A stretch of 39,813 bases of DNA from Verrucomicrobiia bacterium (lineage in GTDB: Bacteria; Verrucomicrobiota; Verrucomicrobiia; Limisphaerales; UBA11358). This document shows positions 1 through 39,813 of the stretch, in pieces; within the stretch, counting starts at the first letter, position 1; each line of letters opens with the position of its first letter. The stretch lies in NCBI GenBank assembly GCA_025451535.1, contig JANWKE010000039.1:1-39813 (forward strand), written 5' to 3'. The position numbers and the translations under genes are program-made. The notes beneath the pieces were generated by a model, which did not search any database, was not told the DNA's origin, and saw only the letters and a program-made list of their open reading frames with translations.

Positions 1-2011
1 CGAAATAGCTGTTGGTCGCCGCAGTCGTGAGGGCGGTCTCAAGGGGATTGTCAATCCACTGCCCGTTGTTGAAATCAAAATCCCCGGCTTCGATCATAAA
101 GTTGTTCTGACTGAACGTGTCAAAGGTCTCACTATAACTATGGGAATGCCCGGCGGCATCCGTCGCCGTAATCGTGATCGAGTAACTTCCCTGTTGGGAC
201 AAGGGGAGGCCAACCTGCCAATTGGTTGCCGAGCCGGCAAAAGTTAATTGCGAGGAAACGTTGGCGCCATTCAAGGTCACTTGAATATTGCTGGTGCTGA
301 CGGTGCTGACGGCGGAACTGACTGTGAAGGTCAGCATGTTGGTGGCCTGGAAAGGCTGTGTGCCATCCGGATAAATGTTTGCAATCGCCGGCGGAGTGTT
401 GGTCCCGGGTGCCAGCATGAAAAAGTTCATGTTTATCCCGCCGCCCAGCGGCCCGGATGTCACCCGTAACGTAGTCTGTCCATTCAATTTCACCACCAGC
501 GGATTTCCCCACGCATCCGAGAGAGGTATAAAATCAAAACTGTTCCATCCGCGCGCGCTGAATTGAAAAACGCCCAACTGGGTGGTTGTCTGACTGGTGG
601 TCCCCTGCCCGCCGGTCACTGCCGCCAGGGAGCAATTGGCCAGTCCGCCGTTCCCGTTGGCCAGGCGGCCGTAGACGTTGTAGGTGCCCGCCGGGAAAGT
701 CCGCGTGTAATTGACCCAGTTCGACGGATTAAAATAACCTACCAGATAATCCGCGATGCCGGCGGCGATAAATTGAGCGCGGGGAGTGTCATTGGCCAGA
801 TCGGTCGCGACTTGAGCATTGGGCCGCCAGCCGTGAGGTTGGTTGGTGCTGAAATTCGGCACGTATTCATCCACGTTCGACACGCCCACCCGATTGTAGA
901 AACTGTTCGGACTGTTTGTGGAAATCACCGGGTTGTCCAGGAACTGTCCCCCGCTGAAATCAAAATCTTCCGCTTCCCAGGTGAAATAGTTCGAACTAAA
1001 GGTGTCGAATCGAACGGGCGCGCTCGCAGTGACGCCGCTGACATTGGTCACGGTGATTTGGCCGATATAGAGGGTATCTGCCAATAGATTGGTGTAACGG
1101 ACGGTGACGTTTCCAGTGCCGCCACCCGTAACCAACAGATTGCTGGAAACATTTGCGCCGTTTAAGGTCAACTGAATTCCGTTGGCATTGACGGCCGCGG
1201 ACGGCGAATTGACGCCAAAACTCATCGTGTTGGTGGCATTGAAGAGAGTCTTGGCACCATCGGGAGAGATGTTGTTGATGGTCAACTGGGGGGCGACCTT
1301 TAAATGATTGTATCCCACATCGCTGGCATTGCCACCCGCGTGGTCGAAAACATCTATTCCGGTAAGCGGCCCATTAAATGTCCCGGTCCAGGTGTCGGAA
1401 CCAACAACCGCCAGATAGGTATTGGGGCCCGTAACAGTAAAGGCAATGTTAAATGGCACCTGGTATTGATAAGTCATGGCCCCGGCTTTGGCGGCATTTG
1501 TCCCCGCATCGGTATAAAAATACCAACCCGGACCACCTCCATAGATATAGAACTTAATCGCGGTGTTGGTGCCGCTCATCAGACTGACTCCGACCTCGCC
1601 GGCCGGTCCATTGGTCGAAGCCGGATCAGTTGCCCGCATTATAAAGTCGATTGAAATGGTCTGGCCCGCTGTCAAGGCTCCACCAGCGAATGTATTGTAG
1701 GAGTCAACACTTCCACCGCGACCGACTCCATCGTTCTGGTAACTATACATTTGCCACGCATTTGCAAGGCCGCCGGCCCCGTCTGGATTACCGATGTAGA
1801 CTCCTGAACCGTCAGCACCACCATCGCCCAAGCCATTGGTTCCACCGGCGTAAAGAACATTGGTCCAGACTGTCAAGGCAGTCCCGTCTTGATTGGTTCC
1901 ATCCGGCGAGCTGCCCGGAGCCGCAGTTGCGGTGTATAGGAAATTGCTCGACGCGGACGCCAGTTGGACAGCGCCCATTAAACCAATAAGAATCAATAGA
2001 GCTTTTTTCAT
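1..2011 (-). CDS. Large secreted surface protein with repeated Ig-like and CBM-like modules (3' end outside window)
   Basis: An uninterrupted frame of 670 codons runs from an ATG at 2011 to the window edge, so the C-terminus is missing. Residues 1-21 form a signal peptide (MKKALLILIGLMGAVQLASA). Residues 22-240 are rich in Gly, Asn and Thr and look like a beta-sandwich. A module then occurs twice. Each copy is an Ig-like stretch containing the shared string QLTLNGANVSS or QVTLNGANVSS, followed by a carbohydrate-binding-like segment opening with EAEDFDFSGGQFLDNP (residue 346) or EAGDFDFNNGQWIDNP (residue 641). The modules are about 295 residues apart. The protein is therefore exported and probably binds polysaccharide or decorates the cell surface; no catalytic domain is visible. 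It is divergent from the sensor kinase gene, with 208 bp between the two starts. A TTGACA-like box at 2056 lies between them, but the spacing to the nearest TATCAT is only 15 bp. Confidence 0.85.
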   Translation of the reverse strand, partial: MKKALLILIGLMGAVQLASASSNFLYTATAAPGSSPDGTNQDGTALTVWTNVLYAGGTNGLGDGGADGSGVYIGNPDGAGGLANAWQMYSYQNDGVGRGGSVDSYNTFAGGALTAGQTISIDFIMRATDPASTNGPAGEVGVSLMSGTNTAIKFYIYGGGPGWYFYTDAGTNAAKAGAMTYQYQVPFNIAFTVTGPNTYLAVVGSDTWTGTFNGPLTGIDVFDHAGGNASDVGYNHLKVAPQLTINNISPDGAKTLFNATNTMSFGVNSPSAAVNANGIQLTLNGANVSSNLLVTGGGTGNVTVRYTNLLADTLYIGQITVTNVSGVTASAPVRFDTFSSNYFTWEAEDFDFSGGQFLDNPVISTNSPNSFYNRVGVSNVDEYVPNFSTNQPHGWRPNAQVATDLANDTPRAQFIAAGIADYLVGYFNPSNWVNYTRTFPAGTYNVYGRLANGNGGLANCSLAAVTGGQGTTSQTTTQLGVFQFSARGWNSFDFIPLSDAWGNPLVVKLNGQTTLRVTSGPLGGGINMNFFMLAPGTNTPPAIANIYPDGTQPFQATNMLTFTVSSAVSTVSTSNIQVTLNGANVSSQLTFAGSATNWQVGLPLSQQGSYSITITATDAAGHSHSYSETFDTFSQNNFMIEAGDFDFNNGQWIDNPLETALTTAATNSYF

Positions 2012-2219
2012 ATGTTTCGTTCAGGTTGAGATTAAGCCGGGCTCCCCGGTGACAGTTGACAGCCAAGGATTCTCCTTATCATCGCACAACCCTAACCGTG
2101 TTGGCACCACTCTTTCGGGTGGGTTTACGCCTGATCCGCATGGGAGTTACCTTCGGATCGCCGGACGCATTTTTCTGGAATTAGAATGTTTTCATGATAA
2201 CTTGGGTGAGAAGTTTCCC

Positions 2220-4472
2220 GTGAAAAGGCCAATCCTACTGCTGCCTTATGCCGCATTTGCCCTACTCAATACCGCGCAAATGGTTTTGGCCGGGCCATTG
2301 ACCGGACCTTTGACCAATGCTTCTCAAGTCCTGTATCTCCCGGCCGACGAAGCCGCGCGGGGAATCCGGATTTCAATCAAGGGCGTCGTCACCGCTGCGG
2401 AAGCGGATTGGGGCGGGAGATTCTTCATTCAGGATTCCAGCGGTGGAGTTTTTGTTGAGAATATCAGCACCGTGCAACCTGCCCCGGGCGATGTACTGGC
2501 CGTATCGGGCGTCAGTTACCCGGGAGGATACGCCCCGATCATCAGCAAACCGCACTGGGAGAAAACAGGCACCGCCCCGTTGCCCGCCGCCAAACCGGTC
2601 GCGATTGAACAACTGATGTCGGGAGTTGAAGACAGCCAACGGATTGAAATCTCAGGCATCGTCCGGAAGGCGCAATTAAGTGGCTCGACCCTTCAATTTG
2701 AACTGGTTTCCGGCGGCTACCGCATCCGGGTGTATGAGCCCATCCCCTCCGGCATCGATCCCCAATCGTTCGTCGGTGCCAAAGTTCGGGTGAAAGGCAC
2801 CGCGGCCACCGCCTACAATGCACCCTTAAGGCACCTGGTCGCGGTTGACGTTTACGTTCCTTTTCTTGCCGATTGTGTCGTCGAAAAACCCGCCGCGCCA
2901 GACCCGTTCAAAGAACCGTTGAGCCCGATCAGCAATATTGGACAATATCAAGCCGGCCGTGCCCTCGGATACCGCGTACGGGTGAAAGGAGTCGTGGCTT
3001 ATCAAAGAAAGGGCGAGGATGTCTTTATCCGGGACGCCACGTCGGGATTACAAATCAAGAGCAGCCAGCGGCTTGCCTTATCGCCCGGCGACGTCATCGA
3101 AGCGGTGGGGTTTCCCGGAGTCGAAAACTTCCTGCCCGTGTTGGAAGATGCTGTTTTCCGGAAGACAACTGAACCGCGAGCCAAATTGCTGCCGCGGGAC
3201 GTTCCGATCGGGGAATTATCGCAAGGGTTGCACCACTCGGACTTCATAACGCTCAAGGGCAAACTGCTGGATCGTTTGGCGGAAGAGGTCCCCTCACCCG
3301 CTGGCGAATCAAATATTGTAAAGACCACCCTGGTGCTGCAAACGACGAATCTGCTGTTCACGGCCGAAGCGCAGACGGTCAAACCCGACCCGGGGTTGGC
3401 GTCCATTCCGCTGGGCAGCACCATTCGGGTCAGCGGCATTTGCTTTCTTCAAAGTGAAGAGAGCGGAACGATCAAGTCTTTTCAAATCCTGCTGCCAAGC
3501 CCGGATGCCGTCACAATCATTGCCCGGCCGGGTTGGTTGACGCCGCGACACCTGTTGATCATTCTGGCCATTGCCCTGGTCGTCATTGTGCTGGGCGCCA
3601 GCTGGATCATTATGGTCTCAAAGAAAAATTCAGCCCTCCGGCACCTGATCCATGAGCGGGAACTCGACCAGGTCGAACTGCAAAAAGCTCACGACACCCT
3701 GGAATCCAGGGTCAAAGAGCGGACCGAACAACTGAAGTTTCAGATCACCGCCCGGAAGGAGGCGGAAGTGCAATCCAAAGCCATCCTGGCTGAGCGGACC
3801 CGGTTGGCCAAGGAACTCCATGACACCCTGGAACAAACCCTGACCGGCATCACACTCCAGTTGAATACGGTCGCCAAGTTGTTTCAGCAGAATCCGGAAA
3901 CGGCCAGCTACCATCTTGGGCTGGTCCGGAATATGTTGCGAATGAGCCGGGTGGAATTGCGCCGATCCATTTGGGATCTCCGGAGCCGGGAACTTGAAGA
4001 ATTTGATCTGTCCAAGGCGCTGTCGATCAGTGGGAATCGCATCGCCGACAGCACCGGCATCCGCGTCGAAGTGGAATCCAGGGGTGATGTCCGTCCTTTG
4101 CCGGAAGTAATTGAGGAGAATTTATTGCGGATCGGCCAGGAGGCCATCACCAACACGGTCAAACATTCCGGCGCAAACTGGACGAAGATTCAATTGGAGT
4201 TCGGGGCCCGGGAGGTCGTCCTGGAAATCAAGGACAACGGGAAAGGGTTTACCCCGGAAAATTGCGCCGGACCCGATGACGGCCATTTTGGACTGCTCGG
4301 CATGGCCGAACGGGTCAAGCGTGTGGGTGGGCAGATTCTTATTACCAGCGCTCCCGGCCAGGGGACCACGATTCGCGTCCAACTCCCCGTGGAGCAGCCA
4401 CTGGTGCCCAAACCAACCCATGAACAGGCTGATTACGAAGAAAACATCACCAATCCGGATTCTCATTGCTGA
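2220..4472 (+). CDS. Membrane sensor histidine kinase, NarL/LuxR type, with OB-fold-like extracytoplasmic sensor
   Basis: The frame is open further upstream, but a GTG at 2220 gives a proper signal peptide (MKRPILLLPYAAFALLNTAQ), so I use it: 750 residues. Residues 30-440 hold several OB-fold-like repeats of the form G-x-R-V-x-V-K-G-V-V...F-I-x-D-x-S-G, consistent with a periplasmic sensor. One transmembrane helix lies near 445-467 and is followed by a coiled coil. The HisKA_3 dimerisation box LAKELHDTLEQ carries the phospho-accepting His534. The HATPase domain shows the N-box (GQEAITNTVKHSG), the G1 box DNGKGF and the G2-like GHFGLLGM. The gene overlaps the response regulator start by 53 bp, so the two are surely co-expressed and form a cognate pair. 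The ligand is unknown. Confidence 0.9.
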   Translation: MKRPILLLPYAAFALLNTAQMVLAGPLTGPLTNASQVLYLPADEAARGIRISIKGVVTAAEADWGGRFFIQDSSGGVFVENISTVQPAPGDVLAVSGVSYPGGYAPIISKPHWEKTGTAPLPAAKPVAIEQLMSGVEDSQRIEISGIVRKAQLSGSTLQFELVSGGYRIRVYEPIPSGIDPQSFVGAKVRVKGTAATAYNAPLRHLVAVDVYVPFLADCVVEKPAAPDPFKEPLSPISNIGQYQAGRALGYRVRVKGVVAYQRKGEDVFIRDATSGLQIKSSQRLALSPGDVIEAVGFPGVENFLPVLEDAVFRKTTEPRAKLLPRDVPIGELSQGLHHSDFITLKGKLLDRLAEEVPSPAGESNIVKTTLVLQTTNLLFTAEAQTVKPDPGLASIPLGSTIRVSGICFLQSEESGTIKSFQILLPSPDAVTIIARPGWLTPRHLLIILAIALVVIVLGASWIIMVSKKNSALRHLIHERELDQVELQKAHDTLESRVKERTEQLKFQITARKEAEVQSKAILAERTRLAKELHDTLEQTLTGITLQLNTVAKLFQQNPETASYHLGLVRNMLRMSRVELRRSIWDLRSRELEEFDLSKALSISGNRIADSTGIRVEVESRGDVRPLPEVIEENLLRIGQEAITNTVKHSGANWTKIQLEFGAREVVLEIKDNGKGFTPENCAGPDDGHFGLLGMAERVKRVGGQILITSAPGQGTTIRVQLPVEQPLVPKPTHEQADYEENITNPDSHC

Positions 4473-5064
4473 CGACCACTACATCGTTCGCATGGGCTTG
4501 ATGGCCATGATCAATAGCGAGCCGGACATGGAAGTGGTGGCGGAAGCCACCGATGGCGCCCAGGCCATTGCCCTGTTTGCCAAACGGAACCCTGATCTGG
4601 CCCTGATGGACCTGCGCATGCCCGTCAGGACCGGCATCGAGGCCACGGTTGAAATTTGTAAACTCAACCGCGCCGCGCGGATTCTGATGCTCACCGCCCT
4701 GGATGGCGACGAGGACATTCACAAGGCCCTGGAAGCCGGGGCCGCCGGCTATGTGTTGAAAGACTCCACGGAAGACAAACTCCTGCCCGCCATCCGTGCC
4801 GTGGCGTCCGGGCAGCGTTGGATTCCCGAAGATGTTGCCAAACGCCTGACCTCGCGGCGGATGTTTGAAGAACTGACGCCCCGCGAGCTGCAGGTCCTCC
4901 ATGAACTGGCCAAAGGTCTGGCCAATAAACAAATTGCCGATGCTCTGAACATCACGGAGAACACGGCCAAATGGTATCTGAAAAACATTCTGGCAAAACT
5001 TCGGGTTGCCGACCGGGCTGAAGCGGTCGCCGTGGCCATTCAACGCGGAATTATTCATTTCTAA
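4420..5064 (+). CDS. NarL/FixJ-family response regulator, partner of the upstream kinase
   Basis: 214 residues from an ATG at 4420, inside the end of the kinase gene; longer upstream readings of this frame are only the kinase gene in another frame. The receiver domain shows the acidic pair in ILIADDHY, the phospho-acceptor Asp64 in LALMDLRMP, the switch Thr in MLTALDGDE and the conserved Lys in YVLKDSTEDK. The C-terminus is a LuxR-type helix-turn-helix (ELTPRELQVLHELAKGL...NKQIADALNITENTAKWYLKN). The recognition helix has AKWYLKN where most relatives have V-K-x-H-x-x-N, so its DNA contacts may differ. It probably activates transcription after phosphorylation; targets cannot be told from the window, though the divergent surface protein gene is a reasonable guess. 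It converges on the glycosidase gene, with 83 bp between stops. Confidence 0.93.
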   Translation: MNRLITKKTSPIRILIADDHYIVRMGLMAMINSEPDMEVVAEATDGAQAIALFAKRNPDLALMDLRMPVRTGIEATVEICKLNRAARILMLTALDGDEDIHKALEAGAAGYVLKDSTEDKLLPAIRAVASGQRWIPEDVAKRLTSRRMFEELTPRELQVLHELAKGLANKQIADALNITENTAKWYLKNILAKLRVADRAEAVAVAIQRGIIHF

Positions 5065-5147
5065 CGCGGAACGCACAATTTTAAGATGCCGTTGATCGCA
5101 GGATCGAATCATCTGTCTCTGCGCTCAGGTGGAAGCTCCCTTGCGCT

Positions 5148-7745
5148 TCAACGGCCGGTTCCGCCGCCGGGGACCAATGCCAGTTTAACAACCAACTCCG
5201 CCCGATGCCAGCCATCTGAATCTTTCGGCACCGCCCGGCCCGTGGCCGCAGCTTCCACCTTCCATTTGCCGGCTTCGATTCTAAAAGGAATGGTTGACCC
5301 TGCGAAATTGCCGCCGGGATCGGAGAAACTGAAGAGGACCCGCCGGCTTTGCTCGATCGGCAAACCGTCCGCCGTTTTCATCGTCAGGACCGGGAAGACC
5401 GTTCTGGTGGCCTCCACCTTGAAAAGGCTGGCGCCGCTGTCGAAGTCGAAGATTTCCCGGACATGGCCTTCAACCGCCCGGTCGCGATCAGGATTGGAGC
5501 CGAGCACCCGCTCGTTCTGATAATTGCCAAGCAGAAAATCCATCGCGACGGCGGAGGACCAGGAGAACGCCCGGTTGTTCTGCCCCAACCCGGTGCGCGA
5601 GTCGTACCACTCGGCCGGGCTATGGGCAAATTGCTGGTACTGGCCAACGGAGGCGGACTGGTTGGACATCATGTTGAGCAATCGCGCGGCCATGCTTTTG
5701 GCCTCGTCTTCATAGCCGTACTTGAACAGGCCTTTGACGATGATCCAGGTTTCCGGCATCCAGATGTTGCCGCGCCAAAGCCCGCCAGCCTCGTTCTGGA
5801 ACGGCGGTTTTTGATGGTAATAACGCGGGTCGTCGTAGGCGACCGTTGGAACCGGAAATGGTCCGTTGAATTCCCTGGGATTCAATAGGTGCTCTTCAAT
5901 CACCCGTTTGATCTTCGCCGGGTCGCGGCATAGGTCGCAAAAAATCGGGTAGATTATCGAACTGGTCAGGACATCGTCCCGCTGTGTTCCCCGGTAGGTG
6001 ACAATCCAGTAGCCCTGCTGCCCGTCCCACAGCGAGTCCACCGCCTGCCGGTGGCGTTGGATCTGGCGCGCCCAACCCGCAGCCTCCGTCTGCTTGCCCA
6101 GGACCAGGGCCAGCCGTTGCAACACCACCGCGCCATAACCCAACTGGGAACTGGGCGCCGGATCGTCGAGTTTGTTTTCGCGGCAGCAGCGGGTCAGGTC
6201 GTTCCACCAACTGTTCCAACCGGGCGCGTATTTGATTTCCTTGAAGATCAAATCGTACCGGGGATTGTCGTCCCAATTGTTCGGCGTTGCGGTCAACAGG
6301 TCGCCGTCAATGTCAACCTTGTTCGTCCAATCCCAATAAGCGTTCGTCAATAACGGATAAACCTTGGCGGCGAAGTCGTGGCGCGCCCGGGTCGTGGGCA
6401 GGCGGGAATACAATTCCCACATGGACCAGAAGAAATGCGGGTCCATGATTTCGCAAGGCGGAACCAGAATCGGCACCGCATTGCCTTCCGCCCATTGCGG
6501 GTTCATGTCCAGGTAACCCAGGAGGTTCCAGCAGGAGTCACTTTGGAAGTAGTAGTTGAACCCGCCACGCGCCGGCAAGGAGGCGCTGTACCATTGCCCG
6601 TCGCACTCCCGCAAATAGCGGTTCTTGCGCAATGCGGTGGCCGCCGAATAATAGAGCTTGAGATAGGCGTCAGTGGGTTGATCAAGTTCAGGCAGGCCCC
6701 GAAAAAAACCATTCCAGTCGTTTTCCACCTGCGTCAGCGCCAATCGGGGAGACCGGGTGAAAGCTTTTGTCGCGGTTCCACACTGGGTGCCGGCTGTTTC
6801 ACCGTCGGCTGCCGCGCCGACGATAAAGACACACTCCAGCGATGCTCCCGGTTTCAACCGCCCGGTCCTGGTCGTGAGTACCGCCGTTCCGGCAGGAGCG
6901 TCCAGTGATGAAGTGAGACTGTGCGCCAGCGCCGGGTTCAGCTCCTCCGGTTTGGCGCGCGTCAGGTCCAAAGGCGTAAAGCCCACCTGCAACGGTGCCA
7001 ACGTCGAGCCGATGGCCAGGGTGTCGGTGTAGAGCACCGGCGTAGTCTTCGAACCGACCCGGGCATTCCGCAACCAAAGCTGATGCCCGTCTTTTACCAG
7101 GTGGCCGGTGATTTTGCCGTCCGTGCGCCCGTCATAGCCCGAGCGCGCCGTTACGAGCAAGCCGGGCGTAATGGAGACTCGCTGGTCCCCCGTGTTGGTA
7201 ACCCTGGCATAGATCGCAACCGTGTTAAAGGCGGTGAAGAACGTTGTGGATTCGATTTCGAAACTTCCGTGCCGGGTGCTCGTCCGCCAGCCGTACGGAT
7301 ACCAGGTCACCTCGGCCTCCTGGTCTCCAAAGATTCTTTCGCCCGTCGCCGTTTGAAAGAACAGTGAGAGCACGCCCACGTCGCGCGCCGTGTTAAAAAA
7401 CTCGTTGTTCGGACCCACCCCTTGCCGGACTGAACCGAGCATAAACCGATCGATGCCGCCGGCATACGCAATGTCGTACCAGGACCCGTAATCAGACAAT
7501 TCGCATCCCATCACCGGCTTGTGCGGTTGATCACCCGAGAGAACAGGAGCCAGGTACGCGACCTGGTTTTTCATGAAATCCAGCGGCGGTTCCCCGTACA
7601 GGCCGCCCGCACTGACCAGGGTAAATCCAATAACGACAAAATTCGAAACCCGCGGCAGGCGCGCGTCGAGGTGTCTGCGGACGAACCGGTTCACCACAGC
7701 CGCAACCGGTATTTGCGAAATCATCCTCAATTTCTCAGGGATCAT
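5148..7745 (-). CDS. Secreted (alpha/alpha)6-barrel glycoside hydrolase, GH63/MGH1-like
   Basis: 865 residues from an ATG at 7745; an in-frame ATG at 7724 is also possible, and neither has a clear ribosome-binding site. The N-terminus contains a hydrophobic stretch (VSNFVVIGFTLVSAGGLYG, about 33-51) after a basic region, suggesting export. The N-terminal half is beta-rich. The C-terminal half has hallmarks of six-hairpin glycosidases: NNWDDNPRYD near 490, GGLWRGNIWMPETW near 655, then GQNNRAFSWSSAVAMDF near 727. These resemble the trehalase/glucosidase I/mannosylglycerate hydrolase group (GH37/GH63), where Asp and Glu in such motifs act in inverting hydrolysis. The substrate is not predictable; alpha-glucosides or alpha-mannosides are likeliest. 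The gene stands alone, convergent with the response regulator. Confidence 0.85.
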   Translation of the reverse strand: MIPEKLRMISQIPVAAVVNRFVRRHLDARLPRVSNFVVIGFTLVSAGGLYGEPPLDFMKNQVAYLAPVLSGDQPHKPVMGCELSDYGSWYDIAYAGGIDRFMLGSVRQGVGPNNEFFNTARDVGVLSLFFQTATGERIFGDQEAEVTWYPYGWRTSTRHGSFEIESTTFFTAFNTVAIYARVTNTGDQRVSITPGLLVTARSGYDGRTDGKITGHLVKDGHQLWLRNARVGSKTTPVLYTDTLAIGSTLAPLQVGFTPLDLTRAKPEELNPALAHSLTSSLDAPAGTAVLTTRTGRLKPGASLECVFIVGAAADGETAGTQCGTATKAFTRSPRLALTQVENDWNGFFRGLPELDQPTDAYLKLYYSAATALRKNRYLRECDGQWYSASLPARGGFNYYFQSDSCWNLLGYLDMNPQWAEGNAVPILVPPCEIMDPHFFWSMWELYSRLPTTRARHDFAAKVYPLLTNAYWDWTNKVDIDGDLLTATPNNWDDNPRYDLIFKEIKYAPGWNSWWNDLTRCCRENKLDDPAPSSQLGYGAVVLQRLALVLGKQTEAAGWARQIQRHRQAVDSLWDGQQGYWIVTYRGTQRDDVLTSSIIYPIFCDLCRDPAKIKRVIEEHLLNPREFNGPFPVPTVAYDDPRYYHQKPPFQNEAGGLWRGNIWMPETWIIVKGLFKYGYEDEAKSMAARLLNMMSNQSASVGQYQQFAHSPAEWYDSRTGLGQNNRAFSWSSAVAMDFLLGNYQNERVLGSNPDRDRAVEGHVREIFDFDSGASLFKVEATRTVFPVLTMKTADGLPIEQSRRVLFSFSDPGGNFAGSTIPFRIEAGKWKVEAAATGRAVPKDSDGWHRAELVVKLALVPGGGTGR

Positions 7746-7856
7746 CAGGTGATGCGCGCCACGCTAACACCGGGGCAAAGCATGTCAACCCGTCTCGCAG
7801 ACCGGTTATCCTCTCTACACTCTTTGCGGCCGAATGAATACCGTCACTTGTCACCC

Positions 7857-7889
7857 TTCCGGTGCGCACTTTTTGCGCGGTAACCGGAA
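7857..7889. repeat. Inverted repeat in the divergent intergenic region
   Basis: TTCCGGT at 7857-7863 pairs with ACCGGAA at 7883-7889, and inner GCGC arms pair across an ACTTTTT loop, with a GGTA bulge on the 3' side. It lies between the divergent glycosidase and pentapeptide-tail genes. It could be a protein-binding site or an RNA hairpin in the leader of the minus-strand gene. No T-tract follows, so it is not a simple terminator. Confidence 0.45.
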
Positions 7890-7970
7890 ATGTCAAAACC
7901 CGGTTTCTGCGGCGGTTACGGGTTTGTTGCAAGTGCTTGATTCAGGGCAAAATACGATTCTCCGGCCGGT

Positions 7971-7986
7971 GTAACTAAATAGTTAC
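7971..7986. repeat. Short palindrome upstream of the pentapeptide-tail gene
   Basis: GTAACT at 7971-7976 and AGTTAC at 7981-7986 flank an AAAT spacer, making a 16-bp palindrome 47 bp before the start at 8033. Its size, AT-rich centre and position suit an operator for a dimeric regulator, but no regulator is identified. Confidence 0.35.
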
Positions 7987-8032
7987 TTGGCCGTCTGGGT
8001 TGATGTGGGCAATAACGCCCCGAAAAAAACAT

Positions 8033-8398
8033 ATGAAAACGAAAATGATGCTCCTGGCCGCGCTGCTCAGTGCGGCCGCCATGTCGACCAACGCCGGAGT
8101 CCGCTTCGGCTTCTCTATCGGGTTCCCGTCACCGGTCATCGTTTCCCGGCCGGTGGTTTACGCGCCCGCACCCGTGACCGTGGTGCAAACGCCATCGGCC
8201 TGTCCGGGTGTGGGCTACGTCTGGGCCCCCGGTTATTGGTCGTATTACCCGAACGGCCGGGTCTGGGTCTCCGGCGGATGGCACTATCGCGCCGCTGACT
8301 ACGACCGCGGACACGATCACGACGGCTACAACCGGAATGGACATAATCGTGACGGACACGACCGCGATGGGCATGACCACGACGGATATCGTAGGTAA
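8033..8398 (+). CDS. Small exported protein with YXWxPGYW motif and His/Asp/Gly pentapeptide tail
   Basis: 121 residues from the ATG at 8033, chosen because it begins a standard signal peptide (MKTKMMLLAALLSAAAMSTNA); an upstream in-frame ATG at 8000 would spoil it. The middle contains YVWAPGYWSYYPNGRVWVSGGW, the aromatic repeat of small periplasmic YXWxPGxW-type proteins. The tail is built of five exact 15-bp units at 8309-8383 encoding GHDHD, GYNRN, GHNRD, GHDRD and GHDHD, then GYRR. The His/Asp density suggests divalent metal binding, which is inference. The gene is monocistronic: a palindrome lies upstream and a strong terminator 18 bp downstream. Confidence 0.8.
   Translation: MKTKMMLLAALLSAAAMSTNAGVRFGFSIGFPSPVIVSRPVVYAPAPVTVVQTPSACPGVGYVWAPGYWSYYPNGRVWVSGGWHYRAADYDRGHDHDGYNRNGHNRDGHDRDGHDHDGYRR
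8309..8383 (+). repeat. Five tandem 15-bp units inside the coding region
   Basis: The units start at 8309, 8324, 8339, 8354 and 8369, in frame, each encoding G-(H/Y)-(D/N)-(H/R)-(D/N). Third-position differences between units show they are not freshly duplicated. Copy number could vary between strains without breaking the frame. Confidence 0.85.
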
Positions 8399-8416
8399 AA
8401 AAATCCGGCTACGCAC

Positions 8417-8446
8417 AGGCTGCCGTCCCGCGACGGCAGCCTTTTT
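8417..8446 (+). terminator. Rho-independent terminator
   Basis: AGGCTGCCGTC at 8417-8427 pairs perfectly with GACGGCAGCCT at 8432-8442 across a CCGC loop, followed by a T-run to 8446. It ends the pentapeptide-tail gene, 18 bp after the stop codon. It is the clearest intrinsic terminator in the window. Confidence 0.9.
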
Positions 8447-8461
8447 CAGTCCGCGCGACCA

Positions 8462-8520
8462 GCGCAAAATCTTTTACAGGAGAAAACGGAGGAAACGGAG
8501 GTCCGTGAATTGGAAAGGCT
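8462..8520 (+). repeat. Dispersed intergenic repeat, copy A (+ orientation)
   Basis: Begins GCGCAAAATCTTTTACAGG and continues with A/G-rich text (gagaaaacggaggaaacgg). This is the core module shared with the copies near 10.1, 11.0, 14.1, 16.8 and 17.5 kb. Short reading frames across it are artefacts of the repeat. The rest of the gap to 8675 holds a pyrimidine-rich string and no gene. Confidence 0.8.
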
Positions 8521-8675
8521 GAATTCTAAAGTCTAAATGATAAAGTTTTTTGCGCCCTGATTCAGCCTTCAACCTTTAGCCTTCAGCATTTCCCCCGCCT
8601 TCTGCCATCCACTAACTACCAACTGCGACTTGTCGCGTCGCAGTGAAATGAAGACGGATCTACTAACTCTCTTAG

Positions 8676-9965
8676 TCATTGGTTGCTTAAGCGGAAGAAC
8701 CGGCTGGAGCCGGAAATGGAATTGGTCACCACCCATTGGCTCCCCACCAGCACCGGCAGCGGGCTCACCCCGGTCCAGGACGCGCCGGGCCCAACCCTGG
8801 CTGAGCTCTGGAGCGAAAATCCGGCCGTATTGTTGACGGGCCAACTGAGGATGATTTGATTGCCCGCCCGCGTGGCCGTGAGCGGCGGAGGCAGCCGGGC
8901 GCCGATCGCGTAGAGTTCGGGAGGCGTGCCGTAGTTGATGCTCGTGGAACTGAACAAATCGCCCCCGGCGGCCAGGACAATGCCAAAATAGGGCCCTTTG
9001 GTGGATTTGACAAAAGCGGTGATGTCGAACGTCGCCACCTGGCCATAGCCGAGCCCCGCCGGCAGCGTCCACATCCCGATGAGCGTTCCGGAATTGTAGT
9101 TGGAACTCATCAGTGTGCCGTTCCCACCATCAAAACCGTACACACTCACGACCGGGCCGAACAGGGGCAATCCATACGGATTCAGTTCCAGGAGAATCGA
9201 GGTCTGGTGGCTGACATCAAATTCGGCAAACTCCAATCCGCCATGATCGTTTACGTCGGCGTCGAGATACAAGCCCCGGTCCACCGCGCCGGAGGAATAA
9301 ATGTCCGCACAATCCACCGGCAGAATGTAGTTGGTCACCGCCGGCGCACCCACGGTAACATTGATCGAGTTGGTGGCGGTGTTGAAGTTGTTGTCGGTGA
9401 CCACGGCGCTGATGTTATAGTTTCCCACCGGAAGATTGCTCACCGTATTGGTAAACGGCGCGCTGTAAACAATGCCCGACAGATTGGTCCCCACGTAGAA
9501 ATCCATCTCCACATAGGGCGTCGCCCCGCCCCCAGGCACGGCCGTGACGGTGAACGTCGCCGGCGCACCGAAGACCTCATTGTTGGTGGGCGCGGTGATG
9601 GCCACGGAAAGGGGTAGAACCGGGTTGACGGTGACCGTTACCGTATCGCCAAACTCATCGGAGAAGCTGAACGTCCCCGGATTGTAGTAAACATAAGGCA
9701 CATAATAGACGTTATAACCGTCCGTGGGTGGAACGTCGGAATAGAAACCCTCCGGCGGGGCGCCGGTGACTTGTAACTCGTAATAGTAATCGAAATTGAC
9801 GATGTCCACCTCGTCCCCGGCATTGATGGTAATGTGGCTCGTGGAAAATCCGCTGGAAGTCCAGTCCACCTCAACGGTGTTCGCCTGGCTTTGCCCGGCC
9901 GCAAAAACCAGCAAACCGGCGATGAACCAAAACAACTGCCCAGTAGTTCCAGTTCTGAGCTTCAT
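8676..9965 (-). CDS. Secreted cupredoxin-like and Ig-like surface protein
   Basis: 429 residues from an ATG at 9965. Residues 1-28 are a signal peptide (hydrophobic LFWFIAGLLVFAAG, then SQA|N). Residues 30-115 resemble a cupredoxin (SHITINAGDEVDIVNFD ... NPGTFSFSDEFGDTVTVTV), but the copper ligands appear lost: tyrosines occupy the first His region and no Cys-x-x-His or Met motif follows the PGTFSF strand. Residues 120-205 form an Ig-like domain (ITAPTNNEVFGAPATFTVTA to NSINVTVG). Then comes a beta-rich domain and a C-terminal module ending ASWTGVSPLPV...SRFFRLSNQ. That module resembles the end of the Ig protein at 26818-27444, and I take it to be a family-wide C-terminal module of this lineage. 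It is probably an outer surface or secreted protein of unknown ligand. Confidence 0.75.
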   Translation of the reverse strand: MKLRTGTTGQLFWFIAGLLVFAAGQSQANTVEVDWTSSGFSTSHITINAGDEVDIVNFDYYYELQVTGAPPEGFYSDVPPTDGYNVYYVPYVYYNPGTFSFSDEFGDTVTVTVNPVLPLSVAITAPTNNEVFGAPATFTVTAVPGGGATPYVEMDFYVGTNLSGIVYSAPFTNTVSNLPVGNYNISAVVTDNNFNTATNSINVTVGAPAVTNYILPVDCADIYSSGAVDRGLYLDADVNDHGGLEFAEFDVSHQTSILLELNPYGLPLFGPVVSVYGFDGGNGTLMSSNYNSGTLIGMWTLPAGLGYGQVATFDITAFVKSTKGPYFGIVLAAGGDLFSSTSINYGTPPELYAIGARLPPPLTATRAGNQIILSWPVNNTAGFSLQSSARVGPGASWTGVSPLPVLVGSQWVVTNSISGSSRFFRLSNQ

Positions 9966-10541
9966 GAGGACAACAGTATGATAAGGTCAAGGAAAATTGT
10001 CAATAAGAATCGGTGGCCAGTCCTGCGGCAAACCGGACCGGGTTGGACATCACTTGGCCGCAGATAAACGCGGAAGAACACGGATTGGATCGCCGCAAAA
10101 AGGCGCAAAATCTTTTATAGAAGGGAACGAAGGGAACGACCATTTTATCACAAAGTGCGCAAAGGCTGCAGAGAACTTCCTGTTGGAAGTTGAATGTTCC
10201 GGGCCGGGTTGCATGCCGATGCTTTAATTGTCCTTCCGTCCTCCGTCTTCCCCTGTCTACTGACGCGATCTACCAACTCCTGATCGTCATCTACCGACTA
10301 CCAACTACGAGCTCGTTCAGTTTTCCAGTTGCTTAAAATCCCGGACGGTTTACGATGATCTATAGCGGCGCAAAGAATGCCTTTTAACCGGGCGTGGTCC
10401 AACCGGACTTTTCGCCCTTACACGTATCGTCGCATTTGCGTGGTTTAATATGGGAAACGTCAGTAAAACGCCAACCCTCTTGACAGGCCGTATCGCCCTG
10501 TTCCCGCGCAAAACCATCCGCCGCACCACCCCGCTGACGCT
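9966..10541. other. 576-bp intergenic region: repeat copy B and a pyrimidine-rich string
   Basis: The first 90 bp have no recognisable feature beyond the upstream region of the minus-strand gene. Repeat copy B occupies about 10055-10200. From 10228 to 10315 is a pyrimidine-rich string built of short variants of CTACCAACT, CCGTCCTCCGTC and similar. The last 200 bp show no open frame I would defend and no clear promoter. Confidence 0.6.
10055..10200 (+). repeat. Dispersed intergenic repeat, copy B (+ orientation)
   Basis: Modules in order: a CGCAGATAAACGCGG-type opener, the core GGCGCAAAATCTTTTATAG, an A/G-rich segment (gaacgaagggaacgacc), then CAAAGTGCGCAAAGGC and a TTGGAAGTTGAATG tail. The order matches copies C, I and J; the core carries a TATAG variant. 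Confidence 0.8.
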
Positions 10542-10946
10542 ATGTCACTGATCAAAGGACGTCGCTACACCTGGAGCGAGATCATGGATGAAACCGGAGC
10601 CGATGGCTCGCCGCCATTTTATTTGCCACATCGGGATGGCAGGGTCGTGGCGGGCTGCTTCACGATGGAGCTCAACCCGGAGGCGCCGCTGGTGGTGCTC
10701 GCCGGCAAAGGCCCGCAGGTCACCCAGCTGGCCGACATCTTCTGTGCGCAAACGGGTTCCATCCCGGTGTGTGTCAAGTCGGGCATGGGCGAATGGCAAA
10801 GCTGTGGGGACTTCAAACTGGTGCGGTCGAGCACCGACCCGGCGGAAATTGCCAGTCATGCGGCGGAGGCCCGCAGGCCGGACATTTACAAACTCCTCTT
10901 CCTCGCCGAAGTGGTCCGTCCAAGGACCCCCCGAGCCGCCGCGTAA
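10542..10946 (+). CDS. Conserved-looking hypothetical protein, 134 residues
   Basis: ATG start at 10542, no signal peptide and no transmembrane helix, so probably cytoplasmic. The sequence is compact and globular, with motifs GRRYTWSEIMDETGA, PHRDGRVVAGCFTMELNPE and VKSGMGEWQSCGDFKLVRS. The last part (V-x-V-K-x-G-x-x-x-W-x-x-x-G-x-F-x-V) resembles a beta-barrel readout seen in some nuclease-associated domains. I cannot assign a family and do not propose a function. The only evidence for it being real is balanced composition and codon use. Repeat copy C starts about 20 bp after the stop. Confidence 0.6.
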   Translation: MSLIKGRRYTWSEIMDETGADGSPPFYLPHRDGRVVAGCFTMELNPEAPLVVLAGKGPQVTQLADIFCAQTGSIPVCVKSGMGEWQSCGDFKLVRSSTDPAEIASHAAEARRPDIYKLLFLAEVVRPRTPRAAA

Positions 10947-10965
10947 ATTTGGACTTCGCCGTGAA

Positions 10966-11152
10966 CTGCGGATGAACGCGGATTTAATAGCCGCAAAAAG
11001 GTGCAAAATCTTTTACAGGAGCAAACGGAGAAAACAGAGATTTGTCTCGAAACCGCGAAATACCCGAAATACGCGAAAACTGTCTTTCCAAATGGTAAAT
11101 CTTAAATCGTAAATTGAACGGGTCTCTGCGTTCTCTGCGGTGAAATAAATCA
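10966..11152 (+). repeat. Dispersed intergenic repeat, copy C (+ orientation), the fullest copy
   Basis: Shows all four modules in order: the opener GCGGATGAACGCGGATTTAA; the core GTGCAAAATCTTTTACAGG with gcaaacggagaaaacagag; the GTCTCGAAACCGCGAAATAC module with two near-tandem copies of gaaatac(g/c)c; and the GGTCTCTGCGTTCTCTGCGG end. The last module gives the empty-site reference for the micro-element insertion at 14609. Confidence 0.85.
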
Positions 11153-11155
11153 TCT

Positions 11156-12136
11156 TCAGAACGTGCACTGCGCGTAGAGCATGACCTGTTCCCCATACCG
11201 GCTTTGGACGCCACCATGACCTGATTCGAAACTGCATTGGCCGGCGCCGGCCGTCAGGTTGACACTCTCGTGGTCGTAAACATAGGAGACCGTTGCGCCC
11301 ACACTGGGGATGGACCATTTGTCCACCTGCCAGTCAGGATAATTCACCGCCAGGGCGGTGATCAGCGCTTTTCGGTTGTAACTGTAGTCCAGGTACAGGG
11401 GATCGCGCAGGGTAATCGACGGGTAATCCGGCGTCACATCAATTTCCGCCTTATCGCTGAACGTGATGAATCCCCGGGGGTTGTCACTCCAGATATTTCT
11501 TAAGCCGACGTGAATGCCGTCTTTTTTGGCATAGGCGGTCCCGGGATTCCCCGCGTCCGCCGGCGAAAACGGAGAGACAATCCGCTTGTCAAAAGAATTA
11601 CCCAGAAGCGTTTCCCGAAGAATTTCCACGATGCCGCCGGGATGATAATTGTCCTTCACGTAATCGCCGAGAGAATCCCTCGCCGTATTCCTGAAAACCG
11701 CTGCGACGTGATGGTCGGCCGACTCGACAGAGCTTCTCCGGGCGGAAATGTCGCGATTCGCGGATGACATTAAATCCTCGGTAAACACCCGGGCCGACGC
11801 CAGGGTTGATTCAGCCCGTTCGGTTCCCACTTTATTAAGAATAAAGGAAAGGCTCCTCGCATCCTCGTGCCCGATGTCCAGTTTCAGCTCCACGTTGGTC
11901 CCCGCCTCCGGCCGGCTGTTCCAGATCAATACGGCATAGACCGAATTGGTGTCGCCATGCCACTCCGAAACCGGCCGGGGCGGCATGTTCGTATCGGCCG
12001 TGAATTGAAGCAGCGCCGCGTAGGATTGGGCCTGCGATTGCAGGATGAAGACTTTCAGGCATGCGCTTATCGTCAAAATCCCCACCGAACACGCAACCCA
12101 GCGGACGCGGTCTGTCTGGTTGAAGGCTGTTTTCAT
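11156..12136 (-). CDS. Secreted or membrane-anchored hypothetical protein, 326 residues
   Basis: ATG at 12136. A hydrophobic segment at about 13-33 (WVACSVGILTISACLKVFIL) acts as a signal peptide or anchor. The rest is polar, with aromatic-rich strands (YPSITLRDPLYLDYSYN, VGATVSYVYDHESVNL) and two cysteines near the C-terminus, and ends YGEQVMLYAQCTF. A terminal aromatic residue after beta-like strands could mean a small outer-membrane or fibre-forming protein. No family is recognised. It is flanked by repeats and has no operon partner. Confidence 0.6.
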   Translation of the reverse strand: MKTAFNQTDRVRWVACSVGILTISACLKVFILQSQAQSYAALLQFTADTNMPPRPVSEWHGDTNSVYAVLIWNSRPEAGTNVELKLDIGHEDARSLSFILNKVGTERAESTLASARVFTEDLMSSANRDISARRSSVESADHHVAAVFRNTARDSLGDYVKDNYHPGGIVEILRETLLGNSFDKRIVSPFSPADAGNPGTAYAKKDGIHVGLRNIWSDNPRGFITFSDKAEIDVTPDYPSITLRDPLYLDYSYNRKALITALAVNYPDWQVDKWSIPSVGATVSYVYDHESVNLTAGAGQCSFESGHGGVQSRYGEQVMLYAQCTF

Positions 12137-12266
12137 AAGGTGAGGCGTGGGGGGTACAACAAAATACGAATGAAGGGGGTACGGCTGGGGTGCGTCTTGA
12201 AAAAATCCGGGATGCGAACTCCGGGGTGTTAAGAACAGATTAGTGGTGGATATTTGGAAACGTCTT

Positions 12267-12518
12267 TTAACTCTGACTTTGCCCGGTTTCGCAGCGCGGG
12301 AGGGCCGATGAAATCAGCGCAACCTCACCGGGTGCCGGAGCATTGACCGACGCCGGTTGCACCTTGCGTTCCGCTTCGCTGCTGACATCCCGTTGACCGG
12401 GAGCTGACGGGGAGATCTGTGAAAACGGGCTGCGACGCAACGCCTTTTCGAAGTATACCACGCCACCCACCGCGAGAATCACGGCTGCGATAACAATCAT
12501 CCACATCATTGCGTCCAT
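12267..12518 (-). CDS. Small single-pass membrane protein, 83 residues
   Basis: ATG at 12518. Residues 1-24 (MDAMMWMIVIAAVILAVGGV) form one membrane helix. The remainder is hydrophilic, Pro/Ser/Ala-rich and probably disordered. There is no family match and no strong ribosome-binding site. It lies 130 bp downstream of the secreted hypothetical gene's start, on the same strand, but is not clearly co-transcribed with it. It may be a real small membrane protein or a chance frame. Confidence 0.4.
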   Translation of the reverse strand: MDAMMWMIVIAAVILAVGGVVYFEKALRRSPFSQISPSAPGQRDVSSEAERKVQPASVNAPAPGEVALISSALPRCETGQSQS

Positions 12519-12654
12519 CGAGCCCGCTAAGAGCTAATCCCTTGCCAACACGGATTTATGGGATATGTGACGCTAACGGTTTTAAACCATTCGCAGGTTG
12601 TCCCAATACCGTACGACCGTCCGTCAATTGTACTGCCGCGGCCAGTCATCCGAG

Positions 12655-12850
12655 GCAGTCAAACATTTGACAGGAGCAAACAGAGGAAACAAAGGTTTGT
12701 CTCAAAACCGCGAAATACGCGAAATACGCGAAAATTGTTTTTTTAATCATCAATCGTAAATCATAAATCATAAATGAAGACGGCCTTCCCATTGGGAGTT
12801 GAATGCCTGCTCGCGACACAAGTCGGAGTTGAATGTTCACGATTAATCCT
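12655..12850 (+). repeat. Dispersed intergenic repeat, copy D (+ orientation)
   Basis: Core is degenerate (AAACATTTGACAGGAGCAAA), but the following GTCTCAAAACCGCGAAATAC module is intact, with two tandem gaaatacgc units. Then come the AATCGTAAATCATAAATCAT module and GAAGACGGCCTTCCCATTGG, as in copy K. Confidence 0.8.
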
Positions 12851-12852
12851 GA

Positions 12853-13015
12853 CTCACGATCTTAATCTTAATCGTAATCTTAATCCCGCTCCCGCCTTAA
12901 AATCGTAAACCTGCTCGCGACCGGCTCGCGATTCATCGGAGTCGTAAATCGTAGTTCGTAAATAAGAGCGGCCTTCCGCCTTCCAACCTTCCAAGCCTTT
13001 AACTTTGGTATTTGG
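12853..13015 (+). repeat. Dispersed intergenic repeat, copy E (+ orientation)
   Basis: Opens with tandem (T)CTTAATC(G/T)TAATCTTAAT text. It includes the 41-bp module 12910-12950 (CCTGCTCGCGACCGGCTCGC onward), which recurs exactly, inverted, at 35285-35325. It ends with CTTCCGCCTTCCAACCTTCC. The core GCGCAAAATCTTTT module is absent. Confidence 0.75.
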
Positions 13016-13018
13016 ACT

Positions 13019-14080
13019 TTGGGTTTCTGCGTTTATGTTGCACCGTTGCGTGCCGCGAATAGAACCGGGGTCAGCCCGCTGCTGGATTGGTTGCTGCTGA
13101 AGCATCCGGATACACCCCGGAGCCGCGCCAAACAATGGATCGTCGCCGGGCGGGTCAGCGTCAACGGCGTCGTCATCCGCAAACCGCATCAGACCCTCCC
13201 GGAGCCGGGCGCTGCCCTGGTGTTGAGCGACCGGCAGGCCGCCACGCTCGACTGCGGTTCCGGCTGGCAGATTCATCCGCGCGTTTCCTTGCTGCACCTG
13301 GATTCCGCGCTCGGCATCGTCAACAAGGGAGCCGGCCTCATCTCCGTGCCGGCGGCGAATTGAGACCTCTCGGCGCTCAGCATCCTGGCCGATTTCCTGT
13401 CGGGAAAATTGAAGGCCCAGGAACGCAGCATCGCCGGAAAATCCCTGCCGACCGCCTATCGCCGGCTGCAACCGTTGCCGGTTCATCGCCTCGACCAATA
13501 TACCAGCGGCGTCTTTTGCATCGCCATGAATCCCACGTCCCGCCATCACCTGATCGAGCAATTGAAGGCCCACTCCATGCAGCGGGAGTATGTGGCGTTT
13601 GTGGCCGGGCGTCCCGGCAAGGCCACGGGCACCTGGCGGCAATGGCTGGAATTGAGCCGGGACGAACTCCGCCAACAGGTGCTTTCAGATTCGCAAGGCG
13701 CGGACCGCGGTCCGGAAGCCCGCGAGGCCATCACGCATTACGAGGTGCTCGCAGAGTACCCGCTCGCCGGCGGCAATGGCTTCGTCAGCAAATTGCGGCT
13801 CCGATTGGAGACCGGGCGGAAACATCAAATCCGCGTCCAGGCGGCCCATGCCGGATTACCTTTAATCGGTGATCGCACGTACAACCCGGCCTGTCGCCGA
13901 CCGGAGCGCATTCGACCGCCTTTGGATTTTCCGCGTCAAGCCTTGCATGCGGAGCTGCTGACGCTCGAACACCCGGACCAGCCCGGCCGGCGCCTGAGCT
14001 GGACCGCCGAATTTCCCCGGGACCTTCGCCAACTGGAATCGGCACTGCGTGCGATGGCAAAGCCCGGTGGCAAAGAATAA
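13019..14080 (+). pseudogene. RluA-family pseudouridine synthase with S4 domain, interrupted by an in-frame TGA
   Basis: One reading frame covers the whole protein but contains a TGA at 13361-13363. The first part (TTG at 13019) carries an S4 RNA-binding domain (SRAKQWIVAGRVSVNGVVIR) and the start of the catalytic fold (LGIVNKGAGLISVP). After the stop the same frame continues with LSALSILADFLSGK and the catalytic motif VHRLDQYTSGV, whose Asp is the nucleophile in this family, then LETGRKHQIRVQAAHAGLPL. The two halves together match the family's usual 320-350 residues. The rest is undamaged, so this is a very recent nonsense mutation, a sequencing error, or readthrough. An internal restart would lose the S4 domain. 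Upstream DNA is repeat, and no ATG start is available. Confidence 0.85.
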
Positions 14081-14280
14081 CCGCAGGTGAACGGGATTTG
14101 ATAACCGCAAAAAGTCGCAAAATCTTTTACAGGAGAAAACGGAGAAAACGAAGAAAAGACACCGATGATTTAACCGCAAAAGTCACAAAACTGTCCTCCC
14201 AAATCGTAAATCATCAATCACAAATGAGAACGGTTCTCTCCTCTGCGGTGAAATAAATCATCAATCGTAAATCATAAATG
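14081..14280 (+). repeat. Dispersed intergenic repeat, copy F (+ orientation)
   Basis: Starts at the stop codon of the pseudouridine synthase frame. It has the core AAGTCGCAAAATCTTTTACA, then gaaaacgaagaaaagacacc, two ATAAATCATCAATCGTAAAT-type segments and a CTCTGCGGTGAAATAAATCA end that is partly duplicated. Confidence 0.8.
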
Positions 14281-14301
14281 GGATTCAGATATAATGTTAG
14301 C

Positions 14302-14475
14302 CTAACCCTTTTTCGTGATGCCGGCATCTACAAGGTTTTTCTGGATTTCTTTTACGGAGCGAGAAAGCGCTAATAGCCCAACCAGTAAGTCGTAACGATA
14401 CAAGTCGGACTGGTCGGTATGCTCTATCGCTTCCTCGAATGCCTTAATTGCGATATCAATTTCAGATTCACCCAT
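14302..14475 (-). CDS. Small acidic helical protein, 57 residues
   Basis: ATG at 14475, stop TAG at 14302-14304. The product begins MGESEIDIAIKAFEEAIEHT, continues through YRYDLLVGLLALSRSVKEIQ, and ends with a basic GITKKG tail. Charge and hydrophobic periodicity suggest two amphipathic helices. It lies in a gap otherwise made of repeats, and its text is not repeat-like, which argues that it is a real gene. No family is recognised, there is no convincing ribosome-binding site, and the function is unknown. Confidence 0.5.
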   Translation of the reverse strand: MGESEIDIAIKAFEEAIEHTDQSDLYRYDLLVGLLALSRSVKEIQKNLVDAGITKKG

Positions 14476-14579
14476 GGGTTCTCAATTACCGTTGTTTTCA
14501 GGTAAACATCAAGAAAATTTAAAACGTACCACCCCTGCCTTTCGCCATCTTCCATCTACTGTCTGCTTTCTGCTACCTG

Positions 14580-14720
14580 CCAACTCCCAGGGTGTCTCTG
14601 CGTTCCCTGTCCACCCTCCGCAGTACTGCTACGGAGGACGGGCGTTCTCTGCGGTGATATAATTCGTAAAACAAAGAAAGGAAACGATCATTTAACCACG
14701 AATTGCGCAAGGAACTCAAT
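14580..14720 (+). repeat. Dispersed intergenic repeat, copy G (+ orientation), interrupted by a palindromic micro-element
   Basis: Contains the module GGTGTCTCTGCGTTCCCT, then the palindromic insertion 14609-14643, then GTTCTCTGCGGTGATATAAT, an AAACAAAGAAAGGAAACGAT segment and TTAACCACGAATTGCGCAAG. Preceded at 14530-14590 by a pyrimidine-rich string. Confidence 0.75.
14609..14643. mobile_element. 35-bp palindromic micro-element with apparent target duplication
   Basis: The element reads GTCCACCCTCCGCAGTACTG and then CTACGGAGGACGGGC; CCTCCG and CGGAGG form the stem. It splits the repeat module that reads GCGTTCTCTGCGG when empty (11130-11150). It is bordered by GTTCCCT (14602-14608) and GTTCTCT (14644-14650), which looks like a 7-bp target duplication with one mismatch. 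It has no coding capacity, so it would have to be moved by a protein encoded elsewhere. Confidence 0.65.
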
Positions 14721-14767
14721 GCGCGTCACGCGATAGGCCCCTGTCCGCAGGCGAGCAGCGGTCCGGG

Positions 14768-15157
14768 TCAGCTTTCGGTTGGCTCATTGCACACCGGCTT
14801 CCAGCGAACCACCAGGTCCTGTTCTTCATGGCATCGGGCACCCTGGCCCACGGTGTCATAATGGGCATGGATGTGGGTCGCGCCATTCTGAATGGCGTCC
14901 GCCGCCGTCACGTGCCCTTCCAATCGCTGGCCCAGACTCCGGGTTTGCGCGATGTAGATTGGAACCCAACCCCCGTCTGCGGCTTGTCCGGCATAAATGA
15001 AATTGCCGGGCCCCATCTCGAACTGCGTGTCAATCGGGTAAACCGTGTAGGCATACTCCTCTCCCGACTGGCCGGGCCACTTGACCAAGTTCGAAGGCGG
15101 ACTTTTCTCAGGCCGGTGATGACCGAATAAGTTCTTTATCAAGTTCACCTTAACCAA
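14768..15157 (-). CDS. GIY-YIG-like domain protein, 129 residues
   Basis: TTG at 15157 (GTG at 15148 is an alternative). Residues 35-129 follow the GIY-YIG layout: a first strand at GNFIYAGQ, a second at WVPIYIAQTRSLGQRLEGH with the conserved Arg, a helix over AADAIQNGATHIHAHYD, and the late acidic helix HEEQDLVVRWKPVCNEP, where the Glu would coordinate metal. The usual YIGQT reads YIAQT here. Similar stand-alone small proteins are common, and whether they cut DNA is unknown. The WKPVCN ending is typical of this subgroup. The gene is isolated, flanked by intergenic repeat and pyrimidine-rich DNA. Confidence 0.7.
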   Translation of the reverse strand: MVKVNLIKNLFGHHRPEKSPPSNLVKWPGQSGEEYAYTVYPIDTQFEMGPGNFIYAGQAADGGWVPIYIAQTRSLGQRLEGHVTAADAIQNGATHIHAHYDTVGQGARCHEEQDLVVRWKPVCNEPTES

Positions 15158-15475
15158 ATAAGACCACGAAGTTGCACTTCTGTCAAGACCTGCAACAACG
15201 CGCCGTTGCGCACGCGAACGGCGGAGACAGGCTTGCTGGCATACAATTCACCCTCGGTCCTCCGCCCTCAGCCATCTGAACTCAGCCCTCCGTCCTCTGT
15301 CCTCCGCCTTCCGACTTCTGCCTTTCTTCCTGACACTGGCTTTCCGGCCGCCGGAGGCGTACTGTCTGGTCATGCGGATTCTCCTGTTCCGTGGCCATGG
15401 TCGTGTGGGTAAACCCAGCCTTCCGGCCGCCGCCGAAACCCCGGCGCGGGGGTGTGAAATGTCTGTCCGACTGCC
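15158..15475. other. 318-bp intergenic region with a pyrimidine-rich string
   Basis: From 15245 to 15335 the plus strand is a run of short related words (CCTCCGTCCTCTGTCCTCCG and variants) with almost no A. Similar strings lie at 8566-8640, 10228-10315, 14530-14590 and 20275-20310. The remainder is GC-rich without an evident gene or promoter. Confidence 0.55.
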
Positions 15476-16237
15476 ATGAGCGAATTCAAATATGCCTGCC
15501 CGGTATGCGGCCAGCATATCAAGTGCGATTCATCACACAGCGGGTCGGTGATGGAATGCCCGACGTGTTTCCAGAAAATCACCGTGCCCCCGGCGCCCGC
15601 GACCGACGACCCGAAATTCATCCTGACGGGAACGACGGCGGGCAAACGTCGCTTTCCGGCTGCGCCGGTGACACCGGGGCCGGCCGCCCCGCCGGCAAAA
15701 GGTTCTTTGGTCGCAGGAACCACCTTTGTCTTCTTGCTTTGCGCGGCAGTGGCGGCGTTGTTTGTGTTTCGCGGAATGATTTTCGAATCGGCGCCAGCCG
15801 GGACCAACGCCGTCAATACGGCCAATCCCCTCGGCGCCCCGTCGAATCCGGCGCCGGGCAATCCCACGGCTGCGGCGCTTGGCTATCGCGTTGATGCGGG
15901 CGAAGTGGTGTTTGTGTTCGAGCCGGCGGCGTTTGGCGTGGACATTGCCGCCGATGCCCCGGTGCACGTGGCGGGTAATTTCAACCGGTGGCTGGACGCA
16001 AGTGACGGCACCATCCACCCGGCGCCGGCCTGGCAAATGCAGCGGGTGGCCGACCACCGCTACGAACTGCACAAGCAGCTTGCAGACTTTCACCAACGCC
16101 CGCAATGGGAGTTCAAATTTGTCGTTAACCTCAACCAATGGATTGAGATCCCGGAAACGGCCTTGAATCGAACCGCCGGCCAGCCCGTAAACCTGACGCT
16201 GACCATTCCGGATAAGGCCGGCGGAGTCCCGAACTGA
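15476..16237 (+). CDS. Zinc-ribbon, single-pass membrane protein with C-terminal CBM48/AMPK-type glycogen-binding-like domain
   Basis: 253 residues from the ATG at 15476. The N-terminal zinc ribbon has CPVC (C8, C11) and CPTC (C28, C31), with an extra Cys17. A Pro/Ala linker leads to one membrane helix at 77-99 (SLVAGTTFVFLLCAAVAAL). After a second Pro/Asn/Ala linker, residues 140-250 resemble the CBM48/AMPK-beta fold: VHVAGNFNRW at 163-171, a Trp-containing strand, HRYELHKQL, WEFKFVVNLNQWIEIP. In that family such motifs bind alpha-glucans or pack against glycosidase domains. With a cytoplasmic zinc ribbon and no signal peptide, the CBM side would face the periplasm, which is inference from the single helix. 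No catalytic domain is present. Confidence 0.75.
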   Translation: MSEFKYACPVCGQHIKCDSSHSGSVMECPTCFQKITVPPAPATDDPKFILTGTTAGKRRFPAAPVTPGPAAPPAKGSLVAGTTFVFLLCAAVAALFVFRGMIFESAPAGTNAVNTANPLGAPSNPAPGNPTAAALGYRVDAGEVVFVFEPAAFGVDIAADAPVHVAGNFNRWLDASDGTIHPAPAWQMQRVADHRYELHKQLADFHQRPQWEFKFVVNLNQWIEIPETALNRTAGQPVNLTLTIPDKAGGVPN

Positions 16238-16304
16238 GCCTTCGGAGCTGGGTGTTCAATGTTCGCTGTTCGATGTTATACCGCGTGGCAAAGCGTTACG
16301 CCGC

Positions 16305-16679
16305 TCACTCATGCACACACACCAGGTTGGCGAACCGCTGGGCGCGGGCGGCCACCGCCGGGCGCGGGTGATTGATTTCCGCCGGCGCGTTCCAGAGGAC
16401 GTAAAATTCAAAATCATTTGGCGCCCGGCCATGCGATTGCTCAAAGGCGGCAATGCGCGGGGTCATGATCTGCCGGGCGTTGGCCAGCGCGACGTGGGGG
16501 TCCTGCGGATTGCCGCTCGGCCATAGTTCGGGGCGGATTTGATAGCGCGAAACTTCGCCGGCCGGCCCGACGGTATCATCCTCGTCGCCGCTCTCCAGCA
16601 TCGCCAGCGCGGCCCAACGATCCATCGCCAGCGCGTTGGTGGACAGAATCAGGACGATGAACAGGATTTTCACTAACAT
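16305..16679 (-). CDS. Small secreted lysozyme-like protein (possible transglycosylase fold)
   Basis: 124 residues from the ATG at 16679, which begins a clear signal peptide (MLVKILFIVLILSTNALA); the frame is open further upstream but would bury it. The mature part starts MDRWAALAMLESGDED, then GPAGEVSRYQIRPELWP. An Ala-Met-Leu-Glu-Ser-Gly followed by a Gly-x-x-G-E-x-S-x-Y-Q-I pattern matches the entry to lysozyme-like transglycosylase domains, where the Glu (LESGD) is catalytic. The later FEFYVLWNAPAE segment fits as well. At 124 residues it is short for a full SLT domain, so activity is uncertain. It would act on peptidoglycan in the periplasm. It is isolated between repeats. Confidence 0.65.
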   Translation of the reverse strand: MLVKILFIVLILSTNALAMDRWAALAMLESGDEDDTVGPAGEVSRYQIRPELWPSGNPQDPHVALANARQIMTPRIAAFEQSHGRAPNDFEFYVLWNAPAEINHPRPAVAARAQRFANLVCVHE

Positions 16680-16794
16680 TCTCGGCTTCCTCGACCTCAA
16701 CTCGCCCTGCGTGCAGCAAGCCCGGTGCCGGTTCATTCCGATTCCGGAAAATTTCCACAATCGAACCCCGGCGGGACACGGATAAGACAGGGAC

Positions 16795-16915
16795 AGGCCG
16801 AAAAAAGGCGCAAAATCTTTTTCAGGAGAAAACGGAGGGAACGACTATTTAACCGCAAATTGCGCAAAGGCCGCAAAGAATCTGGCTTTAAATCGTAAAT
16901 CGTAAATCAGAACCG
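16795..16915 (+). repeat. Dispersed intergenic repeat, copy I (+ orientation)
   Basis: Core GGCGCAAAATCTTTTTCAGG, then aaaacggagggaacgactat, AACCGCAAATTGCGCAAAGG and a tandem AATCGTAAATCGTAAATC. It runs to within a few bases of the stop codon of the minus-strand membrane protein gene. Confidence 0.85.
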
Positions 16916-16918
16916 CCT

Positions 16919-17428
16919 TTAGCTTTCGCTTTCGCTTTCTGTCCTCTTTAACCGGTTTAGCAGATCAATGGCCTGTCGCGATGGCCCCAGGTCAGCTTCC
17001 TCTCCGACGGTACCCAGGTGTCGCTTTATCCAAAGAATCAGCAGCAGACCGACGATGGACGCAATCATCATAAGCAAGAGGGTATCAATAGCGAAATGAC
17101 AAAGGTAGGTCGCGGTCATACTGCTGGCCGAACCTTGTGAAACGTCATAGATGGCCTTCTGCTGAAGCAGGCCGGAGTCAGTGACCGACTTTATGCTCTG
17201 AATCTCTGCGTCGCGCGCATCGTTACTGTTGAAAAAGGCCACATCGGATGTGAGCACGGCGAAGGCAAGCAGAGCCACTACGCTCACCAGCAGCATCAAC
17301 CCCCAGACCACCGCCAGCAGATTGATTGAAAAGAAAACCATAAATGGGCCCGCAGACGCCCGGTGTTCAGAATCTGAACCCGGCTGACGGGCAAATGGCA
17401 AAAAACTGAGCAATTGATTCAGGCTCAT
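16919..17428 (-). CDS. Two-helix membrane protein of unknown function, 169 residues
   Basis: ATG at 17428. Two strong transmembrane segments: about 28-58 (FMVFFSINLLAVVWGLMLLV onward) and about 112-133 (AIDTLLLMMIASIVGLLLIL). Between them is a polar loop of about 50 residues with many Asp, Ser and Asn. The C-terminus is charged and ends in an ESESES tail. The topology (two helices, extracytoplasmic loop) resembles small sensor-like or accessory membrane proteins, but no family motif is visible. It has no operon partner; repeats lie on both sides. Confidence 0.6.
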   Translation of the reverse strand: MSLNQLLSFLPFARQPGSDSEHRASAGPFMVFFSINLLAVVWGLMLLVSVVALLAFAVLTSDVAFFNSNDARDAEIQSIKSVTDSGLLQQKAIYDVSQGSASSMTATYLCHFAIDTLLLMMIASIVGLLLILWIKRHLGTVGEEADLGPSRQAIDLLNRLKRTESESES

Positions 17429-17477
17429 GTTGACTAATGCAGCGGATTCCGTGCCGTTTTGGGCCTTGCTCTGAACC

Positions 17478-17700
17478 GCCGATTACGCAAATAAACGCTG
17501 ATTTAACAGCCGCCGGAAGGCGCAAAAACTTTTACAGGAGCAAACGGAGCAAAAAAAGCAGGAAACGACTCTTTAACCACAAAGAGCGCAAAGACCACAG
17601 AGACAAGAGAACTGGGTCACATTATTGATAAAAAACTTTGCGCTCTCTGCGTTCTCTGCGGTTGAATTAATCGTAAATCGTATATCGTAGTATCGTAAAT
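17478..17700 (+). repeat. Dispersed intergenic repeat, copy J (+ orientation), abutting topoisomerase IB
   Basis: Opener GCAAATAAACGCTGATTTAA, core GGCGCAAAAACTTTTACAGG, CACAAAGAGCGCAAAGACCA, GCGCTCTCTGCGTTCTCTGC, and finally three tandem variants of TCGTAAATCG, TATATCGTAG and TATCGTAAAT. The following coding frame of topoisomerase IB is open back to 17677, inside this repeat. Confidence 0.85.
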
Positions 17701-17751
17701 CCGAACGCCATAACCACGCCGTCCCCGGCCCGGTCCGCCCGGGTCGTCGGC

Positions 17752-18777
17752 TTGCGCTACGTCACCGACGAGCGGCCCGGCCTCCGCCGCGAACGCTGCG
17801 GTCAGGGCTTCCGCTATCGCTCCCCCGCCGGCCGGCTCCTGCACGACCGGCACACCCTCAAGCGCATCCGATCGCTCGCCATCCCGCCGGCGTGGACCGA
17901 CGTCTGGATTTGTGCGCTGGACCACGGGCATTTGCAGGCGACCGGGCGGGATGAACGCGGTCGCAAGCAACACCTCTATCACCCGCGCTGGCGCGAAGTC
18001 CGCGACCAGACCAAGTATGAGCGGGTGACGGATTTTGCCCGCGCGCTGCCGGGCATCCGGCGGCAACTCCAGCGCGACCTCGCCCGCGAAGGCCTCTGCC
18101 GGGAAAAAATCCTCGCCACCGTCGTGCGCCTGCTCGAAATCAGCCTCATCCGCGTCGGCAACGAGGAATACGCCCGCGACAACAAATCGTACGGCCTGAC
18201 CACGATGAAAAACCGCCACGCCACCGTGCGCGGCGCCAGGATTAAATTTCAATTCCGCGGCAAAAGCGGCAAGGACCACGTCGTGGAAGTCGAAGACCGT
18301 CGCGTCGCGCGGATCGTCCGGGCGTGCCAGGACCTTCCCGGCCAGGAACTGTTTCAATACGTGGACGAAGCGGGCGGGAAACACGACGTCGGCTCCGGGG
18401 ACGTGAATGATTATTTGCGCGAGGTGACCGGAAGCGATTTTACCGCCAAAGATTTCCGGACCTGGGCCGGGACGCTATCGGCCGCGGCCGAATTGCGGCG
18501 ACTGGGCCCGGTTGAAAATGAGACGGAAGCCCGCAAAAACGTGGTGGCGGCCATCAAAACCACCGCGCAAAGCCTCGGCAACACACCCGCCGTCTGTCGC
18601 CGCTCCTATGTCCACCCCGCGGTCATCGAAGCCTATCTCGACGGCACGCTGATTCCGAAGCTGGACGAATGGAAGGGGAAGGCGAGGGCGACCACGACGT
18701 GGCGGCTCCGGCCCACCGAAGCCGCGGTGTTAAGATTTTTGAAACGCACCGGCCACAGCCGGCGGAAACGCCAGTGA
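17752..18777 (+). CDS. DNA topoisomerase IB (poxvirus-type)
   Basis: The family is clear: LRYVTDERPGLRRERCGQGF, then TLKRIRSLAIPPAWTDVWIC, EEYARDNKSYGLTTMKNRH, DFRTWAGTLSAAAEL and the catalytic CRRSYVHP with Tyr286. It relaxes supercoils by nicking one strand through a 3'-phosphotyrosine. All catalytic regions look intact, and length (341 residues as given) fits the family. The start is the problem: the frame is open back to 17677 but contains no ATG, GTG or TTG before the TTG at 17752, which falls inside the conserved region. Upstream codons read PNAITTPSPARSARVVG, plausible N-terminal sequence. Either an ATA at 17710 is used, or a repeat has replaced the original 5' end. Confidence 0.9.
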   Translation: MRYVTDERPGLRRERCGQGFRYRSPAGRLLHDRHTLKRIRSLAIPPAWTDVWICALDHGHLQATGRDERGRKQHLYHPRWREVRDQTKYERVTDFARALPGIRRQLQRDLAREGLCREKILATVVRLLEISLIRVGNEEYARDNKSYGLTTMKNRHATVRGARIKFQFRGKSGKDHVVEVEDRRVARIVRACQDLPGQELFQYVDEAGGKHDVGSGDVNDYLREVTGSDFTAKDFRTWAGTLSAAAELRRLGPVENETEARKNVVAAIKTTAQSLGNTPAVCRRSYVHPAVIEAYLDGTLIPKLDEWKGKARATTTWRLRPTEAAVLRFLKRTGHSRRKRQ

Positions 18778-18782
18778 AGTCC

Positions 18783-18900
18783 CGATTAATCGGAATCCGC
18801 AATCTGCAATTTGTAAATCGTAAATCGTAAATCATAAATGAAGACGGCCTTCCATTGGGAGTTGAACGTTGAATGCTGAATGCTGAATGTTGAATGTTCC
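18783..18900 (+). repeat. Dispersed intergenic repeat, copy K (+ orientation)
   Basis: Tandem AATCGTAAATCGTAAATC, then ATAAATGAAGACGGCCTTCC as in copy D, then TTGAACGTTGAATGCTGAAT with further TGAATG(C/T) units. The core module is absent. It is the last plus-oriented copy before the orientation change. Confidence 0.75.
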
Positions 18901-18934
18901 CTCTCAGACTGCAACTGACGCCGAAGCACGCGGG

Positions 18935-19528
18935 TTAATTCTGCCCGGGCTCTGCCGGCGACAACGCCATCCGGATGGTTTGTTCCCACTCGGATTTGCT
19001 GCGAGGGCCGATGAAGGTCTCCAAAATCCTGCCGTCGCGTCCGATGAGAAACGCCGTCGGAACCGCCTGGAGCCCGCCATACCGGGCGGCGACCTGCGTG
19101 TCTCCGAGCACCAGTGGATAATTGACGCTGAGTTTTTGCGCGAGTGGTTTCACGACCGCCGCGCCGTCATCGTCCAAAGCGATGCCCAGCATGGTAAAAC
19201 CCCTGCCCGCGTATTGCTTCTGTAATTGGACAAAATTGGGGATTTCCTCCTGGCAGGGCGCGCACCAGGTCGCCCAAAAATCCAGCAGGACAATTTTGCC
19301 TTTAAAATCCGACAGCCGCACCATCCTGCCCGCCAGGTTCGTCAGGGCAAAATCCGGCGCCGCTTCGCTCAACGAACCCGCCGGATCTTTCCCGGTAATT
19401 TCAGCGCCGCACGCCGGGGAACCAGCCGTCAACCACGCGATCCCGATTGCAGCCACGCACAACACCGCGCGTTTCGTTGCGTTCGCGGAAGTCACGCGCC
19501 GCACTGCGGTGTTCGCCCCACGCCTCAC
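18935..19528 (-). CDS. TlpA/ResA-like exported thioredoxin
   Basis: 197 residues starting at a GTG at 19528 that overlaps the stop of the upstream rhodanese gene (GTGA). A signal peptide or anchor spans 19-42 (KRAVLCVAAIGIAWLTAGSP). The thioredoxin domain has the entry APDFALTNLAGRMVRLSDF, the redox motif WCAPC at 88-92 and the cis-Pro region LQAVPTAFLIGRDGRI. Such proteins reduce disulfides in the periplasm, for example in cytochrome maturation or thiol repair. Its coupling to a rhodanese suggests work on sulfane sulfur or persulfides here, which is inference. Confidence 0.92.
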   Translation of the reverse strand: MRRGANTAVRRVTSANATKRAVLCVAAIGIAWLTAGSPACGAEITGKDPAGSLSEAAPDFALTNLAGRMVRLSDFKGKIVLLDFWATWCAPCQEEIPNFVQLQKQYAGRGFTMLGIALDDDGAAVVKPLAQKLSVNYPLVLGDTQVAARYGGLQAVPTAFLIGRDGRILETFIGPRSKSEWEQTIRMALSPAEPGQN

Positions 19529-20067
19529 GGTTTCTCAGGCCCTTTCTCAATCGGGTACCCCTTGGCAATCCAGTCTACCCGAAAATTCGTTGGGATGGAC
19601 AACACGTTGACGCTGGTGAATCCCAGGTCTTGCAGGGTGCTGAACGCCGGGCGGACGTTGGGACAACGCTGCCAGGGACAGCATCCGCAGTACACAACGA
19701 TTTGCGCATCCCGAGGCAGGCCCTGCACGGCACGCTTCAGGGCCTGAATGCCTTCAGGTCTTGCTCCCGGCCCTGCGAATTTTGCCCCGACGATGTGACC
19801 GCCCTGGTAAAGGACAGAAAATCCCACGCAAAGCACCAACGGCTTCTCGCCCTTGGCCGCCGACAGGGATTTAACGAGTTGTTCGGGCTCGATCACCTGA
19901 TTGTCCTGCCACGGGGCGGAAGGCTGTGGGCGGACCTGGTTGGTTTGGTCGGACGGCCCGCTCCAGCCAAACGGCGCGCTTCCGCCTGAAATCAATGCGG
20001 TGGTCATGATGATCATCCACAGCCGACGGGCTGAAGACCTGGTTAACACGGGAAGTTTTGATCTCAT
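19525..20067 (-). CDS. Exported rhodanese-like sulfurtransferase with GCCPW loop
   Basis: 180 residues from an ATG at 20067; the hydrophobic stretch at 15-32 (RRLWMIIMTTALISGGSA) directs export. The rhodanese fold occupies about 55-175. Its active loop is VVYCGCCPWQRCPNVRPAF: four cysteines (C127, C129, C130, C135) and Arg139, a known variant loop. Rhodaneses carry sulfur as a cysteine persulfide. The mature N-terminus is Pro/Gln-rich. It is the first gene of a two-gene operon with the thioredoxin, overlapping it by 4 bp, so a persulfide formed here could be reduced by its neighbour. Confidence 0.88.
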   Translation of the reverse strand: MRSKLPVLTRSSARRLWMIIMTTALISGGSAPFGWSGPSDQTNQVRPQPSAPWQDNQVIEPEQLVKSLSAAKGEKPLVLCVGFSVLYQGGHIVGAKFAGPGARPEGIQALKRAVQGLPRDAQIVVYCGCCPWQRCPNVRPAFSTLQDLGFTSVNVLSIPTNFRVDWIAKGYPIEKGPEKP

Positions 20068-20310
20068 TCTGTTGGTACCTTTGACAGGTGTTTGGGTGAT
20101 CTACTCAACAACGGAAGCGCGTGGCCGCCCTGCCAACGTCAGCCCACCGGGCGCAGGATGCTCCACCCGGCCAACCCGGTCAACGCTCCGTTCCCGCCCG
20201 CCCTTCCTTGCCGCGTCGAAGTTTGTAACGAAGACGGGTACCCCTGTCCTCCATAGCCTCGGTGAAGGAGGATCCGTCCTCTGGCTTCCGACCTCCGGCT
20301 TCCGTCTGGT
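20068..20310. other. Intergenic region with a second palindromic micro-element
   Basis: No gene is seen. At 20247-20272, TCCTCC and GGAGGA pair across a 14-base loop (within CTGTCCTCCATAGCCTCGG onward). This resembles but is not the same as the micro-element at 14609. A pyrimidine-rich string follows to 20310, where the IS remnant begins. Confidence 0.5.
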
Positions 20311-20708
20311 GCAGGTTCAAAACATAGGTAGCAGCTTAGGTGCAGAACATAGGTAACACTTAAGCTGAGGGGCTTGAGTGGATAAACTCAAGCATGCCCT
20401 GGAGAAAAAGTGAACCTATGGAACAACGAATGGAGTTTGGATTGAAGGCGTTGCAGACGGACAACTTTCGTGCGTTGTGTCAGGAATATGGGATCAGCAC
20501 CAAGACTGGCTACAAGTGGCGGGAGCGGCTGCTGCGATATGGTTTGGCCGGGATGGCGGAGCAATCGCGGCGGCCACTGAGTCATGCCGATGAGCTGGCT
20601 GAAGGGGTGGTCTGCGAGATGGTGCGCCTCAAGCAGGCGCACCGGCATTGGGGACCGCGCAAGATTCGGGCGCTGTATTTGCGTAAGCATGGAACGGCAG
20701 CATCGGAG
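20311..20708 (+). mobile_element. Truncated IS481-type insertion sequence (5' end only)
   Basis: The left end carries two copies of AACATAGGTA(G/A)CA, at 20321-20333 and 20346-20358, a spacing seen at IS481-type termini. The transposase start follows. Recognisable transposase text stops near 20708, after KHGTAASE, and no matching right end is found downstream. It is a dead fragment marking a rearranged stretch. Confidence 0.7.
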
Positions 20709-20792
20709 AACGCAACGAACAACTGGTTGAGGTCGTGCTCGCGGATGACCTTGGCAAGCCCTTCGACACCTACAGCGAGGCGGAGGCGATAG
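20394..20792 (+). pseudogene. IS481-family transposase fragment
   Basis: ATG at 20394. The N-terminal helix-turn-helix region is typical (MPWRKSEPMEQRMEFGLKAL, then LCQEYGISTKTGYKWRERLL), followed by the linker QSRRPLSHADEL and HRHWGPRKIRALYLRKHG. After about residue 105 the sequence switches to unrelated text (NATNNWLRSCSRM...) and stops at 20792. The DDE catalytic core is wholly missing. Full-length members are roughly 300-400 residues, so it cannot transpose. Confidence 0.85.
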
Positions 20793-21198
20793 CTGGCGCT
20801 GAGAAATTTTACGGAACTCCGCTGCTGACAAAAATTTGCTCCTTTCTGAACAGCCGGAAAGGTGAATGTGACACGTGACCAGCCTTCGCCCAAGGGCTAC
20901 GGCTCGGCAAGCAGAGCACGGTGGCAGCATTTCGAAAAAAGCCTTTTGCAGAGTTGCGACGCTTTATTTCAATTTGCAGGAACGCGAAACAAACTTGCAA
21001 CGCCTTTCGGCAACGGTGCTTGCACAAATATTGAATTGTGTTTTCCATCGCTGTTCGCCTTGGTACCTCGATTGCGAATTCAAAAATCGCTCTTACCCCA
21101 TTGACAAAAATATCATTCCAAATATATCTAGCGCACAGAAATGAACCATTGATCGAAACGTTGCAACGTATTCATTGAACGTTCCCAGAAGGACTACT
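20709..21198. other. Rearranged intergenic stretch with a possible gene remnant
   Basis: Directly after the transposase breakpoint a different plus frame is open from 20687 to its TGA at 20876-20878. It reads GERNEQLVEVVLADDLGKPF, then DTYSEAEAIAGAEKFYG, and looks like real but start-less protein text of unknown family. It contains GAGAAATTTTACGGAA at 20801-20816, which recurs at 26758-26773. From 20880 to 21198 no gene is evident. Confidence 0.45.
21187..21193 (+). promoter_or_regulatory. Ribosome-binding site deciding the start at 21199
   Basis: AGAAGGA lies five bases before the ATG at 21199. It favours that start over the upstream in-frame TTG at 21175. A good Shine-Dalgarno is unusual in this window. 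Confidence 0.7.
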
Positions 21199-23589
21199 AT
21201 GAGCTACCAAACAAGGCTTTTGCTCGCGTTTGGGTTGGGATTCGCAGCCCTCTGTGCTCAGGCAGCCGAGGTGAATATCCCTCGCCCACCTGACGTTAAG
21301 GTCGCGCGCTTCCTGCCCAATTCCCAGATCGAACTCGTGGCCGGCGGAAACAAGGCCACTCTGCAAGTGGGTGAGCATCTGGGTCCCTGGACCTTTGTCG
21401 GGTTGGTCCCCGGAAAATCCGCCGATTCCCCCAGGTATGCGGTCGTGGAAGATTTCGCGCACCAGGACGGACACCTTCTCTTTGTTGATACTCGCGCGGT
21501 GCAGATCGACCTTCCGAAATCACTCGAGCCCACGTCCACTGATCCAGGAAGTCTTTACCTGGGGCACACTCTGGATGAGATTATGAACAGCGCGCCAGAC
21601 CTCCTGGGCAATCAGATTCTCTCCGAACGAGGGGATCCCGATTACCAGGAGATCGCCCGCGTTTTTCCGCCGATCCGCAAAATCAAGAATCCATATAGCT
21701 TTGTCGGAACACCTGACGTCATCGATAAGGTGGGGTTCCTCTATGGAGGGCGGACTCCGGATTTTGATCCGGCTGTCTACTATCCGCCCATCAACCAGAT
21801 TCGCGACCAGGGCCAGGTATGGGATGGGCTGGTCGGTGGCTTTTTGCCCGTGCTTCGCTTCGTTTATCCCGAAAGTCCGGGAAATTGGACGGAGATGATC
21901 GCCTTTGCGCCGCTGCGCATCTCCAATGGAAATAACCGGATCCAGCCGGTGTGGTATCGCGTCAGTCGGATTGAAAATGGTACCTTGAAGTGGACCCGTT
22001 GCATCGATTCTTATCATCCTTTTCCTCCCCGCCTGGATTACGATCCGAATCTTTTCTATACGGACCTTGCGGATCTAAAGAATGGCTGGGACCGCATATT
22101 GAAGCAGAGCATGAAAATTGATCTTCCGGATGAGCGCGTTGCCAACATGGCCCGCTTCAGCCTGGTCCGCGCGATTATGACCCGTGTCGGCGACTTCCCG
22201 AAATATGGCGCCTTCGACAAGGATTACGCGGGGAGCGAGCACGATGGGTTTCCGGATACCTTTACGGTGGAAACCGCGGCCATGCTCGATTGGGGTCTGG
22301 TGGACAGGGCAGGACGCTATATTGACAACTATTTCGGGGAGTTTGTCCGGGATGACGGGTCAATTCTGTATCGCGGCCCGGAAACCGGGCAGTATGGGCG
22401 CATGCTCACGGTGGTGGCCCAGTACGCGAACCTTGGCGGTGACCCGGCAGTTTTACTCAAGCGACGCAGCCGCATCGATGGAGTCACCAAACTTCTGCTG
22501 GCACTCCGCAGCAAAGCTTTGACGTTGCCGGCCAGCGACCCCGCCTATGGCATGATTGCCGGCTGGAGTGAAGCGGACGCTTGCCTCGATCCCGCCCCAT
22601 CCCGCTACATGCAACCCTACTTCTCCAACAGCACGGAAGCGGCGCGCGGTTTCCGGGATTTGGGGATGGTTTGGGAAGCGCTCGGCCGGAAAAATGGCGA
22701 TGCGGAACTCACTGCCTGGGGGCAACGTTTGGTTCGGGAGGCCGCGGCGCTCCGGAAGGATATCGACACGGCCATTTCCCGGTCGCTCCTCACAATCGAC
22801 GGCGAAACCATCCTGCCCTGCATCGCCGGGGTGAAGGAACCTTTTCACGTGGTGGTTCCCCGGGACCCGACTGACCCGCAGTATCGTTCTTACCGCGCCT
22901 ACATGGAAATGATGTACTCCGGCAGCCTGACCAGGGAACAGGTCCGAATGATCGTCGCGTACCGTTCAAACCATCATGACGTCATCCTCGGAGTACCGAC
23001 AGCCTACGGTTATAAAACCGGCGAACTGGCCGGATTCTTGACCTACGGTTTTGGCTACGGACTGATTCAGATGGATATGATCCGCGAAGCATTACTGACG
23101 ATGTATAGCGATATGGCACACCAGTACACGCGGGGCACCTGGACCGCTCCCGAGACCCGCAATGTCTTGATCGACAAGCTGGCCGAACCCTACTGCACTC
23201 CCTCCCAGTTGGTGGTGGCACTCATGACCCGCTGGCTCCTGGTGTTCGAAGATCCCGAGTCGAATACACTCTGGCTGTGCAAAGCGGTGCCCAGAACCTG
23301 GTTGGAAGACGGCAAGACTACGGCGGTGTCTGGCGCAGCAACGAAATGGGGCCGGGTGGGATTCTCGGTGGTTTCGCACATTAAAGCAGGCACCATTGCC
23401 GTACAGATTGATTTTCCAATCTCCGGTTTGCAGGCCGCCACCATTTTCCGTCTTCGCGCACCCGGGGAAATGAAGCTAAAATCGGTACTACTGAACGGCA
23501 AGGCCTGGATGCAATTTGACCCGGAAACCGAAACAATTAAAATCCCTGCGCGAACGGCCGGAACGGCAACGTTGGTGGCACGTTACTGA
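21199..23589 (+). CDS. Large secreted protein with six-hairpin glycosidase-like domain
   Basis: 796 residues from the ATG at 21199, which has a good ribosome-binding site. Residues 1-23 are a signal peptide (MSYQTRLLLAFGLGFAALCA). About 25-120 is beta-rich. Residues 270-690 are helical with repeated aromatic and acidic motifs (HDGFPDTFTVETAAMLDWGL, RYIDNYFGEFVRDDGSILYR, GMVWEALGRKNGDAELTAWG) that suggest an (alpha/alpha)n toroid. The last 90 residues look like the small beta domain that closes many such enzymes (VGFSVVSHIKAGTIAVQIDF). I infer a polysaccharide-active enzyme, but no family catalytic motif is certain. It stands between the IS fragment and the VOC/sigma block. Confidence 0.75.
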   Translation: MSYQTRLLLAFGLGFAALCAQAAEVNIPRPPDVKVARFLPNSQIELVAGGNKATLQVGEHLGPWTFVGLVPGKSADSPRYAVVEDFAHQDGHLLFVDTRAVQIDLPKSLEPTSTDPGSLYLGHTLDEIMNSAPDLLGNQILSERGDPDYQEIARVFPPIRKIKNPYSFVGTPDVIDKVGFLYGGRTPDFDPAVYYPPINQIRDQGQVWDGLVGGFLPVLRFVYPESPGNWTEMIAFAPLRISNGNNRIQPVWYRVSRIENGTLKWTRCIDSYHPFPPRLDYDPNLFYTDLADLKNGWDRILKQSMKIDLPDERVANMARFSLVRAIMTRVGDFPKYGAFDKDYAGSEHDGFPDTFTVETAAMLDWGLVDRAGRYIDNYFGEFVRDDGSILYRGPETGQYGRMLTVVAQYANLGGDPAVLLKRRSRIDGVTKLLLALRSKALTLPASDPAYGMIAGWSEADACLDPAPSRYMQPYFSNSTEAARGFRDLGMVWEALGRKNGDAELTAWGQRLVREAAALRKDIDTAISRSLLTIDGETILPCIAGVKEPFHVVVPRDPTDPQYRSYRAYMEMMYSGSLTREQVRMIVAYRSNHHDVILGVPTAYGYKTGELAGFLTYGFGYGLIQMDMIREALLTMYSDMAHQYTRGTWTAPETRNVLIDKLAEPYCTPSQLVVALMTRWLLVFEDPESNTLWLCKAVPRTWLEDGKTTAVSGAATKWGRVGFSVVSHIKAGTIAVQIDFPISGLQAATIFRLRAPGEMKLKSVLLNGKAWMQFDPETETIKIPARTAGTATLVARY

Positions 23590-23943
23590 TTGGTCTTAAG
23601 CGGCGCTCTATCGGCGTTGCAGGTGTGAACCCATTCTTCCTGGAAAGCGTGAGTAAGCAAACACTCTCCAAACTTTCAGTTAAGGAATGCTTGAGACCAG
23701 TTGACGAGAAGCTTTAAACGTCCATCCTGGCCGGGCACCTTTGTCGCGGCAAGGACCCGACCGCCTAATTCGTTGATTCTGTAGATGGTTAGCAAGGCAT
23801 CCCAGCCGGCAGTGAGGACCTGGCGAGGTTTGTATTTCCGGAGAAGTTTTTTAGGCATACATGCGCAATAAGCACAATTTGTGCCGACGGAAGCCGAATC
23901 CGCTGACTTCGATCATCGCAGGAAATCCGCACGTCGCTCTTAT

Positions 23944-23966
23944 GGAAACGGGCCGGTTCCGGGTAT
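23944..23966 (+). repeat. Left copy of a 23-bp direct repeat flanking the VOC/sigma/acetyltransferase block
   Basis: Begins GGAAACGGGCCGGTTCC and ends GGGTAT; it matches 26626-26648 at 21 of 23 positions in the same orientation. The copies bracket five genes and 2.7 kb. Confidence 0.6.
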
Positions 23967-24157
23967 GCCAGCCTGTCCGTCGTCGCTGGCCAAAGCAATT
24001 CAAGCTGATGACAGCAAGCACTTCATCGTTACGATGCTGGTTTGCGTGACACGAAATATTTTTCGCAATCCTGTAATATTTTCATGTCTCATCCGTCTGA
24101 ACTGATGGGCTGGTTGCAGTAATGCAAATGTCATCAGCCAGACGGGCAGCCATTGTG

Positions 24158-24164
24158 AAAGGAG
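24158..24164 (+). promoter_or_regulatory. Strong ribosome-binding site of the first VOC gene
   Basis: AAAGGAG seven bases before the ATG at 24172. The leader text (GAAAGGAGAAC) is nearly the same as that before the second VOC gene at 26166. It stands out because most genes here have no such site. Confidence 0.75.
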
Positions 24165-24171
24165 AACAATT

Positions 24172-24570
24172 ATGATTCTCAACCATGTTGATCTTCAGGT
24201 ATCCAACGTCAACGCGGCTCGTGCATTCTTCGAGGTTTACTTTGGATTTCGCTGCATGTATCAGCGGGGTGAACAAATCGCCATCCTTGAAGACGAAGGC
24301 GGCTTCTGCTTCGGGGTAAGCAATCTTCGCAATGGGCCTCCGCCGATTTACCCGCCCGATTTCCATGTCGGGTTTGTGCTGAAAGACACCCGACAGGTAC
24401 GCGAAATTTATTCCCGCATCAGAGAGGCCGGCGTGGACATCAAGTTCGACCTGCAAGAAGCGGGTCCCAATCTTGCGTTCCAATGTCTTGGACCAGACGC
24501 CATCCCCGTGGAAGTGCGAGCCCCATTAAAATCGGTGCCGCAGCGCGACGCAACGCCGGCTGCGCCTTGA
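24172..24570 (+). CDS. VOC-superfamily (glyoxalase/bleomycin-resistance fold) protein
   Basis: 132 residues. Opens with the first beta-alpha-beta module MILNHVDLQVSNVNAARAFF, where His5 is the usual first metal ligand. The second module starts FHVGFVLKDTRQVREIYSRI (His ligand), and VEVRAP near the end offers a Glu. The layout suits a metal-dependent VOC enzyme or a ligand-binding resistance protein; the substrate is unknown. It is first in a compact plus-strand block with an ECF sigma factor, a membrane protein, an AAC(6')-like acetyltransferase and a second VOC gene. Confidence 0.85.
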   Translation: MILNHVDLQVSNVNAARAFFEVYFGFRCMYQRGEQIAILEDEGGFCFGVSNLRNGPPPIYPPDFHVGFVLKDTRQVREIYSRIREAGVDIKFDLQEAGPNLAFQCLGPDAIPVEVRAPLKSVPQRDATPAAP

Positions 24571-24630
24571 GATTGCGGATGGACCGGGGACATACAATAT
24601 TTTCGTCGCCGGTCCGTCTGACTTGTTAGA

Positions 24631-25215
24631 ATGGATGGAGTCACGCAGCTTAATGATCTGATGAGCCAAGAACGCAGCAGCCACGTTGGTCGGATTGTGC
24701 GCCAGGCCGGGCAAAGGCTGAAAGCGTTTATCCGCACCCGCGTCGCGAGCCACGCTGACGCCGACGACATTCTGCAGGAAGTATGGCAACAACTTGTCCG
24801 CACGCTAGAAGATGGACCCATCGAGCATGTCGGCGCGTGGCTCTACACGGTCGCACGGAACCGGATTATTGACCAGTATCGCAAACCGCACTTGACCTCT
24901 TTGGACGCCCTGGCGGATGAAATGGAACCGGGCGATGAGGCATTTGAGTTGGCCGATTTTCTCCGCCGCGATGATGCGACCCCCGAAAGCGAGCATGTGC
25001 GCAATATGTTTTGGGAGCAACTGCGCGACGCGCTCGCCGAATTGCCGCCGGAACAGCGGCAGGTTTTCGTCTGGCACGAACTTGAGGGGCTGTCGTTTCA
25101 GGAGATCGCCAAACTGACGGGCGAAAACCTGAATACCCTGCTTTCGCGCAAACGCTATGCCGTACTGCAACTGCGCCAGCGCCTCCAGGCGCTGCGCGAC
25201 GAATTTTTAACATGA
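24631..25215 (+). CDS. ECF-type RNA polymerase sigma factor
   Basis: 194 residues from ATG 24631; an in-frame ATG at 24661 is also possible. Region 2 is clear: FIRTRVASHADADDILQEVW and then HVGAWLYTVARNRIIDQYRK, which contact core polymerase and the -10 element. Region 4 shows ELPPEQRQVFVWHELEGLSF and EIAKLTGENLNTLLSRKRYA for the -35 element. An acidic linker joins them. Its stop overlaps the start of the next gene (ATGA), so the membrane protein is made with it and may be its regulator. GTTAGA sits just before the start. Targets are unknown; autoregulation is usual for the class. Confidence 0.93.
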   Translation: MDGVTQLNDLMSQERSSHVGRIVRQAGQRLKAFIRTRVASHADADDILQEVWQQLVRTLEDGPIEHVGAWLYTVARNRIIDQYRKPHLTSLDALADEMEPGDEAFELADFLRRDDATPESEHVRNMFWEQLRDALAELPPEQRQVFVWHELEGLSFQEIAKLTGENLNTLLSRKRYAVLQLRQRLQALRDEFLT

Positions 25216-25613
25216 ACCATCAACGCTCGATTCCTATGAAAGATCAATCCTGCCGCAAATTCCGTTTCCTGATTCCGCTGATTGTGCTCGCCGTTCTGGC
25301 AATCCTGACGTTTGCTGTTTATGAACTGTGGAATCATGTTTTGACCGACGTGCTCGGTGTAAAGCTGATCACGTATTGGCAGGCGTTGGGGCTTTTGGTG
25401 CTGGCCCGAATTCTGTTCGGCACCTTTCCGGGCCGACGCGGCGGACCCTTCGGCCCCCCGTGGCGGCGTCACATGATGACCGAAGGCTGGCAATCGCTGA
25501 CGCCGGAGCAGCGCGAGGAAATGCGTCGGCGTTTCGGAGTTTGGCCTCGGCCTCCGTGGTGCGACAGCGGTCACAGCGGGGAAAAGCTTCCGGACGATAC
25601 TGCCAAAACCTGA
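25212..25613 (+). CDS. Small membrane protein coupled to the ECF sigma factor (candidate sigma regulator)
   Basis: 133 residues from an ATG at 25212 that shares ATGA with the sigma stop. An N-terminal basic segment is followed by a membrane helix at about 19-40 (FLIPLIVLAVLAILTFAVYE). A second hydrophobic segment is VKLITYWQALGLLVLARILF. Then come a Gly/Arg/Pro-rich stretch and LTPEQREEMRRRFGVWPRPP. The short cytoplasmic N-terminus, membrane anchor and coupling suggest an anti-sigma or sensor role, but no known anti-sigma domain is visible, so this is inference from context. The TPEQREEMRRRF helix resembles those of metal-sensing periplasmic proteins, only loosely. Confidence 0.75.
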   Translation: MNHQRSIPMKDQSCRKFRFLIPLIVLAVLAILTFAVYELWNHVLTDVLGVKLITYWQALGLLVLARILFGTFPGRRGGPFGPPWRRHMMTEGWQSLTPEQREEMRRRFGVWPRPPWCDSGHSGEKLPDDTAKT

Positions 25614-25677
25614 ACACCGATTATCCAGTTTGCAGGGTCACTTGCCAGTCGGATTGTGCTTTGGGATGTTAGACCTT

Positions 25678-26118
25678 ATGAACGTGCGCCGCAGAATTCC
25701 GGGTGATGATATTGAATGGCTCAGAATGAGGAGTGCGCTTTGGCCCGACTTGAGTGCGGAAACTCATCGTCGTGAAATGAGTGCGTGGGCTGCCCGCTCC
25801 GATGCAATTGTGCTGGTGGCGCCACGAACCGCCGGCGAAGGGCTGGCAGGCTTTGCAGAAGTCGGAACCAGGTCGGTGGCAGATGGATGTGAGACGAATC
25901 CGGTGGCCTATTTGGAGGGTTGGTATGTTGACAGCGATATGCGTCGCCGAGGTGTCGGCGCAGCGTTGGTGCAGGCCGCCGAAGCGTGGGCAAGGGAAAT
26001 GGGAATTCGCGAGTTCGCGTCGGACGCGGAACTGGATAATCTCGTTTCGCAGCGGGCTCATCTCGCCCTTGGATTTTGTGAGACCGGACGATTGGTGTTA
26101 TACGTCAAGGCGCTTTAA
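25678..26118 (+). CDS. GNAT acetyltransferase resembling aminoglycoside 6'-N-acetyltransferase AAC(6')
   Basis: 146 residues from the ATG at 25678; the frame is open further back, but this start gives the family's usual beginning (MNVRRRIPGDDIEWLRMRSA) and length. The motif ALWPDLSAETHRREM matches the AAC(6')-I entry. VAYLEGWYVDSDMRRRGVGA is the acetyl-CoA-binding R-R-x-G-V-G turn, and EFASDAELDNLVSQRAHLAL is strongly characteristic. Family members acetylate the 6'-amine of aminoglycosides with acetyl-CoA. Whether this one does is unproven; related acetyltransferases with other substrates share these motifs. GTTAGAC lies just upstream. Confidence 0.85.
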   Translation: MNVRRRIPGDDIEWLRMRSALWPDLSAETHRREMSAWAARSDAIVLVAPRTAGEGLAGFAEVGTRSVADGCETNPVAYLEGWYVDSDMRRRGVGAALVQAAEAWAREMGIREFASDAELDNLVSQRAHLALGFCETGRLVLYVKAL

Positions 26119-26154
26119 TTCCCATCGCTTGACACCACTATGGAGCTGTGGAAG

Positions 26155-26161
26155 AAAGGAG
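26155..26161 (+). promoter_or_regulatory. Ribosome-binding site deciding the start of the second VOC gene
   Basis: AAAGGAG four bases before the ATG at 26166 favours that start over the in-frame ATG-less extension back to 26148. Confidence 0.75.
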
Positions 26162-26165
26162 AACC

Positions 26166-26606
26166 ATGAAAGCGAAAGCGATGCAGCCACGCATCAGCAC
26201 TATCACGCTGGGAGTTTCAGATCTTCCCCGGTCCATCCGGTTTTATCGCGACGGATTGCGTTTCCCAACGAGCGCGAAAGACAGCGACGAGATCGCTGTC
26301 TTTATTACGGCCGGCACACGGCTGGCGCTGTATCCGTTGGAAAAGCTTGCGGAAGACGTGGGCCCGCAGGTGGCACCCGGGAAAGGATTCTCAGGCATTA
26401 CGCTCGGGCACAACGTCAGGAAGAAGGAAGAAGTCGCCGAGGTGTTGGCGTTTGCCGAAAAGGCAGGCGGTAAAATCGAAAAGCCGGCGCAGGATGTATT
26501 CTGGGGCGGCCACAGCGGCTATTTTTCCGATCCGGATGGCTATTATTGGGAAGTCGTGTGGGCGCCAAACGTTACCTTTGATAAACATGGCCACATCGTC
26601 CTGTAA
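26166..26606 (+). CDS. Second VOC-superfamily protein
   Basis: 146 residues. First module ISTITLGVSDLPRSIRFYRD, with Thr where many relatives have a His ligand. Second module GFSGITLGHNVRKKEEVAEV, then GHSGYFSDPDGYYWEVVWAP, whose Glu is a likely ligand or catalytic residue. The Thr-containing pattern fits a common uncharacterised VOC subgroup, distinct from the first VOC gene, so the two are not a recent duplication. It closes the plus-strand block; the right arm of the 23-bp direct repeat begins 20 bp after the stop. Confidence 0.88.
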   Translation: MKAKAMQPRISTITLGVSDLPRSIRFYRDGLRFPTSAKDSDEIAVFITAGTRLALYPLEKLAEDVGPQVAPGKGFSGITLGHNVRKKEEVAEVLAFAEKAGGKIEKPAQDVFWGGHSGYFSDPDGYYWEVVWAPNVTFDKHGHIVL

Positions 26607-26625
26607 AGTCGAGCCCACCCGAAAC

Positions 26626-26648
26626 GGAAACGGGTCGGTTCCTGGTAT
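26626..26648 (+). repeat. Right copy of the 23-bp direct repeat
   Basis: Begins GGAAACGGGTCGGTTCC and ends TGGTAT; partner of 23944-23966. A weak hairpin (ACCCG and CGGGT, 26617-26635) overlaps its start. Confidence 0.6.
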
Positions 26649-26817
26649 TATGTTATTTCCGCACCCTGAAAATCGAATAGTGGAAACCTGACTCATAGTT
26701 TGAGCAAAATCCTTCGCTCCGGTGTGCTCCCGTCACTACCTCTCGTCGGCCGGCCCCGAGAAATTTTACGGAATCAAGCCAAAAACATTTGACGGAACGG
26801 GTAACGGCCCCGCGAAT

Positions 26818-27444
26818 TTATTGGATTTTTGCGCGATAATACCGGAACGCCAGATTTGTCGCCGCCGCATCCGTGTAGGTGACGGTTCCGGTCGGAGCGG
26901 CATTGGTGGAAATGGGGACCCAATTTTTAAGGTCGGTCGAGGCCTGGATCACGTAATTGGAGCCGGCCGGCCCGGACAGTTGGAGTTTGAACCCGCCGGC
27001 GGTCATCCCCGTCCCGGTCGAGACGATATTCACCACCTCCGGAACCGGGTTGCTCAGAACGACCAACGTTGCGCCGCCGCTGGTCGAGGTCAAACCGTTG
27101 TTGACCCGCACCGCATAGCTGCCGGCGTTGGCCGAAGAGACATTGCTGATCGTTAAGGTGCTGGTTCCCAACAGGGGTAAGCTCACAACCGTGACATTGG
27201 CGCTCGCGGAAATCGGTTTACCATTAAAAAGCCATGTAAATGAAGGGGTGGTCAGGCTGATGACCGTTGTCGAAAAGACAGCAGTGCCTCCATTTTGGAC
27301 AGTCTCACCCAAGGGCGGAATTGTAATAATGGGCGGGAGCAGTTGTCCGCAGCTGTTCATCGTTGAAAAGCCTGAAAATATCAGGCTTACAGTCAATGCC
27401 AGCCAACGGCGCCCCATGAGTCTGCGAATACATGCCATACTCAT
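26818..27444 (-). CDS. Secreted Ig-like domain protein with lineage-type C-terminal module
   Basis: Up to 208 residues; starts at 27444, 27438 or at MGRRWLALTVSLIFSGF a few codons on are all possible, and none has a ribosome-binding site. The signal peptide spans the last of these. Residues 35-130 form an I-set-like Ig domain with the Cys-less core VFSTTVISLTTPSFTWLFNG and the hallmark NVSSANAGSYAVRVNNG. The C-terminus (NYVIQASTDLKNWVPIS ... FRYYRAKIQ) resembles that of the protein at 8676-9965. It begins 43 bp after the TonB receptor stop, on the same strand, so it is probably co-transcribed and may act at the cell surface with it. Confidence 0.75.
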   Translation of the reverse strand: MSMACIRRLMGRRWLALTVSLIFSGFSTMNSCGQLLPPIITIPPLGETVQNGGTAVFSTTVISLTTPSFTWLFNGKPISASANVTVVSLPLLGTSTLTISNVSSANAGSYAVRVNNGLTSTSGGATLVVLSNPVPEVVNIVSTGTGMTAGGFKLQLSGPAGSNYVIQASTDLKNWVPISTNAAPTGTVTYTDAAATNLAFRYYRAKIQ

Positions 27445-27486
27445 ACTATAATTTGAGACACTTACAGCTATTATCGTGCCTAAAAT

Positions 27487-29619
27487 CTAGAATCGGTACG
27501 TCAATTTTACCCGGAACGTGCGGCCGTCCTGCTGAATGGCATTTTGCAGGTGAAAACGGGAAGACGGGTTGTAATAGGTTTTATCCAGCAAATTATAGAC
27601 GCTGGCGGAGAGATCCAGGTTTTTGACGAGATTCCGGCTGAACAACGTGAAATTCACGACGGCATACCCGGGCGCGTCGGGTCCCGGCAGAGTGGCGGGA
27701 AAGGCCTCATAAAGCGTGTGGCTTTTGCTCGTATACTGGACCTCCAGCCCGGCAAAAATTTTGTCCCTCCACAGCGGCACGCTGGCGTTGAATTTGATCA
27801 AATGCATCGGCGAATCCGGCAGGCCGGCGCCGGTGTCCCGGTTCTCCGTGTGCTGCAAGGTGTAACTCAGCCGGCTGATGATTCCATTCTCCCATTTCCC
27901 TTCGAGCGCCAGTTCGGTGCCCAGGGTGTCGGCGTTGAAATTCGCAAAGTTCCCATTTTCGAAATCAATCAGGTCATCCATACGGTTGTAGTAACCCGAG
28001 ATGGAAGAACGCAAATGTCGCCCGATCCCCTGTTCATAGACCAGTTCGTAGGAGGTGATTTTTTCGGGCTGGATGTTTTGAAAATTCGGATCGCTCAATT
28101 CCAAAAAGTTCGGATCGCGAAACGCCGTGCCGTAAATGAACTTGAGCGTGGACTGTTGGAACGGATCGTAAATCAGCGCAGCGCGCGGACTCACGGAGGA
28201 ATCGAAATCGCCGTACTGATCATACCGCACGCCGGCATTGAGATGGAGATTGGTCAGGATGAGGAAATCGCCCTGGGCAAAAAACCCGTAATTCTGGCGA
28301 TGGCCCCGCCGGTCGTATTGGAGCATACCCGTGGTTTGATCGACTTCCTCGTCTTCCTGCTTGAAGTCGTTGCGATACTCTGCGCCCACGGTGATGATAT
28401 GCCGGCCGAAGATGGTTTTATTGACCTGGACCTCGCCGCCGGCCCATTGCCCGCTCTGCTGGTCCACATAAAAGAAATTCGTCGGCGTTCCCCCGAGCTG
28501 CCCGGACAAGGGAATCCCGATCTGGAAGTCATTCCGGTCATAATAAACGTCGCCGGACACATCCAGCGTGTCGGAGAATTTGTGCGCGTATTTTAGCGTC
28601 GCATAACTCCGGTCATCCACTGTCCGCAAGCGCGGATCATCAAACGTCGTCAAATTCACACCGGGCGGGGCCGACTCCGAGTACTGCCCCGTGGGATTTG
28701 TTTTCTGGCGGTCGATGTAGCCGCCTTCCACGGTGAAATCCTGGTAATTGACCGAGCCAAAAAAACTGCCAAAGCCGTCGCTGTCCATGTTGTGCGCGGT
28801 GCCGTTGTTGACGTTCAGCGACGGCGTATTGAACTGCGGGTAATAAAGATTCTCCTGTCCATCATCGTGGTACAGCGTGCCGGAGAGCAAAAATTGCAGG
28901 CCGTTGGTAAGTTGCTCGCCAAGGGTCACGCGTCCCGAATAGGCGTCGTAACTGCCGTACATGCCCGATTCTTCCACGCCGTTGATTTGTTTTCCGTCGC
29001 GGGTGATGACGTTGATGACGCCAAAGAATGCGTTGTTGCCATAAAGCACCGAGCCGGGACCGCGGATGATTTCCACGCGGTCGATCAAATCCACATCCAG
29101 AAGAAATGCCGTGTCAATGTACGCGCCGTCGTTCAGGTCATTGTTGATGCGATGTCCATTGATGAGCAGCAGAATGCGGCTGTTGAAATCGCCGAGGTTG
29201 ACACCGCGCGCGCCCAGAAAATCATAGTTGCGGTCGTAGCTGACATAAAAACCCTGCACGCTGGCCAGGACGTCGCCCAGCGTCCGGTAGCCGTAACGCT
29301 TGATTTCATCCGAAGTGATGACGGTGACGGACGAGGGTGCTTCGGTGGCTTTTTGTTCAAACTTGGAAGCGCTGTAACCCTCCGGCACCTTGAGCTGCAT
29401 CAGTTGTTCCAGCGACAACTCGGTCAAATCCGGCGCCGGGTTTGAGGGGTTGGTGGCGCTGGCGGCGGCGGCCGGCGGCGGCCCGGCCAAATCCGGCGCC
29501 GGGTTCGTGCCATCGTCCGCGCGGGCACTGACGGCGAGAAACAACAACGCACACACAAAATGCCGGAACCAAAGCAGGTGAGCGGGCAGGATTGGCAAAA
29601 GAGGGCTTCTTTTGTTCAT
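27487..29619 (-). CDS. TonB-dependent outer-membrane receptor
   Basis: 710 residues from the ATG at 29619, four codons inside the longest reading, giving the signal peptide MNKRSPLLPILPAHLLWFRH onward. After an Ala/Pro linker comes a TonB-box-like LTELSLEQLMQLKV. The plug domain follows (SSVTVITSDEIKRYGYRTLG, VEIIRGPGSVLYGNNAFFGV). The remainder is a beta-barrel with alternating aromatic strands (TLKYAHKFSDTLDVSGDVYY, LRSSISGYYNRMDDLIDFEN) and the outer-membrane signature terminal Phe (VKLTYRF). It imports a siderophore, vitamin or oligosaccharide using proton-motive force relayed by TonB. It is divergent from the YfiR/hybrid kinase pair, suggesting a shared signalling role. Confidence 0.93.
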   Translation of the reverse strand: MNKRSPLLPILPAHLLWFRHFVCALLFLAVSARADDGTNPAPDLAGPPPAAAASATNPSNPAPDLTELSLEQLMQLKVPEGYSASKFEQKATEAPSSVTVITSDEIKRYGYRTLGDVLASVQGFYVSYDRNYDFLGARGVNLGDFNSRILLLINGHRINNDLNDGAYIDTAFLLDVDLIDRVEIIRGPGSVLYGNNAFFGVINVITRDGKQINGVEESGMYGSYDAYSGRVTLGEQLTNGLQFLLSGTLYHDDGQENLYYPQFNTPSLNVNNGTAHNMDSDGFGSFFGSVNYQDFTVEGGYIDRQKTNPTGQYSESAPPGVNLTTFDDPRLRTVDDRSYATLKYAHKFSDTLDVSGDVYYDRNDFQIGIPLSGQLGGTPTNFFYVDQQSGQWAGGEVQVNKTIFGRHIITVGAEYRNDFKQEDEEVDQTTGMLQYDRRGHRQNYGFFAQGDFLILTNLHLNAGVRYDQYGDFDSSVSPRAALIYDPFQQSTLKFIYGTAFRDPNFLELSDPNFQNIQPEKITSYELVYEQGIGRHLRSSISGYYNRMDDLIDFENGNFANFNADTLGTELALEGKWENGIISRLSYTLQHTENRDTGAGLPDSPMHLIKFNASVPLWRDKIFAGLEVQYTSKSHTLYEAFPATLPGPDAPGYAVVNFTLFSRNLVKNLDLSASVYNLLDKTYYNPSSRFHLQNAIQQDGRTFRVKLTYRF

Positions 29620-29980
29620 GCTCTGGATCAAGTGCTTTTACGGGGTCGCCGGCAATTTCATCGGGTCCAACGCCAGTACCGCTGGCGACCTCAATCCAGC
29701 ACGATTGTTGCCATGTTGCCCTGATAAATGTGGTCTGCTTCCCGCTCACCGCAGGCAGATATGGAGAAAACGGCCCGCATTGTACCATTTTGAAACAGCC
29801 GGAGAACTTGACAATTTCCGGCAAATGCACCGTTATAAAAAGCGATCTTGTGTGACCGGCAAACAGAAAAAAAACGACTGCCTTTTACGCCGTGTCTCGA
29901 ACCGGGTCCCGCTCACGCGGCCCGGAGAAATAGCGCTTGCCACCCCCGGCCGAAAACCGTTCCCGGAACCGGGCGGCCGG
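29620..29980. other. Divergent intergenic region between the TonB receptor and yfiR-like genes
   Basis: 361 bp upstream of both genes. It presumably holds both promoters, but no box is convincing. The yfiR-like frame is open through much of it, and an in-frame ATG at 29825 would extend that protein by 52 residues, burying its signal peptide. Confidence 0.5.
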
Positions 29981-30511
29981 TTGAAGCGATTTATTTTGAT
30001 TTTCCACCTGATTTCCGTCACCGGGTTCGCCGGCGTTGCCCAAAACCCGGCTCCGTCCGAATACCAGATCAAGGCGGCCTTCCTGTATAACTTCGCCAGA
30101 TTTGTCGAATGGCCCCCCCAGGCCTTTCCCGGCCCCCGGTCGCCCATTATCATCGGCGTGCTGGGAAAAAATGTTTTTGGCGACAGCCTGGAGCGGACCC
30201 TCCGCCATAAGGCGTTAAACGATCACCCTTTCCAGTTCCAGGAGTTTCATTCGGTCAAGGAGGCCACCCATTGCCAGGTCTTGTTCATCAGTCCATCGGA
30301 AAAAAAGCGGTTGCCGGGCATTCTGAAAGGTCTGCTGGGCGCCCGCGTTTTAACGGTGAGTGAAACAGATCACTTTATCGAGGCCGGCGGCATGATTAAT
30401 TTTGTTATTGAAGACGACGAAGTTCATTTTGAAATCAACAATGCCGCCGCCAAACAGGCGGGGTTGACCATCAGCTCCAAGTTATTGAGCCTGGCCGTGC
30501 ATCCTCCTTGA
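29981..30511 (+). CDS. YfiR-family periplasmic protein (DUF4154)
   Basis: 176 residues from a TTG at 29981, preferred because it begins a normal signal peptide (MKRFILIFHLISVTGFAGVA). An ATG at 29825 is the alternative. The family hallmark EYQIKAAFLYNFARFVEWPP opens the mature protein, followed by IIIGVLGKNVFGDSLERTLR, CQVLFISPSEKKRLP, LTVSETDHFIEAGGMINFVI and KQAGLTISSKLLSLA. In the known Yfi system YfiR is a redox-sensitive periplasmic repressor of a CHASE8-HAMP-diguanylate cyclase. Here the next gene is a histidine kinase with the same kind of membrane sensor, 85 bp downstream, so YfiR probably controls that kinase. Confidence 0.88.
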   Translation: MKRFILIFHLISVTGFAGVAQNPAPSEYQIKAAFLYNFARFVEWPPQAFPGPRSPIIIGVLGKNVFGDSLERTLRHKALNDHPFQFQEFHSVKEATHCQVLFISPSEKKRLPGILKGLLGARVLTVSETDHFIEAGGMINFVIEDDEVHFEINNAAAKQAGLTISSKLLSLAVHPP

Positions 30512-30596
30512 GCCTCCCGCGGAATAGAAATCGCTTCAATTTGGGCCGGAAGTATCAAGCAGGACAGCTGATACTTCGCATTAAAAGACGACAATT

Positions 30597-33152
30597 GTGC
30601 CCAAATTTCAGGACATTTCGATCAAGCGCAAGCTGACGGCCATCATCATGATCGCCAGCACGGTCGCCCTGCTGCTCGTGTCCGCCGGGTTTGTGACGTA
30701 TGACCTGGCCACCTTCCGGAAGACCATGACCGATGATCTTTCGACGCTGGCGGAAATCATCGGCAACCAAAGCACGGCGGCATTGACTTACGGAGACAAG
30801 AGTGCGGCGAAAGAAATCCTGGCCGCGTTGAGCGCCAAAAAACATGTCGTCGCCGCGGCGCTTTACGACCGGGAGGGACACTTGCTCGCGTCTTATTCCG
30901 GCCCCGCGGGCCCGGCGATTACGTTTCCCGACCATCCGGATCGGGAAATCGCGCGCTTTGACCGCAACGCGCTGGTGCTTTTTCATGAAATTCGATTGGA
31001 TGGCGATTTCGTCGGCACGGTGTATTTGAAATCCGATCTGCTGGCCATCAACGAACGGTTTGAGCGTTATGCCGCGATCATTTTGCTTTTCATGCTCGCC
31101 TCGCTGGCCGCGACCTTGTTTCTTTCCGCGTTCCTCCAGCGCGTCATCTCCCGCCCCATCTTTCACCTGGCCGAAACCGCCCGGTCCGTGTCCGGCGAAA
31201 AAAATTATTCCCTGCGGGCGGTCAAACACGGCGGCGACGAACTGGGACAACTCACCGACCGTTTCAACGAAATGCTCGGACAGATTCAGCGGCGCGATTC
31301 GGAATTGCAGCAGGCGCACGATAAACTGGAAATCCGCGTCGCGGAACGCACCAAGGATTTACGCGCCGAAATCACCGAGCACCAGCGCACCGGGTCGGAG
31401 CTGCGACGGCAATTTGTCCGCATCAGCCTGCTCAACCAGGTCACCCAGGCCATTTCCGAGCGGCAGGACACCGACAGCATCTTTCATGTGATGTTACGCC
31501 AGCTCGAAGACCACATGGGGCTTGATCTGGGTCTGGTGGCTCTGTTTGACGTTCGGACACAAAACCTGAATGTGGCGGCACTCGGGATAAAAGACCCCCT
31601 GCTGGCCGCGGTTTTCGATTTGCACGAAGGCGGCCTGCTGTCCTTCAAAGAAACCGGTTTTGCCCTGTGTGAACAGCGGCAGACCGTGTATTTCGCCGAC
31701 ACGCTCACCGAGGCGGCGCCGTTCCTGAAAAAACTGGCCGAGACCGGCTGGCGCTCCGCCGTGGCCGTGCCCCTGATGGTGGAGGAAACATTTTTTGGCG
31801 TGCTGGTTTCCGCACGGCTCAAAGCCAATGGGTTCAACAGCGGGGATTGCGAATTTCTCCGCATGTTAAGCGAGCATGTCGCGCTGGCGGCGCACCAGGA
31901 GCGCCTGCATAAAAACCTGGAAAAGGCCTACAACGAATTGCGCCAGACGCAGGCCACGGTTTTGCAGCAGGAACGACTGAAGGCCCTGGGCCAGATGGCC
32001 AGCGGTATCGCGCATGATGTCAACAACGCCCTCTCGCCCGTGGTCGGGTTTTCCGAAATGATCCTCAACGGTGAATACGGTTTGAACGTCGAGGGTAAAA
32101 AATATTTGAAATACATCCGCACGGCGGGCGACGATATCGCGCACATTGTCGCGCGGTTGCGGGAATTTTACCGCGTGCGTGAGGAAAACGAACCGTTGCA
32201 GCCGCTCAATTTTAACACACTCGCCGAGCAGGTCGTGGACATGACGCGCCCACGCTGGCGGGATATCCCGCAATCGAAGGGCGTCACGATTGAAGTGCAG
32301 ACGGATCTCGCGCCGGATCTGCCGAAACTGGCAGGCATCGAAAGTGAAATCCGTGAGGCGCTCACGAACCTGGTTTTGAATGCGGTGGACGCAATGCCGG
32401 ACGGCGGCAAAATCACGCTCCGGACGCGGGTGCTGGGCAATGAAAATGAGGACGAGTATCCAACCCAGGCGGTCGTGGAAGTCAGCGACACCGGCATCGG
32501 CATGAATGAGGAAACCCGCAAGCGGTGCCTCGAACCGTTCTTCTCGACCAAAGGCAAGCGCGGCACCGGCCTGGGTCTGGCGATGGTCTATGGTGTTATC
32601 GAACGCCACCAGGGTAACATTGAAATCCAAAGCGAGCCCGGCCAGGGCACAACGTTCCGCCTGTTCTTTCCCGTGCGCACCAAACCGGACCAGGACCGTG
32701 AAGCGGAAGAAAAGAATGTGGCCATCGAACCGCTGCAAATTCTCTGCATTGATGACGAACCGTTGCTGCGCGAACTCATCAAGCAAATTCTCGAACGCGA
32801 CGGCCATGAAGTCGAAGTCAGCGACAATGGCCAATCCGGCCTGGACGATTTCCGGATTGCCCGCGAACGCGGCCGCCCGTTTGATGTCGTCATCACCGAT
32901 CTGGGAATGCCTTATCTCGACGGGCGGCAGGTCGCCCGGGCGCTCAAACAGGAATCGCCGACCACACCGGTCATCATGCTCACCGGCTGGGGAGCGTTCA
33001 TGAAGGAAGATGGCGACCTTCCCGCACAGGTTGACGGCATCATCAGCAAACCGCCGCGCGTGCGCGAATTGCGGGAAGCCTTGAGCCGGCTCCACTTTGC
33101 CCGACGCGGCGCCAGGAAACCTTTCATCAAATCGTCACTCGCCGGCGGATAA
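30597..33152 (+). CDS. Hybrid sensor histidine kinase with CHASE8-like sensor, HAMP, GAF, kinase and receiver domains
   Basis: 851 residues from a GTG at 30597. Order: helix 12-35; periplasmic CHASE8-like domain 36-157 (DLSTLAEIIGNQSTAALTYG, VAAALYDREGHLLASY); helix 158-180; HAMP 181-233; coiled coil; GAF about 285-440; HisKA with His473 in GIAHDVNNALSPVVG; HATPase with NLVLNAVDAMPDGG, DTGIGM and GKRGTGLGLAMVYG; receiver with ILCIDDEP, Asp768 in VVITDLGMP, MLTGW and SKPP. All catalytic residues are present. The sensor half is that of YfiN-type proteins, but the output is a phosphorelay rather than cyclic di-GMP synthesis. It lies in tandem with the YfiR gene and divergent from a TonB receptor. 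No separate output regulator is adjacent. Confidence 0.93.
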   Translation: MPKFQDISIKRKLTAIIMIASTVALLLVSAGFVTYDLATFRKTMTDDLSTLAEIIGNQSTAALTYGDKSAAKEILAALSAKKHVVAAALYDREGHLLASYSGPAGPAITFPDHPDREIARFDRNALVLFHEIRLDGDFVGTVYLKSDLLAINERFERYAAIILLFMLASLAATLFLSAFLQRVISRPIFHLAETARSVSGEKNYSLRAVKHGGDELGQLTDRFNEMLGQIQRRDSELQQAHDKLEIRVAERTKDLRAEITEHQRTGSELRRQFVRISLLNQVTQAISERQDTDSIFHVMLRQLEDHMGLDLGLVALFDVRTQNLNVAALGIKDPLLAAVFDLHEGGLLSFKETGFALCEQRQTVYFADTLTEAAPFLKKLAETGWRSAVAVPLMVEETFFGVLVSARLKANGFNSGDCEFLRMLSEHVALAAHQERLHKNLEKAYNELRQTQATVLQQERLKALGQMASGIAHDVNNALSPVVGFSEMILNGEYGLNVEGKKYLKYIRTAGDDIAHIVARLREFYRVREENEPLQPLNFNTLAEQVVDMTRPRWRDIPQSKGVTIEVQTDLAPDLPKLAGIESEIREALTNLVLNAVDAMPDGGKITLRTRVLGNENEDEYPTQAVVEVSDTGIGMNEETRKRCLEPFFSTKGKRGTGLGLAMVYGVIERHQGNIEIQSEPGQGTTFRLFFPVRTKPDQDREAEEKNVAIEPLQILCIDDEPLLRELIKQILERDGHEVEVSDNGQSGLDDFRIARERGRPFDVVITDLGMPYLDGRQVARALKQESPTTPVIMLTGWGAFMKEDGDLPAQVDGIISKPPRVRELREALSRLHFARRGARKPFIKSSLAGG

Positions 33153-33339
33153 CAACGGCCGCCCTCCGGGGAACGTTCACCGGAAAAACGAGGTGAACCG
33201 GGCGTGGTGTAAAATTTCAACGCGTTAAACCCCGGGTTGGAGCCATGAAAACAGAGGACGGAGGACAGTGCCTGGATGGTTGAATGTTGAAGGTTCAAAT
33301 CAAGGTTGCAACGCTTCATTTCAAACTGCGGGAAAGGCC

Positions 33340-33536
33340 GTCGTTTAACCGCAAAGAACCGCTCTCATTCACGACTTACGATTCGGGAGGACAGATTTTG
33401 TGACTTTTGTCCACCCTCCGCAGTACTGCTACGGAGGACGGGTGCCTTTTGGCGGCTGTTAAATCCGCGTTCATCTGTGATTACATGAGTGGCGTCTTTT
33501 ATTCGTTTCCTCCGATTGCTTCCGTGAAAATCTCAA
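33340..33536 (-). repeat. Dispersed intergenic repeat, copy L (- orientation)
   Basis: Read on the minus strand it matches copy F: TTCACGGAAGCAATCGGAGG, aaacgaataaaagacgccac, then the opener and core, interrupted by a micro-element, then CGTAAGTCGTGAATGAGAGC and GGTTCTTTGCGGTTAAACGA. It is the first minus-oriented copy after a 14-kb stretch without any. Confidence 0.8.
33409..33444. mobile_element. Palindromic micro-element nested in repeat copy L
   Basis: Reads GTCCACCCTCCGCAGTACTG and onward to GGACGGGTG, essentially the same as at 14609. It splits GACTTTTGTGCCTTTTTGCGG, the uninterrupted form seen at 35411-35434. Confidence 0.65.
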
Positions 33537-33595
33537 CGCGCCTCGCGAAGTTGAGCGTTGAGGGCCAAAGAAAATTCGTGTTACATGCCCAAGCC

Positions 33596-34279
33596 ATGAA
33601 AGCCGCAAATACTCTTCCCTCCCCGATAAACCATATCTTCGTTGATTTCGAGAACGTCCATGAAGTTGACCCCGCAGTCATCGGCAACAAGGCCGTTAAA
33701 TTCACGTTGCTGGTCGGCCCGCGCCAGTCGAAACTCGAGGTGCCCCTGGTCGAGCAGCTTCTGAAGCACCCCGACTCAGCGAAAATGGTGCGCCTCACTT
33801 CCTCCGGCAGAAACGCCCTCGACTTTGCCCTCGCTTACTATGTTGGTCGCGCCGTGGTTGCTGATCCCACCGGCTCCTTTCACATCGTGTCCAAGGACAA
33901 GGGTTACGACCCGCTCATCGCGCACCTGCAGACCAAGCACATCCGCGCTCGCCGGCATGACAGTTTCGACACTCTCGACTTCGCAGCTCCGGCCAAACTG
34001 CCGACTCCAAACCCGCCAGCCGCGGCCCCAAAGTTGAAGGCCCAATCCAGGTCCAAGATTCAACCTTCAATCCTGGACGAACGGACGACCAAGGTACTGG
34101 AGCATTTGCGCATGCCTTCTTCCACCCGCCCGAAGTACCGGAAGAAACTCGTCAGTTTTGTGGTCGCGTGCCTGGGTCATAAAATCACCGAGGCCGAGGC
34201 CTTGAACGTGGTCGAAAAGCTCCGCCGGGCCGGTCACCTCGCCATCGGCGAGAAGGGCGCGGTCACCTACCGCCTTTAG
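33596..34279 (+). CDS. PIN/NYN-like nuclease-fold protein
   Basis: 227 residues from the ATG at 33596 (MKAANTLPSPINHIFVDFEN); upstream in-frame starts lie in or next to repeat L and are rejected. The nuclease fold shows spaced acidic residues: Asp17 and Glu19 in FVDFENVHEVD, Asp in SGRNALDFALAYYVGRAV and Asp in HIVSKDKGYDPLIAHLQTKH. These would hold the metal for RNA cleavage. A Pro/Lys linker leads to a C-terminal winged-helix-like region (ERTTKVLEHLRMPSS, AEALNVVEKLRRAGHLAIGE). There is no antitoxin-like partner, so a toxin role is not supported; an RNA-processing role is a guess. Confidence 0.8.
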   Translation: MKAANTLPSPINHIFVDFENVHEVDPAVIGNKAVKFTLLVGPRQSKLEVPLVEQLLKHPDSAKMVRLTSSGRNALDFALAYYVGRAVVADPTGSFHIVSKDKGYDPLIAHLQTKHIRARRHDSFDTLDFAAPAKLPTPNPPAAAPKLKAQSRSKIQPSILDERTTKVLEHLRMPSSTRPKYRKKLVSFVVACLGHKITEAEALNVVEKLRRAGHLAIGEKGAVTYRL

Positions 34280-34347
34280 CGTGATCCGTCTTCGTTTCAC
34301 TACGACACAACCAGTCCGCTTGCAGCTGATTTCAGCGCGACACGAAG

Positions 34348-34893
34348 ATGAACCCTAAACCTGCCAATCCCGGTCACGCCAAGGACAGCGCGCGAACGGT
34401 CGTGGTGAGCCTGCTGGTTCTGGCCGGCCTTTTGGTATTGCCCGGCATGGCCCTTTATCGGCGGCAGTTGGATTTTCGATGGATTGGGGCTTATGGCCTG
34501 GTCATAAACACATTCACCTACTGGCTATACGCTCGCGACAAGCGGCGGGCACAGACGGGTGAGTGGCGGATTTCCGAGAAGGCGTTGCATCTGGTTGAAT
34601 TGCTGGGTGGCTGGCCGGGGGCATATCTGGCGCAGCGGCGATTGCGCCACAAATGTTCCAAAGGCAGTTACCAGTTCATGTTCTGGCTGATCGTGATGGC
34701 GTATCAGTTCGCCGCTTACGATTCACTCCAGGACTGGAAATTCTCCCGTGCGGCATGGCATTACATCGAGAGGCCCTCGAAACACGTGGACGACGCCGGC
34801 TCGGACAAGTTGAAGCGCCTGCAAGCCGAGACTGCCACCTGGGTCCGAACCCTGCACACTAAGTATCGGCTCGGAACCAAGGGACACCCCTGA
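34348..34893 (+). CDS. DUF1294-family membrane protein
   Basis: 181 residues from ATG 34348. Two or three membrane helices: VVVSLLVLAGLLVLPGMALY at about 20-39, GAYGLVINTFTYWLYARDKR at about 48-67, and YQFMFWLIVMAYQFAAYDSL near 110. The diagnostic stretch is WRISEKALHLVELLGGWPGA, then YLAQRRLRHKCSKGSYQ. Function of the family is unknown; some members are fused to cold-shock domains, which is not the case here. The C-terminal 60 residues are cytoplasmic and charged. The small anchored-protein gene follows 31 bp later. Confidence 0.88.
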   Translation: MNPKPANPGHAKDSARTVVVSLLVLAGLLVLPGMALYRRQLDFRWIGAYGLVINTFTYWLYARDKRRAQTGEWRISEKALHLVELLGGWPGAYLAQRRLRHKCSKGSYQFMFWLIVMAYQFAAYDSLQDWKFSRAAWHYIERPSKHVDDAGSDKLKRLQAETATWVRTLHTKYRLGTKGHP

Positions 34894-34894
34894 A

Positions 34895-34914
34895 CACCGG
34901 TTTCTCCTCCGGTG
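34895..34914 (+). repeat. Hairpin between the DUF1294 gene and the next gene
   Basis: CACCGG and CCGGTG pair across an eight-base loop directly after the stop codon. No T-run follows, so it would be at best an attenuator or a transcript-end stabiliser. Confidence 0.4.
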
Positions 34915-34924
34915 TCTATTGGTT

Positions 34925-35236
34925 GTGAAACTGCAACTGCACTGGCTGTTTCTCCTGCTGACCGCCTTGGCGACGGGCTCATTGCTCGCCCTGTTGTTGC
35001 TGGTCGCCCTTCCTGAGCCGGCAAAGCTTTCTCCTCCGCCTGCGGTGTGGTACGAAGCCACCCCAAGCACCACCGTTGTGTGGCCATCTATCTCAGTAAA
35101 ATCAGTAAATCCTTCTCCGCCGGAGAGCATCGAAGCCGCCGAACGTATCAATGCGGAAATGCTGCGACGCGAACGCAAGCAGTTCGAACGCGATTTTCTT
35201 CTGCGTTACTCCCAGCCGTCGCCTGCGTACCACTAA
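34925..35236 (+). CDS. Small membrane-anchored protein, 103 residues
   Basis: GTG at 34925 (TTG at 34919 also possible). One strong N-terminal hydrophobic segment (KLQLHWLFLLLTALATGSLL onward), then a Pro/Ser-rich extracytoplasmic linker (PSISVKSVNPSPPESIE) and a charged helix (AAERINAEMLRRERKQFERD). No family is recognised. It follows the DUF1294 gene at 31 bp, same strand, so the two may be one transcript. Confidence 0.5.
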   Translation: MKLQLHWLFLLLTALATGSLLALLLLVALPEPAKLSPPPAVWYEATPSTTVVWPSISVKSVNPSPPESIEAAERINAEMLRRERKQFERDFLLRYSQPSPAYH

Positions 35237-35522
35237 AAGGCCGTCATTTAACCGCAGAGAACGCAGAGAACCGTTCTCATTTATGATTTACGACTCCGAT
35301 GAATCGCGAGCCGGTCGCGAGCAGGTTGGAAAAACAGTTTTGTGTATGTCGTGTATTTCGCAGTTTGAGACAAATCTTCATTTCCTCCGTTTGCTCCTGT
35401 AAAAATTTCTGTGACTTTTGTGCCTTTTTGCGGCCATCAAGTTGGATGATCGGTGTCTTTTCTTCGTTTCCTCCCTTTGTTTCGGTAAAAAATTTCCGTG
35501 GTCCAGGGTTTTCGCGGTTTAA
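35236..35522 (-). repeat. Dispersed intergenic repeat, copy M (- orientation), the longest
   Basis: On the minus strand it runs from AAACCGCGAAAACCCTGGAC through two core-type modules (GGCACAAAAGTCACAGAAAT with gagcaaacggaggaaatgaa), the TGTCTCAAACTGCGAAATAC module, the 41-bp module 35285-35325 shared exactly with copy E, and CATAAATGAGAACGGTTCTC to the CTCTGCGGTTAAATG end. It fills almost the whole gap before the alcohol dehydrogenase gene. Confidence 0.85.
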
Positions 35523-35585
35523 GGAGCGGTGAAAGCATTCTGCCATGACAATCGCGCCGCCTTCGTGTAGCTATGGATTGAACAC

Positions 35586-36623
35586 GTGAAAGCCGCTTTA
35601 CTTACCGGAATCAGGAAATTCGAAACGCGACAGGTCCCGGAACCAAAACTGGCCAGGGACACCGATGTCCTGATCCGCGTCAAGCTGGTGGGGGTCTGCG
35701 GCTCCGACATTCATTACTACACCACCGGCCGGATTGGCTCGCAGATTATCCAATTTCCGTTCACCGTCGGGCACGAAGCCGCCGGCATCGTGGAACAGGT
35801 CGGGGCCAAAGTGACCCGGGTAAAACCAGGCCAGCGCATTGCGATTGACCCGGCAGTGTCTTGCGGCCATTGCGATCAATGCCGGGCCGGGCGCGAAAAT
35901 ACCTGTCGCGAACTGCTTTTCCTGGGATGTCCGGGCCAATTGACCGGCGCGTTGTGTGAATACCTCGTGTTACCCGAAACTTGTTGTTTCCCGATCAGAG
36001 ACCGGACGACGTTCGAGCAGGCGGTTTTGTGCGAACCGCTGGCCATCGCCGTTTACGCAGTGGAACGGGGCAGGCTGCCGGCCAGGGCCAACGTCGCGAT
36101 TCTCGGCGCCGGTCCCATCGGGATGTCGGTCTTTCATGTCTTGCGAGCCAACCACGTGGGCGAGGTTTTCATCACGGACAAAATCCCGGGACGTTTGAAA
36201 TTCTCGCAAAAACTAAAACCCAAATACTGTGGCCATCCGGACCGGGCGGACGTGGTGAAGGAAATCTCGGACCTTGAGCCGTTGTTGATGGATGTTGTTT
36301 ACGAATGCAGCGGCGACCCGGCGGCCTACGGCCAGGCTGTGCGATTATTGAAACCGGGTGGGACCTTCGCTATTGTGGGCATTCCCGAAGTGGACGAGGT
36401 CCCCTTCCCCATCCATGAATTGCGGCGAAAGGAGATCACCGTCCTTAACATCCGCCGGCAGGCGCATTGCACGCAAAAGGCGATTGATTTTCTCGAAGCC
36501 AAAAAAATCAACCTGGACGCGATGGTGACCCATCATTTCCCGCTCGAAGAAACCCGGCAAGCCTTCGATCTGGTGACCCATTATCGCGACGGCGTCATGA
36601 AAGCCATGATTCACGTGGATTAG
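35586..36623 (+). CDS. Zinc-dependent medium-chain alcohol/polyol dehydrogenase (sorbitol dehydrogenase-like)
   Basis: 345 residues from a GTG at 35586. Catalytic zinc ligands: Cys38 (GVCGSDIHYY) and His63-Glu64 (VGHEAAG). The structural zinc site is complete: C93, C96, C99 and C107. The Rossmann motif is VAILGAGPIGMSVFHVL, for NAD(P). The DIHYY segment and overall length fit the sorbitol/xylitol/L-idonate dehydrogenase group, which oxidises secondary alcohols of sugar alcohols to ketoses. The exact substrate cannot be told. It is a lone gene between repeats. Confidence 0.92.
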   Translation: MKAALLTGIRKFETRQVPEPKLARDTDVLIRVKLVGVCGSDIHYYTTGRIGSQIIQFPFTVGHEAAGIVEQVGAKVTRVKPGQRIAIDPAVSCGHCDQCRAGRENTCRELLFLGCPGQLTGALCEYLVLPETCCFPIRDRTTFEQAVLCEPLAIAVYAVERGRLPARANVAILGAGPIGMSVFHVLRANHVGEVFITDKIPGRLKFSQKLKPKYCGHPDRADVVKEISDLEPLLMDVVYECSGDPAAYGQAVRLLKPGGTFAIVGIPEVDEVPFPIHELRRKEITVLNIRRQAHCTQKAIDFLEAKKINLDAMVTHHFPLEETRQAFDLVTHYRDGVMKAMIHVD

Positions 36624-36680
36624 ACTCAACAGATTTCGAACCGGCGCAAACAGAGTCAACGGAAACCAGGCTTGGGATAG

Positions 36681-36701
36681 GGACGGCGCGCTGCGCCGTC
36701 C
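36681..36701 (+). repeat. Perfect GC-rich hairpin downstream of the alcohol dehydrogenase
   Basis: GGACGGCGC and GCGCCGTCC form a perfect 9-bp stem with a three-base GCT loop, 58 bp after the dehydrogenase stop. There is no T-tract, so intrinsic termination is doubtful, but it may end or protect the transcript. Confidence 0.6.
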
Positions 36702-36794
36702 GGTCATTGCGGCGCGATGACCCTGCCTTGGCCCGCACTCTCTGTTCTCTCCGATTATCCTGTAGAACTGCCGAAAAAGGCTTTGACCAGAAGC

Positions 36795-36880
36795 CAACGA
36801 AAGGAACGAAGTTGTTTATTTTCTATGAAAGCTTTTGCGCCTTTTGCGTTTTTTTGCGGCTGTCAGGTTAAATGATCGGT
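36795..36880 (-). repeat. Dispersed intergenic repeat, copy N (- orientation)
   Basis: On the minus strand it reads ACAGCCGCAAAAAAACGCAA, AAGGCGCAAAAGCTTTCATA and then a diverged A/G-rich segment (aacttcgttcctttcgttgg). It is a short, worn copy of the core module only. Confidence 0.7.
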
Positions 36881-36937
36881 TCACGGTTTGAAGTGCGGGC
36901 GATTGCGTGTCGTCCCGGGCGGGATTAGAGTCGCTGT

Positions 36938-37435
36938 ATGAACCCACTCGCCAAACTGAGCGAGTTGATGGACGCGCTCGAGTTCGAGTCCGTGGATCGG
37001 CGCACCTATTTTGACCGGCACACCGGCCGGATCGTCAGCGTGGCGGACGATATCCTGAGCGCCGTGGAAGAGGGCGACGACGAAGCGTTGACGAGCGTGC
37101 CGGACTGGCAGAAGGAGGAAGTCGAAACGGCGCAGGCGATTGTGAACCACAGCGGCGACCGCTTCATCGATCCGCCGGGCAAGTTTGAGTTCAACGAATA
37201 CCGTCACATGGAGCGATTCGTCGGGGCATTGCCCGACGCGAAAGCCGCGGAACAGCTTTGGCGGGCGATCAAGGGCCACGGCGCTTTCCACCATTTCAAG
37301 GACACGCTTTACCGGCTGAGGATTCAAGACCAATGGTTCGGATACCGTGACGAGGCCATGAAGGCGTTCGTGATCGACTGGGCCGAGGCGAACGACGTGC
37401 CCTACGAAGATGACATCAAAGATCGAAAACGCTGA
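36938..37435 (+). CDS. UPF0158-family protein
   Basis: 165 residues from the ATG at 36938. The family pattern is clear: LSELMDALEFESVDRRTYFD with the strand GRIVSVADD, then DRFIDPPGKFEFNEYRHMER, ALPDAKAAEQLWRAIKGHGA, FHHFKDTLYRLRIQDQWFGY and DEAMKAFVIDWAEANDVPYE. It is soluble and acidic, of usual length. Function is unknown for the family. It is a lone gene, with repeat-filled gaps on both sides. Confidence 0.88.
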   Translation: MNPLAKLSELMDALEFESVDRRTYFDRHTGRIVSVADDILSAVEEGDDEALTSVPDWQKEEVETAQAIVNHSGDRFIDPPGKFEFNEYRHMERFVGALPDAKAAEQLWRAIKGHGAFHHFKDTLYRLRIQDQWFGYRDEAMKAFVIDWAEANDVPYEDDIKDRKR

Positions 37436-37619
37436 CAGGGTTTCAAGTGACACAACAACAGCTGCCTTGATTCAAGACCCCGATACGCCGCAGCACCTCA
37501 TGGCAACTGCTGCCATTTGACACTCGTTGAACGGCGGCCCGTCTCGAAGAATTCTCTGACAATCTCCCGTGCCTGCGAGGTCGGGATGAGATTGCGCCGG
37601 GCTATCCCGGTGTGACGCG

Positions 37620-37767
37620 GGTTTTCTTCGTTTCCTCCGTTTGCACCCGTAAAAGATTTTGCGATTTTTGTCCACCCTCCGTAGTACTGCTACGAAGGAC
37701 GGGTGCCTTTTTGCGGCCATCAAATCCGCGTTCCTCTGCGTTTGAATAATCGGTTTCTTTTCCCGTT
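37620..37767 (-). repeat. Dispersed intergenic repeat, copy O (- orientation)
   Basis: Minus-strand order: opener CAAACGCAGAGGAACGCGGA, TTTGATGGCCGCAAAAAGGC, micro-element 37670-37705, AAAATCGCAAAATCTTTTAC, then gggtgcaaacggaggaaacg. Core and opener match copies B and C closely. Confidence 0.85.
37670..37705. mobile_element. Palindromic micro-element nested in repeat copy O
   Basis: Reads GTCCACCCTCCGTAGTACTG, then CTACGAAGGACGGGTG: the same element as at 33409 with two changes that sit opposite each other in the stem region. It occupies exactly the same point of the repeat as the copy in L. Confidence 0.65.
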
Positions 37768-38841
37768 TCAAAAGAGCGGGAGTTGCTGCCGGCCCGGTTC
37801 GCGCAGATTGCTGACTCCGAGACCCAACAACCGCAGAGGACGGGAAACCAGCTTCTCCCGGGCCAAAAGGACACAGCCCAGCCGGTAAATGTCCCCGGCT
37901 TCGGTGAGCGGTTCTTCCACCGAAATCTGGCGGGTGAGCGTCTTGAAATCGCTGTACCGCACCTTCACCTGGACCGTGTGCGCGCCCAGACGCCGGCGCT
38001 TGAGCCGGGTTGAAATGTCAGCGGCCTGTTCTTTCAGACAAGCCCGCAGCACCTTGCGATCCTCCGTGTCCTGCAGAAAGGTCTCTTCACCGCTGATGCT
38101 TTTGATTTCGTCGCCAAGTTCCAACGGACGGTCGTCCTCGCCAAAGGCGAACTGCTTCAGCCGGACGCCAAATGAGCCGACCAGGGCCCGCAAATCACCG
38201 GGATAATCCTGCAAATCCCCCACGGTGCGGATGCCGGACTGGCGGAGGATTTGTTCGGTCACCTTGCCCACGCCAAATAGCGCCCGGACCTCGAGGGGCC
38301 GCAGGAATTGCACCCGGTCGCGGTCGCAAATGACCGTCAGCCCGTCGGGTTTTTGATGGTCGCTGGCGATTTTGGCGAGGAGTTTGTTCGAGGCGATGCC
38401 GATGGTGGCGGACAATTCGCGCTCGGACCGGATGCGTTGTTTCAAGGCGCGCGCGACGGGCACCGCTTCCCGCAGCGAGGCATCCGGGTCGGCACGCTGA
38501 CAGAGCGCCGAAACGTCGGCGTAGGCTTCGTCAATGGACATCTGTTCGATCACCGCCCCCGTGTCGACGACGAGGCGCATGATTTCGCGGGATTCCTGCC
38601 GGTAATACTCCATCCGCGGCCGGACAAACACGCCGTGGGGACAAAGCCGGCCGGCGGTCGCGCTGGGCATGGCGGAACGCACCCCGAATTTTCGGGCCTC
38701 GTAACTGGCGGCGCACACCACGCCCCGTTGCGTGGGCGGGGCGCCGACAATCACCGGCTGGCCGCGCAAGGCCGGAGCATCGCGCTGCTCCACCGACGCA
38801 TAAAATGCGTCCATATCCAGATGGAAGAGTACCCGGTACAT
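37768..38841 (-). CDS. dinB: DNA polymerase IV (Y-family translesion polymerase)
   Basis: 357 residues from the ATG at 38841; the frame is open 30 codons further upstream, but the family starts at MYRVLFHLDMDAFYASVEQR. Catalytic acids: Asp9 (LDMD) and Asp104-Glu105 (MSIDEAY), which bind the two metals. The helix-hairpin-helix part is GIASNKLLAKIASDHQKPDG with the FGVGKVTEQILRQSGI segment. The little-finger domain follows. The very C-terminus is QLPLF, the classic sliding-clamp-binding motif. It copies damaged DNA with low fidelity. GGGGTGG before the start may serve as ribosome-binding site; no LexA-type box is evident upstream. It converges on the UPF0158 gene. Confidence 0.95.
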   Translation of the reverse strand: MYRVLFHLDMDAFYASVEQRDAPALRGQPVIVGAPPTQRGVVCAASYEARKFGVRSAMPSATAGRLCPHGVFVRPRMEYYRQESREIMRLVVDTGAVIEQMSIDEAYADVSALCQRADPDASLREAVPVARALKQRIRSERELSATIGIASNKLLAKIASDHQKPDGLTVICDRDRVQFLRPLEVRALFGVGKVTEQILRQSGIRTVGDLQDYPGDLRALVGSFGVRLKQFAFGEDDRPLELGDEIKSISGEETFLQDTEDRKVLRACLKEQAADISTRLKRRRLGAHTVQVKVRYSDFKTLTRQISVEEPLTEAGDIYRLGCVLLAREKLVSRPLRLLGLGVSNLREPGRQQLPLF

Positions 38842-39031
38842 CGCCACCCCAGCTTGCCAAAGCCGGCCTGCAGACGAAAGCATCCGGAAAAGGAAGGAAA
38901 GGCTGAAGCCCGGGACCCGCACAGAGCTCAATGTATTTTCCCCCGCACTTTGCGATCTTTGCGGTTACCAAAGGGACCAGCCGTTTAAGCCTTTCGTCTT
39001 TGGCCTTGCGGGTTTAGCCTTCGTATCCACC

Positions 39032-39813
39032 GTGAAACCGCTATTCATCGCACTGGGCATGACCGCCATCCTTTCGGGTTGTTCGACCGCCCCAACTGCG
39101 AAGCAGCCGAAGGACGGTACCTTCGATATTGTCCACACCCATTTCCTCGGCTCGCTTTGGGGCGAGGCGTACGCCCGGGCATCGATTGTTTCCCAGGATG
39201 GCGGGGAGTCTTTCGTAGTCCCCGGCGGGGCGATCTGGGCCTTTGGCGACACGTTCAAAGGTTCCCGGTCCGCCGATGACACTCCGCATTTTGCCGGGGG
39301 CGCGTTTGCCCCGGCCATCGCTTTTCTCGCGGATGACGCCACCCGTTATCCACCCGCGTTCAATTTTCTGGTGTCCAGCAACGGTGGCGTTTCGGCCCTG
39401 GACTTCCTGCCGGCGGAACGGCCGACCGAGCGTTACCGGCTCTGGCCGCTGGGCGGCATCCACGTGAACGGTCAATGCTACCTGTTCTATTCGTTGATCG
39501 AGGTTTTCGGGAATGGTTCGTGGGATTTCCGCGGCGCGGGTTCGGGTCTCGCCCGCTCCCGGGTGCCCCTCGGACGCTACGACCGTTTGCGCCCGCACGG
39601 GAACTGGCGCTTTCCGGTCGAGCCCACCCAAGTCATGGAGGCGGACGGCTGGCTTTATCTTTTCGGGGTCAAGGAATTTAAAAGAAAGCAGGGTGTCGCC
39701 CTGGCCCGGGTGCGCCCGGGGAAAGTTGAGGATCCCGATGCCTATGAGTTTTACGCCGGCGCCGGCCCGGAATTTTCGTCCAAAAAAGAGGCTGCCACGG
39801 TGCTGGTCAAAAA
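39032..39813 (+). CDS. Lipoprotein with beta-propeller-like domain, DUF4185-like (3' end outside window)
   Basis: An open frame of 260 codons runs off the right edge. It starts at a GTG at 39032 (ATG at 39059 is possible but would spoil the signal). The lipoprotein signal reads KPLFIALGMTAILSGCSTA, with lipobox LSGC, so the mature protein is lipid-anchored. The following text (YARASIVSQDGGESFVVPGG, then AIWAFGDTFKGS) and later YRLWPLGGIHVNGQCYLFYS and QVMEADGWLYLFGVKEFK are repeated blade-like strands. They match five-bladed glycosidase-like propellers such as DUF4185 proteins, which probably bind or cut sugars. Catalytic residues cannot be judged without the C-terminus. It is divergent from the polymerase gene; the gap holds a worn repeat (TTTGCGATCTTTGCGG). 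Confidence 0.85.
   Translation, partial: MKPLFIALGMTAILSGCSTAPTAKQPKDGTFDIVHTHFLGSLWGEAYARASIVSQDGGESFVVPGGAIWAFGDTFKGSRSADDTPHFAGGAFAPAIAFLADDATRYPPAFNFLVSSNGGVSALDFLPAERPTERYRLWPLGGIHVNGQCYLFYSLIEVFGNGSWDFRGAGSGLARSRVPLGRYDRLRPHGNWRFPVEPTQVMEADGWLYLFGVKEFKRKQGVALARVRPGKVEDPDAYEFYAGAGPEFSSKKEAATVLVK

Follow-up and report, generated by a model that had tools for sequence, protein, structure and literature searches.

A short, precisely inserting hairpin element in Limisphaerales genomes

Y1 (HUH) single-strand transposases, the class proposed for REP/RAYT systems, are the best-known enzymes that take a folded single strand, recognise its arms and leave no duplication, and those of the IS200/IS605 type do not duplicate their target. 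Several families of short palindromes have been described. In the verrucomicrobium Opitutus terrae, GTAG REPs have been reported within genes, one of them uvrA; CGTC REPs, by the same account, have no dedicated transposase (Di Nocera et al., PMC3733652). The RPE of Rickettsia are short palindromes in and between genes, in frame in conserved proteins and without a known dedicated transposase (PMC3733652, PMC2229807), and their target duplication is listed as unknown (PMC2229807). MITEs measure about 100–200 bp and mostly carry TA ends and a target duplication; some of them keep several frames open and have fused with ORFs (PMC2229807).

The element described here was found in a window of 39,813 nt, the whole stretch of DNA analysed, from a Verrucomicrobiia bacterium (Table 1). 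A 35-bp palindrome had been predicted to split a repeat at 14600; the hairpin is present at that place, and its size is 33 nt. The minus-strand reading is CCCGTCCTCCGTAGCAGTACTGCGGAGGGTGGA, in which the arms CCCGTCCTCCG and CGGAGGGTGGA enclose the middle TAGCAGTACTG. The window contains three matches to an 18-mer of the element, against 0.06 expected by chance. In the predicted fold the single minus strand forms 13 base pairs, three of which are conserved G.T wobbles; consequently the CCCGT..GTGGA strand pairs fully and the opposite strand has three A.C mismatches. The predicted DNA fold was −9.1 kcal/mol for the element strand versus −6.7 kcal/mol for the opposite strand, the corresponding predicted RNA folds were −20.9 and −15.3, and none of 200 dinucleotide shuffles folded as well as the element (DNA parameters, z = −3.5). 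Moreover, nearly all stem changes across 44 copies of 33 nt retain standard or wobble pairing. A second hairpin family, TCCTCCATAGCCTCGGTGAAGGAGGA, lies at window positions 20246–20271, with a stem related to that of the element and different ends.

Table 1. Positions in the window of the element copies and of the filled and unfilled repeat modules.
Feature	Position	Strand	Remarks
Element, 33 nt	14610..14642	-	CCCGTCCTCCG TAGCAGTACTG CGGAGGGTGGA; ends from orthologous empty sites of other copies and from nested copies
Left 9-nt unit of target tandem module (CGTTCCCTG)	14601..14609		1 of 9 bases unlike the right unit; earlier taken as half of a duplication
Right 9-nt unit of target module (CGTTCTCTG)	14643..14651		
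Two-unit unfilled module	11122..11151		earlier taken as the empty site
Three-unit unfilled module (GCAGAGAACGCAGAGAGCGCAAAG)	17636..17659	-	better pre-insertion counterpart for the site at 14610
Three-unit unfilled A-rich module (GCAAAAAAACGCAAAAGGCGCAAAA)	36833..36857	-	counterpart for the copies at 33410 and 37671
Second copy, identical 33 nt	33410..33442	-	same phase of an A/T-rich 9-nt module
Third copy, 2 substitutions	37671..37703	-	CCTTCG and CTACGG, each keeping a standard or wobble pair

Across genomes the element ranges from 30 to 42 nt, 33 being the commonest length, with fixed arms of 11 nt and a variable, invertible core. The core was reversed between unchanged arms in 12 of 81 copies (for example, TAGCAGAGCTACTG versus its reverse complement CAGTAGCTCTGCTA). 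As the search patterns behind this 81-copy set demanded the arms, arm conservation was read instead from a core-only search and from two orthologue alignments (rlmN and radical-SAM). Identical sequences were shared by 28 of the 44 copies of 33 nt, at distinct junctions, indicating recent activity of the element.

These features place the element in a new family of a known kind, the REP/RPE-like protein-coding palindromes, and the tags that define GTAG REPs and CGTC REPs rule it out of both groups; no published description of it was found in the literature. GTAG REPs carry an unpaired GTAG at the hairpin foot, whereas here GTAG lies in the stem beside the loop, positions 11–14 pairing with 20–23. 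Like the RAYT-moved GTAG REPs (REP/BIME, REPIN), which are non-autonomous hairpins of 20–40 nt and also intragenic in a verrucomicrobium, the element is a short hairpin; unlike them, it shows no regular inverted doublets and no RAYT association at the loci scanned, and it nests in itself. CGTC-tagged REPs have an unpaired terminal CGTC, a stem starting with AT and a CCA tail, whereas the element has its CGTC 2 nt inside and paired in the predicted fold, a C/G-rich stem and no CCA tail. With RPE, including the CGTC-tagged RPE-4 and RPE-6, it shares dispersal in and between genes and in-frame positions in conserved proteins; it differs in sequence and phylum, has 11-nt arms, and its junction is resolved (no duplication, R^CR). 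MITEs such as Correia/NEMIS, RUP and ERIC are likewise non-autonomous with terminal inverted repeats, but the element is about 33 nt long and G+C-rich and lacks the short target duplication of constant length that marks DDE-type MITEs.

All genomes compared were draft MAGs. The genome under study (4.4 Mb draft) holds about 10 copies, 8 of them by the strict arms-plus-gap pattern, which was positive in 7 of 49 congeners and gave 24 copies in G001, 18 in G006, 4 in G003 and one or two each in G009, G010 and G022; a core-only pattern gave higher counts. In a scan of 84,980 species genomes, every record with the exact 33-mer was titled Limisphaerales, Pedosphaera or Verrucomicrobia, apart from one titled Akkermansia muciniphila (CAMAWP01, two loci, L114 and L131), a label that is probably wrong. 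In a phylum-wide sample, which held one congener, the element was found in none of 386 other genomes. The hosts found are soil and freshwater Verrucomicrobia of the Limisphaerales/Pedosphaera type. Copies were also present on two viral contigs. A gene-free form of 100 nt, in which the two arms enclose 78 nt, occupies orthologous loci of two species (L224 and L225; G001:C19:6497-6596 and G003:C113:6536-6635).

Insertion was seen directly where orthologous alleles could be aligned. In rlmN, G006 and G001 carry exactly 39 extra nt (CCCGTC..GGTGGA), and the site is empty in 14 congeners, including the genome under study, with no extra base and a continuous reading frame; this copy is of the 40-nt core type, yet 39 nt long. 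In a B12-binding/radical-SAM gene, an insert of exactly 33 nt (CCCGT..GTGGA) sets G006 apart from G020, G031 and the genome under study, which carry none. Both inserts are in frame, and the orthologue alignments showed zero duplicated bases at either site. In addition, one copy lies within another at CG^GAGG in five loci (L025, L042, L058, L062 and L076), with the outer halves complete and no duplication. The same nested pair, its inner copy bearing the same rare GGATGGA end, occurs in different contexts in G003 (L025) and G001 (L062), which suggests that a 69-nt nested composite may have moved as a unit. For the 14610 copy itself the search for an orthologous empty allele gave none, and its pre-insertion state is therefore taken from the rule at the other sites. 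The original prediction of a very small non-coding element, inserting and mobilised in trans, thus agrees with 81 unique junctions and with the orthologous empty sites, and comparison of sequences supports well the mobility of a precisely inserting hairpin.

The element inserts between two bases, in either orientation, with a junction preference of R^CR: a purine stands at −1 in 76 of 81 junctions and at +2 in 74 of 81, and the first base after the insertion is C in 46 of 81. Its targets comprise intergenic 9-nt tandem modules, other hairpin repeats (GTAGCAGCCGA^CGTGAG..GGCTC, GGTGGCAGAGCG^CAGCGGCGACACCGC and GGCGGAGGGCCGCCG^CAGTCCAAGACG), copies of itself and protein genes. Insertions at hairpin tips (hairpin targets such as L026 and L039) were weakly enriched (3/43 vs. 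1.1%, p = 0.017). Among the favoured targets are dispersed, degenerate modular repeats whose units are either 9 nt long (CGCAGAGAN / CGCAAAAAN) or ATCGTAAATC-like; in the window they occupy intergenic regions, for example at 10980–11150, 12660–12780, 14090–14270, 17636 and 36833. Also in the window, a gene for an RluA-family pseudouridine synthase (S4, then PseudoU_synth_2; 13019–14080, plus strand) is split by an in-frame TGA at 13361–13363, reflecting either a pseudogene or a sequencing error.

At least 10 copies lie in frame within conserved proteins, each 30, 33, 36 or 39 nt long. They were located inside or beside Pfam domains of RlmN, MutS-like, PIG-L deacetylase, radical-SAM, DUF2157, UvrA, histidine kinase, RfbB/GDP_Man_Dehyd, MetH, NUDIX_4 and methyltransferase proteins, and the domain match spans the insert in MutS_V, DUF2157, GDP_Man_Dehyd, HATPase_c, NUDIX_4 and a methyltransferase. 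Of the six frames of the 33-mer, five are open. Each genic copy backed by a domain match has a length divisible by three, which is weak evidence by itself because the same holds for 68 of all 81 copies. The rlmN and DUF2157 inserts are common to G006 and G001, whose RlmN proteins are 85% identical; these inserts therefore persisted through the divergence of the two genomes, which implies that both proteins tolerate them. The element thus occurs both between genes and, in frame, inside them, as RPE-like protein-coding palindromes do. In the MAG palsa_1440, an HHASRITHHAS-like repeat is in frame in uvrA, a histidine kinase gene and rfbB (L123, L133 and L134), and the 33-nt element sits within that repeat.

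The search for a mobilising enzyme covered 37 PF01797 matches in four genomes (G000, the genome under study, with G001, G003 and G006), all of which contain PF01797 Y1 genes, and 30 loci were scanned. None of these 30 loci was bounded by the palindrome, so the proposed association with a RAYT flanked by the same repeat did not hold there; a single locus had an element copy about 1.5 kb away, and no copy lay within 1.5 kb of three strong Y1 loci in the genome under study. At one locus of that genome (L009, G000:C1), the Y1 transposase lies among other palindromes (CCGAAGGGGCGGCTGA and CCCGCAGTTTCAACTGCGGG), which are probably the REP-like family of this transposase itself. Unpaired half-elements mapped in the four genomes revealed no autonomous partner with the same ends: almost every one retrieved proved to be a random match, a decayed copy or a copy interrupted by N, and among the half-elements inspected no long version held a gene between two ends, the 100-nt form being the only long version. 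Likewise, no transposase gene stood out between neighbouring copies when the ORFs of L051, L061, L065, L072 and L129 were listed and a few were searched with profiles. The element has no coding capacity and the half-elements inspected included no gene-bearing long version, which points to mobilisation in trans.

The original prediction explained the copy at 14610 by an insertion with a target duplication, as a cut-and-paste enzyme leaving 7–9 bp would produce. Its borders are indeed present (GTTCCCT at 14602–14608 and GTTCTCT at 14644–14650) and form a 7-bp near-repeat, and the unsplit module exists at 11128–11150. However, that module has two 9-nt units versus three at the filled site, and with unequal unit numbers the two do not form an empty/filled pair. 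The target at 14600 is (CGCAGAGAN)n on the minus strand, and three units remain once the element is removed. The window has unfilled three-unit modules at 17636 and 36833, and others occur outside it in the same genome, so the extra GTTCCCT needs no duplication; as read from these arrays, GTTCCCT and GTTCTCT reflect the 9-nt periodicity of the target. Across this genome's six array copies the flanking "duplicates" are never identical, whereas the 33-nt element itself is identical in three, and in those three the "duplicates" show 4 mismatches in 27 positions versus 0 in 99 for the elements (p = 0.002), the opposite of what a recent duplication predicts. Furthermore, the left and right flanks of 60 copies were no more alike than shuffled flanks. 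Duplication was also tested on the 81 unique junctions with one representative per target family (43 families): no direct repeat exceeded 2 nt in 38 families, one family had a repeat of 4 nt (rlmN, fortuitous according to the orthologues) and four had repeats of 7–9 nt, against 0.13 expected. These exact repeats speak for duplication, but all four families are tandem-repeat targets (for example, CGTGATG^CGTGATGCGTGATG); taken individually, each might still include one. Together with the absent duplication at both orthologous empty-allele sites and in the nested insertions, these results reject target duplication for non-array sites and leave the cut-and-paste model very improbable. In the flanks of other copies, duplication was absent outside tandem arrays, and matching empty sites were present at rlmN and radical-SAM. 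The rlmN and radical-SAM alignments refute the idea that the palindrome belonged to the repeat modules from the outset and was never inserted. All six array copies of this genome do share one phase of the 9-nt module, as that idea would predict, but the same element with the same ends recurs in a wide range of unrelated surroundings, among them conserved genes whose orthologues lack it, and we give an ancestral origin practically no credence.

We consider it probable that the element is a non-autonomous mobile hairpin with fixed arms, inserted precisely and without duplication, and moved as a folded single strand by an enzyme acting in trans. Under this model the element would fold and move as a single strand, an enzyme supplied in trans would recognise the two arms, and at 14610–14642 one copy would have entered a three-unit (CGCAGAGAN) module. 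Movement as a folded strand is suggested because the CCCGT..GTGGA strand pairs fully and its complement does not, although selection acting on an RNA hairpin, instead of on single-strand DNA, would predict the same asymmetry. The best candidate class would be a Y1/HUH single-strand transposase: of the traits sought for an IS200/IS605-type element, absence of duplication, a preferred junction and strand asymmetry were observed, but no enzyme could be linked to the hairpin at the loci scanned. Because Y1 transposases of the IS200/IS605 type leave their target unduplicated, the absent duplication suits a Y1 mechanism better than its claimed presence did. We rate a Y1-like route at somewhat better than even. 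Its serious rival, less probable in our view, is movement of the hairpin by another DNA recombinase, by host single-strand annealing or fork template switching, or by an RNA-templated route; no Y1 gene was bounded by the element at the loci scanned, the core-flip isomers and the preference for tandem arrays fit hairpin misreplication, and a dedicated transposase is likewise missing for CGTC-tagged REPs, Rickettsia RPE-4/6 among them (PMC3733652). Against such routes, the fixed ends, the preferred junction and the unrelated, non-homologous sites suggest a dedicated enzyme that recognises the ends. More tentatively, the hairpin moved in trans may be a transposon of about 33 nt that needs its two 11-nt arms alone, moves as a folded strand through an enzyme outside the known RAYT type, inserts at R^CR without duplication, and tolerates core flipping or replacement and nesting; by keeping several frames open, it could add 10–13 residues to essential proteins.

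Orthologous empty sites and self-nested copies reveal the exact ends of the element, its preferred junction and the lack of duplication, and a caution follows from the arrays: in tandem-repeat targets, the array period can pass for a "target duplication". With copies so nearly identical, movement may be recent enough to be caught in progress. The inserts in RlmN, UvrA, MutS-like, MetH and RfbB proteins constitute a natural set of tolerated insertions of 10–13 residues. The case bears on how transposase-less palindromes such as RPE and CGTC REPs spread and on their target-site behaviour, which had been listed as unknown. If it proves to be a hairpin transposon outside the RAYT type, it would offer a tractable model for the spread of such palindromes.
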